Source: Nesterenkonia ebinurensis
Lineage (GTDB): Bacteria; Actinomycetota; Actinomycetes; Actinomycetales; Micrococcaceae
NCBI RefSeq assembly: GCF_008711175.1
Contig: NZ_VWNF01000011.1
Span: 62,001-126,000, forward strand
DNA: 64,000 nt
Direction of reading: 5' to 3'
Below the pieces are notes generated by a model. That model was not told the DNA's origin, searched no databases, and saw nothing but the letters and a program-made list of their open reading frames with translations. Below, one piece after another: positions 1 to 64,000 of the stretch (position 1 is the stretch's first letter; every line of letters begins with the position of its first letter). The position numbers and the translations under genes were made by a program.

Positions 1-981
1 CCGGCCGGCCCCTACTACGCCTCAGAGACCACCACGGTGGCCTGGCACACCGCCACCGAATATCTGCTGCCGGCAGTGCTCGGCAAGGAATGGGAGCACC
101 CGGATGAGGTCTCCGGGCTCTTCGCCAAGATCCGCGGCCACTGGTTCGCCAAGGCGGGGGTGGATATGGCTGCTTGGACGCTCTGGGCCGCGCAGTCCGG
201 CCAGTCGCTGGCCCAGGCTCTGGGCGGCACCCGACAGTCTGTGGTGGCCGGGGTATCGCTGGGGATTGAGCCGAGCATCGAGGAACTGCTGGTGCAGGTG
301 GCCAAGCATGTGGACTCCGGCTACCCGCGGGTCAAGCTGAAGATCGCACCGGGTTGGGATGTGGAGCCGGTGAAGGCGGTCCGTGAGGCCTATCCGGACC
401 TTGATGTGCATGTGGACGCCAATGGCGCCTACCCGGGTCAGGGCCAGGCAGGGTACGACGACGCCCTGGCTGTCTTCGGTGCCCTGGACCGGTACGAGCT
501 GACCATGATCGAGCAGCCTTTCGCCCCGCGGAACTTCTTGGACTCTGCCCGGCTTCAGGCCGAGCTGGACACCCCGGTCTGCCTGGATGAGTCGGTGGAG
601 ACTCTGGATGATCTGCGCACCGCGATCGAGCTGAAGGCCGGCGGGGTGCTGAACATCAAGGTCTCCCGGATGGGCGGACTGAGCGCTGCCCGGGCTGCCC
701 ATGACCTGGCACAGCAGGCAGGCTGGCCGGTCTGGTGCGGGGGGATGCACGAGTTCGGCATCGGCCGGCTGGCCAATGTGGCGATCAGTTCGCTGCCGGG
801 CTTCACCCTGCCCTCGGATGTCTCAGCCAGCAAGAAGTACTACGCCGAGGACGTCATCAGCCCGCCGGTGACCGCGGAGGCCGGGAACGTCACCGTCCCC
901 TCCTCCCCCGGACTGGGCGCCGAGGTGCGCACCGAGCTCATTGCCGCCCACGCCACCCAGGTCCGGAGATTCACGGACTAG
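1..981 (+). CDS. menC: o-succinylbenzoate synthase / N-acylamino-acid racemase family enzyme (5' partial)
   Basis: Enolase-superfamily enzyme of the MenC / N-acylamino-acid racemase type, cytoplasmic and dependent on a divalent metal. The reading frame is open from base 1. The residues before the first in-frame GTG at 37 (PAGPYYASET) already look like family sequence, so the true start lies outside the window. Visible active-site elements are the KxK lysine pair in VKLKI (near base 334), metal ligands in DANGAY, MIEQPF and CLDES, and the opposing catalytic lysine in NIKVSR. Members of this branch make o-succinylbenzoate for menaquinone, racemise N-acyl amino acids, or do both. No other men genes are in view, so the physiological reaction is not settled. 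The gene ends 7 bases from the convergent TRAP permease gene. Confidence 0.8.
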   Translation, partial: PAGPYYASETTTVAWHTATEYLLPAVLGKEWEHPDEVSGLFAKIRGHWFAKAGVDMAAWTLWAAQSGQSLAQALGGTRQSVVAGVSLGIEPSIEELLVQVAKHVDSGYPRVKLKIAPGWDVEPVKAVREAYPDLDVHVDANGAYPGQGQAGYDDALAVFGALDRYELTMIEQPFAPRNFLDSARLQAELDTPVCLDESVETLDDLRTAIELKAGGVLNIKVSRMGGLSAARAAHDLAQQAGWPVWCGGMHEFGIGRLANVAISSLPGFTLPSDVSASKKYYAEDVISPPVTAEAGNVTVPSSPGLGAEVRTELIAAHATQVRRFTD

Positions 982-988
982 CGACCGT

Positions 989-3175
989 TCACTTGGTGGC
1001 CGCAGGGGCCTCCGGGATCTCCATCTCGAGTTTGTCCCCGGAGCCCATATCTGCTTTGTGGCCGCGGGCACGCAGCACGGCCTGGATAGCCACGCCGGCG
1101 GCCACTACGGCCAGGCCGATGCCGGAGACCACCACATCCGGATAGACGAGCATCACCCCGCCCAGAAATAGCAGAATCCGGTCCACTGCGGTGCCGTGTG
1201 CGATCAGATAACCGGCCAGTCCGGAGGCGACGCCGATCATGCCCAATACCACCGTCAGCAACGGAATGATCATCTCCGTGAACGTGCCCTCCAGTAGCAG
1301 CGCTGGTTCCAGAATGAAGGCATAGGGGATCAGGAATCCGGCGACTGCGATACGTAGGGCGGTGACCCCGGTCCGCATCGGATTGGCTCCGGCAATGCCT
1401 GCACCGGCAAAAGCCGCCAGACAGACTGGTGGTGTGACATCGGCCAGGATGCCGAAGAAGAACACGAACATATGGGCCGCGATCAGCGGCACATCAAAGT
1501 TCTGGTACAGGATGGGGGCGGCCACCGTGGCGGTGACTACGTAGTTGGCGGTGGTGGGCAGGCCCATGCCCAGGATGATGCAGGCGATCATCACCATGAC
1601 CAGCACCAGCAGGAAATTGCCACCGGCAATGTCCACAAGACCTCGCCCGAGCTGTCCGCCGAGCCCAGTGGTGGTGACAGTGCCGGCCACCATGCCTGCG
1701 GTGGCACAGGCCGCGATCACCGGCAGGGCAGTACGCGCGCCGGCGATGAGCATCTGCAGCATCACATAGATCAGGGAGAGGACCAGTTTGCCAACTTCCT
1801 CAGGGGTGGACTTGCCCTCCTTCTGAGCCTGAACAAGCACCGGGACCATATGTTCGAAGATCGCTCGGAGCAGGCTCAGCGCCACGGCGGTACCGATGCC
1901 GAAGAGCGCAGCGCGCATGGGGCTGGCTCCGCCGAGCAGGGTGCTGATGATGACCACTAGTGGCAGCAGCATATCGATCCGGGTGAGGATTGACTTCCAA
2001 CTGGGCAGCTGGTCGGGAGCAATGCCCTTGAGCTCATTGCGCTTGGCCTCGAAGTGCACTGAGAGGAAAGCCCCGGTGAAGTAGAGAGCCGCAGGAATGA
2101 TCGCGATGACGATGAGCTCGTTGTACTCCAGGCCGGAGATGTTCTGGGCCATGATGAAGGCAGCTGCACCCATGATCGGCGGGACCATCTGACCGCCGGT
2201 GGAGGCGGTGGCCTCGGTGGCTGCCGCGACATGGGGCTTGAAACCGGCCTTCTTCATGATCGGAATGGTGAAGGACCCGGAAGCCACAGTGTTGGCCACG
2301 GAGGACCCGGAGATCATGCCCTGCAGGCCCGAGGCGGCCACTGCTGCCTTGGCGGGGCCGCCGCTGAACCGGCCTGCCGCCCGGAAGGCGAGGTCATTGA
2401 AGAACTGGCCGATATTGGTACGCAGCAGCACCACGGCGAAGAACAGGAACAGGAAGATGAAGTTAGAGGAGACTTGGATCGGGGTGCCGAAGACGCCCTG
2501 CCCCGAGGAAAGGAACATATTGGTGGCGAACTCGCTCCAATCCTGGCCGCGGTGGCCCCAGTCCCCGGGCATCACTGCATTGGTGGCAAAGAGCGCATAG
2601 GCGATGGCCGCACCGGCCACCACCACAATGGGGATGCCCACGCAGCGGCGGGTGGCCTCCAGGACCAGGATCACACCCACTGAGGCGATCAGGATGTCGA
2701 AATCGCTGTGCCCCACCAAGTTGATCCGTGGCGAGACCAGGTATTCGTAGCGAAAGAAGATGTAGAGACTGCAGCCGGTGGCGGCCGCGGCCAGCACCAC
2801 GTCATACCAGGGAATGCCCCGATGACGCCCTACCAGGATGTCCAGAGGGGTGGGCCTGCCCTGCTGCACCCGCAGCAGGCGCTTTGAAGCGGGGTAGAGC
2901 AGGAAGATCAGTGCCAGTGCCCCGGCCACATGCAGTGACCCATGCATCCAGGTGTTGTAAGGGCGGAAGAAGGCTGCGTAGAGGTGGTATGCCGTGAAGG
3001 CGACCGAGATGCCCCCCACGAGCCAGCCCCACCAGCCCAGCTCCGTGCGGAACCGGCTGGAGATATCGTGCTCGCGGAGGACCTCTTCGGCCTTCTCCTC
3101 AGCCGCAGCCCCGGGTGCAGCATCCGGTGGGAATGCCGAGGCCCGGGGCTGATCGGCTGCGGAGCGTGGTGTCAC
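989..3175 (-). CDS. TRAP transporter permease, fused small and large membrane subunits (TAXI type)
   Basis: Integral membrane subunit of a tripartite ATP-independent periplasmic (TRAP) transporter, which imports organic acids or similar solutes using an ion gradient. At 728 residues it has the length of DctQ-DctM fusions. The first ~200 residues carry the short-subunit helices, followed by the long DctM-type domain with many glycine-rich helices (for example SGSSVANTVASGSFTIP around residue 300 and GMGLPTTANYVV near residue 545). The GTG start overlaps the stop of the upstream binding-protein gene as GTGA, so the two are translationally coupled. The substrate is unknown; TAXI systems have been linked to glutamate and other dicarboxylates. 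Cytosolic N- and C-termini are polar and charged. Confidence 0.92.
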   Translation of the reverse strand: MTPRSAADQPRASAFPPDAAPGAAAEEKAEEVLREHDISSRFRTELGWWGWLVGGISVAFTAYHLYAAFFRPYNTWMHGSLHVAGALALIFLLYPASKRLLRVQQGRPTPLDILVGRHRGIPWYDVVLAAAATGCSLYIFFRYEYLVSPRINLVGHSDFDILIASVGVILVLEATRRCVGIPIVVVAGAAIAYALFATNAVMPGDWGHRGQDWSEFATNMFLSSGQGVFGTPIQVSSNFIFLFLFFAVVLLRTNIGQFFNDLAFRAAGRFSGGPAKAAVAASGLQGMISGSSVANTVASGSFTIPIMKKAGFKPHVAAATEATASTGGQMVPPIMGAAAFIMAQNISGLEYNELIVIAIIPAALYFTGAFLSVHFEAKRNELKGIAPDQLPSWKSILTRIDMLLPLVVIISTLLGGASPMRAALFGIGTAVALSLLRAIFEHMVPVLVQAQKEGKSTPEEVGKLVLSLIYVMLQMLIAGARTALPVIAACATAGMVAGTVTTTGLGGQLGRGLVDIAGGNFLLVLVMVMIACIILGMGLPTTANYVVTATVAAPILYQNFDVPLIAAHMFVFFFGILADVTPPVCLAAFAGAGIAGANPMRTGVTALRIAVAGFLIPYAFILEPALLLEGTFTEMIIPLLTVVLGMIGVASGLAGYLIAHGTAVDRILLFLGGVMLVYPDVVVSGIGLAVVAAGVAIQAVLRARGHKADMGSGDKLEMEIPEAPAATK

Positions 3176-4191
3176 GGCAGGTCGATATCGTTCTCTTCAT
3201 AGTACCGCTCAGCACCGGGGTGCAGCGGGATATCGCCGATGCCGTAGAGAGCCTCTTCGATGTCGATGTTCTCGCCGACCTCGATGGTCACCTGGTCTGC
3301 GTTGTCGAACAGAGCGGCGGTGATGTCGTAGGCCAAGTCCTCGCTGACCTCAGTGGTGGAGGCAACCAGGGCGGCGAACACCGAGATGGTGGTCACATCC
3401 TCGTCGATGGCGTCGTAGGAGTCAGCCGAGATGGTGTAGGCCTCGAAGAACCCTCCCTCGGCGATCTCATCGGCGTCGCCCTCATCCAGTGACAGCAGGG
3501 TCACATCAGTGGTGGAGGCCAGCTGGGTCAGCCCGGCCACCGGCACACCGGAGACGAACATCGAGGCATCGATCTGCCCGTCAGCGAGCATCTCGGTGGA
3601 GGCGCCGAAGTCGGTCTCCTCGGGGGTGTAGTCGATCTCGTAGAAGTCGAGAATGGCGTCAGAGATGGCACGGGTGCCGGATCCTACATCCCCCACGGCG
3701 ATGGTGGTGCCCTCGAGGTCCTCGACGGACTCGATGCCGGAGTCCTCGCGGACAATGATGTGCATGGCCTCCGGGTAGAGGTTGGAAATCCAACCGACGT
3801 TGTCCACGACCACGCCCTCCAGGTCTTCACCCAGCTCACCGATCACTGCGTTGGCTGCGGTGTCATTCTGGGAGAGCGCAAGCTGGGACTGGCCCTGCAG
3901 GATCTGACCCAAGTTGTCCAGCGAGCCACCGGACTCCACATAGTTGACATTGGCTTCGGTCTCTGCGGAGAAAATCTCGGAGAGCTCGCCGGCCAGCGGG
4001 TAGTACACGCCGGAGGTGCCGCCGGAGGCGAACTGCAGATCGGTGAGGAAGTCCTCCTCGTCACCAATCTCCGGCTCAAGCTCAGCACCGTTGTCGGTGC
4101 CATTGTCGTCCCCGTTGTCATCACCGCAGGCGGCCAGCGCAGTCAGCGCGGCCACAGCAGTCATCGCTGTAAGTGTGCGACGGATAGTCAT
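3172..4191 (-). CDS. TAXI family TRAP transporter solute-binding lipoprotein
   Basis: Extracytoplasmic substrate-binding subunit of the TRAP system whose permease follows directly. The first 22 residues form a lipoprotein signal with lipobox LAAC, so it is anchored in the membrane by a diacylglyceryl cysteine, and an Asp/Asn/Gly-rich acidic linker follows. The mature part has the TAXI-family start FASGGTSGVYYPLAG, and YVESGGSLDNL and VGDVGSGTR further on. The 339-residue length is usual. An AGGAGG ribosome site lies six bases before the ATG. The gene heads a two-gene operon (binding protein, then permease) and is divergent from dapD across a 226-base region that contains a perfect 12-bp palindrome. 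The protein is very acidic, as expected for a secreted protein of a salt-tolerant organism. Confidence 0.92.
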   Translation of the reverse strand: MTIRRTLTAMTAVAALTALAACGDDNGDDNGTDNGAELEPEIGDEEDFLTDLQFASGGTSGVYYPLAGELSEIFSAETEANVNYVESGGSLDNLGQILQGQSQLALSQNDTAANAVIGELGEDLEGVVVDNVGWISNLYPEAMHIIVREDSGIESVEDLEGTTIAVGDVGSGTRAISDAILDFYEIDYTPEETDFGASTEMLADGQIDASMFVSGVPVAGLTQLASTTDVTLLSLDEGDADEIAEGGFFEAYTISADSYDAIDEDVTTISVFAALVASTTEVSEDLAYDITAALFDNADQVTIEVGENIDIEEALYGIGDIPLHPGAERYYEENDIDLP

Positions 4192-4284
4192 AGGATTCCT
4201 CCTGGTCTGGTGCGATTACGGGTCAGCGGGGAGGGCCAGCCTTGGCACAGGCTTGTGACAAGCATCTCCCCCGCTGAACCTATT

Positions 4285-4296
4285 GTGTGATCACAC
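4285..4296. promoter_or_regulatory. Palindromic operator candidate upstream of the TAXI-TRAP operon
   Basis: GTGTGATCACAC is a perfect 12-bp palindrome in the divergent region between the TRAP binding-protein gene (start 4191) and dapD (start 4418). It lies ~93 bases upstream of the TRAP operon. GntR-family regulators often bind short palindromes of this TGATCA-centred type and often control TRAP operons. No GntR gene is in the window, so the regulator is unknown. Confidence 0.45.
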
Positions 4297-4404
4297 TAAA
4301 GCAGGTCAGCGCGATTCGGCCACCCCAGGGTTGCTCTGAAACACAAACGTAACCTTCTTCCACCCCTTAAAACCTGCCGGTGACAGAGCTCCGACACGGA
4401 ACCG

Positions 4405-4410
4405 TAGGAT
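4405..4410 (+). promoter_or_regulatory. -10 box of dapD (near-leaderless)
   Basis: TAGGAT fits the actinobacterial TANNNT -10 consensus and ends seven bases before the ATG at 4418, so the transcript would start at or just before the start codon. The same bases could act as a poor ribosome site. Either reading favours the ATG at 4418 over the ATG at 4409. Confidence 0.4.
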
Positions 4411-4417
4411 GGTATCC

Positions 4418-5371
4418 ATGACTTCGCAGCCTCGTATCGCCTCTGGACATGGACTGGCCACTGTTGCCGCTGACGGCACTGTTCTGGACACCTGGTTCCC
4501 CTCCCCTGCGCTGGGTCCCCTGGCAGACAATGATGATGCCCAGCTGGACTCTCAGCTCAAGGCTGCTGAGGACGAGGATCCTGACCGCGGCGTCGTCCTC
4601 AAAGCCGTCTCGGTAGAGAGCAATCTGGATGAGCAGGCCACCAGCACCGAGGATGTGTGGCTGCGCCTGCACCTGCTCAGCCACCGGCTGGCCAAGCCCA
4701 ACACCATCAACCTAGAGGGCATCTTCGGGCACCTGGCCAATGTGGTGTGGACCAACTTCGGGCCAGCCCCGGTGGCCGGCTTCGAGCTGACCCGGCTGAA
4801 GCTGCGCTCCCGCGGCCATGTCACCGTCTACGGGATCGACAAGTTCCCTCGCCTGGTGGACTATGTGACCCCCACCGGGGTGCGGATCGCCGATGCCGAC
4901 CGGGTGCGCCTGGGCGCCCATCTCGCCGAGGGCACCACCGTGATGCACGAGGGTTTCATCAACTTCAACGCCGGCACCCTGGGCACCTCCATGGTGGAAG
5001 GTCGAATCTCCGCCGGGGTGGCAGTGGGCGACGGCACCGACGTAGGCGGTGGTGCCTCCATCATGGGCACCCTCTCCGGGGGCGGCAAGGAGAAGATCAC
5101 CCTGGGCGAGCGGGTGCTGCTGGGTGCGAACTCCGGCGTGGGCATCAGCCTGGGCGATGACTGTGTGGTGGAGGCCGGGCTCTACGTCACCGCCGGCACC
5201 AAGGTCACTGTGCTGGATGAGGAAGGCCAGGTGCGCGGCACCGCCAAGGGCGCGGAACTCTCCGGCTCCACCGGACTGCTGTTCCTGCGCGACTCGGTCA
5301 CCGGCACGGTGCAGGCCCGGCCGCGGAAGAACCAAAAAGTCAAGCTCAACACCGCTCTGCACACCAACTGA
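4418..5371 (+). CDS. dapD: 2,3,4,5-tetrahydropyridine-2,6-dicarboxylate N-succinyltransferase
   Basis: Transfers succinyl from succinyl-CoA to tetrahydrodipicolinate in the succinylase branch of diaminopimelate and lysine synthesis, a cytoplasmic reaction needed for peptidoglycan. The protein has an N-terminal alpha/beta region and then a left-handed beta-helix of hexapeptide repeats (about residues 165-270), visible as repeated I/V-G-x-G steps such as [13 protein letters not shown] and [16 protein letters not shown]. From the ATG at 4418 it has 317 residues, the size of the mycobacterial enzyme. An upstream in-frame ATG at 4409 would add only three residues and overlaps the likely -10 box. 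The next enzyme, DapC, is encoded at 10293-11399 on the other strand. A membrane protein gene follows 10 bases downstream. Confidence 0.95.
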
Positions 5372-5381
5372 GGCTTGAACG

Positions 5382-6470
5382 ATGAGTCCCTTCCGCAGAC
5401 CGCGCCGCCAGCAGGTGGTCACCCGTCCGATGGCCCGCCGCCGTCGCCAGCGCCGCACCGTGACCGCCCTGGGTGTCACCACCGCACTGGTGGCCGGGGC
5501 CTCCTACGGCACTTGGCGCTACATCGATGAGAACGAGTTCCTGCTCGATGAGCGCTGCGAGGTCGCCGTGGGAGATGCTGACCATGAGCTGACTCATCAG
5601 CAGACGCATAACGCCGCACTGCTGGCTGCCACTGCCGCAGACCGGGGACTGCCCCCTGAGGCGGCGATCCACGCGGTGGCCATCTCCCTGCAGGAGACCG
5701 AGCTGACCATGCGTGAGGGGGACCAAGACCCCGGCTCCCGAGTGCTGTTCGCTCGCGGGGCCCCGGACTGGACCGCCCAGGGGGATGTGGTTCCGGTGGA
5801 GGTCACCGTCTCCGGGTTCTTCGACGTGCTCCAGGACTCCTGGGAGGAGGGCCTGGAGGCCGCAGCGGAGGAAGAACCAGAGGAGGACGGGGAGGAGCCT
5901 GATCCCACCTGGGAGCCGGAGATGCACCTGGATGAGGCTGCCGAGGTGCTGGACCGTCCGCATAATGCCCAGTTCTACCCGCGGCACGCTACCCAGGCGC
6001 GGGCGTTCGCCTGGCCGCTGGCAGGCCAGCAGCAGGTGGGGATGACCTGCCACCTCTCCCAGCTTGAGGTCCCTGGCCCTGATCCTGCCGGTGTGGCTGA
6101 TGAGCTGGTGGCCGTGATGCCCCACGCCCTGAACATCCCGTTCACCGAACCTCCGGAGGAGGATGAAGGCAACGGTCAGGATGAAGATGCCGAGGAGTTT
6201 GTGCCGGAGCCGGTGCTGGACGGCGTCGTCGTAGTCTCCGGAGCCGGTGCAGAAGCTGCGGTGAGTGTGGCGGTGCCTGCCGCTGAGGGAGACTACGACT
6301 ACCAGTGGCTGGTGGCGCACTGGGCGGTGGCCGCCGCCTATGACTATGGCATTCAGACGGTGACTTCAGCGCCCTACCGCTGGGACCGGGACTCCGCCCG
6401 CTGGGAGCGGCTTGATGAGGATGATCCCGCCGCCCCCGACACCGTCGAGATCGGTTTCAGCCGGGACTGA
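5382..6470 (+). CDS. Membrane-anchored secreted protein of an uncharacterised actinobacterial family
   Basis: A 362-residue protein with an Arg-rich cytoplasmic start, one membrane segment (about residues 27-47) and a long acidic exterior. Residues ~60-150 contain RGLPPEAAIHAVAISLQET followed by GDQDPGSRVLF and a FF-DVL stretch. This matches a conserved segment (RGLP, LQES, GDRDS, LFQQRP-like) of many actinobacterial secreted proteins that have no established function, although it sits in a helix-rich lysozyme-like context. A Glu-rich low-complexity stretch follows (about residues 165-190), with a second at about 255-275. It is 10 bases downstream of dapD on the same strand, so probably co-transcribed, with GAGG before the ATG. 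Function is not known. The gene ends 30 bases before hairpin repeat copy 1. Confidence 0.75.
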   Translation: MSPFRRPRRQQVVTRPMARRRRQRRTVTALGVTTALVAGASYGTWRYIDENEFLLDERCEVAVGDADHELTHQQTHNAALLAATAADRGLPPEAAIHAVAISLQETELTMREGDQDPGSRVLFARGAPDWTAQGDVVPVEVTVSGFFDVLQDSWEEGLEAAAEEEPEEDGEEPDPTWEPEMHLDEAAEVLDRPHNAQFYPRHATQARAFAWPLAGQQQVGMTCHLSQLEVPGPDPAGVADELVAVMPHALNIPFTEPPEEDEGNGQDEDAEEFVPEPVLDGVVVVSGAGAEAAVSVAVPAAEGDYDYQWLVAHWAVAAAYDYGIQTVTSAPYRWDRDSARWERLDEDDPAAPDTVEIGFSRD

Positions 6471-6500
6471 TCCCCTCAGCTCACCTCTTCTACTTATGTG

Positions 6501-6570
6501 TTCGGTGGTCATCCACGACGACGATTCGGGCCTAAAACTGGGTAAAACGTCGTTGCACGTGGCCACCGAA
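6501..6570. repeat. 70-bp hairpin repeat, copy 1
   Basis: Imperfect palindrome with outer arms TTCGGTGG / CCACCGAA and inner arms ACGACG / CGTCGT around a core near 6524-6547. It is ~80% identical to copies at 7636 and 8731, and most of its differences are in the core. It lies between two genes converging on it and starts 6 bases past the DUF559 stop, so it may end transcription of both. Confidence 0.85.
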
Positions 6571-6575
6571 CGGGG

Positions 6576-7529
6576 TCACCGTGACCATCCGCGCTGGCGC
6601 AGGGCCCGCTCTATCTTGGCGACTGCGGCACGCCCGCTGTGACGCATGTGATCCTTGGTAATCCGCACCTCAATCCAGCCCAGAGCTTCAGTTCGTTCGG
6701 TACGCAGCACATCCCGGCGCATCTGTTCTCCGGAGTGATACGCTTCACCGTCGTACTGAATCGCGATCTTGTACTCCCGGATGGACAGGTCAGGCTGCAC
6801 CACCTTCCGGCCATTCTCATCGTCAAGCCATACGTTGACCCGCATCTGCGGCAAACCCCGTTCTTCACACAGGAAGCGTAGAACGGTCTCCTGCGGCGAA
6901 TCAGATCCTGGCTGTGCGCGGTGTAGGGCTTCAGCTGCGGTCCGCACCCCATTAGCTCGACCACGCAGGGCCAATACAGCTTGAAGCTCCTCCCGGGTAG
7001 CCAGCGGTTCAGCCCGTTCACCGTACTCAATACGCCCTTGCCTGATGACTTTGTCGGTCAGAACCAGGGCGTCCAGCAGAGAACTCGTCAAGGCCAGATC
7101 ACTCCAGGTCCATGCGGGACTGGTCATCGGGATCTCGTGCCATAGTTGTCGATACTCATCAGGAACATCACTGCGGTGCCCAATCACATTCGGGCGCCTG
7201 ATACGAGAGGCACCCCGAGGACTCGTAATGTGAAACGGGGGCCTCAGAGGTTGACTGATGAGCCCGTATATACAGGCTGCGCTCTGATGGCTGATCACAC
7301 AATTCTGGCCAGCAGTAAGTGCTTGGAGAACAGCGAGCATGGGTTCGGTCTCGGCTGGGCCATAGAGGCCCCGACCCAGGTGCAACAGTACTTTGTTATA
7401 CGTGGCGTGACGGATGTTCTGTGCTGTGAGACGCTCGGCAAGCTCGCGATAGCTCATACCGCGCTTCGGTACGGGGTAGCTGACGGGACGTCTGCGACGT
7501 GACGGTCGGGGCGGAACTGCTGTGCTCAT
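6576..7529 (-). CDS. DUF559 / AbiEi-like protein with VSR-type nuclease fold
   Basis: A 317-residue protein with two parts. The N-terminus (about residues 25-110) resembles the AbiEi-type winged-helix region (SYRELAERL, then VISHQSAACIYGL). The C-terminal ~100 residues match DUF559, a very-short-patch-repair endonuclease-like PD-(D/E)XK fold: VQPDLSI, IAIQYDGEAYH, and GWIEVRIT. The usual Glu before YDG is Gln here, so catalysis is uncertain. Databases often label such proteins type IV toxin-antitoxin antitoxins, but no toxin partner lies beside it. The ATG at 7529 is chosen; an upstream in-frame TTG at 7577 also lacks a ribosome site. Hairpin repeat copies 1 and 2 bracket the gene. Biological role is unknown. 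Confidence 0.8.
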   Translation of the reverse strand: MSTAVPPRPSRRRRPVSYPVPKRGMSYRELAERLTAQNIRHATYNKVLLHLGRGLYGPAETEPMLAVLQALTAGQNCVISHQSAACIYGLISQPLRPPFHITSPRGASRIRRPNVIGHRSDVPDEYRQLWHEIPMTSPAWTWSDLALTSSLLDALVLTDKVIRQGRIEYGERAEPLATREELQAVLALRGRANGVRTAAEALHRAQPGSDSPQETVLRFLCEERGLPQMRVNVWLDDENGRKVVQPDLSIREYKIAIQYDGEAYHSGEQMRRDVLRTERTEALGWIEVRITKDHMRHSGRAAVAKIERALRQRGWSR

Positions 7530-7635
7530 CCTCTCAGCGTGCACTGGCACCCCGCCCTCGGGGCAGCTCAGCGTCAAATCTGGGGAGAGCCCGGCGTGGC
7601 GTCATCGTCGTCCCTCATCTGGGGAAAACTTTGCG

Positions 7636-7705
7636 TTCGGTGGTCCTCCACGACGACGATTCGGACCCGAAACAGGGCAAAACGTCGTTGTAGGTGGCCA
7701 CCGAA
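7636..7705. repeat. 70-bp hairpin repeat, copy 2
   Basis: Same element as copy 1, with identical outer arms TTCGGTGG / CCACCGAA and inner arms ACGACG / CGTCGT, and core GGACCCGAAACAGGGCAAAA. It sits 24 bases past the proline iminopeptidase stop and upstream of the DUF559 gene. Confidence 0.88.
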
Positions 7706-7728
7706 CGGTGTCGAAGCAGGGGCAAGCA

Positions 7729-8706
7729 TTAGCTCCGCTGCAGCAGACGGGCAATGTGCCGGGTGTTGGACTCACGCCACGCTGCGACCATTTTCGGTCC
7801 ACCGTGTCCTTCGTCCTCCACAAGGATTAGCTCGCTGCCCGACCAGGCCCGGTGCAGCTGCCACACGGTTGACGCCGGTCCACTGATGTCCCGGCGGCCG
7901 TGGATTAGCGTCGCAGGAATGCCGCGCAGCAGACCGATGCCGGCCAGAATTGGCGGATCGAGGAAGCCATGATTGCTCCAATAATGCGTCACCAGTCTGG
8001 CGAAGGTAAGGCGAAACCTCTGGTTCTCCCATCTGGGGTCGCGCGGCACAGCCGGGACTCCGAGCGAAATATGGGTGTCTTCCCATAGTGCCCACTCCTC
8101 CGACGCGGCGTCGCGGACCGCTGCATCAGGATGCTGCAGCAGCCTGGCATAGGCGGTGACCAGAGGAAGGCCGCCGCCACGCTGATAGCCAACCCCTGCC
8201 TGCTCAGCATGGTGGACCAACCGTTCCCAGGCCTCAGGGAAAATCGCACCGACAGCCTCGGTGATCCACCGGACCTCAAAAGGACTGGTAGTGGTCACCG
8301 CCATCAGCACAAGGCCCGAGACTCGGTCTGGATGCGCCCGGGCATAGGCTAGGGCAAGCGTTGAACCCCAAGAGACACCATTGACTAGCCACTGCTCAAC
8401 ACCCAGATGCTCGCGCAACGCTTCAATATCTGCGATGAGGTGGGATGTCGTGTTCAGACGCAGATCGTAGTCCGGGTCGCTGGCTGACGGTACGGAACGA
8501 CCGCAACCCCGTTGGTCGAAACCGATCAGCCGTACCCTATTCAGGTCAAACTTGTTGCGGTATCCGCCTGCGCCCAAGCTGCCGCCTGGCCCACCGTGAA
8601 GATAGAGAGCAGGAACGCCATCACAGTGCCCGGATTCCTCCCAGTACACATTGTGGACATGGTCCACAGTGAGCCAGCCCGAGGCTGAAGGCTTTGAAAG
8701 AACCAC
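7729..8706 (-). CDS. pip: Proline iminopeptidase family alpha/beta hydrolase
   Basis: Peptidase family S33 enzyme that removes N-terminal proline from peptides in the cytoplasm. The diagnostic features are HGGPGG near residue 38 (oxyanion loop), GFDQRGCGRS near residue 70, the nucleophile elbow GVSWGS near residue 112, an aspartate in HGRRD (about residue 271), and a C-terminal histidine in EGHGG. The 325-residue length is normal. It starts with GTG and has no ribosome site; a TAGTCT -10 hexamer ends six bases before the GTG, which suggests a leaderless message. Repeat copy 3 lies directly upstream, over the -35 region, and copy 2 directly downstream. It is a single-gene unit. Confidence 0.9.
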   Translation of the reverse strand: MVLSKPSASGWLTVDHVHNVYWEESGHCDGVPALYLHGGPGGSLGAGGYRNKFDLNRVRLIGFDQRGCGRSVPSASDPDYDLRLNTTSHLIADIEALREHLGVEQWLVNGVSWGSTLALAYARAHPDRVSGLVLMAVTTTSPFEVRWITEAVGAIFPEAWERLVHHAEQAGVGYQRGGGLPLVTAYARLLQHPDAAVRDAASEEWALWEDTHISLGVPAVPRDPRWENQRFRLTFARLVTHYWSNHGFLDPPILAGIGLLRGIPATLIHGRRDISGPASTVWQLHRAWSGSELILVEDEGHGGPKMVAAWRESNTRHIARLLQRS

Positions 8707-8712
8707 GTCTCG

Positions 8713-8718
8713 AGACTA
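8713..8718 (-). promoter_or_regulatory. -10 box of the proline iminopeptidase gene (leaderless)
   Basis: TAGTCT on the minus strand, six bases before the GTG start at 8706. It fits TANNNT spaced so that transcription starts at the start codon, and no ribosome site is present. Confidence 0.5.
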
Positions 8719-8730
8719 ACCGCTAACTCC

Positions 8731-8800
8731 TACGATGGCCTCTTGCGACGACGATTCGGACCCGAAACAGGGCAAAACGTCGTTGTAGGTGGCCATCGAA
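8731..8800. repeat. 70-bp hairpin repeat, copy 3 with compensatory stem changes
   Basis: The inner arms and core are identical to copy 2. In the outer stem, CGGTGG has become CGATGG and its partner CCACCG has become CCATCG, so the pairing is kept by a double change. This suggests selection on the folded structure. It lies just upstream of the proline iminopeptidase -10 box. Confidence 0.88.
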
Positions 8801-8940
8801 CGAAAAGTAGGAAGGGAGCTCCGAGCACAGACCGAGCCGCGGAAGACTCAGCCCGGATAGTTGCCGTTCACCGCCCGCCCACGGCACCGCTGCACGGATG
8901 CCGCGAGACACTGAGCGGCTCTCTTACCGCGCTCGCCCAC

Positions 8941-10224
8941 CTAGGCGGGGTAGTCCCGCTCGCCGTAGCCGGTGTAGATCTGGCGGGGTCGGCCGATCTT
9001 GGTGGTCCTGTCCCCCATCATCTCTCGCCACTGGGCGATCCAGCCGGGCAGTCGGCCTAGGGCGAAGAGCACGGTGAACATCTTCTCCGGGAAGCCCATG
9101 GCCTTGTAGATCAGGCCGGTGTAGAAGTCCACGTTCGGGTAGAGCTTGCGCTCCACAAAGTAGTCATCCTCCAGGGCTACAGCCTCCAGACGCTGGGCGA
9201 TGTCGAAGAGCTCATCGTCCCCGCCGAGCTTGGCCAGCAGCTCATCGGCCAAGCCCTTGACGATGCGGGCACGCGGGTCGTAGTTCTTGTACACCCGGTG
9301 GCCGAAGCCCATCAGCCGGATGCCGGCTTCCTTGTTCTTGACCTTGGTCATGAACTCCTCAGGCTTCATATCCGAGGCCTGGATCTCGCGCAGCATCTTC
9401 AGCACCGCCTCGTTGGCCCCACCGTGGGCCGGCCCGTAGAGTGCGTTGACCCCGGCAGAGATGGAGGCGAAGAGGTTGGCTTGGGCCGAGCCCACCAGCC
9501 GCACCGTGGAGGTGGAGCAGTTCTGCTCATGGTCAGCGTGCAGGATCAGCAGGATGTCCAGAGCCTTGGCCAGATCCGGGTCCACCTCGTAAGGCTCAGC
9601 GGGCACCCCGAAGCAGCCACGCAGGAAGTTCTCCACCAGGTTCAGGCTGTTGTCCGGGTAGAGCATGGGCTGACCCACGGACTTCTTGTATGCGTAGGCG
9701 GCGATAGTTGGCAGCTTGGCCAGCAGTCGGTAGGTGGAGCGCTCCACATGCTCAGGATCGAACGGATCCAGCGAGTCCGGGTAGTAGGTCGACAGTGCTG
9801 AGACCGCCGAGGAGAGCACCGGCATCGGGTGGGCATCGCGCGGGAACCCGGAGAAGAAGTTCTTCAGCTCCTCATGCAGCAGGGTGTGCCGCCGGGTCAC
9901 GTTGTCGAACTCAGCGAGCTCCTGCGCGGTGGGCAGCTCGCCATAGATCAGCAGGTAGTTGACCTCCAGGAAGCTGGACTTCTCAGCCAACTGCTCGATC
10001 GGGTAGCCGCGGTAGCGGAGGATCCCCTCAGCGCCGTCAATGTAGGTGACCGCCGATTTGGTGTTGGCGGTGTTCATGAAGCCGGGATCGTAGGTGACCG
10101 CACCGGTGGTCTTCAGCAGCGGAGCGATGTTGAGCCCGTCATTGCCTTCAACGGAGTCCTCCACCGGAAGCTCAAGGTCATGGCCCTGGTACTCCAGACG
10201 CGCTGGGGTGGTCTGCTCGCTCAC
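8941..10224 (-). CDS. gltA: Citrate synthase
   Basis: Condenses acetyl-CoA and oxaloacetate to citrate, the entry step of the TCA cycle, in the cytoplasm. At 427 residues it matches type II hexameric bacterial citrate synthases. Catalytic and binding motifs are HADHEQNCST, the catalytic histidine in PAHGGANEA and in GFGHRVYKNYDPRA, and the catalytic aspartate in YPNVDFYTGL. The C-terminus has GRLPGWIAQWREM. A GGAGA ribosome site precedes the GTG start. It follows dapC on the same strand but 68 bases away, with its own likely promoter in the AT-richer spacer. Confidence 0.97.
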   Translation of the reverse strand: MSEQTTPARLEYQGHDLELPVEDSVEGNDGLNIAPLLKTTGAVTYDPGFMNTANTKSAVTYIDGAEGILRYRGYPIEQLAEKSSFLEVNYLLIYGELPTAQELAEFDNVTRRHTLLHEELKNFFSGFPRDAHPMPVLSSAVSALSTYYPDSLDPFDPEHVERSTYRLLAKLPTIAAYAYKKSVGQPMLYPDNSLNLVENFLRGCFGVPAEPYEVDPDLAKALDILLILHADHEQNCSTSTVRLVGSAQANLFASISAGVNALYGPAHGGANEAVLKMLREIQASDMKPEEFMTKVKNKEAGIRLMGFGHRVYKNYDPRARIVKGLADELLAKLGGDDELFDIAQRLEAVALEDDYFVERKLYPNVDFYTGLIYKAMGFPEKMFTVLFALGRLPGWIAQWREMMGDRTTKIGRPRQIYTGYGERDYPA

Positions 10225-10292
10225 TGGCTCTCCTTCACGTTTGAGGACATACGAATGTCACAACACAAGTAAACCTACCTTGTCGGAAGGCT

Positions 10293-11399
10293 CTAAGTTA
10301 AACGCTGTGCTGCCGAGGCTATACGTTCGTCGGTGGCGGTGAGAGCCACCCGGATGTATCCCTCACCGGCCTCGCCGTAGAAGACCCCCGGGCCCACCAG
10401 GATGCCGCGCTCTGCCATCCGCTGCACCAGCTCCCAGGTGCTGGCAGGGTGATCCGAGTCTTCGCGGCACCAGAGGTAGAGCCCCGCCTGGGAGTGCTCC
10501 ACAGCGAACCCAGCAGCCTCCAGAGCTGGTAACAGCTGCGCACGACGCCGCCGGTAGGCCTCCCGCTGCACACCTACGTGGGCATCGTCGCTGACTGCCG
10601 CTGTCAGAGCGGCCTGCACCGGGGCGGGCATGATCATTCCGGCGTGCTTGCGGGTGTTCACCAGGTTGGCGATCAGCTCTTCGCAGCCGGCGGCGAAGGC
10701 GGCCCGGTAGCCGGCCAGGTTGGACTGCTTGGACACCGAATAGACCGCCAGCAAGCCTTGGTGGCTTCCACCGGTGACCTGCGGATCCAAGATGGAGGGC
10801 ACTGCCTCCACGTCCCAGGACAGTTCGGCGTAGCACTCATCGGAGGCCACCACTGCCCCGATGCGGCGGGCGAGCTGGACCATGTCAGCCAGCCGGGCGG
10901 CGTCGTCGACCTTTCCGGTGGGGTTTCCCGGGCTGTTCAGCCAGATCAGCTTCACCCGGCTCAGTGTCTGCTCGTCCAGACCGTGCAGCTCGTCGGCGGC
11001 CAGTGCTTGGGCTCCGGCGATCCGCGCACCCATCTCGTAGGTGGGGTAGGCGATGCGAGGGTAGACCACAATGTCCTGCGGTCCCAGGCCCAGCAGCGTG
11101 GGCAGCCAGGCGACCAGCTCCTTGGAGCCGATGGTGGGCAGGATATTCGCCGGGTCCAGGTCCGGTACTCCGCGGCGTCGGGCGAACCAGGCGGCGATCG
11201 CCTCGCGAAGCTGCACGGCTCCATGGGTGGTGGGGTATCCGGGCGCGTCTGCGGCATTGGCCAGGGAGTTCTGGATGATCTCCGGGGTGGGGTCAACGGG
11301 TGTGCCGATGGAGAGGTTGACCACGCCATGCGGGTGCTCGGCGGCCAGCTGGCGGTACGGGGCCATCGCCTCCCAGGGGTACTCGGGCAGATTCAACAC
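10293..11399 (-). CDS. dapC: Succinyldiaminopimelate transaminase
   Basis: Pyridoxal-phosphate class I/II aminotransferase that forms N-succinyl-LL-diaminopimelate from the DapD-derived keto compound, in lysine and cell-wall synthesis. The start LPEYPWEAMAPYR and VNLSIGTPVDPTPEIIQ are characteristic of actinobacterial DapC. The cofactor lysine is in SVSKQSNLAGYR (about residue 226), and WLNSPGNPTGKV carries the conserved Asn-Pro-Gly. An AGGAGA ribosome site lies six bases before the GTG start. The length of 368 residues is normal. dapD is 5 kb away on the opposite strand; the fdxA gene just upstream is its usual actinobacterial neighbour. Confidence 0.94.
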   Translation of the reverse strand: MLNLPEYPWEAMAPYRQLAAEHPHGVVNLSIGTPVDPTPEIIQNSLANAADAPGYPTTHGAVQLREAIAAWFARRRGVPDLDPANILPTIGSKELVAWLPTLLGLGPQDIVVYPRIAYPTYEMGARIAGAQALAADELHGLDEQTLSRVKLIWLNSPGNPTGKVDDAARLADMVQLARRIGAVVASDECYAELSWDVEAVPSILDPQVTGGSHQGLLAVYSVSKQSNLAGYRAAFAAGCEELIANLVNTRKHAGMIMPAPVQAALTAAVSDDAHVGVQREAYRRRRAQLLPALEAAGFAVEHSQAGLYLWCREDSDHPASTWELVQRMAERGILVGPGVFYGEAGEGYIRVALTATDERIASAAQRLT

Positions 11400-11441
11400 C
11401 TAAGCTCTCCTCCCACCCATCGCTCAACTCCCACCCACCGA

Positions 11442-11515
11442 CGTTGAGTGCATGATCTGTGCAGTATTTCTGCCCGGTTTCCGTCCAAACTAGTGCACAA
11501 AACATACACTCAGCG
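11442..11515. repeat. Divergent fourth copy of the hairpin repeat (inverted)
   Basis: A 74-bp imperfect palindrome between fdxA and dapC. Arms 11442-11466 and 11491-11515 pair at about 20 of 25 positions. The minus-strand core (about GGACGGAAACCGGGCAGAAA) resembles the core GGACCCGAAACAGGGCAAAA of copies 2 and 3, while the stem sequence is unrelated. It begins 28 bases past the fdxA stop. I infer the same element class with a replaced stem. Confidence 0.6.
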
Positions 11516-11543
11516 AGATGAGGGATTGCGCGGCGGGCTAATG

Positions 11544-11867
11544 TTAGTCATGCTCTTGAGGCGGCAGGGCCTGGATGACCTCATGGTCCTTAGGGATCAG
11601 GCCGAGTTTGGCGGCCCCGCCGGGCGAGCCGATGTCGTCGAAGAACTCCACATTGGCCCGGTAGTACTCGCTCCATTCCTCGGGCAGATCGTCCTCGTAG
11701 TAGATGGCCTCCACGGGGCAGACCGGCTCACAGGCGCCGCAGTCCACGCATTCGTCCGGGTGGATGTAGAGGGCGCGCTCGCCCTCGTAGATGCAGTCCA
11801 CAGGGCATTCGTCGATGCAGGCCTTATCCTTGAGGTCCACACAGGGCAGTGCGATCACGTAGGTCAT
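11544..11867 (-). CDS. fdxA: Seven-iron (3Fe-4S / 4Fe-4S) ferredoxin
   Basis: Small cytoplasmic electron carrier of 107 residues. Cysteines at 9, 17, 21 and 25 follow the FdxA pattern for the first cluster region, and CVDCGACEPVCP supplies the second. The acidic C-terminal tail is typical of actinobacterial 7Fe ferredoxins. It lies between typA-side genes and dapC, a conserved actinobacterial arrangement. No strong ribosome site is visible before the ATG, and it may be carried on the transcript from the upstream membrane-protein gene, 8 bases away. Confidence 0.96.
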   Translation of the reverse strand: MTYVIALPCVDLKDKACIDECPVDCIYEGERALYIHPDECVDCGACEPVCPVEAIYYEDDLPEEWSEYYRANVEFFDDIGSPGGAAKLGLIPKDHEVIQALPPQEHD

Positions 11868-11875
11868 AGTGGGAC

Positions 11876-12445
11876 TCAGTCTACCGGCCCGGCGGCCGGT
11901 GGTTTACGAGACGAGCGTGCGGCGTCGGCCACAAGAACCCATTTGACTATCAGCATCCCGATAATGGTGGTCACTGCGCAGCCCAGCCACCAGACCAGCG
12001 AGGCGATCACCGGTCCAGGCAAGGTTTCGAAAGCCACCGGGGAGTAGGGCACCACCAGCTGGTCGGGGCCGGGCCACAGGTAGGCGATGGTGGCCACGGT
12101 GAAGGTCGCGGTGCCCATCAGGGTCGGCTCGGCCAGAGAACGTGAGGTGGTGCCGACCCAGACCAGGCCCAGCAGCAGGATCAGCAGCCCCAGCGCAGCG
12201 CCCCAGGGGATGACCAAGCCGGAGTCCACTTCACCGATCATCCAGATACTGCCGTGCAGCAGAGTGCCCAGAATTCCCAGGACGACGCCGCAGAACAGGC
12301 TGATCCCCAGTATCACCGCACGTGGCAGCATGGGTCCTTCGGGGCGTGGCCGCTGCTGCTGGACGCCGTGCAGGGAGGCGGGGTTGGGATCGCCTGCCGG
12401 AAGAGGCTGCTGGTGGGCCTGGTGGGAGGACTGCTGGGAGGTCAT
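11876..12445 (-). CDS. Four-helix membrane protein of unknown function (DUF6113-like)
   Basis: A 189-residue protein with a Gln/Pro-rich soluble N-terminus (~40 residues) and four hydrophobic segments at about 42-67, 78-100, 108-128 and 148-175. The layout and the typA-fdxA position match small actinobacterial proteins grouped as DUF6113; I am not certain of the assignment. The start lies 2 bases past the typA stop, so it is very likely co-transcribed with typA and fdxA. No catalytic motif is visible. Confidence 0.75.
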   Translation of the reverse strand: MTSQQSSHQAHQQPLPAGDPNPASLHGVQQQRPRPEGPMLPRAVILGISLFCGVVLGILGTLLHGSIWMIGEVDSGLVIPWGAALGLLILLLGLVWVGTTSRSLAEPTLMGTATFTVATIAYLWPGPDQLVVPYSPVAFETLPGPVIASLVWWLGCAVTTIIGMLIVKWVLVADAARSSRKPPAAGPVD

Positions 12446-12447
12446 GC

Positions 12448-14370
12448 TCAGACGGCTGCAGCCTGCTTCTTGCGGCGGGAAGCCTTCATCCGCTCGGAGG
12501 AGTCCAGGATGACCTTGCGGATACGGATGGCCTCAGGGGTGACCTCTACGCATTCGTCGTCATTGGCGAACTCCAGGGATTCCTCCAGAGTCAGCTTCAT
12601 GGGCGGGGTGAGTCCCTCGAAGCTGTCGGCGGAGGCGGCCCGCATATTGGTGAGCTTCTTCTCCTTGGTGATGTTGACTTCCATGTCCTCGTTGCGAGAG
12701 TTGATGCCGACCACCTGGCCCTCGTAGACCTCGCTGGTGGCCTCTACGAAGAAGGTGCCGCGCTCCTGGAGGTTGATCATGGCGAAGGGGGTGGCCGCTC
12801 CGGCCCGGTCGGCCACCAGGGAGCCGGAAGCCCGGTATGCGATCTCGCCCTTCCATGGTTCGTAGCCGGCGGCGTAGCTTGAGGCGATGCCAGCGCCGCG
12901 GGTGATGGTCAGGAAGGTGGTGCGGAACCCGATGAGGCCACGGGCCGGGACGCTGAACTCCATCCGGATCCAGCCGGAGCCGGAGTTGGACATGGTGGTC
13001 ATGGTGCCCTTGCGGGCGGCCAGCAGCTGGGTGATCGCGCCCATGTACTCCTCGGGGGCATCGATGGTCATAGCTTCCATGGGCTCGTGCAGCACACCGT
13101 CGATCTCCTTGGTGACCACCTGGGGCTTGCCTACGGTGAGCTCGAAGCCTTCGCGGCGCATCTGCTCCACCAGGATGGCCAGGGCGAGTTCGCCGCGGCC
13201 CTGAACCTCCCACATATCAGGGCGCTCAGTGGGCAGCACCCGGATGGAGACGTTGCCCACCAGCTCTGCGTCCAGCCGGTCCTTGACCTGGCGAGCGGTG
13301 ACCTTAGCACCCTTGACCCGACCAGCCATGGGTGAGGTGTTGATGCCGATGGTCATGGAGATGGCGGGGTCGTCCACCACGATGTTCGGCAGCGGCTTAG
13401 GTGTATCCAGGTCGGTGAGGGTCTCACCGATCATGATGTCGGAGATCCCGGCCACAGCCACGATATCGCCGGGGCCGGCGGATTCGGCGGCAACCCGTTC
13501 CAGACCCTTGGTGGCCAGCAGCTCGGTGATCTTCACGGTCTTCACCGATCCGTCCTTGCGGGCCCAGGCCACCTGCTGGTTCTTGCGCAGAGTGCCGTTG
13601 AATACGCGCAGCAGCGCCAGTCGGCCCAGGAAGGGGGAAGCGTCCAGGTTGGTGACGTGGGCCTGGAGGACCTCGGCGTCGTCGTAAGTGGGGGCAGGCA
13701 CATGCGCCAGGATGGTCTCGAAGAGTGGTTCGAGGTCCTCATTCTCCGGCAGGCCGCCGTCTGCGGGCTGCTCCGCTGAGGCGCGGCCGGTCTTGCCTGA
13801 GGCATAGACGATAGGCAGGTCAAGCACCGCGTCCACGTCCAGCTCCGGGTTCTCCTCGGCCACATCGGAGGCCAGACCCAGCAGCAGGTCCATGGTGTCG
13901 GAGACCACCCCGTCGATGCGGGCATCGGGCCGGTCGGTCTTGTTCACCACCAGGATCACCGGCAGGGAGGCTTGGAGTGCCTTCCGCAGCACGAACCGGG
14001 TCTGCGGCAGGGGGCCTTCGGAGGCGTCCACCAACAGCACCACGCCGTCGACCATGGAGAGGCCGCGCTCCACCTCGCCGCCGAAGTCGGCGTGGCCAGG
14101 GGTGTCGATGATGTTCATGGTGACCGCCTCAGCCTCAGCGATCCGCGAGGCGGCCGGCCCGTTGTAGAACACGGTGGTGTTCTTGGCCAGGATGGTGATG
14201 CCCTTCTCCTTCTCCAGGTCGCCGGAGTCCATCACCCGGTCCTCAAGGTCGCCGTGGCCGCCGACTGCTTTGGTCTGGCGGAGCATGGCATCGACCAGTG
14301 TGGTCTTGCCGTGGTCGACGTGGGCGACGATCGCGACGTTACGCAGATCATTGCGTGACACAGTGCTCAT
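12448..14370 (-). CDS. typA: Ribosome-associated GTPase TypA/BipA
   Basis: Translational GTPase that binds the 70S ribosome and supports growth under stress and large-subunit assembly. The N-terminal G domain shows [16 protein letters not shown] (P-loop, residues 14-29), [11 protein letters not shown] (switch I), [12 protein letters not shown] (switch II) and [10 protein letters not shown] (NKxD). EF-G-like domains II, III and V and the BipA-specific C-terminal domain follow (GNRGDTL-type motifs are absent, as expected). The 640-residue length is standard. A membrane-protein gene and fdxA follow on the same strand. A TAGATT hexamer at 14392-14397 (minus) may be its -10 box, giving a leader of about 15 bases. 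Confidence 0.96.
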
Positions 14371-14488
14371 GGGTGAAGAAGGGCCTTCCGGAATCTAGGG
14401 TCGCTGAGCGCAGACACAACATGCTCAACCCCACTAGTGTACGCGGTGCGCCGGATACCATGGCGCCACACCGTCGATCAACAAAAGC

Positions 14489-14517
14489 TTGATAGAAGCT
14501 TAACAGCTCGGTAGCGT
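14489..14517 (+). promoter_or_regulatory. Promoter of the FtsX-type gene
   Basis: TTGATA (14489-14494) and TAGCGT (14512-14517) are spaced by 17 bases and lie eight bases before the ATG at 14526, so the message would be leaderless or nearly so. Two AAGCTT boxes, at 14485-14490 and 14496-14501, flank and overlap the -35 hexamer and could be an operator. Confidence 0.5.
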
Positions 14518-14525
14518 GGCCCGGG

Positions 14526-17414
14526 ATGCTTTCCCGCTACGCAAACCGTGTGACCCGCACCTTCGCAGCACTGCTGACTTGCCTGCTGCTGGGCGTCACC
14601 ATGATCGCTGCCTCACAGATCACTGAACAGACCGGTGCTGCGGTGCAGACTACAGTCAGTGAGAACTGGCGAGGCCACTATGACCTACTGGTAACCCCAC
14701 AAGGTGGTCTCACCGACTCTGCCGAGGAGACCGGCGGTCTCATCGAGCAGAATTTCGCCAGCCTCACTGGCGAAGCGCATATCACCGAGTACGAACTCGA
14801 CTCGATCGCAACCATGCCTGAGGTTGAGGTAGCCGCACCGCTGGCATTCATCGGACAGTTCGCAAGTCCTGCTCTGGAAGCACCCGTAGGCGCGATGGTC
14901 GAGGAATGGGATGAGAACGGGTTCTTCGACGATGCCCGAGCATTCAAGGGTGCTGTCTCCATCATGTATGACGATGGGATGCAGCTGCGCCATCTGCAGT
15001 CCAGCCCCTCCGAGAGCCTTTTCCTCACCGGCCTGGACAATGTCACCATTCCTGAGTGGGATCCTGAGGCTGGAGAGACAACCTACTCGTCCGAGGATGT
15101 TCCTTCCCTCAAAATCTTCGACGTCGTGGAAAGTATCCGCTGCGAATGCGACACCTGGCGCGACGCCGGCAACGCAGAGAACCAAGACCCCGATCAACCA
15201 GCGGTGCTGTATGACACCTTCGAGGTGGTGCCTGAGCTCTACAGCAGCATGGTTGCTGTAGACCCCCAGTCCGAACGGGAGCTCATAGGTGAGGCGGGCG
15301 GATTCCTCGACACTTTGATCGAGTTCGAAGAGGCCCAGCGCAGCACTGGCGAAGAACCCTGCGAAGGGGATCCGCTCGCTGAACGACCCCCAGGGGAGTG
15401 CCTGGCCGATCTGGTCGATCGTGAGCGCTACCCGCATATCCATGAGCGGGTCTTCTCAGGCAATAGCGAGCTCATCTGGGACGACGCTGATACTGATTTC
15501 GAGGCAATTGACTGGGAGGACCTAGACTTCGATGAAGACGGTCTGCCTATCGGCGTGGACGGCGTTGAGCATGTGCAGGCCGGCCCGATAATTCCTATCG
15601 TCTATTCGGAGACCGAATACCCTGAGCTGATCGCCGAAGCTGCGTTCCCTGAGATGGCGGTATTCGAGGGCCTTGATCTGGATGCTGCCAGTGAGTACGA
15701 GAACTACGGGGAGATCGTCTACGAGGACCCACCGGCAGATGCAGAAGTCCATACGGTCAACATCACTGAGAACCTTGTGCCTTTCATCCCGCAGCTCAAT
15801 GTCGGTTTCGCCTTGGAGGGCACTGAGGAACCCACCCGATTCGCTGAGGCTGAGACCGCCCAGGTCACTCCTGACTGGATGCCGGGACGAATCCAGCGCA
15901 GTGAGGCCGAGGGCGAGAAGCTGGAAGATGCGCCGGAGAACGTCGAGGCCGCTCTGGTCAATGAGCCTCAGGGCTTCCACGTCCTCGATGCAGAGCGCAC
16001 CTCCCGCGAGCAGCGGTACCGGCCCTGGTACCGGAACCTGGACTTTGACGCTCGCCCTCCGAATGGAACTCTCTTAGTGCCAGTGGACAGTTACACTCCA
16101 GGCGAGGTCATCGACGTTGACTCCGCTTCCTACGTTCCTCTGGGCCTGTACGCACCAGCCGAGTCAACAATCGTGCAGCCCGGTGAGCACGAAGGCGGTA
16201 ACCTCCCACCATCGTTCAGCGGCCGCGGAGCGCTGCTGAACTCCCCTGGCGTCATTACGACCCTGGATGCCTATCATTCGTACCGTGAGGAGCTGCGGGT
16301 TGATGTTGTCCGAGTGCGCGTGGCCGGTGTGGAGGAATACTCCCCTGAGAACCTCAACCGCATCGGCGAGGTTGCCTCCCACATCGAGGATCTCGGCTTA
16401 GAGGTCCGCGTGGTCGCCGGCTCCAGCCTGGCCCCGGTAGGCGTCTACCTTCCTGAGTTCTTCGAAGACCGCACTGACCTCGGTTGGACGGTGGAGGAAT
16501 GGACATCGCTCGGTGCGGCTGTCCAGGTCGAAGATGCGCAGCTGACTGCCTCATGGCTGCTGCTGACAGTTGCTCTTGCCGGAGTCGCGACTCTGGCCTG
16601 CGCGGTTCAGCTGGCAGGAATAAGAACGCGACGAAAAGAGGCCGCCCTGCTCACTTCACTGGGCTGGCCCCGCACCCGTGTCCGCCGTTGGTTCCTCAGT
16701 GAGGACCTCCCTCTGGCAATCATGACTACCGCTGCCGCGACTCTCGCTATCCTGCTCTCCACATCCATCCTCCCCAGGGTCGCAGCAGCATCGGCAGCTG
16801 CTGCCCTTCTGGTCACGATCCTTGTCACCGCCATAGGCGCCGCATCTGCGAAAACTCAGCCAGGACGCAGCAGGAATGTCTCAAGCTCAGGCGCTGCTGC
16901 CCGTACTCCCTCGGGAATCGGCCGTCGGCTGGCCTTGGCCTCGCCGCTGGCAATGACACTGAGCGCCTTGTCTCTACTGGTACTGGTCTCAACAGCTTCC
17001 GCGTTTGTGGTTGTCATACTCACCTCTCGGACGCAGGCCGGTGTGACTCGTATCGCGAACCTGGTCAATGCCGAAGTGCTGTTGCCGCAGACTGTTCTGG
17101 CCGCAGGTGCGGTCACTGCAGGAGTCCTAATGTTCGGGATGGGGATCAGGCAGTCTCTGCGGCAGGCCGGGCGGCAGCATGTGATGCTTCGCGCGGTTGG
17201 CTGGTCACGCCACGACCTCGGGACGTGCCTCCGAACTCAATTGCTTACCTCGCTACTTCCCGGAGTGGCATTATCACTGCTGTTCGGGCTTGCCGCCTTG
17301 GCCGCGATGGATGTCACCGCGGTAGGCCCGGTCAGTCTAGTGATCCTGGGCGTACCTCTCATTGCGATCGCCGTGGCCCTGTCCTGGGCGGCGAGGCACA
17401 TCCGCAGTGTGTGA
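14526..17414 (+). CDS. Large FtsX-type permease with long acidic ectodomain, no ATPase partner nearby
   Basis: A 962-residue membrane protein. One N-terminal helix (about residues 12-32) is followed by ~640 residues predicted outside the cell and very rich in Asp and Glu. The C-terminal third has about seven helices in two FtsX-like blocks. Each block has the cytoplasmic loop typical of FtsX/MacB permeases: RRKEAALLTSLGWPRTRVRR near residue 702 and HVMLRAVGWSRHDLGTCLR near residue 885. Such permeases normally pair with an ABC ATPase in the same operon, but none is encoded beside it; the next gene converges. It may use an ATPase encoded elsewhere, or be a non-transporting mechanotransmission protein. 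Codon use is slightly less GC-biased than its neighbours. Confidence 0.75.
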   Translation: MLSRYANRVTRTFAALLTCLLLGVTMIAASQITEQTGAAVQTTVSENWRGHYDLLVTPQGGLTDSAEETGGLIEQNFASLTGEAHITEYELDSIATMPEVEVAAPLAFIGQFASPALEAPVGAMVEEWDENGFFDDARAFKGAVSIMYDDGMQLRHLQSSPSESLFLTGLDNVTIPEWDPEAGETTYSSEDVPSLKIFDVVESIRCECDTWRDAGNAENQDPDQPAVLYDTFEVVPELYSSMVAVDPQSERELIGEAGGFLDTLIEFEEAQRSTGEEPCEGDPLAERPPGECLADLVDRERYPHIHERVFSGNSELIWDDADTDFEAIDWEDLDFDEDGLPIGVDGVEHVQAGPIIPIVYSETEYPELIAEAAFPEMAVFEGLDLDAASEYENYGEIVYEDPPADAEVHTVNITENLVPFIPQLNVGFALEGTEEPTRFAEAETAQVTPDWMPGRIQRSEAEGEKLEDAPENVEAALVNEPQGFHVLDAERTSREQRYRPWYRNLDFDARPPNGTLLVPVDSYTPGEVIDVDSASYVPLGLYAPAESTIVQPGEHEGGNLPPSFSGRGALLNSPGVITTLDAYHSYREELRVDVVRVRVAGVEEYSPENLNRIGEVASHIEDLGLEVRVVAGSSLAPVGVYLPEFFEDRTDLGWTVEEWTSLGAAVQVEDAQLTASWLLLTVALAGVATLACAVQLAGIRTRRKEAALLTSLGWPRTRVRRWFLSEDLPLAIMTTAAATLAILLSTSILPRVAAASAAAALLVTILVTAIGAASAKTQPGRSRNVSSSGAAARTPSGIGRRLALASPLAMTLSALSLLVLVSTASAFVVVILTSRTQAGVTRIANLVNAEVLLPQTVLAAGAVTAGVLMFGMGIRQSLRQAGRQHVMLRAVGWSRHDLGTCLRTQLLTSLLPGVALSLLFGLAALAAMDVTAVGPVSLVILGVPLIAIAVALSWAARHIRSV

Positions 17415-17447
17415 TCTGGCTCGACTCACTCTCCGCGGACTCAAAAC

Positions 17448-18503
17448 TCAGTCACTCTGGAAGATGATGTATCCGGCCTCCCAGCTGAGCAGGTAGTGCT
17501 CTTCCCCAACGGAGTCCAGGCGCAGTCCCTCTGTGCCGATCTGGGCAACCACTTCTTCGGGCACCTCCAGCTCGGTATCGGTACCCGGCAGCGGTTCAAC
17601 CTCCTGAGGTTCGCCAGCCTCGGTGGTGGCGATATCCACCCGGCTGAGCTGGTGCCGAGTCTCCGGGGAATGACCGTGGTGGATGAGGAACTCCGTCTCA
17701 CCGACCTGCCCGGCGTTCAGGTTGAGCACCTGGGGCCAGGCACCGGTCTCCTCGGGGTGCTCGGAGAGGAACTGGGAGGTGTCGATCCCACCGTCGAGCC
17801 GGAGGCAGTCCGTCTCGTGGCCCTCAGCCCTGTCAATGATCACCACATCAGTGTTCCCGTGATAGGTAGGGGTTTGCAGAATGATATGGGTCCCGGCAGC
17901 CCCGATGCCGTAGAGCACCCGGCGGCGGGCATCGTCAGCCAGGTCGTGGTCCCGGGTGGGATGGACGGTCTCGGCGGTGAAGCTGATTTCAGCAGTGTCC
18001 GGGTCCAGCACTGAGACCCGGTCGGTGCCCGACCACATCTCATCATGGTGGCCGATGATTAGCTCCTCGCCGAAAACAGCAGCTGAGAACTCCCGGGCAG
18101 TGGGCACTGGTCCGCGGTAGGCACCGAGGACCGGCACTGCACTTATGTCCTCTGCCACAGCCTCGGCGGCGGTCTCTAACGCCTCAGTCTGGTCGGAGCT
18201 CTGCTCAGCCACATAGGCCAGATGCTCCTGCCAAGAGTGGAAGGGCTGCTCGGCCTGACTCGGCTCACCGATGTGGACGTACTCCCCGCAAGTCAGGCCC
18301 AGGGCATCAATGATTCCCCACTCGCGGTGCATGTTGTAGACCACCGAGAGTGTGACGAAACCACCCACCGCAACCGTTGCAGTGATCGCGATGGTGCGCC
18401 GCCGCCACTTGCGGTAGTTCTCCCGCTTCTTCTGCTGCCACTGTTCGTCACGACCGCGGCTGTAGAAGGCAATGAGGTCGGAGGGGGGCTGCTCGGAAGT
18501 CAC
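17448..18503 (-). CDS. Single-pass membrane protein with extracellular repeat-like domain, function unknown
   Basis: A 351-residue protein with a basic N-terminus (KKRENYRKWRRR), one membrane segment (about residues 36-58) and an acidic exterior. The exterior has repeated hydrophobic strands (VSVLDPDTAEISF, HIILQTPTYHGNTDVVIID, LSRVDIATTEAG) suggestive of a beta-propeller-like fold; this is inference from pattern only. The start is GTG with no ribosome site. A TAGAAT -10 hexamer lies exactly six bases upstream, supporting a leaderless GTG start. It converges on the FtsX-type gene with 33 bases between them, so the two are not co-transcribed. Confidence 0.65.
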   Translation of the reverse strand: MTSEQPPSDLIAFYSRGRDEQWQQKKRENYRKWRRRTIAITATVAVGGFVTLSVVYNMHREWGIIDALGLTCGEYVHIGEPSQAEQPFHSWQEHLAYVAEQSSDQTEALETAAEAVAEDISAVPVLGAYRGPVPTAREFSAAVFGEELIIGHHDEMWSGTDRVSVLDPDTAEISFTAETVHPTRDHDLADDARRRVLYGIGAAGTHIILQTPTYHGNTDVVIIDRAEGHETDCLRLDGGIDTSQFLSEHPEETGAWPQVLNLNAGQVGETEFLIHHGHSPETRHQLSRVDIATTEAGEPQEVEPLPGTDTELEVPEEVVAQIGTEGLRLDSVGEEHYLLSWEAGYIIFQSD

Positions 18504-18509
18504 CTGCGG

Positions 18510-18515
18510 ATTCTA
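18510..18515 (-). promoter_or_regulatory. -10 box of the 17448-18503 gene (leaderless)
   Basis: TAGAAT on the minus strand, six bases before the GTG at 18503. The short spacer to the ABC operon end (18529) leaves little room for other signals. Confidence 0.5.
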
Positions 18516-18528
18516 CTGGTAAGGCGGG

Positions 18529-20583
18529 TCAGTCAGTGAGCAGCCCTTGGGCGGTCAACAGCTCCCGGCGGGCCTCACGGCGCTCCTTCTGCTGGAGCGG
18601 ATCCGGCACTGGAGCAGCAGCCAGCAGCCGCTTAGTGTAGTCCATCACCGGATTGCGCAGGATCTGGTTCTTATGGCCCTGTTCCACCACACGGCCCTTC
18701 TCCAGCACCATGATCTGGTCAGCCAGCTGGTCCACCACTGCCAGATCGTGGGTGACGAACAGGCAGGCGAACTCGTACTGCTGTTGCAGTTCGGCGAACA
18801 TCTCCAACACCCGGGCCTGCACTGAGACATCCAGGGCAGAAGTGGGCTCATCGGCGATCAGGATGGAGGGGCTCAGCGCCAGGGCGCGGGCAATGCTGAT
18901 GCGCTGCCGCTGGCCGCCGGAGAGCTCATGCGGGTAGCGGTTGATCACATTGGCCGGCAGCTTCACCGCATTGATGAGCTCCGCGGCCCGCTGTTTACGA
19001 TCCTTGGGCGAGCCGACCTTGTGCACCACCAACGGCTCGGTGATGAGATCACCGATCGGGAAGCGCGGATCAAGCGAAGCAGCGGGATCTTGGAACACCA
19101 CGCCAATCTCTCGCCGGGCGATCTTGCGCTCAGCGCGGGAGAGCGTGGGCAGGTTCCTCCCGCGGATCAGCAGTTCGCCCTGCTCAACCTCCAGCAGTCC
19201 GAGCACGGCCTTGGCGATGGTGGACTTGCCAGAGCCCGATTCGCCCACAAGTCCCAGAATCTCGCCCTTGGGTACGACGAAGTTCACATCCTCCACGACC
19301 CGGGTCAGCTTGTTCCGGTGCCGGTAGGCCAGGGCGAGGTCTTTGCCTTCAATGGCGACCTCGCCGCTGATCCTGTCCTCATCTGGCAGTGCTGCCTCTT
19401 CAGCGGCAGGCTCCTCCACCGAGGTGACCTCGAAGTCCACCTTCTGGTGCAGCTTGGGCATGGCCTCCAGCAACCGGATGGTGTAGGGGTGCTGTGGGTT
19501 GAGTAAGATGTCCTCAGATTTCCCAGACTCCACCACCTCGCCCTGAAACATCACGACGACGCGGTCGGCCATATCTGCTACTACACCCATGTTGTGAGTG
19601 ATGAGCAGGATACCGGTGTTGATCTCGTCCTTCAGCCGACGCAGCAGATCCAGGATCTCAGCCTGGACGGTCACATCCAGTGCCGTGGTGGGCTCATCGG
19701 CGATGATCATTGAGGGGTTGCAGGCGATCGCTATGGCGATCACAATGCGCTGACGCTGGCCGCCGGAGAACTGATGGGGGTACTCGTGGATCCGGTTGGC
19801 CGCGTCGGGAATGCCGACCTGCTCCAGCAGCTCAATGCCCTTTGCCAATGCCTGTTTGCCGAAGGCCACACCATGGACCTCCATAGCTTCCTTGAGCTGG
19901 TCGGAGACCTTGAGCACCGGGTTCAGTGCGGTCATTGGCTCCTGGAAGACCATCGAGACCTCCGAGCCACGCAGCTTGCGGAGCCCAGCATCGTCCATTG
20001 CAGTAATTTCTTTGCCGTTGAGGAACGCCTTTCCGGAAACCGTGCCGTTCTTCGGCACCAAACCCATAGCTGTGGCTGAGGTCACTGATTTTCCGGAGCC
20101 AGACTCGCCGACCACGGCTACCACTTCACCAGGCATCACATCGAAGCTGACGCCCTTGACCGCATCCACGGTGCCGAACTCCGTGGTGAAGCTGACTGCG
20201 ATGTCCTGGAAGCTCAGTGCGGCCTTGGGCGGCCGGGCGGCCTTGGTAGCCTCGTCTTCCTCCGGCTCGGGCAAGGCGCTGCGGTATGCGGTGACGGCTG
20301 CGAAGACAGCGATCATCAGACCGATGCCCAGGGTGGAGAGCGCCACCGTGTCGGCCAGGTTCAGCGCTTCCCGGTTGACATGGGTGCCGCCGGTGCGCAG
20401 CGGAGTCATCACCAGGGTGGGACCGATGCCCAGCACCAGCCAGGCGATGAGCAGCTTGACCCCGAACTCCCGCTGTTTGAGGATGAGGATCTGCCCGAGT
20501 CCGGCCACGACCAGGGAGAGGATCGCAGGTACCCAGGGGTTCGAGACCTTCGGAGTGGTCTCCTGTGTGCTGTTCTCGGTCAC
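18529..20583 (-). CDS. Peptide-type ABC importer: double ATPase with fused N-terminal membrane region
   Basis: Energy-coupling subunit of a dipeptide/oligopeptide-type ABC importer. Two nucleotide-binding domains are fused (DppD-DppF type). The first has [19 protein letters not shown] and [11 protein letters not shown]; the second has [19 protein letters not shown] and [11 protein letters not shown]. Before them is a ~125-residue segment with about three hydrophobic helices ([20 protein letters not shown], a second near residues 42-60, a third near 80-103), which ordinary DppD/F proteins lack. The gene overlaps the upstream permease stop by 4 bases. Order in the operon is binding protein, two permeases, ATPase. 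The substrate is probably a peptide, but family members also take nickel, sugars or opines. Confidence 0.93.
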
Positions 20584-21755
20584 TTCTTCCTCCAGAACTG
20601 CAGCTGGTTGGTTCGTGGGTTATTACTGCCGGGCACAATATGCGGGCCGGTGGGCTGGCTGGAAGCATCGGCACCGATCTGCTCATTGCGGCGCTGTGCC
20701 ATGGCGAAGCCGCGCAGCCCTATCACCTGGCGCAAGCCCGGACGCCGGTCGCCCTTGCGCTGCTGGCGAGGGTCGAAGGCATCGCGCAGCCCGTCCCCTA
20801 CGAAGTTCACGCACAGGGTGATGACCAGGATGAAGATGCCGGGGATCCAGAACAGGTGTGGCCGGGTGTTGATGGCCGACTCGCCCTCTGAGACCAGCAG
20901 GCCCAAGGAGACCTCCGGCGGGCGGATGCCCATGCCGAGGTAGGACAGGGTGGATTCCAGCAGGATGACCGCAGCCACCGTGAAGGAAGCGTTGACGATG
21001 ATCACCCCGATGGAGTTGGGTAGCATGTGCTTACCGATAATGCGCCAGGGAGATGCGCCCATCGCGATCGCAGCGGCTACGTATTCCTTCTCACGCAGCG
21101 AGAGCACCTCAGCGCGCACCAGGCGGGCCATGCCGGTCCAGCTCACGATGCCGAGCATGATGGCCAGCGGAAAGGGCGCGAAGGGCATATTCGAGACGGT
21201 GCTGCCGAGGATGGCGGCGATGACCAGCAGCGGCACCACAATCACGAAGTCGGTGATGGTCATCAGTACCGACTCAATCTTGCCGCGGAAATAGCCCGCG
21301 ATCGCTCCGATGAGGATGCCGATCACCGAGGAGACGAAGGCCACCACCACGCCGATGATCAGCGACTGCTGGGTTCCGCGCATCACCCGGGCGAAGATAT
21401 CGCGGGGCAGGCTGTCCTGGCCGAAAGGATGAGGGCCGAAGATCTGGCCGTCGGTGAACATGGTGGGCTGGCCGCCGTTGACCAATACCGCCCCTTGCGG
21501 AAGCCGGAAGGGGTGCTGCCACCAGCCGGGGATGATGCCGTAGCCCACCGAGGTGAAGGCCATCACGGTGATCACCGTAAGCACCACCAGTGAGATCATG
21601 GCCGGCACATGGGAGAAGAAGCGCCGACGGATCAGCTGGCCCTGGGAGTAGGACTTCTGACCGGCGGTGAGCTTGGCGTCCTCGACCTCGGCCAGATCGA
21701 CCATCTGCTGCTCGAGCTCAGCATCTGTCTGTTCGGGAGTCTGTTCGTTGCTCAT
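20580..21755 (-). CDS. Peptide-type ABC importer permease (DppC type)
   Basis: Membrane subunit of the importer encoded by this operon. After a ~45-residue acidic cytoplasmic N-terminus come one helix, an outside loop with FGPHPFGQDSLPRDIFARV (the DppC signature) and five further helices. The EAA loop that contacts the ATPase is EYVAAAIAMGASPWRIIGKH (about residues 235-254). The 391-residue length is longer than the usual ~300 because of a long N-terminus and a ~60-residue polar C-terminal tail. The start overlaps the upstream permease stop by 4 bases. Confidence 0.94.
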   Translation of the reverse strand: MSNEQTPEQTDAELEQQMVDLAEVEDAKLTAGQKSYSQGQLIRRRFFSHVPAMISLVVLTVITVMAFTSVGYGIIPGWWQHPFRLPQGAVLVNGGQPTMFTDGQIFGPHPFGQDSLPRDIFARVMRGTQQSLIIGVVVAFVSSVIGILIGAIAGYFRGKIESVLMTITDFVIVVPLLVIAAILGSTVSNMPFAPFPLAIMLGIVSWTGMARLVRAEVLSLREKEYVAAAIAMGASPWRIIGKHMLPNSIGVIIVNASFTVAAVILLESTLSYLGMGIRPPEVSLGLLVSEGESAINTRPHLFWIPGIFILVITLCVNFVGDGLRDAFDPRQQRKGDRRPGLRQVIGLRGFAMAQRRNEQIGADASSQPTGPHIVPGSNNPRTNQLQFWRKK

Positions 21756-23317
21756 ACTCGGATCCTTGGGTCGAGGACGGCGTAGAGGATGTCAGCGATG
21801 AAGTTGAAGATCACCGCGATGCCTCCGGTAAAGATGATTACTGCCATCACCGGCGCTGGGTCGACGTTGGTCAGCCCGGTGATGAACATGGTGCCCATGG
21901 AGTTCCAGCCGAAGACACGTTCCACGATGATCGCGCCGCCGACCAAGCCTGCGAAGTCGAAGGCCACAATGGTGGCCAGCGGGATCATGGCGTTGCGGAA
22001 GGCGTGTTTGAGCACCACGGTGCGCTCGGTGACGCCCTTGGCACGTGCGGTGCGGATGTAGTCCTGCTGGGCGACCTCAAGCATGGAGCTTCGGGTGTAG
22101 CGGGTGTAGGTGGCCAGTGAGGTCAGCATCATGACCAGGGTGGGCAGCCAGAGCTGGCTGAGATGGTCCAGGGAGATCACCCAGAAGTCATCCGTGCGCA
22201 GGTTCGGGCTGGATTCGCCGATGGTGCGCACCGGGCGTGGTTTGACCGAGAGCAAGCCGGGCCAGCTGTACATGTAATGGTCCAGCAGGATTATCGCTGA
22301 GGTCAGAATGCCGGTGAGCAGTGAGACGGCGGTGGCTTGGCCCTTGGCGTACCCGCCGAAGAGCCGACCCACTGCAACGCTGACCGCAATGGTCAGGGCG
22401 AACAGTCCAAGCGGCACCCAGTAGCTCTCGGCAGCGCGCAGCATGTCCCAGGTGGCGAAGTAGGCGGTGACGCCGAGGGCAGCCACAATCAGCCCGGAGA
22501 CCAGCACTTTGGTGTTCTGCATTCCGGCAATCAGGGCGGTGAACCCTACGGCCAACACCACAGCTCCCACGGTGATGAACCCGGTGCCCAACCGAGGCTC
22601 CTCCATGAAGTGGATGTGGTCTAGGAAGGGCATCACCGTGCAGGTATAGGCAAACATCACCACACCGGTGATGATTCGCCGCCGGGCGCTTCCGCCGATG
22701 ATCAGCGGTATGGCGATAGCCAGGGCGACCGCGACGATTAAGATGGTCTGTTGATTGAAATGAGGGTCCGCCATCCAGTTGTTGTAGCGGATGGCCAGGT
22801 ATTCCTTGGCAATCACCGCGGCCCAGAACAGGGGCAGCGACCAGAACAGGAACATCACGAAGCTCATCGAGTAGTCGAAGATCGAGTACTGGCGCATGGC
22901 TGAGACGATCCCGGTGAGAATGCCCAGCACAATCGAGAGCAGCGTGGCGATGAGCACCAGGCGCAGCGAGACTTCTGCGGCGTTGGCGATCTGTGCAGTG
23001 ACATCGCCGCCGTTGACCGTGGTGCCCCAGTCACATTCACCGATGATGTTGTCGGTGGGGTCCAGACAGCCCAGCACCCCGGTGAGCCAGTCCCAGTAGC
23101 GCTCGTACCAGGGCATGTAGTACTGGTCTGTCCAGGGCAGCATCAGGTTCAGGTGCTGCGCCCGGGTCTCCATCTGGAACTCGGCATCAGCATCAGTGGA
23201 CTCGCGGAGGTCCGCCAGCGGGTCCCCGGAGTGGACGATGAGGTAGAAGCAGATGAATGAGGCTCCGAAAAGGACTAGAAACAGCCGCCCGAAGCGTTTG
23301 AAGATATATTTCAGCAC
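21752..23317 (-). CDS. Peptide-type ABC importer permease (DppB type) with extra membrane segments
   Basis: The other membrane subunit of the importer. The N-terminus (MLKYIFKRFGRLFLVLFGASF) and the C-terminal core with the EAA loop DYIRTARAKGVTERTVVLKH are typical of DppB. However, the protein has 521 residues against the usual ~310-340. The excess is mainly one insertion of about 160 residues (roughly residues 190-350) containing about five or six extra hydrophobic helices, plus an enlarged first outside loop holding a Cys pair. Insertion-bearing DppB proteins occur in some actinobacteria, but the role of the extra helices is unknown to me. It is encoded 139 bases after the binding-protein gene, with a strong hairpin in between. 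Confidence 0.93.
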   Translation of the reverse strand: MLKYIFKRFGRLFLVLFGASFICFYLIVHSGDPLADLRESTDADAEFQMETRAQHLNLMLPWTDQYYMPWYERYWDWLTGVLGCLDPTDNIIGECDWGTTVNGGDVTAQIANAAEVSLRLVLIATLLSIVLGILTGIVSAMRQYSIFDYSMSFVMFLFWSLPLFWAAVIAKEYLAIRYNNWMADPHFNQQTILIVAVALAIAIPLIIGGSARRRIITGVVMFAYTCTVMPFLDHIHFMEEPRLGTGFITVGAVVLAVGFTALIAGMQNTKVLVSGLIVAALGVTAYFATWDMLRAAESYWVPLGLFALTIAVSVAVGRLFGGYAKGQATAVSLLTGILTSAIILLDHYMYSWPGLLSVKPRPVRTIGESSPNLRTDDFWVISLDHLSQLWLPTLVMMLTSLATYTRYTRSSMLEVAQQDYIRTARAKGVTERTVVLKHAFRNAMIPLATIVAFDFAGLVGGAIIVERVFGWNSMGTMFITGLTNVDPAPVMAVIIFTGGIAVIFNFIADILYAVLDPRIRV

Positions 23318-23366
23318 GGTGCTTGATCGCCTTCCGTTCCGTACGGTTCGCAGTACGAGGACCGCC

Positions 23367-23399
23367 AGGGGCCCGGCAGATGGTCTCTGCCGGGCCCCT
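23367..23399 (-). other. Intercistronic hairpin between binding protein and permease genes
   Basis: A perfect 14-bp GC-rich stem (23367-23380 with 23386-23399) and a 5-base loop. No T-tract follows on the minus strand, so it looks like an mRNA-stabilising or partial attenuating structure that raises binding-protein output relative to the permeases, as in other binding-protein-dependent operons. Confidence 0.65.
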
Positions 23400-23455
23400 T
23401 AGCGGACCGTCGTCGTCAGAGTGGTTCAGATGTTCCCTGGATCAGGGAACTCACA

Positions 23456-25366
23456 TCACTCTGCGGTGGCCTCTGCCCGCTGCCACTGCTCAGCGTTCCA
23501 CGGAATCGCGGTCTGCGCGGCGGTCAGGCGAACGTTGGCGATCGAGGCGTCGGAGGCCACAATGCCTGGGTGCACGTACATCGGGATGCCGTGCAAGTCG
23601 TCCCAGAGAGCCTGCTCTATCTGCACCAGGGCATCGAAGCGCTCTTCGTCGCTGACGTTGTCAGCCACCACGCCCCACTGCTCATCAACGGTGTCGCTGG
23701 CGAAGCCGGTGGCGTTCTGGGCACCACCGGAGGAGTAGATGTTCAGACCGGAGACGATCTGGCCGGAGCCTGCCCAGGCGAACATTGCGACACCGGACCA
23801 TTCACCGTCGAGCAGCGCGGCGGAGAAGTCGGGATCACCGGCGTCAACGATGTCGAAGCCTGCGCCCTCCTCGCCACAGTAGGTGTTGATGATCTCAACG
23901 GCGGCGTGGCGGCGGGGCTGGCCGAAGTGGTTGATCTCCACAGTGGTGCCCACGGCGTCGTGCTCTTCGAGGATCGCAGCAGCGGCCTCAACGTCGACCT
24001 CATCGTAGCGGCCGTCGTAGGACTCAGCCACAAAGTCGTCGTAGTTCTCCTCGAAGCTGAGCACCTCTCGGGCGTTGAGCACCTCAGCATCCTCAAAGAC
24101 CGGCACGATGAGCTGGTCGACGATCTCCTCACGCGGCAGGCAGAGGGCGAAGGCCTCAGCCAGCTCCGGGGTCTCAGCGAACGGGCCCTGCTGGTACTGG
24201 AAATCGATGTGCTCCCAGGTGGCCTGGTCGCCTTCGTGGACCACGAACTCGCCGGTCTCGGCCAGGGAGTCCAGATTCAACCGGACGTCCTCATCGGCCT
24301 GCGGCTCGATGATGTGGATGTCGTAGTTCTCCAAAGCCTGAACGTGGGTGGACTCGTCCTCGAAGGTGAAGATCAGAGTGTCCACGCCGGGCGGGGTGCC
24401 CCACCAGTTGGGGTTGGGCTCCAGGGTCACGGAGCCGCCGGACTCTTCACCCTGCCAGTTCCAGTCAGCCAGCTGGTAGGGGCCGGAGGACAGTGCGATG
24501 TCCGGGTCCCAGTCGCCTGCATGGCCCATACCCTCGTTCCAGACCTCAGCGATCTCCTCCAGTACGGCGACGTCTCCCTCGTCGATGGCGGCGTCGAACT
24601 CCTCGAGGCTCAGCCCGGCTTGCTCAGCAACGATGTGCGAGGGCAGTCCGGGACCAGAGACCAGCAACTCCCAGTCGGCGTAGTAATCCGGCAGCTCAAT
24701 GCTGAAGTCGGTGTCGTCCAGGCTGTCGTACTGGAAGCCCTCAGGCACGTAGGAGTAGAAAGAGGCTCCGGAGGGGTTGAACCCGGCGTCACCCTCGTGG
24801 TCCTCAGAGCTGTAGGCCTGGGAGATCCAGCCGAGCTGGTAGTCACGTACCGTGATCGGAGTCTCGTCCGACCAGATGGCCTCCTCGTTGATGGAGTACT
24901 CGATCACCAGCGGATCTTCCTCGTTGGTGACCTCATAGGTGCCGAACTCATCATTGGGCACGATCGAGAGATCGGTGCCGAAGTACCAGAAGCCGGAACC
25001 CATCCGACCGGCCACCACAGAGTTGTTCACCGAGTTGGCACCAGCGTGGTCGTTGTTCACGTTGATGAAGGGCACCGCACCGGTGGAAGCGATGATGGTG
25101 TCCTCGGCAGTCTCAAAGTTCTCAGGAAGCTCAGCGCGGGCGCCCGAGTCGGGAATCACCGTGTAGAGGGCACCCTCCTGGTCGTATTCACCGCCAGTGC
25201 CTTCCTCGACGCCGGTACCGTCTTCTTCACCGTTCTCATCACCGTTTTCGTCGGTGACTTCGTCACCGTTGCCGGTGTCGTCGTCATCGCCAGGGGTGCA
25301 CCCCGACAGAACCAATGCGCTGGAGGCCAGAATGGCCGCAGCAGCAGAGAGTTTGCGTAGTTTCAC
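23456..25366 (-). CDS. Peptide-type ABC importer substrate-binding lipoprotein
   Basis: Family 5 extracellular solute-binding protein that delivers the substrate to the permeases encoded downstream. The GTG at 25366 is chosen because it follows GAGGAG with good spacing and gives a clean lipoprotein signal ending LVLSGC; an upstream in-frame TTG at 25384 would include that ribosome site in the coding region. A ~50-residue Asp/Glu/Gly linker follows the lipid-anchored cysteine. The mature protein contains the family pattern of alternating aromatic loops (WSDETPITVRDYQLGW and LPSHIVAEQAG). It is very acidic. It is the first gene of the four-gene operon running to 18529. Confidence 0.93.
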   Translation of the reverse strand: MKLRKLSAAAAILASSALVLSGCTPGDDDDTGNGDEVTDENGDENGEEDGTGVEEGTGGEYDQEGALYTVIPDSGARAELPENFETAEDTIIASTGAVPFINVNNDHAGANSVNNSVVAGRMGSGFWYFGTDLSIVPNDEFGTYEVTNEEDPLVIEYSINEEAIWSDETPITVRDYQLGWISQAYSSEDHEGDAGFNPSGASFYSYVPEGFQYDSLDDTDFSIELPDYYADWELLVSGPGLPSHIVAEQAGLSLEEFDAAIDEGDVAVLEEIAEVWNEGMGHAGDWDPDIALSSGPYQLADWNWQGEESGGSVTLEPNPNWWGTPPGVDTLIFTFEDESTHVQALENYDIHIIEPQADEDVRLNLDSLAETGEFVVHEGDQATWEHIDFQYQQGPFAETPELAEAFALCLPREEIVDQLIVPVFEDAEVLNAREVLSFEENYDDFVAESYDGRYDEVDVEAAAAILEEHDAVGTTVEINHFGQPRRHAAVEIINTYCGEEGAGFDIVDAGDPDFSAALLDGEWSGVAMFAWAGSGQIVSGLNIYSSGGAQNATGFASDTVDEQWGVVADNVSDEERFDALVQIEQALWDDLHGIPMYVHPGIVASDASIANVRLTAAQTAIPWNAEQWQRAEATAE

Positions 25367-25873
25367 GTGTTGCTCCTCATGCAATTAGGTGCGAAGTGCT
25401 TGGTGCAGTACGTCACACACCAGCACTTTAGGTGCGCACCACATTACGACTCAGCGGCTCGCAGAGTGAGACATTCCAGGGTCCTGTAACCGAATCGTTA
25501 CCGCTGGGTAGAGCGCCGAAATAGTGTGTTAGCGCAGCTTCCCGAGAAGTCAAGCCGAGGCATTCAACACAACCGAAACACATGGCCCCAGCACCGCTTT
25601 CATCCTCTCATCTCAGCGAGTTCCGCGATATTCCGGGGAAGTCCTAGTCCAGGAAGAATCCAGGTTAACCCAAGCTTCCCCAAGGTTCTCGGATAGTTGA
25701 CGCAGCCTAAGAAACACGGCCGTAACGCAGCGTGAGCGACAGGTGAACAGCACCCCGGAATTCCATCCAACGAAATATTACGTAATATTACGCGGCGTGC
25801 GGCAGGTCACGGCAGAATTCCTCTATGGGAAGGCCCCGCAGAGGCTCTCAGCAGCGCCCTGAGCTGGAGCGTT
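25367..25873. promoter_or_regulatory. Long upstream region of the peptide-type ABC operon with two inverted repeats
   Basis: About 500 bases with no credible gene. It contains GTAAC-N6-GTTAC at 25486-25501 (about 120 bases upstream of the binding-protein start) and, further upstream, a perfect 16-bp AT-rich palindrome AATATTACGTAATATT at 25774-25789. Both are candidate regulator sites. The 3' end of the BrkB-family gene borders it at 25874. No clear terminator for that gene was recognised. Confidence 0.45.
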
Positions 25874-27118
25874 TCAGCGCCGCCAGATCTGCTCCGGATC
25901 GCTGGTCTCACCGCGGGAAGCGCGCAGCGCGTGCCCGGCCGCCACCAGCTTCTCGTACTTGACGTTCTTCTTCTCCAGGCCCTTGGTGGCCCGTGGCGGA
26001 AGCATAATGGTGCGCTCGGCCTCGATGCCCGCCTGCAGCTGACGTCCGCGCTCCAGTTCGGAGTCCAGCTCCGCACCCAGCAGCAGCACGGTGTTCATGA
26101 TGTATACCCAGAACATGAAGATAATCACGCTGGCCAGGGCGCCGAAGGTGGCCTCATAGTTGGCGAAGTTCATCACGTAGAGCGCCACACCTGCAGTAGT
26201 CAGAATCATCACCACAATGGTGATCAGCGCTCCGGCTGAGGTCCACTTGGGCCCAGGCTGCCGGATATTCGGGGTGGTGGAGTACAGCAGCCCAATCCCG
26301 CCGGCAGCGATCAGGATCAGCACAAACGGGGTGGCCCAGTTCCACACCGTCACCGCGGTCTCCCCCAGGCCCACCGCATTGCCGATAGATTCTGCAATCG
26401 GTCCGGAGACCACCAGCATCACCCCGGCGGCGGCCACCAGCAGGATCAGCACCACAGTGACCAGGTAGAGCACCGGGCGCAGCTGCAGGAAGGACCGCCC
26501 CTCCTCGACCTCCCAGATGTGGTTCATCGCCCGGGAGAAGGCATTGACATAGTTCGACGCCGTCCAGATCGCTATCAGGATGCCCACGGCCAGCCCGATG
26601 CCGGCTCCTCCGACGCTGGTGATATTGCCGACCACCATCTGCACGGTCTCCATCACATCGGGATCGTTGTCGGTCATATCGGCCACCATGTCCACAAAGA
26701 ATCCGGTGACTCTGTCCGCCTCCCCCACCAGCCCCAGGATGGAGACCAGAGCGATCAGCGCCGGAAAGATCGAGAGCACCGTGTAGTAGGTCAGCGCAGC
26801 GGCCTTATCCGTGCACTGATCCCGGCTGAACTCGGCCAGGGCGCGCTTCAGGCTGTACTTCCAGGTGGTGCCGGTGAGCCGGATCGGAGACTCTGCCTTG
26901 GCGTCGTCGTGCTCATCTGCGACCTCAGTCTCGGCGTACTCCTCACGCTGCCGGGCCTTGACCAGATAAGGCTGGTCGGCGGCCGCGAAGACCGTGCCGG
27001 GGTGGGCGGCGTCGTCATAGGTGACTTCCTCGCCGAAGACATCATGGGTCTCGGCGCTGGGCTGGCGCATCTGGTGAGGTTCGAGTCCGGGCTGATCAGC
27101 GGAGTTCTGGTCGCTCAT
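25874..27118 (-). CDS. YihY/BrkB family inner membrane protein
   Basis: A 414-residue protein of the YihY/BrkB family (formerly miscalled ribonuclease BN). The acidic cytoplasmic N-terminus (~95 residues) leads to about six helices. FSRDQCTDKAAALTYYTVLSIFPALIAL (about residues 94-121) holds the family motif with the conserved aromatic pair, and IWTASNYVNAFSRAMNHIWEVEE is the second conserved block. The biological role is not established; alkali- or salt-related transport has been proposed for some members, and an Mrp antiporter operon lies next to it. The ATG at 27118 is chosen because a TAGGCT -10 hexamer ends six bases upstream (leaderless); an in-frame GTG at 27124 overlaps that spacer. 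Confidence 0.88.
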   Translation of the reverse strand: MSDQNSADQPGLEPHQMRQPSAETHDVFGEEVTYDDAAHPGTVFAAADQPYLVKARQREEYAETEVADEHDDAKAESPIRLTGTTWKYSLKRALAEFSRDQCTDKAAALTYYTVLSIFPALIALVSILGLVGEADRVTGFFVDMVADMTDNDPDVMETVQMVVGNITSVGGAGIGLAVGILIAIWTASNYVNAFSRAMNHIWEVEEGRSFLQLRPVLYLVTVVLILLVAAAGVMLVVSGPIAESIGNAVGLGETAVTVWNWATPFVLILIAAGGIGLLYSTTPNIRQPGPKWTSAGALITIVVMILTTAGVALYVMNFANYEATFGALASVIIFMFWVYIMNTVLLLGAELDSELERGRQLQAGIEAERTIMLPPRATKGLEKKNVKYEKLVAAGHALRASRGETSDPEQIWRR

Positions 27119-27124
27119 ACGCAC

Positions 27125-27130
27125 AGCCTA
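27125..27130 (-). promoter_or_regulatory. -10 box of the BrkB-family gene (leaderless)
   Basis: TAGGCT on the minus strand, six bases before the ATG at 27118. No ribosome site is present. It shows that this gene has its own promoter despite lying 49 bases after the Mrp operon. Confidence 0.5.
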
Positions 27131-27167
27131 TCGAGATGGGAGAGGTGGCGTGTCTCGCAGATCGCGC

Positions 27168-27530
27168 TCACGATGCCTCTCTGCGGTAGTCCCGTCTTGT
27201 CCTGAGGAGGTCATCAGTGTGGGTGATCGCCGCCGGCAGCGAGTTGTTGAGGTAGCCGGAGCGGGCGATGGCCATCGAGCCCACGGCTGAGGTGAGCAGC
27301 TGGGCAACGATCGCCACTGCGGCCTTGATGAGGTTGAGCCAACTGAAGTCCATCAGCAGCACGCCCAGCACAATGGAGGCCACGCCCAGCCCAGCTGAGG
27401 TGCCCACGGCTGAGGCGCGCAGGTAGAGGTCAGGCAGCCGGAATAGGCCGATGCCGGCCACAATGATGGTGACGATGCCCAGGAAGATGAACACCATTCC
27501 AGCGGTGTGCGCTATGACGTGCAGGTCCAT
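27168..27530 (-). CDS. mrpG: Mrp cation/proton antiporter subunit G
   Basis: Last subunit gene of the multisubunit Na+(K+)/H+ antiporter. The 120-residue protein has three helices with the MnhG/PhaG pattern GLFRLPDLYLRASAVGTSAGLG near residues 27-48. Its ATG shares one base with the upstream mrpF stop (TGATG type overlap), indicating coupled translation. A polar tail of ~35 residues ends the operon. Confidence 0.93.
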   Translation of the reverse strand: MDLHVIAHTAGMVFIFLGIVTIIVAGIGLFRLPDLYLRASAVGTSAGLGVASIVLGVLLMDFSWLNLIKAAVAIVAQLLTSAVGSMAIARSGYLNNSLPAAITHTDDLLRTRRDYRREAS

Positions 27531-27796
27531 CAGCGGCGACCCCCTGAGCCGAGCCTGGCCATCGAGATGGCAGCCATAAAGCCCAGCAGGGTGGCGATGA
27601 GGATGATGTCGAACAGCGCCTCAATATTGGTGCGCAGCCCGATCAGGGCGATGAATCCGATGGTGGCGAAGAAGATCAGGTCCGCAGCCACCGCTCGATC
27701 GGTGATCTTGGGCCCCAGCCAGGCGCGCACCGCGGCCAGCAGCATGCCCAGCCCCAGCAGGATCAGGGCGATCTCCAGGGTGATCTCTGAAATCAC
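27530..27796 (-). CDS. mrpF: Mrp cation/proton antiporter subunit F
   Basis: An 88-residue, three-helix subunit of the Mrp antiporter. It carries the MnhF pattern VRAWLGPKITDRAVAADL (about residues 23-40), including the conserved Asp in DRAVA. It overlaps mrpE by 4 bases upstream and mrpG by 1 base downstream. Mrp complexes export Na+ in exchange for protons and keep the cytoplasm neutral at high pH. Confidence 0.93.
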   Translation of the reverse strand: MISEITLEIALILLGLGMLLAAVRAWLGPKITDRAVAADLIFFATIGFIALIGLRTNIEALFDIILIATLLGFMAAISMARLGSGGRR

Positions 27797-28203
27797 TGCT
27801 GATCACCCTCTTCAGGGAGATCAGAAGGTACGACGACGGGGGCTTGAATCGGTCTGGCCAACTCACCCGGGACTCGACGCAGGGCACGCAGCATGCGGTT
27901 CTCCATCTCCTGGATCTCCGCCACCAGCTGCTCCCGGGAGTCCACGAACATGCCGTGCACGTAGAGGATCTTGTGCTCCCGGCTGATCGAGAGTGTCAGG
28001 GTGCCCGGAGTCAGGGTGATCAGGCAGCTGATCAGCGTCCATTCGGTGTTGGAGACACTGGCTGCCGGCACTGCGATGATCGCCGGGTTGGTCTTCATGC
28101 GTTTCTTGGGCCGCAGCACGTCCAGGGTGACGTACAGATTGGCCAGGAAGAACTCCTTGGCGTACCAGAGCCAGAAGCTGATGAACCGCAGTGGCCACAT
28201 CAT
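27793..28203 (-). CDS. mrpE: Mrp cation/proton antiporter subunit E
   Basis: A 136-residue subunit with two N-terminal helices and a soluble C-terminal half. The conserved block runs from NLYVTLDVLRPKKRMKT to TLISCLITLTPGTLTLSI and LYVHGMFVD, as in MnhE/PhaE. The ATG at 28203 is chosen over an in-frame GTG at 28260 because the extra 19 residues are polar and unlike the family, and GGTGATGGG precedes the ATG. A 92-base gap separates it from mrpD, the widest in this operon. Confidence 0.9.
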   Translation of the reverse strand: MMWPLRFISFWLWYAKEFFLANLYVTLDVLRPKKRMKTNPAIIAVPAASVSNTEWTLISCLITLTPGTLTLSISREHKILYVHGMFVDSREQLVAEIQEMENRMLRALRRVPGELARPIQAPVVVPSDLPEEGDQQ

Positions 28204-28294
28204 GAGCCCATCACCGCCCTGACGTTGTTCGCTCCTGGCCCACGCTGCTCTGCCGAGCACCGCGGGGCCCGAATCGCTCTCTGTCTCGGCATAC

Positions 28295-29905
28295 CTAGGT
28301 TCCCTCCACAGCGTCGACGTACTCCTGGGGGTTCAGCAGGTTCTCTGCAGCGGTCTCGGAGAGCATCATGAGCAGCTCGGCGCCGAAGCCGAAGAACACG
28401 GTGATCCCGGCCAGGATGGCACCGGGAACAATCAGCTTGACCGGCACTTTCACCGCCCGCTCCCCAGCCAGCACAGCAGACATGGTGGCTGTGGGCGGGC
28501 CGATGGTCAGAGTGGGGTTCTCCGCCTGCGCCTGGACCCGCAGGTAGCGCTTGCCATGCATCCGTTCCTGATAGGACAGGGCACGATCCTCCAGATCGGC
28601 CGGAGGCTTGCCCATGAACACGCCCACCCAGATCTTCAGCATGGACAGCAGGGTGAACACCGAGACGATCACTGCCACAGCAGCCACCCAGTAGTGGGCC
28701 TGTTCCAGGGTGGCCTGGATGATGCTGAACTTGGCCACGAACCCTGAGAAGGGCGGCAGCCCGGCCAGTGAGAGGGCTGCGACCATAAACGTGATGGCGA
28801 TCAGCGGCTCCCGCTTGGCCATGCCGCCGAGCTTATCGATCTCCCCGGTGCCGTAGGTCTCCTCGATCGCCCCGGTGGAGAGGAACAGGGATGCCTTCAC
28901 GATCATGTGGTGCAGCAGGTAGAAGATGCCTGCGGTCAGTCCCAGTCCGGTGAACAGGCCCACGCCGATCAGAATGTAGCCGATCTGGCTGATCATGTGG
29001 AAGACCAGGATGGACCGGGTGGTCTTCTCACCGATCGCACCGAGCACCCCGATCAGCATGGTCAGGGAGGTCACCAACAGAGCGATCCACAGAAACCGTT
29101 CCTCGCCGTCGAAGAGGATCGAATAGATCCGGTAGATCGCGTAGATGGAGACCTTGGTGTGGATCCCGGAGAACAGCGCGGTGACCGCGGGGCTGGTCAT
29201 CGGGTAGGTGCGGGTCAGCCAGCCGTGCACCGGCACCACTGCGGCCTTGATGCTGATGGCGGCCAGTACGACGCCGCCGCCCACCGCAACAGCCCTGTCC
29301 TCCGCAGCTGCCCCGTGCAGCTCCGCGAGGTTGACCGTGCCTGCGGTGGCGTAGACCAGGCCGATGCCGAAGAGCAGCAGAGTGGAGGCCAGCAGGTTCA
29401 CTGAGACGTAGATGCGGGCCCCGTGGGCGCCGAGCTTGGCGCCCATCATGGCCAGCAGCCCGTAGCTGGGCAGCAGCATGACCTCAATAAACACGAAGAG
29501 ATTGAAGATATCCCCGGTCATCAAAGCACCGGCCACACCAGCCATCAGGATCAGCACGAAGGGGTGGTAGAACCGGGCCCGTGCCTCATGGGTGGCCATG
29601 GCGAACATGACACTGGTGATCCCCAGGATGCAGATGATCATCAGCACCAGGGAGTTCAGGGCGTCCACCACGAACGGGATGGCGATCTGTGGGGCGAAGT
29701 CCCAGAAGCCGACTTTATGAGCCAGCACGGTGCCGTCGTGGGTGGCGATGACCAGCAGCACCGAGAAGGCCAGCAGAGCCGTGAGTGTGCCCAGACTGAT
29801 GATGTGCCGGGCGCGCTTATTCTTGCGCAGGGCGGCCCCCACAGCACCCATCAGCAGCGGGATGCCCACCAACAGCGGCAGCAGCGGGGAGAGAATCTCG
29901 GTCAC
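28295..29905 (-). CDS. mrpD: Mrp cation/proton antiporter subunit D
   Basis: A 536-residue, about 14-helix subunit homologous to the NuoM/NuoN antiporter-like subunits of complex I, one of two proton-translocating modules in Mrp. Conserved features are FVFIEVMLLPSYGLLAMMG (key Glu near residue 137) and HGWLTRTYPMTSPAVTALFSG (conserved Lys region replaced by family-typical residues). HMISQIGYILIGVG follows. It overlaps mrpC by 4 bases. Confidence 0.95.
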   Translation of the reverse strand: MTEILSPLLPLLVGIPLLMGAVGAALRKNKRARHIISLGTLTALLAFSVLLVIATHDGTVLAHKVGFWDFAPQIAIPFVVDALNSLVLMIICILGITSVMFAMATHEARARFYHPFVLILMAGVAGALMTGDIFNLFVFIEVMLLPSYGLLAMMGAKLGAHGARIYVSVNLLASTLLLFGIGLVYATAGTVNLAELHGAAAEDRAVAVGGGVVLAAISIKAAVVPVHGWLTRTYPMTSPAVTALFSGIHTKVSIYAIYRIYSILFDGEERFLWIALLVTSLTMLIGVLGAIGEKTTRSILVFHMISQIGYILIGVGLFTGLGLTAGIFYLLHHMIVKASLFLSTGAIEETYGTGEIDKLGGMAKREPLIAITFMVAALSLAGLPPFSGFVAKFSIIQATLEQAHYWVAAVAVIVSVFTLLSMLKIWVGVFMGKPPADLEDRALSYQERMHGKRYLRVQAQAENPTLTIGPPTATMSAVLAGERAVKVPVKLIVPGAILAGITVFFGFGAELLMMLSETAAENLLNPQEYVDAVEGT

Positions 29906-30408
29906 TGGGCTCCTCCCCCCCTCTGGTTAGGCGGCACGGCCGCATCATCATCCACCCCGGCGTAATCATGGACCGGGCTCATCGGCGAGGCGTCGGCCCC
30001 TCCGGTGGCCGCCCCTACGGCCCCGGTGGCCGCGGTGTCTACCTTGGACCCCGCGGCGTCGTCCTTATCTGGTGCGGAGAGCACCTTGGCCGGGGAGTCC
30101 TCGTCATTCTCGGTGTCGTCGTCGCCGGTGGTGGTGATCGCCAGGGTCACCATGAACATGGTGATGGAGAAGGCGATCACGATGGCGGTGAGCACGAAGG
30201 CCTGGGGCAACGGGTCAGCTCCTTCGCCGTAGTCGGAGGTGCCGATGTAGGGCACCCCGCGGAAAGCGGTGTTGCCGGCAGCGAAGAGCAGCAGGTTGGC
30301 CGCATGGGAGGCCAGGATGAAGCCGAGCACAATCCGGATCATGCCGCGCTGCATGAACAGATAGACTGCGGCCGCGGTGAGCAGCCCGACGGCGATGGCG
30401 ATGCTCAT
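29902..30408 (-). CDS. mrpC: Mrp cation/proton antiporter subunit C
   Basis: NuoK-like three-helix subunit. MIRIVLGFILASHAANLLLF and PLPQAFVLTAIVIAFSITMF are the conserved helices. At 168 residues it is longer than the usual ~115 because of a ~55-residue Asp/Ala/Gly-rich cytoplasmic tail, probably disordered. It overlaps mrpA and mrpD by 4 bases each. Confidence 0.95.
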   Translation of the reverse strand: MSIAIAVGLLTAAAVYLFMQRGMIRIVLGFILASHAANLLLFAAGNTAFRGVPYIGTSDYGEGADPLPQAFVLTAIVIAFSITMFMVTLAITTTGDDDTENDEDSPAKVLSAPDKDDAAGSKVDTAATGAVGAATGGADASPMSPVHDYAGVDDDAAVPPNQRGGGAQ

Positions 30409-33400
30409 GCGCGATCACCTCCCCTGACGGGCTTATGCGGCTGAGGGTGCCAGCCCTCGCCCTCCGCTTCGAGAGGAACGTCGCCGGGGTCCTCCCCAGC
30501 GTGCATCTCCACCTGGGCGATCTCATCGGTCTGCTGCCCCTGGGCCTTCATATGGGCTTTGAGCAGCTCTGCCGGGTAACGCTGTGCCTGGCCGAGTCGG
30601 TCCAGGGCCACCAGGACCGCACCGATCACCGCCAGGTAGATGCCCACATCGAAGACCAGGGCGGTGGTCAGGGTGAACCCGGCCTCCGAGCCCCAGGGCA
30701 TCAGCGGCACGCCTTCCCAGATCACGATGGGTCGCAGGTAGGAGCCCTGCGCGCCGTCCAGGAAGCCGGCCAGGCCGATGACCGCACCGATGGCGATCCC
30801 GCCCACGATCACCAGGGCGTAGTCGAAGCGGAGTTTCACCGTCGAGTCAGACGGGGCCACCAGGTACCGCAGGGCGAAGAACCCGCCGAGCACCAGGGCG
30901 GCGATGAACCCGCCGCCGGAGTCGTAGTGGCCGCGCAGCAGCAGGACCAGAGAGAGCAGCACGATGAACGGGGCCATCCAGTTGAACACGCTGCGCATGG
31001 CCTGAGTGTTGTCCGCGGCATGGTCCAACGGGGTGCCGATCCACAGCCTGGACTCCGCCGGGTGGGAGTCGGAGGTGGAGAAGGCGGAGTTCAGCACCGC
31101 GAGGATGGCAAAGCCCGCCACCCCCAGCACGGTGAGCTCACCGAAGGTGTCCAGGGCGCGGAAGTCCACCAGGATCGAGTTGACGGTGTTGACCGCGCCC
31201 ACCGTCTCGTAGGTCTCCTCCAAATACCACTGGGCGGCCGGGGACTGGCCGCGCCGGCCGGTGAGCGCATAGGTGCCGATGAAGGCCATTGCCCCGAAGG
31301 CCAGGGCGACTGCGGCGGCGACCGTGGTGCGGGTCTTGGAGACTCTGTGGAACTTTCGGGGCAGTTTGCGCAACACCAGTACCAGGACCACCACGGTGAG
31401 GATCTCCACCAGCAGCTGGGTCATGCCCACATCGACCGCACCTAGGGCGAAGTACCAGGCGCCGACTACGAAGCCGGCACCTCCGGCCAGCACCACCGCG
31501 GCAGTACGGGACTCAGCGAGCACCGTACCCAGCAGGAAGACAGCAAGCAGGCCGATGAGCACCCAGTCGGTCATCCGGGTGTGGCCCTCGGTGAAGCTGC
31601 CCACCTCACCGACATGCAGCACCCCGGCGATGAAAATACCGGCCAGGAAGATTCCGGGCACCGCCAGGTGCAGACCGTGGATATCGGTGCGGGTGAGATC
31701 GCCCACCCGGCGGCCGAAGGCGATGGATCCGGTGCGCAGCTGCTCGGTCACCTGCACCCCGGTCCAGGGCAGGATGGTGCGCGGGATCAGGCTGTCCAGC
31801 CGAGTGCGGGCCAGCACCGCCAGCACGCCCAGACCCATGATCGCCACCGAGAGCATCAGGTCGGTGCTCAGTCCGCCGTAGAGGTAGAAGTAGGGCTCGT
31901 AGTCGCTGGTGGTGGAGGCCTGGGTGGAGGCGGTGATCAGTCCGTCGAAGAGGAAGGGGGCGAACCCGAGGAGTCCGCCCAGTGCCGGCAGCAGGGCTGG
32001 CAGGTAGAAGCTGGCCGGGGCCTCGTGCACTGTGGATGGGTCGATCGTTTTGGTGGCGGCCGGGCTGCTGAGGTCTGCGACCCGTGCAGAGGCGCGGGCA
32101 TCCGTGCGGGCCGCGTCAGGGGGGTTGTATCCGGCGTCCTGCTTGCCGACTCCGCGGTAGCTGGTGAAGATCCCGAGCACTATCCGGCCGCAGTAGGCGA
32201 AGGTGCCCACCGCGGCCAGCACACCGAGCAGAGTGATGGTCCAGGTCAGGCCGGGGCCGAAGAGCGCAGGCTCATGGCCGGCGGAGAGGAAGCCCTTGAG
32301 CAGGTTCTCCTTGGAGACGAAGCCGAACAGCGGGGGGACCCCGGCCATGGACAGGCAGCCCAGCACGGTGATCATCAAGCTGACCGGCATGGCCTTCCGC
32401 AGTCCGTTGAGCTCGCGGATGTCGCGGGAGTGGGCCTCGTGCTCGATGATGCCGACCATCATGAACAGGCTGGATTTGAACAGCGCGTGGGCGATCACAT
32501 GGATGGTGGCTGCGGCGATCGCGATGGGGGTGCCGATGCCGATCACCGCCACCAGGAAGCCCAGCTGGGAGACCGTGGAGTAGGCCATGATCTCTTTGAT
32601 GTCGTGGCGCTGCAGCGCGAAGAGCGCACCGATCAGGGCGGTGATCAGACCGCAGATGATCAGCAGGGACTGCCAGACGACCACGCCTTCGAATACCGGG
32701 GAGAAGCGCAACAGCAGGTAGATGCCGGCCTTGACCATGGCCGCAGCGTGCAGATAGGCGCTCACCGGGGCCGGGGCCACCATGGCGTCGGGCAGCCAGA
32801 GGTGGAAGGGGAACTGGGCGGACTTGGTGAAGGCGGCGAAGGCGATGAGCACGGCCACCACGCCGGTGAAGACGGCGTCCTCGGCCCAGACCTCGTGCTG
32901 CAGGGCCGCCGAGAGGCTGGTGGTGCCGGTGCGCACAATGATCCACAGCACCGCGGTGAGCAGCCCGAGCCCACCGGCCATGGTGATCAGCAGCGTCCGC
33001 TGGGCCGGAGCCGGCGCCTTGTCCCCGGAACGATTGATGAGAAAGAAGGAGCACAGTGTGGTGAACTCCCAGAAGACGAACAGCAGGATCATGTCGTCGG
33101 CCAGGACCATGCCGGACATGGCGAAGACGAACAGCAGCATCCAGACGTAGTAATCACTGGTCTTCTTGGCCGGGCTGAAATAGCGGGCGGAGTAGGCCAT
33201 CACCAACGCCCCTATGAACAGCACCAGCAGCAGGAAGACCATACCCAGGCCGTCGACTCTGAGCGAGATGCCCACATCGACGGTGGGGATCCAGGGCAGA
33301 TGCTCTTCGATGGTCTCGCCGTCGATGATCCCGGGCAGCCAGGGCAGGGTGAGGCAGCCGAGGGCTAAGAGGACTGCAGCGGCGAACCAGCCGGTGTCGC

Positions 33401-33476
33401 GGCCCAGCAGGGTGTGCACCGCTGCGGCGGCAGGGACCAGAATCAGGGTGAGGAACAGCAGGACCAGCAGGGTCAC
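30405..33476 (-). CDS. mrpA: Mrp cation/proton antiporter subunits A and B fused
   Basis: A 1023-residue protein that begins the Mrp operon. Residues 1-~500 are the NuoL-like antiporter module (FFLINRSGDKAPAPAQRTLL; FPFHLWLPDAMVAPAPVSAY; HVIAHALFKSSLFMMVG). The middle carries the MrpA-specific extra helices. The C-terminal ~150 residues correspond to MrpB (NWMAPFIVLLSLVLLLRGHY, then GGGFIAALVLGG). There is no separate mrpB, as is usual in actinobacteria. GGAGGT lies five bases before the GTG start. The ~250-base gap upstream should hold the operon promoter, though I could not fix it. Confidence 0.96.
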   Translation of the reverse strand: MTLLVLLFLTLILVPAAAAVHTLLGRDTGWFAAAVLLALGCLTLPWLPGIIDGETIEEHLPWIPTVDVGISLRVDGLGMVFLLLVLFIGALVMAYSARYFSPAKKTSDYYVWMLLFVFAMSGMVLADDMILLFVFWEFTTLCSFFLINRSGDKAPAPAQRTLLITMAGGLGLLTAVLWIIVRTGTTSLSAALQHEVWAEDAVFTGVVAVLIAFAAFTKSAQFPFHLWLPDAMVAPAPVSAYLHAAAMVKAGIYLLLRFSPVFEGVVVWQSLLIICGLITALIGALFALQRHDIKEIMAYSTVSQLGFLVAVIGIGTPIAIAAATIHVIAHALFKSSLFMMVGIIEHEAHSRDIRELNGLRKAMPVSLMITVLGCLSMAGVPPLFGFVSKENLLKGFLSAGHEPALFGPGLTWTITLLGVLAAVGTFAYCGRIVLGIFTSYRGVGKQDAGYNPPDAARTDARASARVADLSSPAATKTIDPSTVHEAPASFYLPALLPALGGLLGFAPFLFDGLITASTQASTTSDYEPYFYLYGGLSTDLMLSVAIMGLGVLAVLARTRLDSLIPRTILPWTGVQVTEQLRTGSIAFGRRVGDLTRTDIHGLHLAVPGIFLAGIFIAGVLHVGEVGSFTEGHTRMTDWVLIGLLAVFLLGTVLAESRTAAVVLAGGAGFVVGAWYFALGAVDVGMTQLLVEILTVVVLVLVLRKLPRKFHRVSKTRTTVAAAVALAFGAMAFIGTYALTGRRGQSPAAQWYLEETYETVGAVNTVNSILVDFRALDTFGELTVLGVAGFAILAVLNSAFSTSDSHPAESRLWIGTPLDHAADNTQAMRSVFNWMAPFIVLLSLVLLLRGHYDSGGGFIAALVLGGFFALRYLVAPSDSTVKLRFDYALVIVGGIAIGAVIGLAGFLDGAQGSYLRPIVIWEGVPLMPWGSEAGFTLTTALVFDVGIYLAVIGAVLVALDRLGQAQRYPAELLKAHMKAQGQQTDEIAQVEMHAGEDPGDVPLEAEGEGWHPQPHKPVRGGDRA

Positions 33477-33724
33477 ACAGCACCTCCAGCCCGGCAGAGC
33501 GCATCAGGGCACAGGGCGGGCTGAGGCTGGGACATATCGGCCTCCTGTGTGCTCGGCACGGTCGTTCAGGTGCGGTGGTGCAGCGCAGATGCGCTCAGAG
33601 CATCCTACATTCGCTCCGATGAACGCAGTATTGCGTTGCTTCTTGCTTCGCCGACCAGACTTCCCGGCACACCGTTTGCTCATTCACCCTAACCAGGGCG
33701 GCAGCCCTGGGCAAAGTGCAGGTG

Positions 33725-34489
33725 CTACTCGCCTACTACTCCGCAAGCCACGCGGCTTCCGGTGTCGCCGGTGGCCTGGGACTCCTGGTCCGGGCCGTAG
33801 GGCGCGTAGCGGGAGGGGATGTTCCCGTGATGGTCGGGGTCAGAGTGCACGATCACAGACCTGCCACCGTCTTCGAGCAGCAGCTGCTGGCTGAGCCGGT
33901 CGGTGACGAACTCGATGCTTCCGGTGCCGTCCTGGTTGACCAGCACATTGGGGAAGTTGCCGGCCCGGTCTGGGTGCGGAACCTCCTGGGGGGCGGTGCC
34001 CTCCGGGGTGCTCTCCTCGAGCTCCTCGCCCTCGATCACCTCCTCGGCGACCGGCTGGCCCTGCAGGTGCCCGCCGGCGGAGTAGAAATCGCCCACCTGG
34101 CCCCATTCGTTCTCCGACTGGATCTCACAGAGCCCGTGCTCATGGATGGTCACCGCGCGGAAACCGGGGGTGAGGTTCCACAGCTGGATGGAGACCAGCA
34201 CGCCTGGCCCATCCTCCTGGTCAAGTTCGGTGAAGCTCACATAGCCGAGATCGTTCTCAGCCACATCGATCAGCTCGGTGGTGGCGAAGGGCTCAGTCTC
34301 CTGGTCCTCCTCTTCGGCGTCGTCCGTTCCCTCCCCCTCAGGCGGGGCGGTCTCCAGCTGCGTCTGCTCAGGCTCGGGCGAGGAGGCGGCGTCGTCCTCC
34401 CCATCGTCGAAGAAACCGCAGGAGGTCAGAACCAGGGCAGTGCTGAGGGTGACGGCGGTCAATGCCGGCCAGCGGTGGATGATACTCAT
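33725..34489 (-). CDS. sodC: Cu/Zn superoxide dismutase-like lipoprotein
   Basis: Membrane-anchored superoxide dismutase that would disproportionate superoxide outside the cell. The lipoprotein signal ends LVLTSC and a ~45-residue Glu-rich linker follows. Copper ligands appear as the HEH pair in VTIHEHGLCE, a His in SAGGHL and a His in SVIVHSDPDHHG; the zinc-side HPDRAGNFPN and the cysteine pair (GLCE, RVACG) are also present. An insertion of about 25 acidic residues sits between SAGGHL and HPDRAG. The 254-residue length is typical for actinobacterial SodC lipoproteins. TAGTGT six bases before the ATG marks a leaderless start. Confidence 0.88.
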   Translation of the reverse strand: MSIIHRWPALTAVTLSTALVLTSCGFFDDGEDDAASSPEPEQTQLETAPPEGEGTDDAEEEDQETEPFATTELIDVAENDLGYVSFTELDQEDGPGVLVSIQLWNLTPGFRAVTIHEHGLCEIQSENEWGQVGDFYSAGGHLQGQPVAEEVIEGEELEESTPEGTAPQEVPHPDRAGNFPNVLVNQDGTGSIEFVTDRLSQQLLLEDGGRSVIVHSDPDHHGNIPSRYAPYGPDQESQATGDTGSRVACGVVGE

Positions 34490-34495
34490 CAGGGC

Positions 34496-34501
34496 ACACT
34501 A
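34496..34501 (-). promoter_or_regulatory. -10 box of sodC (leaderless)
   Basis: TAGTGT on the minus strand, six bases before the ATG at 34489, lying in the 22-base gap after cdsA. No ribosome site is visible. Confidence 0.5.
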
Positions 34502-34511
34502 TAGCTGCGGA

Positions 34512-35504
34512 TCATGTGTAGAAGAACCGGACCGCGTGGAAGAAGACCGGGGCGGCGAAGCACAGCGAATCCAGTCGGTCCATGATGCCGCCGTGGCCGG
34601 GGATGGCGGCCCCGAAGTCCTTGATCCCGCGGTCGCGCTTGATGGCCGACATCACCAGCCCGCCGGCGAATCCCATCACACAGGAGAGCAGTGCCAGGGC
34701 CGCTGCGGCCAGCGGGGTGAACGGGGTCAGCCACCACAGTGCGGCACCCAGTGCGGTGGCCGAGAGAACCCCGCCGATGAAGCCCTCCCAGGTCTTATTG
34801 GGGCTGACCTTCGGTGCGATCGGGTGTCTGCCGAGGCTCTTGCCCCAGATGTACTGCAGCACATCCGAACCCTGGACCACGATGAGCAGGAACAGCAGCA
34901 GGTGGGCACCGGTGGCACCGCCAGAGCCCGGCGGTGAGCCCTCGGCAGCCTCGCGGCCGACCTCCATGGCCACCGGAAGCTGCAGCAGGGCCGGGGTGTG
35001 GCTGATCGCATAGACGCAGACCATCAGCGCCCACTGGATGGTGGCCGAACGCTGCAGGAAGCCCTTGGTCTGCCCGGCCAGGGCGTTGCGGGCGGGCAGG
35101 AACAGGAAGGCGTAGACCGGGATGAAGACGCTGAACATCCCGTACCAGTGCTCCCACATGAACCAGTAGTGCACCGCCGGGATGATGAACACCAGCCAGA
35201 CCAGGACCTTATGGTCGCCGCGGGTGGTGGGCGAGATGGTGATGAACTCGCGCAGTGCCAGCAGCGAGAGCAGCAGGAACAGCACGATGGTGACTGTCTC
35301 TCCGGCGGCCAGCACAGCACCGATCACCGCGGCCATCAGCCACCAGGCGTTGATCCGCTGAGTAAGGTTGGTGATGGTGCCGGTGGCGCCGAGCCGACTC
35401 TTCAGGATCCAGGCGGCGGCGCTGGCCATGATGAGAATAATGACGACGCCGCCGAGCAGTTTGATTGCGGTATCGTCCAGCAGCCCGACTTCCCAGCCGC
35501 TCAT
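34512..35504 (-). CDS. cdsA: Phosphatidate cytidylyltransferase
   Basis: Makes CDP-diacylglycerol from phosphatidate and CTP, the branch point of phospholipid synthesis, in the cytoplasmic membrane. About eight helices are visible. The family signature is complete: KVSPNKTWEGFIGG near residue 228 and SAIKRDRGIKDFGAAIPGHGG-DRLD near residues 278-303, with the Mg-binding aspartates. The 330-residue length is normal. It overlaps the upstream acyltransferase gene by 4 bases, and the pathway order acyltransferase then CdsA makes biochemical sense. Confidence 0.92.
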   Translation of the reverse strand: MSGWEVGLLDDTAIKLLGGVVIILIMASAAAWILKSRLGATGTITNLTQRINAWWLMAAVIGAVLAAGETVTIVLFLLLSLLALREFITISPTTRGDHKVLVWLVFIIPAVHYWFMWEHWYGMFSVFIPVYAFLFLPARNALAGQTKGFLQRSATIQWALMVCVYAISHTPALLQLPVAMEVGREAAEGSPPGSGGATGAHLLLFLLIVVQGSDVLQYIWGKSLGRHPIAPKVSPNKTWEGFIGGVLSATALGAALWWLTPFTPLAAAALALLSCVMGFAGGLVMSAIKRDRGIKDFGAAIPGHGGIMDRLDSLCFAAPVFFHAVRFFYT

Positions 35505-36244
35505 GCTTCAGGCTCCTGGATGCTGTTTTCAGTGTTAGGTGGGGCTGCGCCGTCGTTCTCCCGGTTGTTGTCGCCCTCGCCGTCGAAATTGGCTTGGTGG
35601 TCGGTAAGGCAGCCAATGAGAACAGCCCGAGCGCGGGTGAGGAAGCTCCCCTGGTCCTCCCCCGGCTGTACGCGGATGGGCTCGCAGAAGACCACTTTGG
35701 ACAGGTGCGGGACCGGGATCACCTCGCCCTTGGGCAGGATGCGGCCAACATTGACCAGGGTCACCGGCACCACGGGGATCTGCGGGTTGTGCTCGGCCAG
35801 CCGGTAGAGTCCGCCGCGGAAGGTGGCGATGGATTCGCCGTCGCCGCGGGTGCCCTCAGGGAAGATGATCAGCGAATCTCCCTGATCCAAAACTTCTGTC
35901 ATACCTTGGATTTGACCTTTGGGGCTGACCCCGGAGTCGGAGGCCCGTTGGCGGGTGCTGGACGAACCGTGGCGGTCCACCAGGTAGGCGTTGAACACCT
36001 TCTCGGCCATGGATTTGCGGATGCCGGAGCCCCAGTAGTCCTTGGCTGCGATGGGCCGGGCGCGCTTCTGCAGCTCATCGGGCAGGGCGGCCCAGATGGT
36101 GAGGAAGTCCAGGTGGCTGGAATGGTTGGCGTAGTAGATGGCCTGTGGGGGCAGCTCGGGCTCTGTGTCAGCGTTCTGGGTGATGACCTGGGCCCCGGCG
36201 AATCCGGTGATCGCTCTGGCCAGGCCGCGTTTTGCGAAGCTCAT
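35501..36244 (-). CDS. PlsC-type 1-acylglycerol-3-phosphate acyltransferase
   Basis: Acyltransferase of the lysophosphatidic acid acyltransferase family, likely producing phosphatidate at the membrane. The catalytic NHSSHLD (H-x4-D, about residue 41) and the substrate motif FPEGTRGDGE (about residue 129) are present. The ATG at 36244 is chosen: it follows AGGAGG by seven bases and overlaps the upstream stop as ATGA. The reading frame continues 192 bases further upstream, but that part runs through the previous gene and is not family-like. A polar Asn/Glu/Asp tail of ~30 residues ends the protein. Neighbours are cdsA and a CDP-alcohol transferase. Confidence 0.9.
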   Translation of the reverse strand: MSFAKRGLARAITGFAGAQVITQNADTEPELPPQAIYYANHSSHLDFLTIWAALPDELQKRARPIAAKDYWGSGIRKSMAEKVFNAYLVDRHGSSSTRQRASDSGVSPKGQIQGMTEVLDQGDSLIIFPEGTRGDGESIATFRGGLYRLAEHNPQIPVVPVTLVNVGRILPKGEVIPVPHLSKVVFCEPIRVQPGEDQGSFLTRARAVLIGCLTDHQANFDGEGDNNRENDGAAPPNTENSIQEPEA

Positions 36245-36951
36245 GACGGGGCCTCCTGCGCTGAAGAACCGCGGTGGCGAGAGCGCAGCACCGCGCTGAT
36301 CCGGCGCAGCCTGCGCAGACAGGTCAGCAGCGAGCCCAGGGCGATCAAGGCCAGGGTGCTCAAGAGGATCCAGCCTGGGGCCCAGGGCAGCCAGGGTTCG
36401 GCGATGGCGGCCAGGCAGCCGGCCATCAGCAGCCACATCCGGTGCGGTTTGGCCAGCGGTCCGTCAAAGAAGTTCCCGGTGCCCAAAGCGGCCCCGAGGC
36501 TGCGGATATAGGCGGTGAGCACCGCCAGGATCGCAGCGGTGAAGCCCAGGATCACACCGAGGTCCAGGCTGCCTGCGGTGACCAGCCCGGCGGTGGCCAG
36601 GCCGGCTGCGGCGATGAAGAGCACATCGGCGATCCGGTCGGGCAGCTCGTTGTAGATATCGCCGGTCGGGGAGCTCATGCCCTTCTCCACGGCCAGCATC
36701 CCGTCGAGCATATTCAGCAGCAGGCGCAGCGGGATGCAGACCGCGGTGGCGGCAAGTAAGGCGGCACGGGCGGCGTCGTTCTCCGTGTGGGCGGAGCTGA
36801 TGAGTGCGGCTGCCCCGAGGGCGGCGAAGAGCACTGATCCCACCGAGATCTGGTTCGGCGTGAGCTTGGCGGCAGCGAGGATATCAGCGGCCTTGGTCGC
36901 CCAGCGTGTGCTGCGCTGGGCGATCTGGCGCCGGCCCGTTCCCTGGCTCAT
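36241..36951 (-). CDS. CDP-alcohol phosphatidyltransferase family protein
   Basis: Membrane enzyme of 236 residues and about six helices, expected to exchange CMP of CDP-diacylglycerol for an alcohol in phospholipid synthesis. The motif region is NMLDGMLA followed by NELPDRIAD (about residues 79-105). Compared with the canonical D-x2-DG-x2-AR-x8-G-x3-D-x3-D, the first Asp is Asn and the Arg is Val, a variation seen in a PgsA-like subgroup. The head group is unknown. The ATG at 36951 follows AAGGAGG, so it is preferred over an ATG 36 bases upstream. First gene of a three-gene lipid operon with plsC-like and cdsA. Confidence 0.85.
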   Translation of the reverse strand: MSQGTGRRQIAQRSTRWATKAADILAAAKLTPNQISVGSVLFAALGAAALISSAHTENDAARAALLAATAVCIPLRLLLNMLDGMLAVEKGMSSPTGDIYNELPDRIADVLFIAAAGLATAGLVTAGSLDLGVILGFTAAILAVLTAYIRSLGAALGTGNFFDGPLAKPHRMWLLMAGCLAAIAEPWLPWAPGWILLSTLALIALGSLLTCLRRLRRISAVLRSRHRGSSAQEAPS

Positions 36952-37013
36952 CTGCCTCCTTCCGTCCACCACACACGTTATACGCAAGTGCCCGAACCGT
37001 CAGCAGGCGTGGA

Positions 37014-38393
37014 TCAGTTTCGCCAGAGTTCACTGCGCCCGGCTGCGGCCCACACCATTATCAGCACGGCGGAGACAATCCCTACCAGAACAGCTGTCCA
37101 CATAGGGTCTGCGGCAATGACCACACCGCCGATACCGGCGAGGACGACAACGCCAACGGTTGTTCCGACGTCTTCACCGACCCCGAGGACCACCCCGGCA
37201 TGGGCGCGGTGGGTTCCGCCCTCGCCGCGGAATCCTTCGAATGCCAACGTCATCACCTTGGGGTAGACCGCACCCATTGCCGCACCGATGAGCAGGGCGA
37301 GGACTCCCAGGCCGATGGCCCCTGTGACCGCAGCCGCTGGCAGCGCCAGAGCCCAAAGGGCAACCCCGGAAGCAGCAGCGGGAAAGCCGATGGCGGCAAT
37401 GAGGTACGAGGTGCGGGGCCCGAGCCGCGCACCCGCTCCACCGGCACTCATCAGTGCCCAGGTAATCGGTCCCAGTGCGACCAGGAAGGCTCCGAGAACG
37501 CCGGTCGCATCGACATGAGTGGCAGATAGCAGGGGGATGAACGCGTTGATTCCGAAATAGCTCCCACACACCAGTGCCAGTGCCCACCCGCCAGCCTGTG
37601 CGCGCCGCTCTCCGGGTACGGTCCGGCGAAGAGCGTGCCGAAACGGTAGGACAAGCACCACGACGAGGAGTATGAGCGCAGCGGCTGCCCAGCCGAGTCT
37701 GGCGGTAGCGATACTGGTTTGAGCCAGGGCCAGGCCCGCGGCGACAGCAAGGAACGCCCCGGCTGCACGCACTTTCGCAGGAGCGGAGGGCCGTTCCCAT
37801 TCCACCTGACGAAGATAATGGGAGATCAGGGCGCGCGCCGTCAGCATCAGCAGTATCGGCCATGCCATGGATGCTCGCCATCCGAGGGCCAGAAGAAGGA
37901 CGCCATTGACGGCAGGTCCCAGCACAGAGGGCGCCACCCACATGAGCGCATACAGGCCAAAGGCCCGTTCACGCTCCTTGGCATCGGGGTAGAGTCCGCT
38001 CAGGATGCCCAGGCCCAGCCCGCCCATCAGGCCCGCCGCCACGCCTCGCAGCGCCAATCCGCCAACGAGCACCTCCATGTTCGGAGCCGTCACCGAAAGC
38101 GCCACCCCCACGACCAGAACGGCTGTCGAGATGCTGAGCTGGGCCTGCGGTCCGATACGCCCGTATAAGAAGGAGCCGAAGGGCACAAAGGCGATGCTGA
38201 CAACCGCCGTGGCTGTCACTGCGAGTCCGTACAGAGGCAATCCGTCCAGCTCAGCCGCGGCCACGGGCAGTACCGCCGCATAGCTCAACCCGGTCACACT
38301 GGCCGCGAACTCTGCAGCAAGGAACCCCATGAGCAGCCGTCCCCGCGGGCCTCGAAAGATCCGTTTGAGAGACGGCCGGTCTGAGTCAGTCAT
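37014..38393 (-). CDS. MFS transporter, 12-helix type
   Basis: Major facilitator of 459 residues, probably a proton-driven exporter. The N-terminal half has LYGLAVTATAVVSIAFVPFGSFLYGRIGPQAQL, with the loop 2-3 Gly-x3-Asp-like region degenerate, and a helix 5 rich in Gly (GLMGGLGLGILSGLYPDAKERER). The C-terminal half repeats the fold. The substrate cannot be read from sequence; related actinobacterial proteins are annotated as drug or metabolite exporters. TACCAT ends six bases before the ATG, so the message is probably leaderless, and a perfect inverted repeat lies beside the promoter. It is a single-gene unit. Confidence 0.85.
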   Translation of the reverse strand: MTDSDRPSLKRIFRGPRGRLLMGFLAAEFAASVTGLSYAAVLPVAAAELDGLPLYGLAVTATAVVSIAFVPFGSFLYGRIGPQAQLSISTAVLVVGVALSVTAPNMEVLVGGLALRGVAAGLMGGLGLGILSGLYPDAKERERAFGLYALMWVAPSVLGPAVNGVLLLALGWRASMAWPILLMLTARALISHYLRQVEWERPSAPAKVRAAGAFLAVAAGLALAQTSIATARLGWAAAALILLVVVLVLPFRHALRRTVPGERRAQAGGWALALVCGSYFGINAFIPLLSATHVDATGVLGAFLVALGPITWALMSAGGAGARLGPRTSYLIAAIGFPAAASGVALWALALPAAAVTGAIGLGVLALLIGAAMGAVYPKVMTLAFEGFRGEGGTHRAHAGVVLGVGEDVGTTVGVVVLAGIGGVVIAADPMWTAVLVGIVSAVLIMVWAAAGRSELWRN

Positions 38394-38399
38394 GACATT

Positions 38400-38415
38400 A
38401 TGGTACTAAATTAGT
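38400..38415 (-). promoter_or_regulatory. Leaderless promoter and operator of the MFS gene
   Basis: TACCAT (38400-38405, minus strand) is the -10 box, six bases before the ATG. ACTAAATTAGT (38405-38415), a perfect palindrome around one central base, abuts it inside the -10/-35 spacer, a typical place for a TetR- or MarR-type repressor. The regulator gene is not adjacent. Confidence 0.5.
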
Positions 38416-38495
38416 GAGCTAGCATTTCTCGTTTCGCTGACTCGGGGGACCTCGGCAGCAAAACAGCCCGCGGCACGAACCGCTGAACGGTTGGA

Positions 38496-38501
38496 TAGTC
38501 T
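38496..38501 (+). promoter_or_regulatory. -10 box of the 38508-39116 gene (leaderless)
   Basis: TAGTCT, six bases before the ATG at 38508, with no ribosome site. It is the same hexamer and spacing as in the proline iminopeptidase promoter. Confidence 0.5.
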
Positions 38502-38507
38502 CGTAGC

Positions 38508-39116
38508 ATGCGCATCAGACTCAGTCGGAGAGCTCGGCGCACAGGACACACCCATGTCGCAAGGGATCACAGCGTGGCGGCAGCCTGGGGGTTCGCCGAG
38601 GCCACCTTCTTCTTCGTGGTGCCAGATGTGTGGACCTCCTGGGTGGGACTGCGCCGGCCCAAGCGCGCTCTGGCCACCACGGTCTCCGCCCTCGGCGGAG
38701 CGCTGGTAGGTGGTGCGGTGACCTATGCCTGGGGCCGGAATGTGGCGGCGTCGTCCTCTCAGTCCGTGCTGGCCAAGGTTCCGGCGGTGACCGAGGGCAT
38801 GATTACCCGGGTGGAGCAGGAGGTGGCCGAATCTGGACCCGCCTCGCTGATGCGCGGACCGACCCGCGGGGTGCCCTACAAGCTCTACGCCCGGGCCTGC
38901 GGGCTGCAGCGGAAGTCACTGCTGAGCTTCCTGGCCTGGAGTGTACCGGCCCGGCTGATTCGGTTCATGGTGGTCACTCTGGCCGCCTCCGGGATCGCTG
39001 CCGCAACACGGAAGATCTTCCCGCAGGTCCCCGAGAAGCTCATCACCGGAGTCTTCTGGTGCTGCTGGGCGGGGTTCTACGGCTGGTTCGTCCCCACCGT
39101 GACCCGCCGCCGGTGA
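38508..39116 (+). CDS. Uncharacterised membrane protein with WGFAEATFFF motif
   Basis: A 202-residue protein with an Arg-rich start and three to four hydrophobic segments. WGFAEATFFFVVPDVWTSWV (about residues 27-46) followed by a Gly-rich helix (about residues 60-75) resembles small actinobacterial membrane proteins distantly similar to the DedA/YqaA group; this similarity is weak and function is unknown. The start is fixed by the TAGTCT hexamer six bases upstream. It stands alone on this strand, with a low-GC cassette converging on it 8 bases downstream. Confidence 0.7.
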   Translation: MRIRLSRRARRTGHTHVARDHSVAAAWGFAEATFFFVVPDVWTSWVGLRRPKRALATTVSALGGALVGGAVTYAWGRNVAASSSQSVLAKVPAVTEGMITRVEQEVAESGPASLMRGPTRGVPYKLYARACGLQRKSLLSFLAWSVPARLIRFMVVTLAASGIAAATRKIFPQVPEKLITGVFWCCWAGFYGWFVPTVTRRR

Positions 39117-39124
39117 AATGATGA

Positions 39125-39373
39125 CTACCGCATCGGCCGTCTCGTGACGAGCCTCTTCCACCACGGCAGGTCAAACCACTCAAGCTGTCTGTCGAGGAGA
39201 AGAACCTTGCGATCGGCGTGCTGTGAAAGTCGAGCCATAAGGGGGTCCCGACTATAGCGGATTTCCCCACCGCGCGAGCGGAGCACAACCTTATACCGAC
39301 CGTCTTCAAGCCTGGTCGGCAATCGATCGTATTCCTCATCAGTAGGAATTTCGTATTCGCTCACAGGTTTCAT
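39125..39373 (-). CDS. Small protein of unknown function, second gene of a two-gene cassette
   Basis: An 82-residue soluble-looking protein, strongly charged, beginning MKPVSEYEIPTDEEYDRLP and ending in a basic WWKRLVTRRPMR. No family recognised. A strong GGAGGAGG ribosome site lies inside the end of the upstream gene, 1 base before whose stop the spacing begins, so the two are coupled. Base composition is clearly less GC-rich than flanking genes, suggesting recent acquisition. Confidence 0.65.
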   Translation of the reverse strand: MKPVSEYEIPTDEEYDRLPTRLEDGRYKVVLRSRGGEIRYSRDPLMARLSQHADRKVLLLDRQLEWFDLPWWKRLVTRRPMR

Positions 39374-39374
39374 G

Positions 39375-39740
39375 CTACGCCTCCTCCGGAGCTATCTCGT
39401 CAGTTGACGGGGTGGTGAGATCCGAGATCTCAAAGTAGACGCGCCTGATGAATTGGCTGTCTTCAGGTGTCCGAACGAATCGTCTGCGGTGATCTGTTAG
39501 GCGACGCTCCCAGGCAGAATCAGGCTTCTCCGCACCTCCTATGTCATCGATAATCATGACACCTAGCACCAGTGCCTCACGCTCTTTGGTTCTAATCAGA
39601 TCGATCGCTTTCTCAAACCTGATCCACCATTGATCTCGAATCTTGAGACGACGTCGCAATGAAAGTTCGGATATCCCAGTGCCCGCTGCAATTCCAGCGA
39701 TAAGGGCTGAAAGTAATTGCCAACTTAGCCAAACTTCCAT
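39375..39740 (-). CDS. Membrane-anchored small protein, first gene of a two-gene cassette
   Basis: A 121-residue protein with one N-terminal hydrophobic segment (MEVWLSWQLLSALIAGIAAG) and a charged remainder. RDQWWIRFEKAIDLI resembles a QWW-x-R-x-x-x-A-x-D motif seen in small actinobacterial membrane proteins of unknown function. The ATG at 39740 follows AGAGGAGAG; the frame is open further upstream but that part is not convincing. It ends one base before the next gene's start. The low GC content and lack of recognisable homologues suggest an accessory (perhaps defence or toxin-antitoxin-like) pair, which is inference only. Confidence 0.65.
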   Translation of the reverse strand: MEVWLSWQLLSALIAGIAAGTGISELSLRRRLKIRDQWWIRFEKAIDLIRTKEREALVLGVMIIDDIGGAEKPDSAWERRLTDHRRRFVRTPEDSQFIRRVYFEISDLTTPSTDEIAPEEA

Positions 39741-39963
39741 GTGGTCTCTCCTCTCATCTTGATGTTTGCCATGAACGACGACACTACGGAGAGTTGGAAG
39801 AGAAAATCGCACTATGTGAGGGGACTGTGAATACCCTGGCGTGTTGCCCCGGATACACCATGCTTTGGGGAAAACTCTATGGCCCGACCTTCTCGCAGTC
39901 TCTGAGCCCATTGCTCGTATTCCATCACCGCGCATGCCTGGCAGCCACGTAGACCTCCTGATT

Positions 39964-40188
39964 TCAGGCTAAGTCGCGGCGTACCCGAAAAGCTGCGGCG
40001 ACTACCAAAATCATCAAGGCAGGGAAGAATAGAGAACGGTCCTCACCCCCATCCTCCCCCGCGACCGCGGCGGAGTGGTCCAGCAGCAGTCCACCCAGTC
40101 CCATGCCGAGCATCGCGCCGGTGGTCTCTGCCAGAGCGACGGCCGTGGCCTGCCGCGTTGCCCGGTGAATAACAGACGCTACAGCGAA
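39964..40188 (-). pseudogene. 3' remnant of a transporter gene
   Basis: Open frame on the minus strand encoding RQATAVALAETTGAMLGMGL, LLLDHS and LFFPALMILVVAAAF-RVRRDL, then stop at 39964. It looks like the last helices of a membrane transporter, probably MFS. An in-frame stop at 40189 and the lack of a usable start show the 5' part is lost. Lies in the lower-GC patch; the rest of 39741-40289 holds no gene. Confidence 0.55.
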
Positions 40189-40215
40189 CTATCATCGCTA
40201 TCTCCCCAAGCCGCA

Positions 40216-40259
40216 TTTTTAGGCACGCCTAGAATTCTAAGATTCGCCGTGCCTAAAAA
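40216..40259. promoter_or_regulatory. Long inverted repeat with iron-box-like half
   Basis: Perfect 12-bp arms TTTTTAGGCACG (40216-40227) and CGTGCCTAAAAA (40248-40259), with an inner palindrome TAGAATTCTA (40230-40239). The left part, TTAGGCACGCCTAGAAT, is partly similar to the DtxR/IdeR iron box. T-runs lie outside on the wrong side for a terminator. It is placed to control the lost transporter gene or the S9 peptidase gene. Confidence 0.45.
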
Positions 40260-40289
40260 GACGAGCCTCTCAAGTCACCTTAGCTGAAA

Positions 40290-40308
40290 TATAGTTGCAG
40301 GATGCAAC
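40290..40308 (+). promoter_or_regulatory. Leaderless promoter of the S9 peptidase gene
   Basis: TATAGT (40290-40295) ends six bases before the ATG at 40302. GTTGCA (40294-40299) and TGCAAC (40303-40308) form an inverted repeat across the predicted transcription start, a possible operator. Confidence 0.5.
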
Positions 40309-42446
40309 AGTCTAATCGGTTGCATGGCAGACTGGCGGGCATGGATTCCACGTTCTCCGACCTTGACCACTATGTTGCCCACCCGCGGATTGGCGGCCTC
40401 GCCCTCAGCCCGGACGGGAGCCGATTGGTCACCACAGTACAGACGCTGAATACCAAGAAGAATGGCTATGTGACCGCTATCTGGGAGGTTGATCCCACTG
40501 GGCAACGGCCGGCCCGGCGGCTGACCCGCAGCGCCAAGGGCGAGGCTGGGCCGGCATTCTCTGCCAACGGGGATCTTTACTTCACCTCGGCCCGCCCCGA
40601 TGAACAGGGCGAAGATGAGGGCAGCGCTCTCTGGTGCCTACCGGCAACTGGTGGGGAGGCCTATGTGGTCAACCGGCGCTGCGGCGGAGTCGGCGAGGTG
40701 CTCGCTGCGGCGGCCGGTGATGTGGTGGCAGTCACCGCCCCGCTGCTGCCGGGCGCTGTGGATGAGGAGGCTCAGGAGAAACTGCACACCGCGCGCAAGG
40801 ACTCCTCGGTGAAGGCGATCCTGCATGACTCCTATCCGGTGCGGTACTGGGACCACGACCTCGGCCCGGCACGGACTAATCTGTTCCTGCTCGAGGCCGA
40901 GGACACCACAGATCACGACGACGCCGCCCCACCTGCCACTGTGGAACCGGCCCGGCAGAAGCTGCGACTGATCACCGAGGGTATCGGCGTCCGCTTCAGC
41001 GGCGATGCTCATCTGAGCCCGGACGGCAGCCAGGCGCTGATCGGAGTCACAATTCCCGAGGCCAAGACCGAACTCAGGGCCGGGGTTGCCCTAGTGGACA
41101 CCGCCTCCGGCGAGCGCCGGATGCTGCTGGACCAGCCGGACTGGACCTACTCCCCCGGCCCGGTCAGCCCCGACGGCACCAAAGCTGCGGTGATCGGCTC
41201 CCCCAAGCCCAGCCCGGAAAGCGCCATCGCGCCGAATCTCTACATCGTGGACCTGACCAGCGGAGACCTGACGCGAATGGCTGAGGATCTGGACCTCTGG
41301 CTCTCCCCGGCTTCCTCCCGGCCCTGGTTGGACAGCACACGGCTGCTGGCGGTCTCCGATAAGAACGGCCGGGGCGCGGTGTTCATTGTGGACACCACCA
41401 CCGGTGTTGCCACTGAGGTGCTCGCGGAGGATGCCACCTACTCGGAGGTATGGCCCGCACCAGACGGCAAAACTGCTTTCGCCCTGCAGTCCAGCTACGC
41501 CTTCCCCGCAGAACTGGTCCGGATCGACCTGAACTCCGGGGAGACCGTCCGGCTGCAGAACCCCGCCGAACGTCCAGAGCTGCCCGGCACTCTGGAGGAA
41601 GTGGAGACCGAGGCCGAGGACGGCGTCGTCATCCGAGCCTGGCTTGCCACACCGAAGACAGCCTCCTCCGCTGAGCCGGCCCCGCTGCTGCTGTGGATCC
41701 ACGGCGGGCCGGTGAGCTCCTGGAATGCCTGGACCTGGCGGTGGAACCCCTGGCTGGCCGTGCAGCAGGGCTATGCGGTGCTGCTGCCGGATCCGGCGCT
41801 CTCCACCGGCTACGGGCAGGAGTTTGTGCAGCGCGGATGGAACTCCTGGGGTGATAAGCCCTATACCGATCTGATGAGCATCACCGACGCCGCCGAGGCC
41901 CGGGAGGACATCGACCACACCCGCACCGCGGCGATGGGCGGCTCCTTCGGCGGCTATATGGCCAACTGGGTGGCCGGGCACACCGACCGGTTCTCCGCGA
42001 TCGTGACCCATGCCAGTCTGTGGGCCCTGGACCAGTTCGGCCCGACTACGGATATGTCCCCGTTCTGGCGCCGGCAGCTGGACCAGGCGATGATGGATAA
42101 GCACTCACCGCATGACTTCGTCAGCGAGATCGTCACCCCGATGCTGGTCATCCACGGGGACAAGGACTACCGGGTGCCGATCGGCGAGGGTCTGCGGCTG
42201 TGGTTCGAGCTGCTGGCAGACTCAGGGTTGCCCGGCGATGAGAACGGCGAGACGAAGCACCGGTTCCTGTACTTCCCGGATGAGAACCACTGGATCCTCT
42301 CACCGCAGCACGCCAAGATCTGGTACCAGGTGGTCTTCGCCTTCCTGGCCGAGCATGTGCTGGGGCACTCCCAGCAGCTCCCACAGGAACTGGGGCTGAC
42401 AGCGCCCAAGGAGACGGAGATAGGCACCAAGGACGACGCCGCCTAG
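40302..42446 (+). CDS. S9 family (acylaminoacyl-peptidase-like) serine peptidase
   Basis: Cytoplasmic peptidase with an N-terminal beta-propeller (about residues 20-430; repeated LSPDGS blades) and a C-terminal alpha/beta hydrolase. Catalytic Ser lies in AAMGGSFGGYMANW (about residue 548), Asp in HGDKDYRVP (about residue 619) and His in ENHW (about residue 662). WIHGGPVSSWN supplies the oxyanion region. It probably trims short or acylated peptides. The ATG at 40302 is preferred because TATAGT stands six bases before it (leaderless); an ATG at 40341 gives an N-terminus closer to homologues but has only a weak ribosome site, so the start remains open. Single-gene unit. Confidence 0.88.
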   Translation: MQQSNRLHGRLAGMDSTFSDLDHYVAHPRIGGLALSPDGSRLVTTVQTLNTKKNGYVTAIWEVDPTGQRPARRLTRSAKGEAGPAFSANGDLYFTSARPDEQGEDEGSALWCLPATGGEAYVVNRRCGGVGEVLAAAAGDVVAVTAPLLPGAVDEEAQEKLHTARKDSSVKAILHDSYPVRYWDHDLGPARTNLFLLEAEDTTDHDDAAPPATVEPARQKLRLITEGIGVRFSGDAHLSPDGSQALIGVTIPEAKTELRAGVALVDTASGERRMLLDQPDWTYSPGPVSPDGTKAAVIGSPKPSPESAIAPNLYIVDLTSGDLTRMAEDLDLWLSPASSRPWLDSTRLLAVSDKNGRGAVFIVDTTTGVATEVLAEDATYSEVWPAPDGKTAFALQSSYAFPAELVRIDLNSGETVRLQNPAERPELPGTLEEVETEAEDGVVIRAWLATPKTASSAEPAPLLLWIHGGPVSSWNAWTWRWNPWLAVQQGYAVLLPDPALSTGYGQEFVQRGWNSWGDKPYTDLMSITDAAEAREDIDHTRTAAMGGSFGGYMANWVAGHTDRFSAIVTHASLWALDQFGPTTDMSPFWRRQLDQAMMDKHSPHDFVSEIVTPMLVIHGDKDYRVPIGEGLRLWFELLADSGLPGDENGETKHRFLYFPDENHWILSPQHAKIWYQVVFAFLAEHVLGHSQQLPQELGLTAPKETEIGTKDDAA

Positions 42447-42465
42447 TCACCTCGATCCTGGCACA

Positions 42466-42765
42466 TCAGCGACGGACCTCGAAACCCAGCTCAGGCAGGG
42501 TGGTGAGTTCCTCAGCAGTCGCCTCGCGGGCTTCTACGGCGGTGACTTCGGCATGCGTGGGGCCTTCATGGCACCAGCTGAGCAGCGAGTCCACGGCCGG
42601 CCCCTCGCCGCCGACCAGCAGCTCCACCGCGCCGTCGGAGGTGTTGCGCACCCAGCCGATCAGACCAAGCTCGTCAGCCTGGCGTTCAGCGGAGTTGCGG
42701 TAGTTCACGCCCTGCACCCGGCCGCTGATCCGGACGAAAGTTCCTGTGCTGAATCCTGCAGTCAT
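42466..42765 (-). CDS. acyP: Acylphosphatase
   Basis: A 99-residue cytoplasmic enzyme hydrolysing carboxyl-phosphate anhydrides such as acetyl phosphate or 1,3-bisphosphoglycerate. GRVQGVNYR carries the catalytic arginine (R23), and WVRN ends in the catalytic asparagine (N41). The ATG at 42765 gives the family length; the longer open frame upstream is not family-like. It converges with the S9 peptidase gene, 19 bases away. Confidence 0.93.
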   Translation of the reverse strand: MTAGFSTGTFVRISGRVQGVNYRNSAERQADELGLIGWVRNTSDGAVELLVGGEGPAVDSLLSWCHEGPTHAEVTAVEAREATAEELTTLPELGFEVRR

Positions 42766-42959
42766 ACCCACCAGTGAAGCAAACCAGAGCCAAGCCTGTG
42801 AAGCGAAGCCGGTGCGGATGAAGCAGAGCCGGCGGAAGATCCCGGCGGAGAGCCGCACTAGGGAATCAGCGGCCGGAGCCGAAGAACCCAAGATCAAGGG
42901 GCTCTGCGCATCCTCGGACTGCTAACGGTTCTGCGGAAGCTTCGCACCTTATGCATTCT

Positions 42960-42979
42960 CAATAACTTGGGCTTATTGT
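42960..42979 (+). promoter_or_regulatory. Leaderless promoter with overlapping inverted repeat, metal exporter gene
   Basis: TATTGT (42974-42979) is a -10 box ending six bases before the ATG at 42986. CAATAA (42960-42965) and TTATTG (42973-42978) form an inverted repeat that covers the -10 box, where an ArsR/SmtB-type metal sensor could bind. No regulator gene is adjacent. Confidence 0.5.
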
Positions 42980-42985
42980 GAACAC

Positions 42986-43930
42986 ATGGGTCTTGGACAC
43001 AGCCACGCGCACCATGGTTCCGAGGACGCCGCGGCCATTGAGAATGCTGGGCACCGACGTCGTCTGATCATCGCCTGCGCCATTACTCTCAGCATCGTTG
43101 CCGTCCAGGGCCTGGGTGCCTGGATCACCAGCTCGCTGGCCCTGCTCACCGATGCGGTGCACTCCCTGGCGGACAGCATAGGCCTGATAGTCGCCGTGAT
43201 CGCGGCCAGCCTGATGTTCCGCGCAGCCAGCGCTACCCGCACCTGGGGCTGGCGGCGGGTGGAGATCCTGGCCGGGCTGCTGCAGGCCGCACTGCTGCTG
43301 GGCATCGGCATCTACGCGGCCATCGAAGGCATCCAGCGGCTCAACAACCCGCATGAGATCCTGCACGTGCAGCTGCTGATCTTCGGCGCCGCCGGACTGA
43401 TCGGCAACCTCATCTCCCTGTATGTGCTGGCCGGGGGCCGCAAGGCGAACTTCAATATGCGTGCAGCATTCTTAGAGGTGCTCGCCGATGCCCTGGGCTC
43501 GATCGGAGTGATGGCCGCCGCGGTGGTCATCTGGCTCACTGGTTGGCAGCAGGCCGATGCGGTGGCTGCTTTGCTGATCGCCGCGGTAATCATTCCGCGG
43601 GCTGCCCTGCTGCTGCGTGACACCGGCAGGATCCTGCTGGAGTTCACCCCGCGCGGTCTGGACCTGGAGCAGGTCCGCCGCCATATGCTGCAGCTGGAAC
43701 ATGTCAAAGAGGTGCACGATCTGCACGCCTCCACCGTGGCCACCGGCCTGCCGGTGATCTCTGCCCATGTGGTGGTGGACGAGTCCTGCTTCACCGAGGG
43801 CTGCGCTCCTGAAAAGCTGGCTGAGCTGCGCAAATGCGTAGCTGAGCACTTCGACGTGCCGGTGGAGCACTCCACCTTCCAGCTGGAGACCGCCGCCCAT
43901 GCTCAGACCGAGGCCCATACCCACGTCTGA
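42986..43930 (+). CDS. Cation diffusion facilitator (zinc/cobalt/cadmium exporter)
   Basis: CDF-family metal/proton antiporter of 314 residues and six helices that moves Zn2+ or related ions out of the cytoplasm. It starts with a His-rich stretch (GLGHSHAHHG). Helix 2 has the metal site LLTDAVHSLADS and helix 5 a second H/D pair (EVLADALGSIG). WGWRRVEILAGLLQA is characteristic of the CzcD/ZitB group. The C-terminal ~90 residues form the cytoplasmic ferredoxin-like domain, ending again in His-rich sequence. The start is fixed by the leaderless promoter. Alone on its strand, convergent with the amidohydrolase gene. Confidence 0.93.
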   Translation: MGLGHSHAHHGSEDAAAIENAGHRRRLIIACAITLSIVAVQGLGAWITSSLALLTDAVHSLADSIGLIVAVIAASLMFRAASATRTWGWRRVEILAGLLQAALLLGIGIYAAIEGIQRLNNPHEILHVQLLIFGAAGLIGNLISLYVLAGGRKANFNMRAAFLEVLADALGSIGVMAAAVVIWLTGWQQADAVAALLIAAVIIPRAALLLRDTGRILLEFTPRGLDLEQVRRHMLQLEHVKEVHDLHASTVATGLPVISAHVVVDESCFTEGCAPEKLAELRKCVAEHFDVPVEHSTFQLETAAHAQTEAHTHV

Positions 43931-43981
43931 GCTGCCCCGGGCGGGCACTCCACCCAGCACCGCTTGGCTGTGAAGCTGACC

Positions 43982-45169
43982 TCACCAGCGCTCAGCCACC
44001 ACGGGCACTCTGGCCTCGGTATCGAAGCGCAGCACCTCACGGCCTTCGATCCAGGTGCGCAGCGCCCGGTTGCGGGTGTCCAGCGGATCGCCCTCCCAGA
44101 GCACCAGGTCAGCATCCTTGCCCTGCTCCAAGGAGCCCACCCGGTCGGCAACCCCCAGCACTTCGGCCGGATTGATAGTGATCGCCCGCAGCGCCTCAGC
44201 GGGATCCAGCCCCTCTTTGACCGCCAGAGCAGCCTGGTGGATGAGGAAGTCGATGGGCACCACCGGGTGGTCAGTGATGATCGAGACTTTCACCCCGGCC
44301 TTGGCCAGAATCCCGGGGCCTCGTGGAGTCCGGTCACGGACCTCCACCTTGGAACGGGCCACGATCAGCGGCCCGCAGAGCACCGGGATACCGCGCTCGG
44401 CGAGCCGATCGGCCAGCTTATAGGCCTCGGTGCCGTGGTCCAGGACCAGCTCGTAGCCGAACTCATCGGCAATCCGGATGGCGGTGGCGATATCATCAGC
44501 CCGGTGGCAGTGCTGGCGCCAGGGGATCTCCCGGTTGAGCACCTGAATCAGTGCCTCGGAGACCAGATCGGCGGGACGTTCATCAGCTGGTTTATCGGCC
44601 CACTTCCGCGCTTCGGCAAAGGCTTTGCGCAGGGTCAGTGCGGTGCCCAGGCGGGTGCTGGGTGTCTTATTCTGCTCCCCGTAGACCCGTTTGGGATTCT
44701 CACCCAATGCAGCTTTCAGGCCTGAAGGTGAGCGCAGCACCATCTCGTCGACCACCGCACCGTGCGTCTTGATCGCCACGGTGAGCCCCCCGATCGGGTT
44801 GGCTGAGCCGGGGTTGACGTTGACTGTGGTGACTCCCCCGGCCAGAGCGTCGTCGAACCCTACTTCCACCGGGTTGATCGCATCCAGGGCCCGTACTGCG
44901 GCGGTGACCGGGTCAGTCTTCTCGTTGAAGTCCGCGCCGGCCCATCCTTCGCCCTCCTCGTGCACGCCGAGGTGGACATGGGCGTCAATGAAGCCGGGCA
45001 GCAGCCAGCAGCCCTCGGCGTCGATCCGTTCATGCCCGCGCGGCGCCTTAGCCTTGGGGCCGAGCTTGGCGATCTTGCCCTCGGTGACTACCAGTGAGCC
45101 GTCGAAGGGCTCTCCGGCGACCGGGACGATATGGGCGTTCTCCACAATATAGTTTCCTGAAGCAACCAT
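43982..45169 (-). CDS. Amidohydrolase family protein (imidazolonepropionase-like)
   Basis: Metal-dependent hydrolase of 395 residues. LPGFIDAHVHLGVH holds the first HxH metal pair (about residues 63-65), EIPWRQHCHRADD gives a further His pair, LVLDHGTEAYKL another His, and SIITDHPVVP the catalytic Asp. The closing NPAEVLG-VG-LEQGKDADLVLWEGDPL is typical of the superfamily. The substrate is unknown. TAGGGT six bases before the ATG indicates a leaderless start; the gene is divergent from DUF4870 across 74 bases. Confidence 0.9.
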   Translation of the reverse strand: MVASGNYIVENAHIVPVAGEPFDGSLVVTEGKIAKLGPKAKAPRGHERIDAEGCWLLPGFIDAHVHLGVHEEGEGWAGADFNEKTDPVTAAVRALDAINPVEVGFDDALAGGVTTVNVNPGSANPIGGLTVAIKTHGAVVDEMVLRSPSGLKAALGENPKRVYGEQNKTPSTRLGTALTLRKAFAEARKWADKPADERPADLVSEALIQVLNREIPWRQHCHRADDIATAIRIADEFGYELVLDHGTEAYKLADRLAERGIPVLCGPLIVARSKVEVRDRTPRGPGILAKAGVKVSIITDHPVVPIDFLIHQAALAVKEGLDPAEALRAITINPAEVLGVADRVGSLEQGKDADLVLWEGDPLDTRNRALRTWIEGREVLRFDTEARVPVVAERW

Positions 45170-45175
45170 ACGGCC

Positions 45176-45181
45176 ACCCTA
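45176..45181 (-). promoter_or_regulatory. -10 box of the amidohydrolase gene (leaderless)
   Basis: TAGGGT on the minus strand, six bases before the ATG at 45169. It belongs to a back-to-back pair of leaderless promoters with the one at 45232. Confidence 0.5.
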
Positions 45182-45231
45182 TAACGACGCCGTCGGGGCT
45201 CGCATCCATCGCCGCAGCACCCCATATCCCC

Positions 45232-45237
45232 TATGAT
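45232..45237 (+). promoter_or_regulatory. -10 box of the DUF4870 gene (leaderless)
   Basis: TATGAT, six bases before the ATG at 45244. It rules out the longer open frame that begins at 45094. Confidence 0.55.
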
Positions 45238-45243
45238 CGGGTC

Positions 45244-45813
45244 ATGACACAACCGCCGTACTATGGTGACCAGCCTCAGCAGCCGGGTCCGGACTGGAGC
45301 CAGCAGGGCGGCTGGCATTCCGGCCATCCGCAGGGCCCCCCATACGGCAGTGTGCCGCAGGGCGACTACCCGGTGGATCCCGCCCAGCAGCAGATGGCCG
45401 AGCAGCCGCTGAGCCCCTCCGAGGAGCAGGGCTGGGGTGTGGCCACTCATTTGGGCGGCCTGCTGGTCTCATTTCTGGTGCCGCTGGCAGTCTGGCTGAT
45501 CTTCCGGCGGCGCAGCCGGCTGATCAACGATCACGGCCGCACCGCGGTGAACTGGGAGCTGACCCTGCTGCTGTTCTATGTAGTGGGCGCTGTGCTGATG
45601 ATCATCGGCTATGCGGCGGTCTTCGGCAGTGTCATCAGCGGTAATGACCCGGGCATGACCGGGGCCCTGGGGATCTTTGGGATCTGGGCGCTGATGCTCT
45701 TCGGTATCTTCGTGCTCTGGCTGCTGAACCTGGTGCTCTCGATCATCGGGGCGGTGCGCGCCTACCGGCGGCAGACCTTTAGCTACTGGGCTATCCCATT
45801 CATTCGCCCCTGA
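45244..45813 (+). CDS. DUF4870 domain membrane protein
   Basis: A 189-residue protein. A Gln/Pro/Gly-rich cytoplasmic N-terminus (~58 residues) leads to the DUF4870 domain: GWGVATHLGGLLVSFLVPLAVWLIF, then DHGRTAVNWELTLLLF, and two further helices ending in RQTFSYWAIPFIRP. The family is widespread in Gram-positives and of unknown function. Its stop codon directly abuts the stop of the RNHCP gene on the other strand (45813/45814). Confidence 0.9.
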   Translation: MTQPPYYGDQPQQPGPDWSQQGGWHSGHPQGPPYGSVPQGDYPVDPAQQQMAEQPLSPSEEQGWGVATHLGGLLVSFLVPLAVWLIFRRRSRLINDHGRTAVNWELTLLLFYVVGAVLMIIGYAAVFGSVISGNDPGMTGALGIFGIWALMLFGIFVLWLLNLVLSIIGAVRAYRRQTFSYWAIPFIRP

Positions 45814-46137
45814 TCAGAGTTCAGGCTTCTGGACCGCGATCACAGCATCCATATTGTCATCGGGGGCCAGCCGGTTGCGGTCCTGGGCCCCGCAGACCGT
45901 ACATCGGTGCAGCAGGATGTAGCCCTTCTTGCCGGAGTGGTCCACCGCCACCGGTTCCATTGCTCCCCCGCAGCCGGCCGCCCGGTCCCCGGGCAGCACG
46001 TCCACATGCCTGGACCACAGGCAGCGCGGGCAGTGATTCCGGTAGCTGCCTGCCGGATGCGGGGGAATCTCCTGGCCGCAGCGGATACAGGAAAACCCGG
46101 TGTTCTCCGCCTCCCGGCCCTGCGGCGCGTAGCTCAC
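45814..46137 (-). CDS. RNHCP domain zinc-ribbon-like protein
   Basis: A 107-residue cytoplasmic protein named for its RNHCPRC motif, here YRNHCPRCLWSRHVD. Cys pairs FSCIRCGQ and RNHCPRC, plus HRCTVCGA, suggest bound zinc. CGGAMEPVAV is also characteristic. Function is unknown; the domain is often near RNA-modifying enzymes, and here it overlaps the TrmH-type methyltransferase gene upstream by 4 bases and is probably co-translated. Confidence 0.88.
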   Translation of the reverse strand: MSYAPQGREAENTGFSCIRCGQEIPPHPAGSYRNHCPRCLWSRHVDVLPGDRAAGCGGAMEPVAVDHSGKKGYILLHRCTVCGAQDRNRLAPDDNMDAVIAVQKPEL

Positions 46138-47279
46138 CGCGTGCCGCCGCGCTCAAACGGATGCTCGGTCAGCGCACTCAGCGGCGCATACTCTTCATGC
46201 CCCGTGGGCGGCAGAGTCTGCGGCACCTGCGCCTCCGGTGCCGAGCGCTGGGCGATGGCCGAGGCATAGAGGCACAGGGCACCGGCTAGCGCCACGTTGA
46301 GTGACTCGGCCTGCCCGTAGAGCGGGATGGCCACCCCGTAGTCCGCCAGCGCCCCCTCGTGATCACTGAGACCGTGCGCCTCATTGCCCAACAGCCAATA
46401 GGTGGGGTGCAGCAGGGAAGCCGACGATTCCTCCTGCAACTGCAGCTCCGCTAGGGAGGTTGCCGCATAGCCGTCAGCTGCGAGCACCTGAGCGCCGTTC
46501 TCCCGCACAAAGGTGGTCAGCTGATCCAGGTCAATTCCGGTGGCTACCGGAATGTGGAAATGCGAACCCGCTGCCGCACGCACCACTTTGGGCGCCCACG
46601 GGTCAGTGCTGCCGGGGGTGAGCACGACCACGCCGGCACCAGCAGCATCTGCCACCCGGATCAGGGTGCCCACGTTGCCGGGGTCCTGCAGTCTCACCAG
46701 CACTGGGGCCAGTCGAACCGGCGCATAGTCCACAATGGTCCCGGCAGTGGAGGTGCCGTCCTCAGCCGCCCACACTGTGGTTTCTCTCATGCCCACCAGC
46801 AGCGAGTCCAGGCCCTCGAACTGGATGGCCGGGGGACGGCAGACGGCGAGAATTCCCTGTGATGTTTCAGCATCCCCCATCGCTGCGAGGACTTCTTCGG
46901 TGGCCTCGCGCAGGAAAAGGCGAGCCTCAGGAGGCAGCTCACGCTGAGGATCAAAGAGCGTCCCACGCACCTGATCCAGCAGGCTGGCGACCCCCGGATG
47001 CCGTTCCAGGGCCGCGGGGTCGAAGTAGAGTGCCTCAAGTGCCGGCAAGTATTCCTGCGGTGCGTACTGAGCCGGGATGCGCTGCTGAGATGCCGCATTG
47101 ACGTCAGGGGACTCCCAAGTGCGCAGCCAGAGCCTCAACGCTTCACGGACCGGCTGTGGACCCTCCGCAAGGAACTTGCCCTGCTTGCGCCGCCCAGCAC
47201 GGGTCGCCAGCTGCGCAACCCTCTTCACCCGCTCGCTGCGCGGATTGTCCACCACAAACTCATCGCTCACATGCACCAT
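46134..47279 (-). CDS. TrmH/SpoU family RNA 2'-O-methyltransferase
   Basis: SPOUT-class enzyme using S-adenosylmethionine to methylate ribose 2'-OH of rRNA or tRNA. The substrate-binding N-terminal ~190 residues are poorly conserved (381 residues total, longer than the usual ~270 because of an acidic insertion near residues 55-130). The catalytic domain has motif 1 VRLQDPGNVGTLIRVADAAG, motif 2 WLLGNEAHGLS and motif 3 IPLYGQAESLNVALAGALCLY, forming the deep trefoil knot. It lies after rplT, its usual place, but pheS/pheT, which normally follow, are absent and RNHCP takes their position. Confidence 0.92.
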   Translation of the reverse strand: MVHVSDEFVVDNPRSERVKRVAQLATRAGRRKQGKFLAEGPQPVREALRLWLRTWESPDVNAASQQRIPAQYAPQEYLPALEALYFDPAALERHPGVASLLDQVRGTLFDPQRELPPEARLFLREATEEVLAAMGDAETSQGILAVCRPPAIQFEGLDSLLVGMRETTVWAAEDGTSTAGTIVDYAPVRLAPVLVRLQDPGNVGTLIRVADAAGAGVVVLTPGSTDPWAPKVVRAAAGSHFHIPVATGIDLDQLTTFVRENGAQVLAADGYAATSLAELQLQEESSASLLHPTYWLLGNEAHGLSDHEGALADYGVAIPLYGQAESLNVALAGALCLYASAIAQRSAPEAQVPQTLPPTGHEEYAPLSALTEHPFERGGTR

Positions 47280-47317
47280 TCAACCAGCACTCGCTACATC
47301 ACGCTCAACCCTCGGAA

Positions 47318-47459
47318 TGAGACGTTCAGGGAGCCACCGCGCGAGCTAGTCGAATCCGACTCCCCCAACGTCTCACCATGAGCCAGAAAGCCATTGATAA
47401 TGAGACGTTGGGGGAGCCAAACACCGTTGGCAGGCTGACTTAGCTCCCTCAACGTCTCA
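47318..47459. repeat. Two tandem palindromic units forming a nested inverted repeat
   Basis: Unit A (47318-47375) and unit B (47401-47459) both start TGAGACGTTNNGGGAG and end CTCCCYCAACGTCTCA, so each can fold alone. The right arm of A and left arm of B are perfect 16-bp complements (47360-47375 with 47401-47416), and the outer arms match at 15 of 16, so the whole 142 bp can also fold as one nested structure. It lies between TrmH-type and rplT genes. Confidence 0.85.
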
Positions 47460-47500
47460 TCTGGTACCGGCAGCTGAGCATCAAACCCTCCCCAGGCACA

Positions 47501-47540
47501 ACGACGCCCGCCTGCCAGGATCTGGTCAGACGGGCGTCGT
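47501..47540 (-). terminator. Terminator candidate of the infC-rpmI-rplT operon
   Basis: ACGACGCCCG (47501-47510) pairs perfectly with CGGGCGTCGT (47531-47540) around a 20-base loop that has a small CCAG/CTGG stem. It is ~165 bases past the rplT stop. No long T-run follows, as is common in high-GC genomes. Nothing else was recognised in 47541-47704. Confidence 0.5.
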
Positions 47541-47704
47541 CGTTGGTTCTGCTCAATCAGGCGGCAGCCCCTTGTGAGGTGTGAAGCGCGGCCACACTGC
47601 AGCCGGCCGAGGCGGAGCCCCCGCGCCTGGTACCGGCGCAGACATGGAGTGACTGTGCGGGCCACATCGGCGACCGAGCGGGGTCTCCCCGCCGCCGGGA
47701 CCAG

Positions 47705-48082
47705 CTAGCGCGGCGCGTTGACATCCTCGGGCAGGGCGGCCCGGGCAGTCTCCACCAGAGACTCGAAAGCCTTGGCATCGGAGACGGCCAGTTCCGCCAG
47801 CATACGGCGGTCAACCTCCACACCGGCGGCCTTCAGACCCTGGATGAACCGGTTGTAGGTCAGGCCGTGGGCGCGGGAGGCAGCGTTGATGCGCTGGATC
47901 CACAAGCGGCGGAAGTCGCCCTTACGCTTCTTGCGGTGCTGGTAGTTGTAGGTGTAGCTGTGCAGCAGCTGCTCCTTGGCCTTGCGGTATAGGCGGGAGC
48001 GCTGTCCGCGGTAGCCGGAGGCCTGGTCAAGGACCTTGCGGCGCTTCTTGTGCGCGTTCAGTGCGCGTTTTACTCGTGCCAT
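47705..48082 (-). CDS. rplT: 50S ribosomal protein L20
   Basis: Binds 23S rRNA early in large-subunit assembly. The 125-residue protein begins [20 protein letters not shown] and has [20 protein letters not shown] and [20 protein letters not shown], all standard L20. AGGAGA precedes the ATG. Encoded 103 bases after rpmI in the conserved infC-rpmI-rplT operon; L20 represses this operon in other bacteria. Confidence 0.98.
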
Positions 48083-48185
48083 GTGTGGTTCTCCTGTTGC
48101 TTAAGTCTTCTTTGAGGGGCGCGGGACCGCTGACATCAGGACCCGTGCAAACGCTTAGGCGTTGGTGCGGGCCATGTCAGGGAGG

Positions 48186-48380
48186 CTAGAGGCCCAGCAT
48201 TTTCTTGATGCGCTTCTCGTCTGCCTTAGTGACGATCTGGTCGGATGCCAGGCGACGGGTCAGGCGTGATGACTTATGCTCCAGGTAGTGGCGGCGGTTG
48301 GCCTGCTGGCGCTTAATCTTGCCGGAACCAGTCTGCTTGAAACGCTTCTTGGCACCGGAGTGAGTCTTGTTCTTCGGCAT
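48186..48380 (-). CDS. rpmI: 50S ribosomal protein L35
   Basis: A 64-residue ribosomal protein: [20 protein letters not shown] and [11 protein letters not shown] with KKMLGL at the end. The ATG at 48380 has AAAGGAG at eight bases; the open frame extends 13 codons upstream but these are not part of L35. Sits between infC and rplT. Confidence 0.98.
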
Positions 48381-48779
48381 AGTGCCGTACTCCTTTAGTT
48401 CGTCCGGACCTGTGAACACCTTTGATGCCGCTTCAGAGGCGGCGGCGGTGCACAGGTGGATCGCATTGGCTCAACGAGCCTGCGATCCCTTTGTCATGGG
48501 CGCGCATGAGCGCAGACCCAGCTGCCTATTCTACGAGAGATCAGCGCTGCAAGGAAATCGCGCCTACCCGGGCATCCTGAGATGAGTCACCAGGATCGCG
48601 CTAGAAACCCCGAGGACTGATCGGTTCAACTGCCGAATAGCTCGCAGGGGAAGGGGAGAGAAGCCAGGCGGGAAGCCTGGACCTCGGCGTCTGGGAGCCG
48701 TGCAGAGGCCTGAGCGTCTGTGCAGTCCACACCAGGGAGGACTCATCGAGAGCCAGGCGAGGTGCCGGCAGCGGACGGA
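48381..48779 (-). other. infC-rpmI intercistronic region without a gene
   Basis: About 400 bases, unusually long for this operon, with no credible coding frame. On the transcribed strand CCAGGC/GCCTGG (48664-48669 with 48675-48680) forms a hairpin followed by a pyrimidine-rich stretch, a possible attenuator or L20-responsive leader. An internal promoter for rpmI-rplT could also lie here. Confidence 0.4.
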
Positions 48780-49496
48780 TCAGAGGTTTTTGAGCTCGTC
48801 CGGGAGATAGTCGGCCATCGAATTGGAAAGCGGCTTGACGTCCTTCTTCTCGGTGGACACCCGCTTCTGCCGCTCCTGTGTCTTCTTGGCCCGGCGTTCG
48901 TTCTTGGCCTTGGTTTTAGCCTTGTTGTCCTCATTGTCGGCGACCTCACCCTCAGCGGCTGAAGCAGCGGCCTTGGCCTGCTGGGCCTTGGTCTTCAACG
49001 GGCCCACCACCATCACCATGTGACGGCCGTCCTGGCGGGGAGACGACTCCACCTGGCCGAGGTCGGCAACGTCCTCGCTGAAGCGCTGGAGCAGGCGCAC
49101 CCCCATCTCGGGGCGCTGCTGCTCACGGCCGCGGAACTGGATCATAGCCTTGACCTTGTCACCGGCGTCCAGGAAGCGGCGGGCATGGCCGACCTTAGTG
49201 TTGTAGTCGTGGTCGTCAATCTTGAGCCGGAACCGGACCTCTTTGAGCGTGGTGGTGGACTGGTTCTTGCGGGACTCGCGGGCCTTGACCGCAGCCTCGT
49301 ACTTCCATTTGCCAAAGTCCATGAGCTTGCAGACCGGAGGCTTGGCCTGAGGGGCCACCTCGACCAGATCCAAATCAGCTTCGGCCGCCAAACGCAGTGC
49401 GTCTTCGATTCTGACTATGCCCACCTGCTCCCCCTGGGGGCCTACAAGTCGGACTTCGGGCACTCGGATGCGGTTGTTGATGCGTGGTTCGCTGAT
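48780..49496 (-). CDS. infC: Translation initiation factor IF-3 (AUC start proposed)
   Basis: Binds the 30S subunit, prevents premature subunit joining and proofreads start codons. [54 protein letters not shown] and [12 protein letters not shown] are the family blocks. A ~75-residue Lys/Glu/Ala-rich C-terminal tail is extra, as in other actinobacteria. I place the start at an ATC codon (49494-49496): AGGAG lies eight bases upstream and the protein then begins SEPRINNRI as in homologues. A GTG at 49547 would add 17 residues with no ribosome site. IF-3 genes in other bacteria use AUU and similar starts for self-regulation. Confidence 0.9.
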
Positions 49497-49588
49497 CTGT
49501 CCTGCTCCTGATTCGGTAACTGTGATATTGAGCCGCTTTCCGGGCACGCAGTGGCGCGGCCGAAAAGGACTATGAGAATCTTAGCAGT

Positions 49589-50062
49589 ATGACTACTGAC
49601 CAGAACACCCCCGATCAGCCCCAGCACCCAGAGGACGGCGGCCGATTGAACCGAGCCGGGACTGAGGACACCCCGCCACCTGAGGAGATTGAGGGAGAAA
49701 CGGCGCAAAGGGAGGCGGACGTCGCCTCCCTGGTGGGTGCCCAAACCCGAGACATTGCCGAGGTGCCTGCCGTGGAGCTGATCAATACCGTAGCAGTGCA
49801 TTTAATGAGTGCCGCTGCGGTAAAAACCGGGCTGGCTGACGGCCCCGATGCTGCTGGGCTGAAAGACCTGGACGAGGCGCGCAAGCTCATCACCGCGCTG
49901 GCCGGCCTGGTCACCGCCGCCGCCCCGGAGGTGGGCTCCACCCATGCAGCCCCGCTGCGCGACGGAGTGCGTTCCCTGCAGCTGGCCTTCCGCGAAGAGT
50001 CGATCATCCAGGATCCGCCCGGCAAGGGCCCCGGCGAAAAATTCACCGGCGCCGTGAACTGA
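49589..50062 (+). CDS. DUF1844 family protein
   Basis: A 157-residue protein found next to infC in many actinobacteria. The acidic, Pro-rich N-terminus (~60 residues) is probably disordered. The conserved domain follows: AEVPAVELINTVAVHLMSAAAVKTGL, then LDEARKLITALAGLVTAA, an amphipathic helical pair, and LRDGVRSLQLAFREESI. Function is unknown. Divergent from infC across about 40-90 bases, depending on the infC start. The stretch TATGAG before it is a poor -10 box. Confidence 0.92.
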   Translation: MTTDQNTPDQPQHPEDGGRLNRAGTEDTPPPEEIEGETAQREADVASLVGAQTRDIAEVPAVELINTVAVHLMSAAAVKTGLADGPDAAGLKDLDEARKLITALAGLVTAAAPEVGSTHAAPLRDGVRSLQLAFREESIIQDPPGKGPGEKFTGAVN

Positions 50063-50082
50063 GCTTGCACCGGCAGCGCGAA

Positions 50083-50125
50083 CTGAGAGTTCTCTCATCT
50101 TGATCTCACAGTGATCTCACATTAG
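50083..50125 (+). promoter_or_regulatory. Shared 16-bp palindrome plus three 11-bp-spaced boxes before the glycosyltransferase operon
   Basis: CTGAGAGTTCTCTCAT (50083-50098) is the first of three similar 16-bp palindromes in this region. It merges into TCTCA boxes at 50093, 50104 and 50115, exactly 11 bases apart, the layout bound by OmpR/PhoB-type response regulators. It ends 20 bases before the operon's ATG. Confidence 0.65.
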
Positions 50126-50144
50126 CCCAGCAGGCTGGTGCACC

Positions 50145-51446
50145 ATGAGCATCACTGTTGCTATGTACTCCCACGATTCGGTGGGGCTGGGCCACGCCCG
50201 ACGGAACCGCGCCCTGGCCTTTGCACTGGCTGCTGACCTGCCCCGGATCACCGGTGAACGGGTGCGCGGCCTACTGGTAGCTGGCCATCCCGGGGCCACC
50301 GCCGATGCTCTGCCCGAGGGCTGGGACTGGTTGGTGCTGCCCGGATTCACCCGCACCACCAACGGCTATCAGTCGCGCAAGCTGGACGTGAGCACTGAGC
50401 GGCTCTGGCATCTGCGCAGCTCCACGGCCACTGCAGCCTTAGAGGCGATGACCCCAGAGCTGCTGATTGTGGACCGGCATCCCTTCGGCGTGGACAATGA
50501 GCTGCTGCCGGTCCTGGAGACCCTGCAGGGCACCGGCACCCGCTGTGTACTGGGCATGCGAGAGGTGCTGGACACCCCTGCCGCTGCCCGGAACGAATGG
50601 GACATCATCGGCGGGGCAGCCGGAGTGGCCCACTACTACTCCGGACTGTGGATCTATGGAGACCAGGCGGTCTATGACCCAGTGGCCACCGGGGAGATCC
50701 CCCAGGAGCTCTCCCCCATCACCCGGTTCACCGGATATCTGGCCCACGGGCGCCCCGATGACCCGCTGACCGCCTCCTCGATCACCGCTGAGCAGCCCTA
50801 TGTGCTCACTATGGTCGGCGGCGGCGCCGACGGCGGGGCGCTGGGACTTGCAGCAGCCTGGTCCACCGTGCCGGAGGGGCACCGGCACATCATCCTCACC
50901 GGCCCGCAGATGCCGGCAGCCGACCATGACGCCATTCTCGACGCCGTCCGCAGCTCAGGTGCTCCCCGCGGCCAGGTACGGGTTACCCGCTACGCTCCGC
51001 ATGTACCCAAGTTGGTGCGCGATGCCGCGGCAGTCATCTCCATGGGCGGGTACAACTCACTGGCCGAGATCATGGCCACCACCACCCCAGCACTGATCGT
51101 GCCGCGCAGCTCTCGTCGTGCCGAGCAGCGGCTGCGTGCCCACTCTCTGGCTGAGGCAGGGGCCGTGGACGCCCTGAACCCCGAGGACCTGGATACCCGG
51201 CAACTGTCCATCTGGCTGGCCGGCGCCGTGCGCCGGCGCAGCCTGCGCGACAGCATCGATCTGGACGGGCTGACCCGGATCGGTGGCCTAGCCGCCGAAC
51301 AGATTATCGCTGGGCGGGCGGCTGGGCCCCAGACGCCTGGGACCCGTGCAGATTCACCAGAATCTGGGCGAACCACATCAGAGACGTTCTCTTCCCCGTC
51401 CCATCCTGGCCACCCCCATACAGCACCTGTTGAGAGAGTTCGCTGA
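50145..51446 (+). CDS. Glycosyltransferase, GT28/MurG-like fold (COG4671 type)
   Basis: First gene of a six-gene operon. A 433-residue GT-B enzyme: MYSHDSVGLGHARRNRALA at the N-terminus is the Gly-rich acceptor-side loop of the predicted-glycosyltransferase group, ELLIVDRHPFGVDNEL follows, and the C-terminal half has PYVLTMVGGGADGG and YAPHVPKLVRDAAAVISMGGYNSLAEIMATTTPALIVPR, the nucleotide-sugar site. No signal or membrane segment, so cytoplasmic or peripheral. Donor and acceptor unknown. The last ~40 residues are a disordered Ser/Pro tail. Under the shared operator upstream. Confidence 0.85.
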   Translation: MSITVAMYSHDSVGLGHARRNRALAFALAADLPRITGERVRGLLVAGHPGATADALPEGWDWLVLPGFTRTTNGYQSRKLDVSTERLWHLRSSTATAALEAMTPELLIVDRHPFGVDNELLPVLETLQGTGTRCVLGMREVLDTPAAARNEWDIIGGAAGVAHYYSGLWIYGDQAVYDPVATGEIPQELSPITRFTGYLAHGRPDDPLTASSITAEQPYVLTMVGGGADGGALGLAAAWSTVPEGHRHIILTGPQMPAADHDAILDAVRSSGAPRGQVRVTRYAPHVPKLVRDAAAVISMGGYNSLAEIMATTTPALIVPRSSRRAEQRLRAHSLAEAGAVDALNPEDLDTRQLSIWLAGAVRRRSLRDSIDLDGLTRIGGLAAEQIIAGRAAGPQTPGTRADSPESGRTTSETFSSPSHPGHPHTAPVERVR

Positions 51447-51462
51447 AAGAGAGTTGATACCC

Positions 51463-52752
51463 ATGTCCTCTGCACCCGTAATCGGCTACGTGCTCAAAAT
51501 GTACCCCCGATTCTCCGAGACCTTCATCGTCTCCGAGATCCTGGCCCGCGAGGCCGCCGGGGAACGGATTGTGATCTTCAGCCTGCGCACCCCCACTGAT
51601 TCCCGGTTCCATGCAGAGCTGGCCAAGGTCAAAGCCCCGGTGACCCAGATTCCGCGCACCTCCAATGCGGACAAGCTGTGGCAGCGAATCGCAGAGGTGG
51701 CCGAGCTTCCGGACCTGGGTGCCGGTATCCAGCGCATCCTCCCAGAGCTGCTGACCTCCGAGGTGGACGACGCCTTCCAGTCGGTGATGCTGGCAAAAGC
51801 CGCCCGGGAGCACGGTGTCACCCATCTGCACGCCCACTTCGCCTCAGTGGCCACCACTGTGGCCCGCTTGGCCGGGGCGATCAGCGGGTTGCCCTACTCC
51901 TTCACCGCCCATGCCAAGGACATCTTCCACGAGGACGTGGACCAGGGACAGCTCGAACGGAAACTGGCGGAGGCTCATCACGCCATCACCATCAGCCAGT
52001 ACAACCTGGAGGACCTGCGGCGCCGATTCCCCGCCGCCACCCAGAATCTTCACCTGGTGCGCAATGGGCTGGACCTGGAGCGGTTCCCCTACCAACCGCG
52101 CAGCAGCACCCGTCAGGTCCCGCGCATTCTGGGGGTGGGTCGCCTAGTGGAGAAGAAAGGGTTCGGCCTGCTGGTGCAGGCAGTGGCACAGCTGCGCTCC
52201 CGCGGCATCCGGGTCCAGGCAGATATTGCCGGTGATGGGCCGCTGGCCGCAGAGCTGGAGGCTCAGATCGCCGCCCTTGACCTGCAGGACCAGGTGCACC
52301 TGCTGGGACCACGCACCCAGGCGGAGATCAATGAGCTGCTGGGCAGCCATGATGTCTTCGCCGCACCGTTCGTGGTGGGCCCCGACGGCAATGCCGACGG
52401 ACTGCCCACGGTGCTGCTGGAGGCCATGGCACGCGGTATCCGGTGTGTGGCCGCTGATGTCACCGCAGTGGGTGAAGTCACCCGCAGCGCAGAGACCGGC
52501 TGGCTGGTGCCCAGCGGGGATCTCACCGCATTCACCGAGGCCCTGGCCGAAGCCGTGCAGCCAGGCGATCACACCCCGATGACCGATGCCGCCCGCACCC
52601 TGGTGGAGGAGCAGTTCGACAGCAGCCGGCAGGCTATTCAGCTTGCCGAGCTGTGCACTCCCGCCGGCGGGGAGACCCCGCTCGTCTCTCGGCCGGCTGC
52701 CGCGGTGCCGGCCTTCACCCCTCAAGAGCGTAGAGCTGAGGTGACAGCGTGA
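51463..52752 (+). CDS. Glycosyltransferase family 4
   Basis: A 429-residue GT-B enzyme, retaining type. The N-terminal half has YVLKMYPRFSETFIVSEILA, a start typical of exopolysaccharide GT4 enzymes, and HLHAHFASVATTVARL with FTAHAKDIF. The C-terminal half has ILGVGRLVEKKGFGLLVQA, the phosphate-binding region, and ADGLPTVLLEAMARGI, the E-x7-E-like donor motif. The ATG at 51463 is chosen because GAAAGAGAG precedes it; the frame extends upstream into the previous gene. The stop overlaps the next start by 4 bases. Confidence 0.9.
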   Translation: MSSAPVIGYVLKMYPRFSETFIVSEILAREAAGERIVIFSLRTPTDSRFHAELAKVKAPVTQIPRTSNADKLWQRIAEVAELPDLGAGIQRILPELLTSEVDDAFQSVMLAKAAREHGVTHLHAHFASVATTVARLAGAISGLPYSFTAHAKDIFHEDVDQGQLERKLAEAHHAITISQYNLEDLRRRFPAATQNLHLVRNGLDLERFPYQPRSSTRQVPRILGVGRLVEKKGFGLLVQAVAQLRSRGIRVQADIAGDGPLAAELEAQIAALDLQDQVHLLGPRTQAEINELLGSHDVFAAPFVVGPDGNADGLPTVLLEAMARGIRCVAADVTAVGEVTRSAETGWLVPSGDLTAFTEALAEAVQPGDHTPMTDAARTLVEEQFDSSRQAIQLAELCTPAGGETPLVSRPAAAVPAFTPQERRAEVTA

Positions 52753-53966
52753 ATATCGCATACTTCCTGGCCGATCCGGGGATCGGGATCTTCGGCACCA
52801 AGGGCGCCAGCGTCCATGCCCAGGAGATGATCCGGGCCTTGCGTGCCCTGGGACATGAGGTGACCGTCTTCGCCACCAAACGCGGCAATAAGCACGGTGA
52901 TCCGTCAAGTGAATACGTTCCGGCGGACCTGAAGGATCTGCCGGTGTTCGTGGTCCCGGTGGCTGGAGCCAAAGGCGCTGCCGCCCGTGAGCAGGCCACC
53001 GCCCGGGCCTCGGCGCGAATGGCCGAACTGGCCGCTGAGGAATCCTATGATCTGGCCTATGAACGCTATTCGCTGTTCTCCACGGCCGGCACCGCGCTCA
53101 AAGACCGTCAGCGCATGCCTCTGGTAGTGGAGGTCAACGCCCCGCTGCTGGCCGAACAGTCCGCCCACCGGCAGCTGCACGATACACAGACCGCCATGGA
53201 ATCCACCCTGCGCACCTTTGGCGCAGCAGATGTGTTGAGCTGTGTCTCCACTCCGGTCGCAGACTGGGCACGATGCGTCAGCGCCGGCACTGACCCTCGC
53301 ATCATCGTCACACCCAACGGGGTGAACGTCGAGCGATTCGGGCGACAACGGACGACGACGCCGTCGTCGAGCCGGCCCTTCACCGTGGGCTTCCTGGGCA
53401 CGCTCAAACCATGGCACGGCACCGAGTTCCTGCTGCAGGCAGTGGCCGCCGGCTCCGGGCTGGCTGGCATCCGGGTGGAGATCCTCGGTGACGGCCCGCA
53501 GCGCACCGAGCTGGAGAGCCTCGCTGTTCAGCTGGGCATCGCCGAACGGGTGGTCTTCCACGGTGCGGTGGCGCCCGAACAGGTTCCCGCCGCGCTGTCA
53601 GCCTGGGATGCCGGCGTCGCCCCCTACCCGGTCCCGCAGCAGCAGGGTGAGCACTACTTCTCCCCGTTGAAGGTCTATGAGTATCTGGCCGCCGGCCTGC
53701 CGGTGGTCGCCTCGGCCACCGGAGAGATTCCCGAGATCATCGAGCACGGCAGAACCGGGCTGCTGGTGCCCGGATCAGACCCGGACGCGCTGGCTGAGGC
53801 CCTGGGCCGGCTGGCTGCAGACCCGCAGCTGAGGCAGCAGATGGGCGCTGCTGCCCGCGCTGAGGCCCAGCAGCGGCACAGCTGGCAGACCCGCGCCGCA
53901 GAGCTGCTGGAGGCTGCCGGGACTGCCCTGCCCTCCCCGGTACCTGTCTCGGAGGTGATCTGCTGA
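52749..53966 (+). CDS. Glycosyltransferase family 4
   Basis: A 405-residue GT4 enzyme, the third transferase of the operon. FGTKGASVHAQEMIRALRALGHEVTVF is the N-terminal Rossmann start, TPNGVNVERF the interdomain segment, GFLGTLKPWHGTEFLLQAV the donor-phosphate region and FSPLKVYEYLAAGLPVVAS the acidic donor motif region. The GTG start lies in GTGA overlapping the previous stop. Its own stop shares a base with the ABC transporter start, so translation is coupled. It presumably adds the next sugar to the same acceptor. Confidence 0.9.
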   Translation: MNIAYFLADPGIGIFGTKGASVHAQEMIRALRALGHEVTVFATKRGNKHGDPSSEYVPADLKDLPVFVVPVAGAKGAAAREQATARASARMAELAAEESYDLAYERYSLFSTAGTALKDRQRMPLVVEVNAPLLAEQSAHRQLHDTQTAMESTLRTFGAADVLSCVSTPVADWARCVSAGTDPRIIVTPNGVNVERFGRQRTTTPSSSRPFTVGFLGTLKPWHGTEFLLQAVAAGSGLAGIRVEILGDGPQRTELESLAVQLGIAERVVFHGAVAPEQVPAALSAWDAGVAPYPVPQQQGEHYFSPLKVYEYLAAGLPVVASATGEIPEIIEHGRTGLLVPGSDPDALAEALGRLAADPQLRQQMGAAARAEAQQRHSWQTRAAELLEAAGTALPSPVPVSEVIC

Positions 53967-55783
53967 TGGGCAAGAAATCCTCCTCGCTGAACCGTCAGGC
54001 TCTGTTCCGTACACTGCGGATGGTCACCCCGTTCGTCAAGCAGCATAAGCTGCTGGTGGGCCTAGGGATGCTGGCTCTGATCGGCGATGTGCTCTTCCGC
54101 ATCCTGGAGCCCTGGCCGGTGAAGTTCGCCGTGGACGCCGTCTCCGACGCCCTAGGTGCGGAGCTGGAGAGCACCGCTGACGGTGCGGAGAATGTGACTG
54201 GAGTGATCGTCTTCTGGTCGGTGGCGCTGGCCGGGATTGTGGCTGGCCGCGCCGTCTGCAACTACGGCTCCACCATCGCCTTCGCCAAGACTGGCGTGAA
54301 GGTGGCTGCCAGACTGCGCACCAAGGTTTTCGAGCACATCCAGTCGCTCTCGCTGCGCTACCACTCGAAGGCCAGCATCGGGGATACCTCCCAGCGCCTG
54401 GTGGGCGATATGGGCCGGCTGCAGGAGGTTGCCGTCACCGCCGGGCTGCCGATGATCGGCAACCTGCTGACCCTGATCGCCCTGTTCGTGGTGGTCATTG
54501 TGCTCAACCCGGTGCTGGCCCTGGTGGTCACCGCCACCGCCGGCGGCTATCTGTTGGCCTCTCGGGCACTGAGCCCCAAAATCACTACTGCTTCCCGGGC
54601 CACCCGCAAGGGCGAGGGACAGCTGGTGGGTGATGCCGCCGAAGCCCTGGCTGCCATCCGTGTGGTGCAGGCCTACGGACTGGAGGACACTGTGGCGGCC
54701 GGCTTCGCCGCTGGAAACAAGAAGGCGCTGAAGGCCGGCATCAAGGCCCGCAAGCTCGCCGCCCGGCTGGAGCGCTCCACCGATCTCTTTGTGGGCATCG
54801 CCACCGCAGTGGTGCTGGGCTTCGGCGGCTGGCAGGTGCTGGCCGGGGTGATGACTCCCGGGGATATGGTGCTGTTTCTGATGTACCTGAAGATCGCGAT
54901 GAAGCCGCTGCGCGATATGGCCAAGTACACCGGCCGGATCGCCAGGGCCACCGCCTCCGGTGAGCGCATCGCGGATCTGCTCGATGAGCCGGTGGAGGTC
55001 ACCGATCCCAAGGACTCGATGCCAATGCGGCAGGTCACCGGTGAACTGTGCTTCTGGCAGGTCAGTGCCGCCGATGGCCGCGGCGTACCGCTCTTCGAAG
55101 AGCTCAGCCTGCAGATCCCGGCCGGTCAGCGGGTGGGACTGCTGGGACCCTCCGGTGCCGGGAAGTCCACGCTGACCGGGTATCTGCTGCGACTGGCCGA
55201 TCCTGACTCCGGAGCGGTGCTGGTAGACGGCTACTCCACCCGCAGTGTGGCCAAGGCCGAGCTGCGCGGCAATATTGCGGTGCTGCTGCAGGAGTCGGTG
55301 CTGTTCTCCACCACGATTGCCGAGAACATCCGCTACGGTCGCCAGGAGGCCACCGATGAGGAAGTGGTCAACGCTGCCCGGCGCGCCGGGGCCCATGAGT
55401 TCATCATGAAGCTTCCTGAGGGCTATGAGACGGTGCTGGGCAACCGTGGTGACACCCTTTCCGGCGGGCAGCGGCAGCGGATCGCCATCGCCCGCGCCCT
55501 GGTCAGGGATGCTCCGATCGTGCTGCTGGACGAGCCCACCTCAGGCCTTGACCCGGCCTCCCGGGCCACGGTGGAGGCCTCCATCCGGGAGCTGACCGCC
55601 GGACGCACCACCATCGCCATCACCCACGATCTGTCCATGATCCAAGGTCTGGATCGGGTGCTGTGGCTGGAGCAGGGCCGGATTCTGGAGGACGGCGCCC
55701 CGCAGCAGCTGCTGGGCGATCCGGACTCCAGGCTGGCCCAGTGGGCTCACAGTCAGCGTCGCACGATGGAGGCAGCACTGTGA
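53966..55783 (+). CDS. ABC exporter, fused membrane and ATPase domains
   Basis: Half-transporter of 605 residues. The membrane domain (about residues 1-330) has six helices; the ATPase has Walker A LLGPSGAGKSTLTG (about residue 391), Q-loop VLLQESVLFSTT, signature [15 protein letters not shown], Walker B IVLLDEPTSGLD and switch His in AITHD. This is the type that flips lipids, glycolipids or peptides outward, and its place after three glycosyltransferases suggests it exports their lipid-linked product; the substrate is inference. It would act as a homodimer. The stop is 4 bases inside the next gene. Confidence 0.93.
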   Translation: MGKKSSSLNRQALFRTLRMVTPFVKQHKLLVGLGMLALIGDVLFRILEPWPVKFAVDAVSDALGAELESTADGAENVTGVIVFWSVALAGIVAGRAVCNYGSTIAFAKTGVKVAARLRTKVFEHIQSLSLRYHSKASIGDTSQRLVGDMGRLQEVAVTAGLPMIGNLLTLIALFVVVIVLNPVLALVVTATAGGYLLASRALSPKITTASRATRKGEGQLVGDAAEALAAIRVVQAYGLEDTVAAGFAAGNKKALKAGIKARKLAARLERSTDLFVGIATAVVLGFGGWQVLAGVMTPGDMVLFLMYLKIAMKPLRDMAKYTGRIARATASGERIADLLDEPVEVTDPKDSMPMRQVTGELCFWQVSAADGRGVPLFEELSLQIPAGQRVGLLGPSGAGKSTLTGYLLRLADPDSGAVLVDGYSTRSVAKAELRGNIAVLLQESVLFSTTIAENIRYGRQEATDEEVVNAARRAGAHEFIMKLPEGYETVLGNRGDTLSGGQRQRIAIARALVRDAPIVLLDEPTSGLDPASRATVEASIRELTAGRTTIAITHDLSMIQGLDRVLWLEQGRILEDGAPQQLLGDPDSRLAQWAHSQRRTMEAAL

Positions 55784-56955
55784 CGCCTCTGCCTACTCCA
55801 GCCCAGGCGGATGCCGTGGCAGCCTCCGCGGTAAAACTGAACCGTGCCGTTGAGGTGATTGACCCGGGCCTGCTCTCGGAGCTGCTGCAGCGCCCGGTGA
55901 ACATCACCCATGCTCGGATCAAGCCCGGCCATTCTGTGGTGGTGGCACATGCCAGCCAGGACGGTGAGCACGGCTGGACCATGCTCACCAATGACCGGGA
56001 CAAGTTCTGCAAGGCGCAGCAGCGCGCCGAGAGCTTCGGCCAGCAGCTGCAGATCCACCAGGACGACGACGCCGCCGGGTACCTCTACAGCGGCTCGCTG
56101 TGGTCGGACCCCGCCCTTGCCAAGCAGCTCCACGATGCACGCAGCACGCTCAACGAGATCGAGGACCGCCAAGTGCGCTGGGAGATCCTGCGCTACAACC
56201 CGCGCCGGCGCCTGGTGGCGGTGGTGGATGCCGGACACAGCCCCAAAGTGGTGCGGGTGGCTGCCGGAGGCGCCGATAGGGTGCTGGCCACTGCCGCGCG
56301 CTGGCGCAGCCTGGGGCTGCCGGTGACCAATGTGGCTCCGCTGGGCCACCGACAGTCTGCGACTATCGCCCCGCTCTGGGGGGCGGGTGACCTTGCCCAG
56401 CAGCCCTACGAACCGGCTGCCCAGACCGCTGGAGAGGCTGTAGCCCGGCTGCACAACGCCCCGCGGGACCAGTCCTGCGGTGACCGCCGGTATGCCGATC
56501 CGGCAGAGGCTGCTGCGGCCCTCAGCCGGATCGCCCCCTGGCTGGAAGACCGTGCCGAGCAGCTGGCGCTGCGCTGCACCGCCCAGCTGAAGCCGACTCT
56601 GGGCTCCACCACCGCAGAGATCCACGGCGACCTCTCCCCCGACCAGATCATCCTGGCCGCAGAGGGCAGTCACAAGGTGCGGATCATTGATCTGGACCGG
56701 ACCGGCTGCGGACACCCGATGCGCGATATCGGCTCCTGGGTGGCCACCTGTCGGCATGCCGGGACCTCTGAGCTGATTGACGCGTTCCTGGCCGGCTACG
56801 CCACCGACGCCCGGCTTGATCCCACTGACCTCGATGCATGGGAGGCCTATGCGCACCTGGCCCGAGCCACGGATTTCTTCCGTCACCGGGAACCGGACTG
56901 GCCACAGCACACCATACGCGCACTGAACCTGGCCGAGGAGGCACTGAACCGATGA
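55780..56955 (+). CDS. Phosphotransferase (APH/choline-kinase fold), first of the operon
   Basis: A 391-residue protein of the aminoglycoside phosphotransferase superfamily. IHGDLSPDQIIL (about residues 281-292) is the catalytic loop (HGD, here followed by L-x-P-D-Q) and VRIIDLDRTGCGHP holds the metal-binding Asp. RYNPRRRLVAVVDAG may correspond to the nucleotide-binding strands. The family phosphorylates small hydroxyl compounds such as choline, sugars or antibiotics. GGAGG lies seven bases before the GTG start at 55780, which overlaps the ABC gene; the frame is open further upstream. Together with the next gene it forms a coupled kinase-like pair. Confidence 0.85.
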   Translation: MTPLPTPAQADAVAASAVKLNRAVEVIDPGLLSELLQRPVNITHARIKPGHSVVVAHASQDGEHGWTMLTNDRDKFCKAQQRAESFGQQLQIHQDDDAAGYLYSGSLWSDPALAKQLHDARSTLNEIEDRQVRWEILRYNPRRRLVAVVDAGHSPKVVRVAAGGADRVLATAARWRSLGLPVTNVAPLGHRQSATIAPLWGAGDLAQQPYEPAAQTAGEAVARLHNAPRDQSCGDRRYADPAEAAAALSRIAPWLEDRAEQLALRCTAQLKPTLGSTTAEIHGDLSPDQIILAAEGSHKVRIIDLDRTGCGHPMRDIGSWVATCRHAGTSELIDAFLAGYATDARLDPTDLDAWEAYAHLARATDFFRHREPDWPQHTIRALNLAEEALNR

Positions 56956-57827
56956 AGACCCTGATCGCAGACCCCGCACTTCCGCATCTTCAGGAGCTGC
57001 TGAACTCCGGTGGAACCCTGGTCTCCCACCGGCCAGGCAAACGTGCCATGGTGCGGTTGGACGCCCCAGACGGCCCCCGGTTCATCAAGGTGGTCAGACC
57101 CGGCAAGGCGGCCAAGATCCTTGACGGGATACGCCGCGCCGAACCTTTCAACGGCCCCTTCCGCACCCCGGTGATGCTGGAGAGCTCTGACTCCACTGTG
57201 ACCTTCGCCCAGCTGGAGGGAATCAGTCTGCACACCCCGGAAGGGCTGAGCCCCGCTCAGTGGGCCCAATCCTGGACCCAAGTGGCCGAGGCTCTGGCCC
57301 GGGTCATCAGTGCCGGGATCCCCCAGGGGGCTTCCGCGCCCCTGGTCCACGGTACCGAGGCGGAGATCAGGGTGCTGCACCAGTGGTTCCAGCGCACCGC
57401 TGAACAGCTTGCCCGCCCTGAGCGCACCGAGCAGCAGCTGGGCAGGGTCAGCACACAGCTGCAGCGCATCAGTGCGAATCGTCTGGTCCCGGCGCACCGG
57501 GATCTGCACGATAAGCAGCTGCTCTGGTCCTCGCAGGCCGGTCCAGGACTGCTGGATGTGGATACCGCCTGCGCTGCCGACCCTGCGTTGGATCTGGGCA
57601 ATCTGCGGGCTCATGCTGTGCTGCGCCGGCTGCAGGGACTATGGTCAGCCGGCGAGGCCGAGACGGTGCAGTTCTGCATCGACCAAACCGCTGAGGAGAC
57701 CGAAGTGGCCCGGGAGTCGGTGGCCGTCTATGAGCGTGCCGCTCTGCTGCGGCTGAGCATGGTCTATGCGATCCGCCCTCACCCTCAGCGCACCTCCACA
57801 GCCCAGCAGCTGTCTCAGCTCATTTGA
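56952..57827 (+). CDS. Phosphotransferase-like protein, second of the operon
   Basis: A 291-residue shorter APH-fold protein and the last gene of the operon. AHRDLHDKQLLW (about residues 179-190) is the catalytic loop with the HGD changed to HRD, as in eukaryotic-type kinases, and GLLDVDTACAADPALDLGN has the metal-binding Asp. MVRLDAPDGPRFIKVVRPGKA holds a candidate ATP-binding Lys. The ATGA start overlaps the previous stop. The 3' end overlaps the converging membrane-protein gene by 8 bases. Whether it phosphorylates the same substrate as its partner is unknown. Confidence 0.82.
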   Translation: MKTLIADPALPHLQELLNSGGTLVSHRPGKRAMVRLDAPDGPRFIKVVRPGKAAKILDGIRRAEPFNGPFRTPVMLESSDSTVTFAQLEGISLHTPEGLSPAQWAQSWTQVAEALARVISAGIPQGASAPLVHGTEAEIRVLHQWFQRTAEQLARPERTEQQLGRVSTQLQRISANRLVPAHRDLHDKQLLWSSQAGPGLLDVDTACAADPALDLGNLRAHAVLRRLQGLWSAGEAETVQFCIDQTAEETEVARESVAVYERAALLRLSMVYAIRPHPQRTSTAQQLSQLI

Positions 57828-58227
57828 GCTGGTCCCCGTCTAACCATTGCTGGGTGGGTTTGACGAACAGCAGGATCAGTGCGACAGCGGCCGGCAGCAG
57901 GAAGATCAGCCCGGTAACCACTGCCCCGCCGGCGAAGAAGCTGAAGGAGAGCACCACCAGCAGCAGCTGCAGCACCATGGCAGGGGTTCGTGCCGCAGGG
58001 GTGCCATGAAAAATCTGGAAGCCCAGCAGCACCAGAATCACTCCGGAGAGGATGAACAGCACAGTCAGCGCGATCGTGCCGGCAGCATCAAGCACCTGAG
58101 CGTCCTGGCCGAAGACTGAGGCCAGTGTGCCGAAGATCACTGCTGACCCCTGCAGGAACAGCACCACATAGATAACCCACACCGCGGCAGGCCGGGGCGG
58201 CCGGGCAGAGGAAGCAGTCTCAGACAT
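57820..58227 (-). CDS. Four-helix membrane protein of unknown function
   Basis: A 135-residue protein with hydrophobic segments at about 15-37, 49-70, 77-95 and 98-122. No family recognised; similar small membrane proteins are common in Micrococcaceae. It overlaps the phosphotransferase gene end by 8 bases and its 5' side faces the shared operator at 58287, so it may belong to the same regulon. Confidence 0.7.
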   Translation of the reverse strand: MSETASSARPPRPAAVWVIYVVLFLQGSAVIFGTLASVFGQDAQVLDAAGTIALTVLFILSGVILVLLGFQIFHGTPAARTPAMVLQLLLVVLSFSFFAGGAVVTGLIFLLPAAVALILLFVKPTQQWLDGDQLK

Positions 58228-58286
58228 GAGGCCTATTCAACCATCCTGGCGTGCTATACCGGGAACAGGATAAACCCGGCCCAAAA

Positions 58287-58327
58287 ATGAGAGAGCTCTC
58301 ATGCCGGTTTCCTGGTCCTCTCACATT
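58287..58327. promoter_or_regulatory. Shared 16-bp palindrome plus 11-bp-spaced boxes, second site
   Basis: ATGAGAGAGCTCTCAT (58287-58302), with TCTCAT at 58297 and TCTCACATT at 58319, 22 bases (two 11-bp steps) apart. It lies between the divergent membrane-protein and secreted-protein genes. The last box overlaps the -35 position for a TAAGAT -10 box at 58348-58353 that serves the secreted-protein gene. Confidence 0.65.
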
Positions 58328-58347
58328 CGCCGGCCAGAGTAGGGGCG

Positions 58348-58353
58348 TAAGAT
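58348..58353 (+). promoter_or_regulatory. -10 box of the secreted Ser/Pro-rich protein gene
   Basis: TAAGAT (TANNNT) ~35 bases before the ATG. Its -35 region at 58325-58330 coincides with the third TCTCA box, as expected for activation by a bound response regulator. Confidence 0.45.
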
Positions 58354-58388
58354 CACAGCAGAGAAGTCCAAGGAGTACTGAAAGAACT

Positions 58389-58799
58389 ATGAGCCGACAG
58401 ACCACCTGGGTCATCACCGGAGCGCTGAGCATCGTTGCCCTCGGCGGCGGCACCGCCCTGGCATCCACCTTGGGGCAGAGCACCGATCAGGACTTCGGCC
58501 CCGCCGTGGAGGTCACCACCGAACCGGTGCCCACCGACTCCCCCAGCTCATCACCCACAGCCACGGCCTCGCCGAGCACCTCACCAAGCCCCAGCACGAC
58601 GCCGTCCCCCTCCCCAGAGAGCAGTCCCAGCGCCTCTCCCAGCCAACAGAGCACTCAAGCACCACCGGCCCAGCAGCAAACCAGCCAGGCTCCGCCGCAG
58701 CAGGTCAACCCAGCACCTCCGCAGTCCTGGAGCTCCCCGAGCTCCTGGTCCCCGGCCTCAGTCTCCAGCTGGAGCTCTCCCAGCTCGCCTTCCAGCTGA
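58389..58799 (+). CDS. Secreted or envelope Ser/Pro/Thr-rich protein
   Basis: A 136-residue protein with a signal-like N-terminus (TTWVITGALSIVALGGGTALAS) and then almost entirely Ser, Pro, Thr, Gln and Ala, including repeated SPS and QQ steps and a WSS/SPSS-rich end with several tryptophans. No folded domain seen. Such sequences act as wall-spanning stalks or are heavily O-glycosylated. The ATG at 58389 is chosen because a signal peptide follows and AGGAG is near; the longer frame upstream is not protein-like. Controlled by the shared operator, which links it to the glycosyltransferase operon. Confidence 0.75.
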   Translation: MSRQTTWVITGALSIVALGGGTALASTLGQSTDQDFGPAVEVTTEPVPTDSPSSSPTATASPSTSPSPSTTPSPSPESSPSASPSQQSTQAPPAQQQTSQAPPQQVNPAPPQSWSSPSSWSPASVSSWSSPSSPSS

Positions 58800-58910
58800 G
58801 CAGCGCCGGCTCCGGGACACCGTGCAGGCCGCCGCCCCTCTTGGCCGGCAAAGCCCTGCCGGCCTTCGCATCCGAAGTCGGCGCTTCCGCTACGCGTCGC
58901 GCCTCACCAA

Positions 58911-58954
58911 CGAAGAAGAGGTCCGGTTCCATCAGGAACCGGACCTCTTCTTCG
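58911..58954. terminator. Bidirectional terminator between secreted-protein gene and whiB1
   Basis: A perfect 20-bp stem (58911-58930 with 58935-58954) with a 4-base loop ATCA, among the strongest hairpins in the window. It stands between the converging genes and would stop transcription in both directions. It lacks a long T-run. Confidence 0.75.
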
Positions 58955-58968
58955 TACTTGACTAAGAG

Positions 58969-59217
58969 TCAGCCTGCTCGCCGCGCTCTTGCTGCGCGAC
59001 GCTTCAGGGCACGTCGTTCGTCCTCGCTCATGCCGCCCCACACCCCCGAGTCCTGGCCGGTGTCCAGGGCCCACTGCAGGCAGGTGTCCATCACCGGGCA
59101 GCGCCGACAGACGCTCTTGGCCTCTTCAATCTGAAGCAGAGCGGGGCCGGTGTTGCCGACGGGGAAGAAGAGCTCGGGATCCTTGTCCAAACAAGCTGCT
59201 CGGCTGCGCCAATCCAT
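58969..59217 (-). CDS. whiB1: WhiB-family transcription factor, WhiB1 type
   Basis: Small 4Fe-4S regulator of 82 residues that binds the housekeeping sigma factor and is sensitive to nitric oxide. Cysteines at 9, 37, 40 and 46 hold the cluster; GVWGG is the turn motif; ERRALKRRAARARRA is the basic DNA-binding end. MDWRSRAACLDKDPELFFPV is nearly the WhiB1 start. The ATG at 59217 gives this start and AAGGAG is ~11 bases upstream. In mycobacteria whiB1 is next to pdtaS; here a phosphotransferase gene and a two-component system stand between them. Confidence 0.95.
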   Translation of the reverse strand: MDWRSRAACLDKDPELFFPVGNTGPALLQIEEAKSVCRRCPVMDTCLQWALDTGQDSGVWGGMSEDERRALKRRAARARRAG

Positions 59218-59357
59218 GGCGATCACTACTCCTTGGCCTGATCTCAGGGGCAATCAGGTGGTGCGTCTGGGATGTTCAGTAATCTAGGCTGACATGTTAC
59301 GGCCAGGCAAACAAGACCTCTCAAAGGATTAATTTTGACAAATTGATGTGCGATTCA

Positions 59358-60587
59358 TCACATGTTTGGAGAATGGATGTGATGAGGGACGGAAATGATT
59401 CCGCAGCCCAGGATGTGCTCGGCCGCCCCCAGGTAATAGTCCAGCTGTTCCGGGCCTCGTGCCCCCGGTGCCAGAGCCATCATCGATGCTGCGGTCCGCG
59501 CCACCAGGTCTGCAGGGTCATAAGCCCCCATGGTGACCGCGCACCAGAGATCATGGACCAGCTGGGGCACTGTGCTGTACCCGGCTGCGTCGTAGCTGGG
59601 CAGGGCCAGCAGATGGGCGAACATCATCGTCACGTCATCGATCCGGTGGCCGGGGCCCACCGTGTCACCGTCGATCAGTGCCGCCGGAGACGCGGCATCA
59701 TCAGTGAGGAAGAGATTGGCTGGATGGAAGTCACCGTGGGTGGGCTCCAGCGGCCCGGTGTGGGGGCGCAGCTGAGCCTGGATCCGGTGCATTAAGGAGT
59801 GCACGCGGTCAGGATGGGCCCCACCGACGATCAACGCCTGACCAAAGCTGGCGAACCGTTGCGGCGGGGCAGTACGGGCCGGCAACTGCAGAGCCTGCGC
59901 TGAGAGGCTGTCCAAGGCACGCAGAATCACCTGCGGATCGATTCGAATCCCGGGCAGCGGAGAACTGGGCAGATAGAGCAGATCGGTCAACGTCACCCCT
60001 GGGGCCTGATCCACAGCCAGAATCCCGTCGCCCAGATCTGCGGTGGAGGGAATCAGCGAGCATGCCAGGTGACGGGCCAACAGCTCCGGCATCTTCTGCG
60101 GACGCACCACTTTGAGAAAGAGCCTGCGGTAGCCCAACTCCGATACCGCCACCACCCGATAGACAGCCCGGCGCAGCGGGCGCAGCACCACCAGCTCCGT
60201 CTGCTCGATACGAACCCGGTGCTGAAGCAACGGTGCCAGACGTTGGGCCAGCTGGGCATGATCTTCGACCACCCGCAGCCCGGGCAGCTCCGGATCGGTG
60301 GGGTGAGCCCAGATGTGCAGACTGCCCGCCGCTGACTCACAACGCACGGCTCCAAGCTGGTCACGCTGCTCATCCGTGAGCTGCCGAGTGCTGGCCACCA
60401 GAGTCAGCTGGTGGCCAGAGGCCAGCACCTGGAACCGGGCGGAACTCTCAGCATGCGGCCTGGAATAGACCCGATCCAGCGACCAGTCCTCTAGGCAAAG
60501 CCCTGACGAGCCCAGAGCAGTCTGCAGCAGCACCTCCATCTGCGCACTGCGCAGCAGCCGCTCAACCTCCCAATTCACAATCTCCAT
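59358..60587 (-). CDS. Phosphotransferase (APH fold), third paralogue
   Basis: A 409-residue APH-superfamily protein. THGDFHPANLF (about residues 284-294) is the catalytic loop with the full HGD, and AALIDGDTVGPGHRIDD has the metal-binding Asp. The upstream part has LRPLRRAVYRVV and FLKVVRP with a candidate ATP-binding Lys. Length and strand pattern resemble the 55780 protein, so all three phosphotransferases may act in one pathway. The ATG at 60587 is 29 bases from the shared palindrome, which also faces the sensor-kinase gene on the other side. Confidence 0.85.
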   Translation of the reverse strand: MEIVNWEVERLLRSAQMEVLLQTALGSSGLCLEDWSLDRVYSRPHAESSARFQVLASGHQLTLVASTRQLTDEQRDQLGAVRCESAAGSLHIWAHPTDPELPGLRVVEDHAQLAQRLAPLLQHRVRIEQTELVVLRPLRRAVYRVVAVSELGYRRLFLKVVRPQKMPELLARHLACSLIPSTADLGDGILAVDQAPGVTLTDLLYLPSSPLPGIRIDPQVILRALDSLSAQALQLPARTAPPQRFASFGQALIVGGAHPDRVHSLMHRIQAQLRPHTGPLEPTHGDFHPANLFLTDDAASPAALIDGDTVGPGHRIDDVTMMFAHLLALPSYDAAGYSTVPQLVHDLWCAVTMGAYDPADLVARTAASMMALAPGARGPEQLDYYLGAAEHILGCGIISVPHHIHSPNM

Positions 60588-60615
60588 TGTGACAATGAAT
60601 CCGCCGGTTCCGGGG

Positions 60616-60631
60616 ATGAGAAAACTCTCAT
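60616..60631. promoter_or_regulatory. Shared 16-bp palindrome, third site
   Basis: ATGAGAAAACTCTCAT in the 90-base region between the phosphotransferase (start 60587) and sensor-kinase (start 60678) genes. It would cover the -35 region of the former. A further half-site, ATGAGA, is at 60661-60666. Confidence 0.6.
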
Positions 60632-60677
60632 GGCTTTTCGGGCCGCTCAGCCCTGAACTAATGAGAAACTGAGGCGC

Positions 60678-62231
60678 GTGAGTACAACAGGCGCTTCGGC
60701 GCAGCTGGGGCGCAGAGGGCGCCGTCGTGCCTTCTCCGCGCTCTCAGCGCGCTCGCGCATCCTGGCCGCGGTGGTCGGCCTGGCAGCCCTGGCACTGACG
60801 GTCTGCGGCTATACGGTCTACTATCTGCAGCAACTTCAGGTGGAGGACCGGATCAATGCTGAGCTGGAGGCCGATGCCCGGGAGTTCGTGGAACTCAGCT
60901 CTGATGGCGTTGATCCCGAGACCGGTGAAAGCTTCGCCACTCCTTCCGATCTGGTCCGCACTGCGATGATGCGGATCATCCCCACCCGGAACGAGGGGGC
61001 TGTGGGCATGGTGGACGGAGAGGTCTACTGGACTTCACCGGTGGCCGATATCGACTTGGAGGAGGACCGCGAGCTGCGTACAGTCCTAGCGGACTATGCC
61101 GTCGCCGACCGGGTCCAGTTCACCACCATCACCACAGAGCAGGCCACCTACCGCGCAGTGGTGGTGCCGGTGCATGCCGGAGCTGAGGTAGAGGACACCC
61201 AGGGCAATTTTCACGAGGTGGCCGCCTTTGTGATGGCTTACGACCTCTCAGCTGAGAAAGCCGTGTTCTCGGGCATCTTTCTGACCTACGCCGGGGTCGC
61301 CGTCTTCTCGCTGATCGTAGTGGCCCTGGTGGGCTGGCTGGTGGCCGGGCGGCTGCTGCACCCCATCCGGCTGCTGGCCGAGGCCTCACGGCGGATCACC
61401 CGGGAGGATCTCACCGAGCGGATCCCGGTGGCCGGGCACGATGATGTGGCTGAGATGGCCCGCTCAGTCAACGAGATGCTCAACCGCCTGGAGGGCGCCT
61501 TCACCGCACAGGAGCAGCTGATCAATGATGTCAGCCATGAACTGCGCACCCCGCTGACCATACTGCGTGGGCATCTGGAGGTGCTCGACGTCGGAGACCG
61601 TGACGATGTGGTGTCCACCCGGGAGCTGACCCTGGACGAGCTGAAGCGGATGAACCGCGTGGTGGACGATCTCACCACCCTGGCACAGGCCGACCGGCCC
61701 GACTTCGTGCAGCCGGCCGAGGTGGAGCTCGGCACACTCACCGATGAGGTCTATGACAAGATCCTCGCCCTGGGCGAGCGGCGCTGGCTGATCTCCGAAC
61801 GCGCCGAGGGCACCGCGGTGCTGGACCGGGAGCGGATCACCCAGGCACTGCTGCAGCTGGCTGCCAATGCGGTGAAGTTCTCCCCGCCCGGCTCGGTGGT
61901 CTCCCTGGGCTCCCGGGTGGAGCGGGACGACGTCGTACTCTCTCTGCGTGACCAGGGCGAAGGAATACCCGAGCAGGACCAGGAGCGGATTTTCGACCGT
62001 TTCCAGCGCAGCGACACTTCCAAACCGGGATCAGGTCTGGGGCTGCCGATCGTCAAAGCCATCGCCGCAGCCCATTCGGGATCCGTGCAGGTTGTCTCCC
62101 AGACAGGTGCAGGAACCACCTTTAGCCTCATTCTGCCTGGTGCCGCTGCTGATGACGGGCAGCACCCGGTCCCGGCGCTGAGCGCCGATGCCCATACCCT
62201 TGAGAACACCTCAGAGGAGAACCGTCCGTGA
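60678..62231 (+). CDS. HAMP-domain sensor histidine kinase
   Basis: Membrane sensor of 517 residues, partner of the next gene. Two helices (about residues 28-50 and 197-222) enclose a ~145-residue acidic extracellular sensor; HAMP follows. The phosphoacceptor is H287 in VSHELRTPLTIL. The ATPase has NAVKFSPPG (N box), DQGEGIPEQ (G1), IFDRFQRS (F) and GSGLGLPIVK (G2). GTG start with GAGG close by. GTGA overlaps the response-regulator start. It faces a shared palindrome upstream, so it may autoregulate. Signal unknown, probably envelope-related. Confidence 0.93.
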   Translation: MSTTGASAQLGRRGRRRAFSALSARSRILAAVVGLAALALTVCGYTVYYLQQLQVEDRINAELEADAREFVELSSDGVDPETGESFATPSDLVRTAMMRIIPTRNEGAVGMVDGEVYWTSPVADIDLEEDRELRTVLADYAVADRVQFTTITTEQATYRAVVVPVHAGAEVEDTQGNFHEVAAFVMAYDLSAEKAVFSGIFLTYAGVAVFSLIVVALVGWLVAGRLLHPIRLLAEASRRITREDLTERIPVAGHDDVAEMARSVNEMLNRLEGAFTAQEQLINDVSHELRTPLTILRGHLEVLDVGDRDDVVSTRELTLDELKRMNRVVDDLTTLAQADRPDFVQPAEVELGTLTDEVYDKILALGERRWLISERAEGTAVLDRERITQALLQLAANAVKFSPPGSVVSLGSRVERDDVVLSLRDQGEGIPEQDQERIFDRFQRSDTSKPGSGLGLPIVKAIAAAHSGSVQVVSQTGAGTTFSLILPGAAADDGQHPVPALSADAHTLENTSEENRP

Positions 62232-62887
62232 CCAATATCCTGATCATCGAGGATGAGGACCGCATCGCCTCATTTGTGGAGAAAGGCCTGCGCTCAGCCG
62301 GGTACGCCGCAGTCCGCGCCGCCACTGCCAGTGAGGGCTTCGAGTTCGCGCTGAACACCTCTGTGGACTTGGCCGTGCTGGACCTGGGACTGCCCGATGA
62401 GGACGGGCTGCGGTTGCTTTCCCGGCTGCGAGCCAGGAAATTCGCCGCCCCCGTGATCATTCTCACCGCCCGCGACACTCCCGCCGATACGGTCAAAGGC
62501 CTGGAATCCGGGGCCGATGACTATATGGCCAAGCCGTTCAGCATCGATGAGCTGCTGGCCAGGATCAGACTGCGGCTGCGCGGCGGGTCAGCCGATGAGC
62601 CCACCACCCTGAGCGCCGGGCGGCTCACCCTGGACCTGCATTCACGCAAAGTGCGGGTCGGTGAGACCGAGCATGAGCTCTCCTCCAGGGAGTTCACCCT
62701 GGCTGAGACCTTCATGCGCCACCCCGGGCAGGTCCTCTCCCGCGAGCAGCTGTTGGAGATGGTCTGGGGCTACAGCTTTGACCCCGGCTCTAACCTGGTG
62801 GACGTCTATGTGCGCTACCTGCGGGCCAAGATCGGCGCAGAGGCCATCAAGACCATCCGTGGCGTGGGCTATCGCCTAGACGTTTAG
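62228..62887 (+). CDS. OmpR-family response regulator
   Basis: A 219-residue regulator: receiver domain with acidic pocket E8-D9, phosphoacceptor D52 in VLDLGLP, T80 and K102 (AKPF), and a winged-helix DNA-binding domain with LSSREFTLAETFMRHPGQVLSREQLLEMVW and YVRYLRAKIG. Starts GTG within the kinase stop. OmpR-type domains bind tandem sites 10-11 bp apart, matching the TCTCA boxes at 50093 and 58297, so it is the prime candidate for controlling the nearby glycosyltransferase module. That link is inference. Confidence 0.93.
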   Translation: MTNILIIEDEDRIASFVEKGLRSAGYAAVRAATASEGFEFALNTSVDLAVLDLGLPDEDGLRLLSRLRARKFAAPVIILTARDTPADTVKGLESGADDYMAKPFSIDELLARIRLRLRGGSADEPTTLSAGRLTLDLHSRKVRVGETEHELSSREFTLAETFMRHPGQVLSREQLLEMVWGYSFDPGSNLVDVYVRYLRAKIGAEAIKTIRGVGYRLDV

Positions 62888-62956
62888 CTTCAGGCGTGAA
62901 TCCAGGCAAGGCTTTGCCGGCGTAGAGGCGAGCCGGACCTGTGTCCGCCGTCGGGA

Positions 62957-64000
62957 TTAGGGCAGGATCGGGGCGCGGAGGATGACTCGGGTGCCAGGGC
63001 GGCCCGGATTCTCACCCTCACCGGACAGCCATTGGATGGACCCGGAGAGCTCTCCGCGGACTAGGGTCTTCACAATCTGCAGGCCCAGCCCGGGCTCCCA
63101 GTCCTGTTCCGGGAGGCCCGCCCCGTCGTCGTCCAGCTCCATCTCCAGCCGCTGGCGGCCGGCCGCGTCAGTCTGCCGGTGTGCCCTCAGCGAGACCCGC
63201 AGGCTCTCCTCGGTCGGCACTCCGGGCAGCCCGTGCTCGACCGCATTGGCCACGATCTCGGTGATCACCAAGGCCAGCGGAGTCACCATATCCGGCGGCA
63301 GCTGGCCAAAACTGCCCACCAGCTCGGTCTGTGCGCTGCGCTCGGACTGAGCCATCTCAGCGGCCAGACGCAGCTGACGGCGCATAAGCTCATCCACGTC
63401 CACACTCTCCTCCAGCCCCTGGGAGAGCGAATCGTGGACCATCGCGATGGTCTCCACCCGGCGCATGGCCCGGCGCAGTCCCGAGCGGCCCTCTTCGGAG
63501 TCCATCCGCCGCGACTGCATGCGCAGCAGTGCCGAAACAGTCTGCAGGTTGTTCTTCACCCGGTGGTGAATCTCCTTGATGGTGGCGTCTTTGCTCATCA
63601 GCTGCTTCTCGCGGCGGCGCAGTTCGGTGACGTCCCGGCAGAGCACCAAAGCGGCGAAGCGCTCGCCCCCGCGGCGCAACGGTATCGAGCGCAGGGTCAC
63701 TGCCGCTCCATGGGCCTCCAGCTCAGCCCGCATGGCCCGCCGGCCGGTGAGCATCAGCGGCTGGGACTCATCCACCGCCACCCCGGTGGCCCGCTGCAGC
63801 TCAGCCCCGATCCCAGCCAGGGACCGCCCTTCCAGGGTCTCCTGGACCCCCAGCCGCAGCAGGGCAGAGACCGCATTGGGACTGGCGAAGGTGATCTTCC
63901 CCTCAGTGTCCAGCCTCAGCAGCCCGTCACCCACCCGAGGGGCACCGGAGTAGCCGGTGAATTCCTGGGCGGTATCCGGCCAGATCCCCTCCTGCGCCAT
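62957..64000 (-). CDS. pdtaS: Sensor histidine kinase of the PdtaS type (5' partial)
   Basis: 347 residues visible. PRVGDGLLRLDTEGKITFAS begins a PAS-like domain, KEIHHRVKNNLQTVSALLRMQ is the HisKA_2 phosphoacceptor region, and ITEIVANAVEHGL with DDDGAGLPEQ forms the ATPase. This is the soluble kinase that signals to the antiterminator PdtaR. In homologues a GAF domain of ~150 residues precedes the part seen here, so the methionine at the window edge is probably internal and the true start lies beyond it. Next to whiB1 in other genomes. Confidence 0.92.
   Translation of the reverse strand: MAQEGIWPDTAQEFTGYSGAPRVGDGLLRLDTEGKITFASPNAVSALLRLGVQETLEGRSLAGIGAELQRATGVAVDESQPLMLTGRRAMRAELEAHGAAVTLRSIPLRRGGERFAALVLCRDVTELRRREKQLMSKDATIKEIHHRVKNNLQTVSALLRMQSRRMDSEEGRSGLRRAMRRVETIAMVHDSLSQGLEESVDVDELMRRQLRLAAEMAQSERSAQTELVGSFGQLPPDMVTPLALVITEIVANAVEHGLPGVPTEESLRVSLRAHRQTDAAGRQRLEMELDDDGAGLPEQDWEPGLGLQIVKTLVRGELSGSIQWLSGEGENPGRPGTRVILRAPILP

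Follow-up and report, generated by a model that had tools for sequence, protein, structure and literature searches.

Response regulators of the OmpR family are described as binding direct repeats with an 11-bp period (PMC4832192; PMC13189361), and according to the available portion of a paper on PhoP every known OmpR/PhoB site is a direct repeat. The pho box usually lies near the -10 element, where it substitutes for the -35 region, according to an excerpt of another study (PMC4971064). CusR-type regulators are reported to use palindromes instead, as in the extract in which the CusR palindrome is quoted (PMC11195947); in E. coli K-12 this palindrome reads ATGACA-ATTT-TGTCAT and is followed by TGTCAC 11 bp on. 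Among two-component response regulators of actinobacteria, MtrA typically recognizes direct repeats 5 or 6 nt apart, with TCTCAAG as a half-site before mtrA of S. venezuelae and GtnAcC-n5-GTnAcn as the site quoted from EMSAs, in the section of the source that was available (PMC13189361). The motif given for CutR in the available part of its source is TAWATAAA (PMC12802291), on account of which CutR was rejected as a namesake for the regulator described here. That regulator belongs, like MtrA and CutR, to the actinobacterial two-component response regulators, and neither consensus equals the TCTCAY-N5 of its candidate sites, although the MtrA half-site TCTCAAG means that TCTCA alone is not unique to it.

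The window analyzed here is a stretch of 64,000 nucleotides from Nesterenkonia ebinurensis, in which a first-pass annotation had described a 16-bp palindrome at three intergenic places and no comparable site elsewhere. All three sequences are found where they were described (Table 1), they are intergenic with respect to the genes deemed real, overlapping spurious open reading frames being ignored, and they occur above chance. The pattern ATGAGAGNNCTCTCAT with up to two mismatches matches the window at exactly these three sites, compared with a mean of 0.31 and a maximum of 2 matches per shuffled window (n = 100). Likewise, the form TGAGA-N0..6-TCTCA returns the same three sites only, and 2 of 100 shuffles reached that number. 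In the genome of 3,739,891 bases, TGAGARNNYTCTCA occurs exactly at five places, three of which are the window palindromes. The fourth (C2:42477, L004) lies within the coding sequence of an acyltransferase-like open reading frame and was rejected as a regulon member; the fifth (C50:57606, L005) is intergenic. The one-mismatch genome scan proposed in the annotation gives 25 places versus 15 for the reversed control, so that only the exact class clearly stands out. A looser pattern, TGAGANNNNTCTCAY, adds C49:49417, giving six distinct places among the matches listed against 2 and 0 on the two strands for the reversed control.

Table 1. Features of the candidate regulon in the window (hyphenated motifs are written 5' to 3'; "." marks a symmetric site).
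Feature	Positions	Strand	Remarks
Palindrome 1, CTGAGA-N4-TCTCAT	50083..50098	.	Upstream end of the glycosyltransferase-operon operator; from sequence and window scan
Tandem half-sites TCTCAT-N5-TCTCAC-N5-TCTCAC	50093..50120 (50093, 50104, 50115)	+	11-bp period; kept in relatives at -52/-41/-30
-10-like hexamer CAGGCT	50131..50136	+	10 bp past the last half-site, 8 nt before the ATG
Candidate target operon: three glycosyltransferases, MsbA-type ABC exporter, two APH-fold kinase-like proteins	50145..57827	+	Operon judged from spacing
Palindrome 2, ATGAGA-N4-TCTCAT	58287..58302	.	From sequence and window scan
Array TCTCAT-N5-TTTCCT-N5-TCTCAC	58297..58324	+	Exported-protein promoter; middle copy degenerate
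-10-like hexamer CAGAGT	58335..58340	+	10 bp past the array
Small Ser/Pro/Thr-rich protein, 136 aa	58389..58799	+	Candidate target; hydrophobic N-terminus, export read from sequence
APH-fold kinase-like gene	59358..60587	-	Third APH-fold protein; divergent from the sensor kinase
Palindrome 3, ATGAGA-N4-TCTCAT	60616..60631	.	Between the APH-like gene and the sensor kinase; from sequence, scan and relatives
Conserved ATGAGAAACT	60661..60670	+	Before the sensor kinase; possibly a further half-site or an extended -10
Sensor histidine kinase (HAMP, HisKA, HATPase_c)	60678..62231	+	
OmpR/PhoB-type response regulator (Response_reg and Trans_reg_C)	62228..62887	+	Proposed binder

The regulator encoded at 62228, which the annotation had suggested as the binder and which is still the best candidate given its recognition helix and its distribution among relatives, combines a receiver domain (PF00072, E=2.6e-25) with a winged-helix Trans_reg_C domain (PF00486, E=2e-25) and so is of OmpR/PhoB type. 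It is paired with an adjacent HisKA/HATPase kinase whose reading frame overlaps its own, as in a two-component system, and the closest named relatives of this kinase are those of N. alkaliphila (86% identity), N. muleiensis (76%) and N. salmonea (73%). The regulator is 42% identical to CusR and scores 189.4 bits against the model of the CusR/CopR/CzcR subfamily (TIGR01387), below the cut-off of 279.2; the kinase scores 202 against TIGR01386, where the cut-off is 293. Scores against the MtrA model (NF040689, 180.4 versus a cut-off of 300) and the PhoB model (TIGR02154, 178.1 versus 296.2) are likewise too low for assignment to either.

The glycosyltransferases of the operon at 50145..57827 are of the Pfam GT28-C and GT4 types, its MsbA-type exporter reaches no NCBIfam cut-off, and the family content of the operon points to an exported, kinase-modified saccharide. 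At the second site, the annotation had proposed a membrane/secreted pair as the regulated genes, of which the exported-protein gene is retained and the membrane gene at 57820, with its small hydrophobic product, is not. Although gene 57820 adjoins the site in this genome, it was rejected as a target because the site does not follow it: in 7/7 genomes of a clade with about 61–64% kinase identity, the exported-protein gene retains the site, whereas 57820 is located on the far side of the APH-like gene. The product of 58389 is presumably exported, as judged from its sequence; neither it nor the 57820 product has a Pfam or NCBIfam match.

Comparison of relatives at the glycosyltransferase operon indicates that the 16-bp palindrome is only a portion of the functional unit, namely the upstream part of an 11-bp-phased TCTCAY array. 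The sites of the annotation stand, but the palindrome as their unit does not, given that 14 relatives keep the direct repeats without the N4 palindrome. In the 15 genus genomes that carry the response regulator (RR) and could be aligned (G012, whose gene is split by contig ends, was left out), TCTCAY precedes the start codon at -52 in all 15, at -41 exactly in 14 and at -30 exactly in 8, with G008 shifted by 1 nt. The N4 palindrome itself is found at this operon only in the present genome among these 15 and, outside the genus, also in G033. In the other 14 genus genomes the inverted half-site lies at a distance of 15 bp (14 in G024) rather than 4, which is about one helical turn farther. Three exact left-facing half-sites (-95, -84 and -73) accompany two or three exact right-facing ones in 8/15 genomes. 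These left-facing copies serve no divergent gene, as the upstream gene in those loci is co-directional. The commonest inverted gaps, 37, 26, 15 and 48 at this promoter and 4, 26 and 15 at the exported-protein promoter, follow the series 4+11n. A few other inverted gaps stem from scattered single half-sites.

A hexamer with A at position 2 and T at position 6 lies at a gap of 10 in 14 of the 15 aligned glycosyltransferase promoters, compared with at most 3/15 at any other gap from 0 to 19. With only some 8 nt between this hexamer and the start codon, the transcript of the operon is suggested by its sequence to be leaderless. Beyond the orthologue group, arrays precede the glycosyltransferase gene in G003 (four repeats), G020, G002 and G033 and, in weaker form, in G032 and G047; none was found at this promoter in G052, which has the operon and a 59% identical RR.

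Near-perfect 16-bp palindromes are typical of dimeric repressors, and the three sites could in principle be operators of a conventional repressor of the LacI, MarR, TetR or GntR type that is unrelated to the local two-component system. A similar palindrome, TGTGAGAGCGCTCTCACA, at C50:57606 upstream of an ABC substrate-binding protein gene does look like such an operator. A dimeric repressor, however, accounts neither for half-sites repeated in tandem every 11 bp nor for the constant 10-bp distance to the -10, and at the glycosyltransferase operon of relatives it is the direct repeats that are conserved and not the palindrome, so that this reading is considered very improbable. The C50:57606 palindrome, which we take to resemble a LacI-type operator, is flanked by an ABC substrate-binding-protein-like gene and an FHA-like gene (names read from sequence). 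It shows no tandem array by eye, and its core, TGAGAGCGCTCTCA, a GCGC form, also occurs in the RR-lacking genomes G010, G011, G023 and others among the matches listed. As it is present in genomes without the regulator, this palindrome behaves as a separate site; it was rejected as a regulon member and is probably the operator of another regulator.

The exported-protein promoter repeats the layout in which the regulator would be anchored by the palindrome: ATGAGA-N4-TCTCAT, half-sites at +11 and +22 that often match in 4 or 5 of 6 positions, 10 bp, and the hexamer. Promoter starts were taken from tblastn matches or open reading frames, and several of those for the sensor kinase, together with the exported-protein starts of L171 and L173, are approximate, for which reason the alignments of both promoters were anchored on the palindrome. 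An alignment anchored in this way cannot test for the palindrome, the presence of which comes from a separate upstream comparison of relatives: NTGAGANNNNTCTCAY precedes the exported-protein gene in 16/16 RR-bearing genus genomes (RR of at least 80% identity). Among 18 anchored promoters (16 from 15 genus genomes and 2 from other genera, with G008 and G002 left out), the hexamer with A2 and T6 lies at a gap of 10 in 18/18, versus at most 6/18 at other gaps from 0 to 30. Outside the orthologue group, arrays are kept at the exported-protein promoters of G042 and G033. In G006 the exported-protein gene is duplicated, and the palindrome is kept at both copies.

A control for spacing covered the window and L093-L109 (18 loci) at pair distances of 7–45 bp. 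Inside the target promoters (11,919 bp), exact same-strand TCTCAY pairs number 42 at 11 bp, 25 at 22, 1 at 17 and 5 at 45; outside them (324,783 bp) there are 0 at 11, 0 at 22 and 3 at other distances, and since related sequences are not independent these counts overstate the number of events while the location stands for these loci. In the present genome the only exact TCTCAY-N5-TCTCAY pairs are those of the array at 50093..50120, and the composite pattern with up to three mismatches is found at only two promoters, both in the window (reversed control 0 + 1). Further exact pairs occur in the genomes of relatives at 0–6 per genome versus 0–1 for the reversed control, of which only some were placed. 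One-mismatch tandem matches elsewhere in the present genome (31/33; reversed control 9 + 9) were not used as evidence, and the two that were inspected (L195 and L196) both lie in open reading frames. Read from the sequence, direct repeats with a 10–11-bp period are those expected of an OmpR/PhoB operator.

At the third site, between the APH-like gene and the sensor kinase, ATGAGA-N4-TCTCAT is exact in 8 of 16 genus genomes, has one mismatch in 7 and two in 1, and there is no clean tandem array. That only the palindrome is well kept at these divergent promoters suggests weaker autoregulation.

These observations make it highly probable that the sites are composite operators of the regulator at 62228, the partner of the kinase at 60678, which would activate two promoters and exert weaker autoregulation at the divergent third. 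In the proposed mechanism, the phosphorylated regulator would bind TCTCAY half-sites, with the head-to-head pair ATGAGA-N4-TCTCAT anchoring it at the upstream end and further subunits binding tandemly, every 11 bp, toward the promoter. In front of both the glycosyltransferase operon and the exported-protein gene, the final subunit of the array would be located 10 bp upstream of the -10, in the place of the -35, from which it should activate as PhoB does, and it would thereby promote the making and export of an envelope saccharide. Such a position agrees with that of a class II activator, which would take over the -35 contact and recruit sigma. On the opposite reading, the regulator would repress by blocking the promoter; the array borders directly on the -10, and at the sensor-kinase promoter the probable -10 region is overlapped by ATGAGA. 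Exactly 10 bp nonetheless separate the last half-site from the -10, which is close to the position of a PhoB-type activator, itself 10 bp from that element. Along with the substitution of the -35 region by the pho box, as that source excerpt has it (PMC4971064), this makes repression unlikely, and activation is the reading followed here.

Tandem half-sites with an 11-bp period are common to PhoB, PhoP (in the parts of the sources cited above) and the operators described here, in which, unlike the direct repeats of PhoB and PhoP, an inverted half-site is a conserved part. The CusR box of E. coli shares the inverted 6-N4-6 geometry with ATGAGA-N4-TCTCAT, and in both a further half-site follows 11 bp on. 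They differ in the half-site, TGTCA for CusR and TCTCA here, and in the targets, which are metal efflux for CusR and envelope saccharide genes here. With 42% identity and the same geometry, yet a score below the subfamily cut-off, the regulator may work on DNA in a CusR-like manner without being classified as a CusR. More tentatively, and with the odds against it, a single OmpR-type branch might extend from E. coli CusR to this regulator, in which twofold-symmetric binding starts at a head-to-head pair and is then extended to the promoter by a tandem array. On this view the operator would have grown into two facing arrays at the glycosyltransferase promoter of the 8/15 genomes with left-facing half-sites, where it may wrap or loop the DNA. 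If true, the composite operator would reconcile the symmetry of the receiver dimer with DNA binding in tandem, both within a single promoter.

Whether the sites belong to this regulator can also be judged from their distribution. The first glycosyltransferase (E<=1e-60) is present in 23/58 genomes, each of which encodes an RR at least about 52% identical: in 16 the identity is 80% or higher, and the others are G032, G033, G047, G052, G003, G020 and G002. Within the genus, an RR of at least 80% identity is found in 16/30 genomes, the present one included, which amounts to 16/19 of those with the first glycosyltransferase and 0/11 of those without it. Of the genus genomes that lack the operon, G029 has a 56% identical RR and G009 a related one that lies in two frames. 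Two genomes from other genera, G036 and G042, carry RRs of 61–64%, the operon not being found at the threshold. The RR search was relaxed for selected genomes only, first 20 and then 3, and absence elsewhere refers to E<=1e-78. In G002 a kinase gene without an adjacent RR lies near the exported-protein gene and a 52% identical RR is encoded elsewhere; its exported-protein site is eroded (two mismatches at best), yet two repeats are retained at its glycosyltransferase promoter. There is thus no one-to-one link between site and adjacent RR. G002 was considered as a clean example in which regulator and site had been lost together, and was dropped because its 52% RR lies just past the first threshold. 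Overall, the sites largely track the adjacent regulator.

The motif SN[LV]VDVY[VI]RYLR, within residues that we take from family knowledge to be the recognition helix, is kept in 24 of 25 aligned RRs (G036 has G for R) and also in those of G002 and G009. With five OmpR-type RRs in the present genome at E<=1e-25, and with the TCTCAAG half-site reported for S. venezuelae MtrA (PMC13189361, as available), another such regulator, for example MtrA, or several of them, might bind the sites. Only the local regulator of the five carries the GSNLVDVYVRYLR helix, however, the other four having different ones, and the presence of sites across genomes largely follows the local regulator and its close relatives; binding by another OmpR-type regulator seems hardly credible on these grounds.

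In the open-licence literature, no published study of this two-component system was found, nor any paper on TCTCAT with an actinobacterial response regulator, and the system, its small envelope regulon and its composite operator are apparently unstudied. The switch is of a kind familiar in bacteria, with a binding layout that is unusually regular and well conserved. The two-component system thereby gains a sequence-level binding code and a short target list, the members of which suggest that an envelope saccharide is exported in a regulated manner by Nesterenkonia and some related actinobacteria. Across genomes the operators form a natural series, varied in the number of half-sites, both inverted and tandem, and mostly on one helical face, that should be useful in work on the combined use of symmetric and tandem binding by OmpR-type regulators.

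The sequences support a compact regulon marked by few, promoter-located sites, as the annotation had held, but not a strictly local one, since the gene for a PepSY-domain lipoprotein on another contig (C49) is likely an extra target. At this gene neither array nor palindrome was found in six RR-bearing genomes of the clade of about 61–64% identity, or in the RR-lacking G004, G005, G011, G013 and G023. Upstream of the gene, G000, G007 and G024 carry the exact palindrome, whereas G015, G027 and G010 have it with one mismatch, and in G010 no RR was found at E<=1e-60. In G002, G003, G009, G020 and G029, the PepSY proteins of which are 40–56% identical and putative counterparts, between two and four tandem repeats precede the gene, and in 5/5 an A2/T6 hexamer follows them at a gap of 10.

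The composite layout seen in the window, an inverted pair of half-sites plus a tandem half-site at an 11-bp step, matches that of the CusR operator of Escherichia coli K-12, where a third half-site, TGTCAC, lies 11 bp past the known CusR palindrome in the cusR-cusC intergenic region. Upstream of a PepSY-domain lipoprotein gene, a palindrome or tandem TCTCAY arrays occur in the window's own genome (G000) and in further extracted loci (L197, L209, L212, L222 and L225); this gene is likely an additional target of the window regulon. The core of the palindrome TGTGAGAGCGCTCTCACA is also present in genomes without the OmpR/PhoB-type response regulator, which argues that this palindrome is probably an operator belonging to a different regulator.

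Coordinates of the features discussed
Feature	Position	Setting
PAS + HisKA_2/HWE-type histidine kinase	window 62957-64000	after the response regulator
Palindrome TGTGAGAGCGCTCTCACA	L005:1501-1514 = G000 C50:57606	upstream of ABC substrate-binding-protein-like gene
PepSY-gene sites	L188:4018 = G000 C49:49417; L197:4015	upstream of PepSY-domain lipoprotein gene
CusR palindrome and third half-site TGTCAC	L199:2013-2039	cusR-cusC intergenic region
Two-frame response regulator	G009 C50:22460-23124 (L243/L244)	downstream of kinase gene
Exported-protein gene duplication	G006, L099:10483-11257
Tandem array	G030, L198:4009	another genus

The second histidine kinase is conserved close to the response regulator in several relatives, and within the window it has no site of the present motif nearby. 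In genome G009 the related response regulator is spread over two reading frames, representing either a pseudogene or an assembly error. In G002 (locus L110), no response regulator adjoins the sensor kinase, which lies near the exported-protein and APH-like genes, and an eroded site precedes the exported-protein gene. This gene is tandemly duplicated in G006, with a separate palindromic operator at each copy. The G030 array reads TCTCAT/TCTCAC/TCTCAC/CTTCAC, followed after 10 bp by TATCTT.
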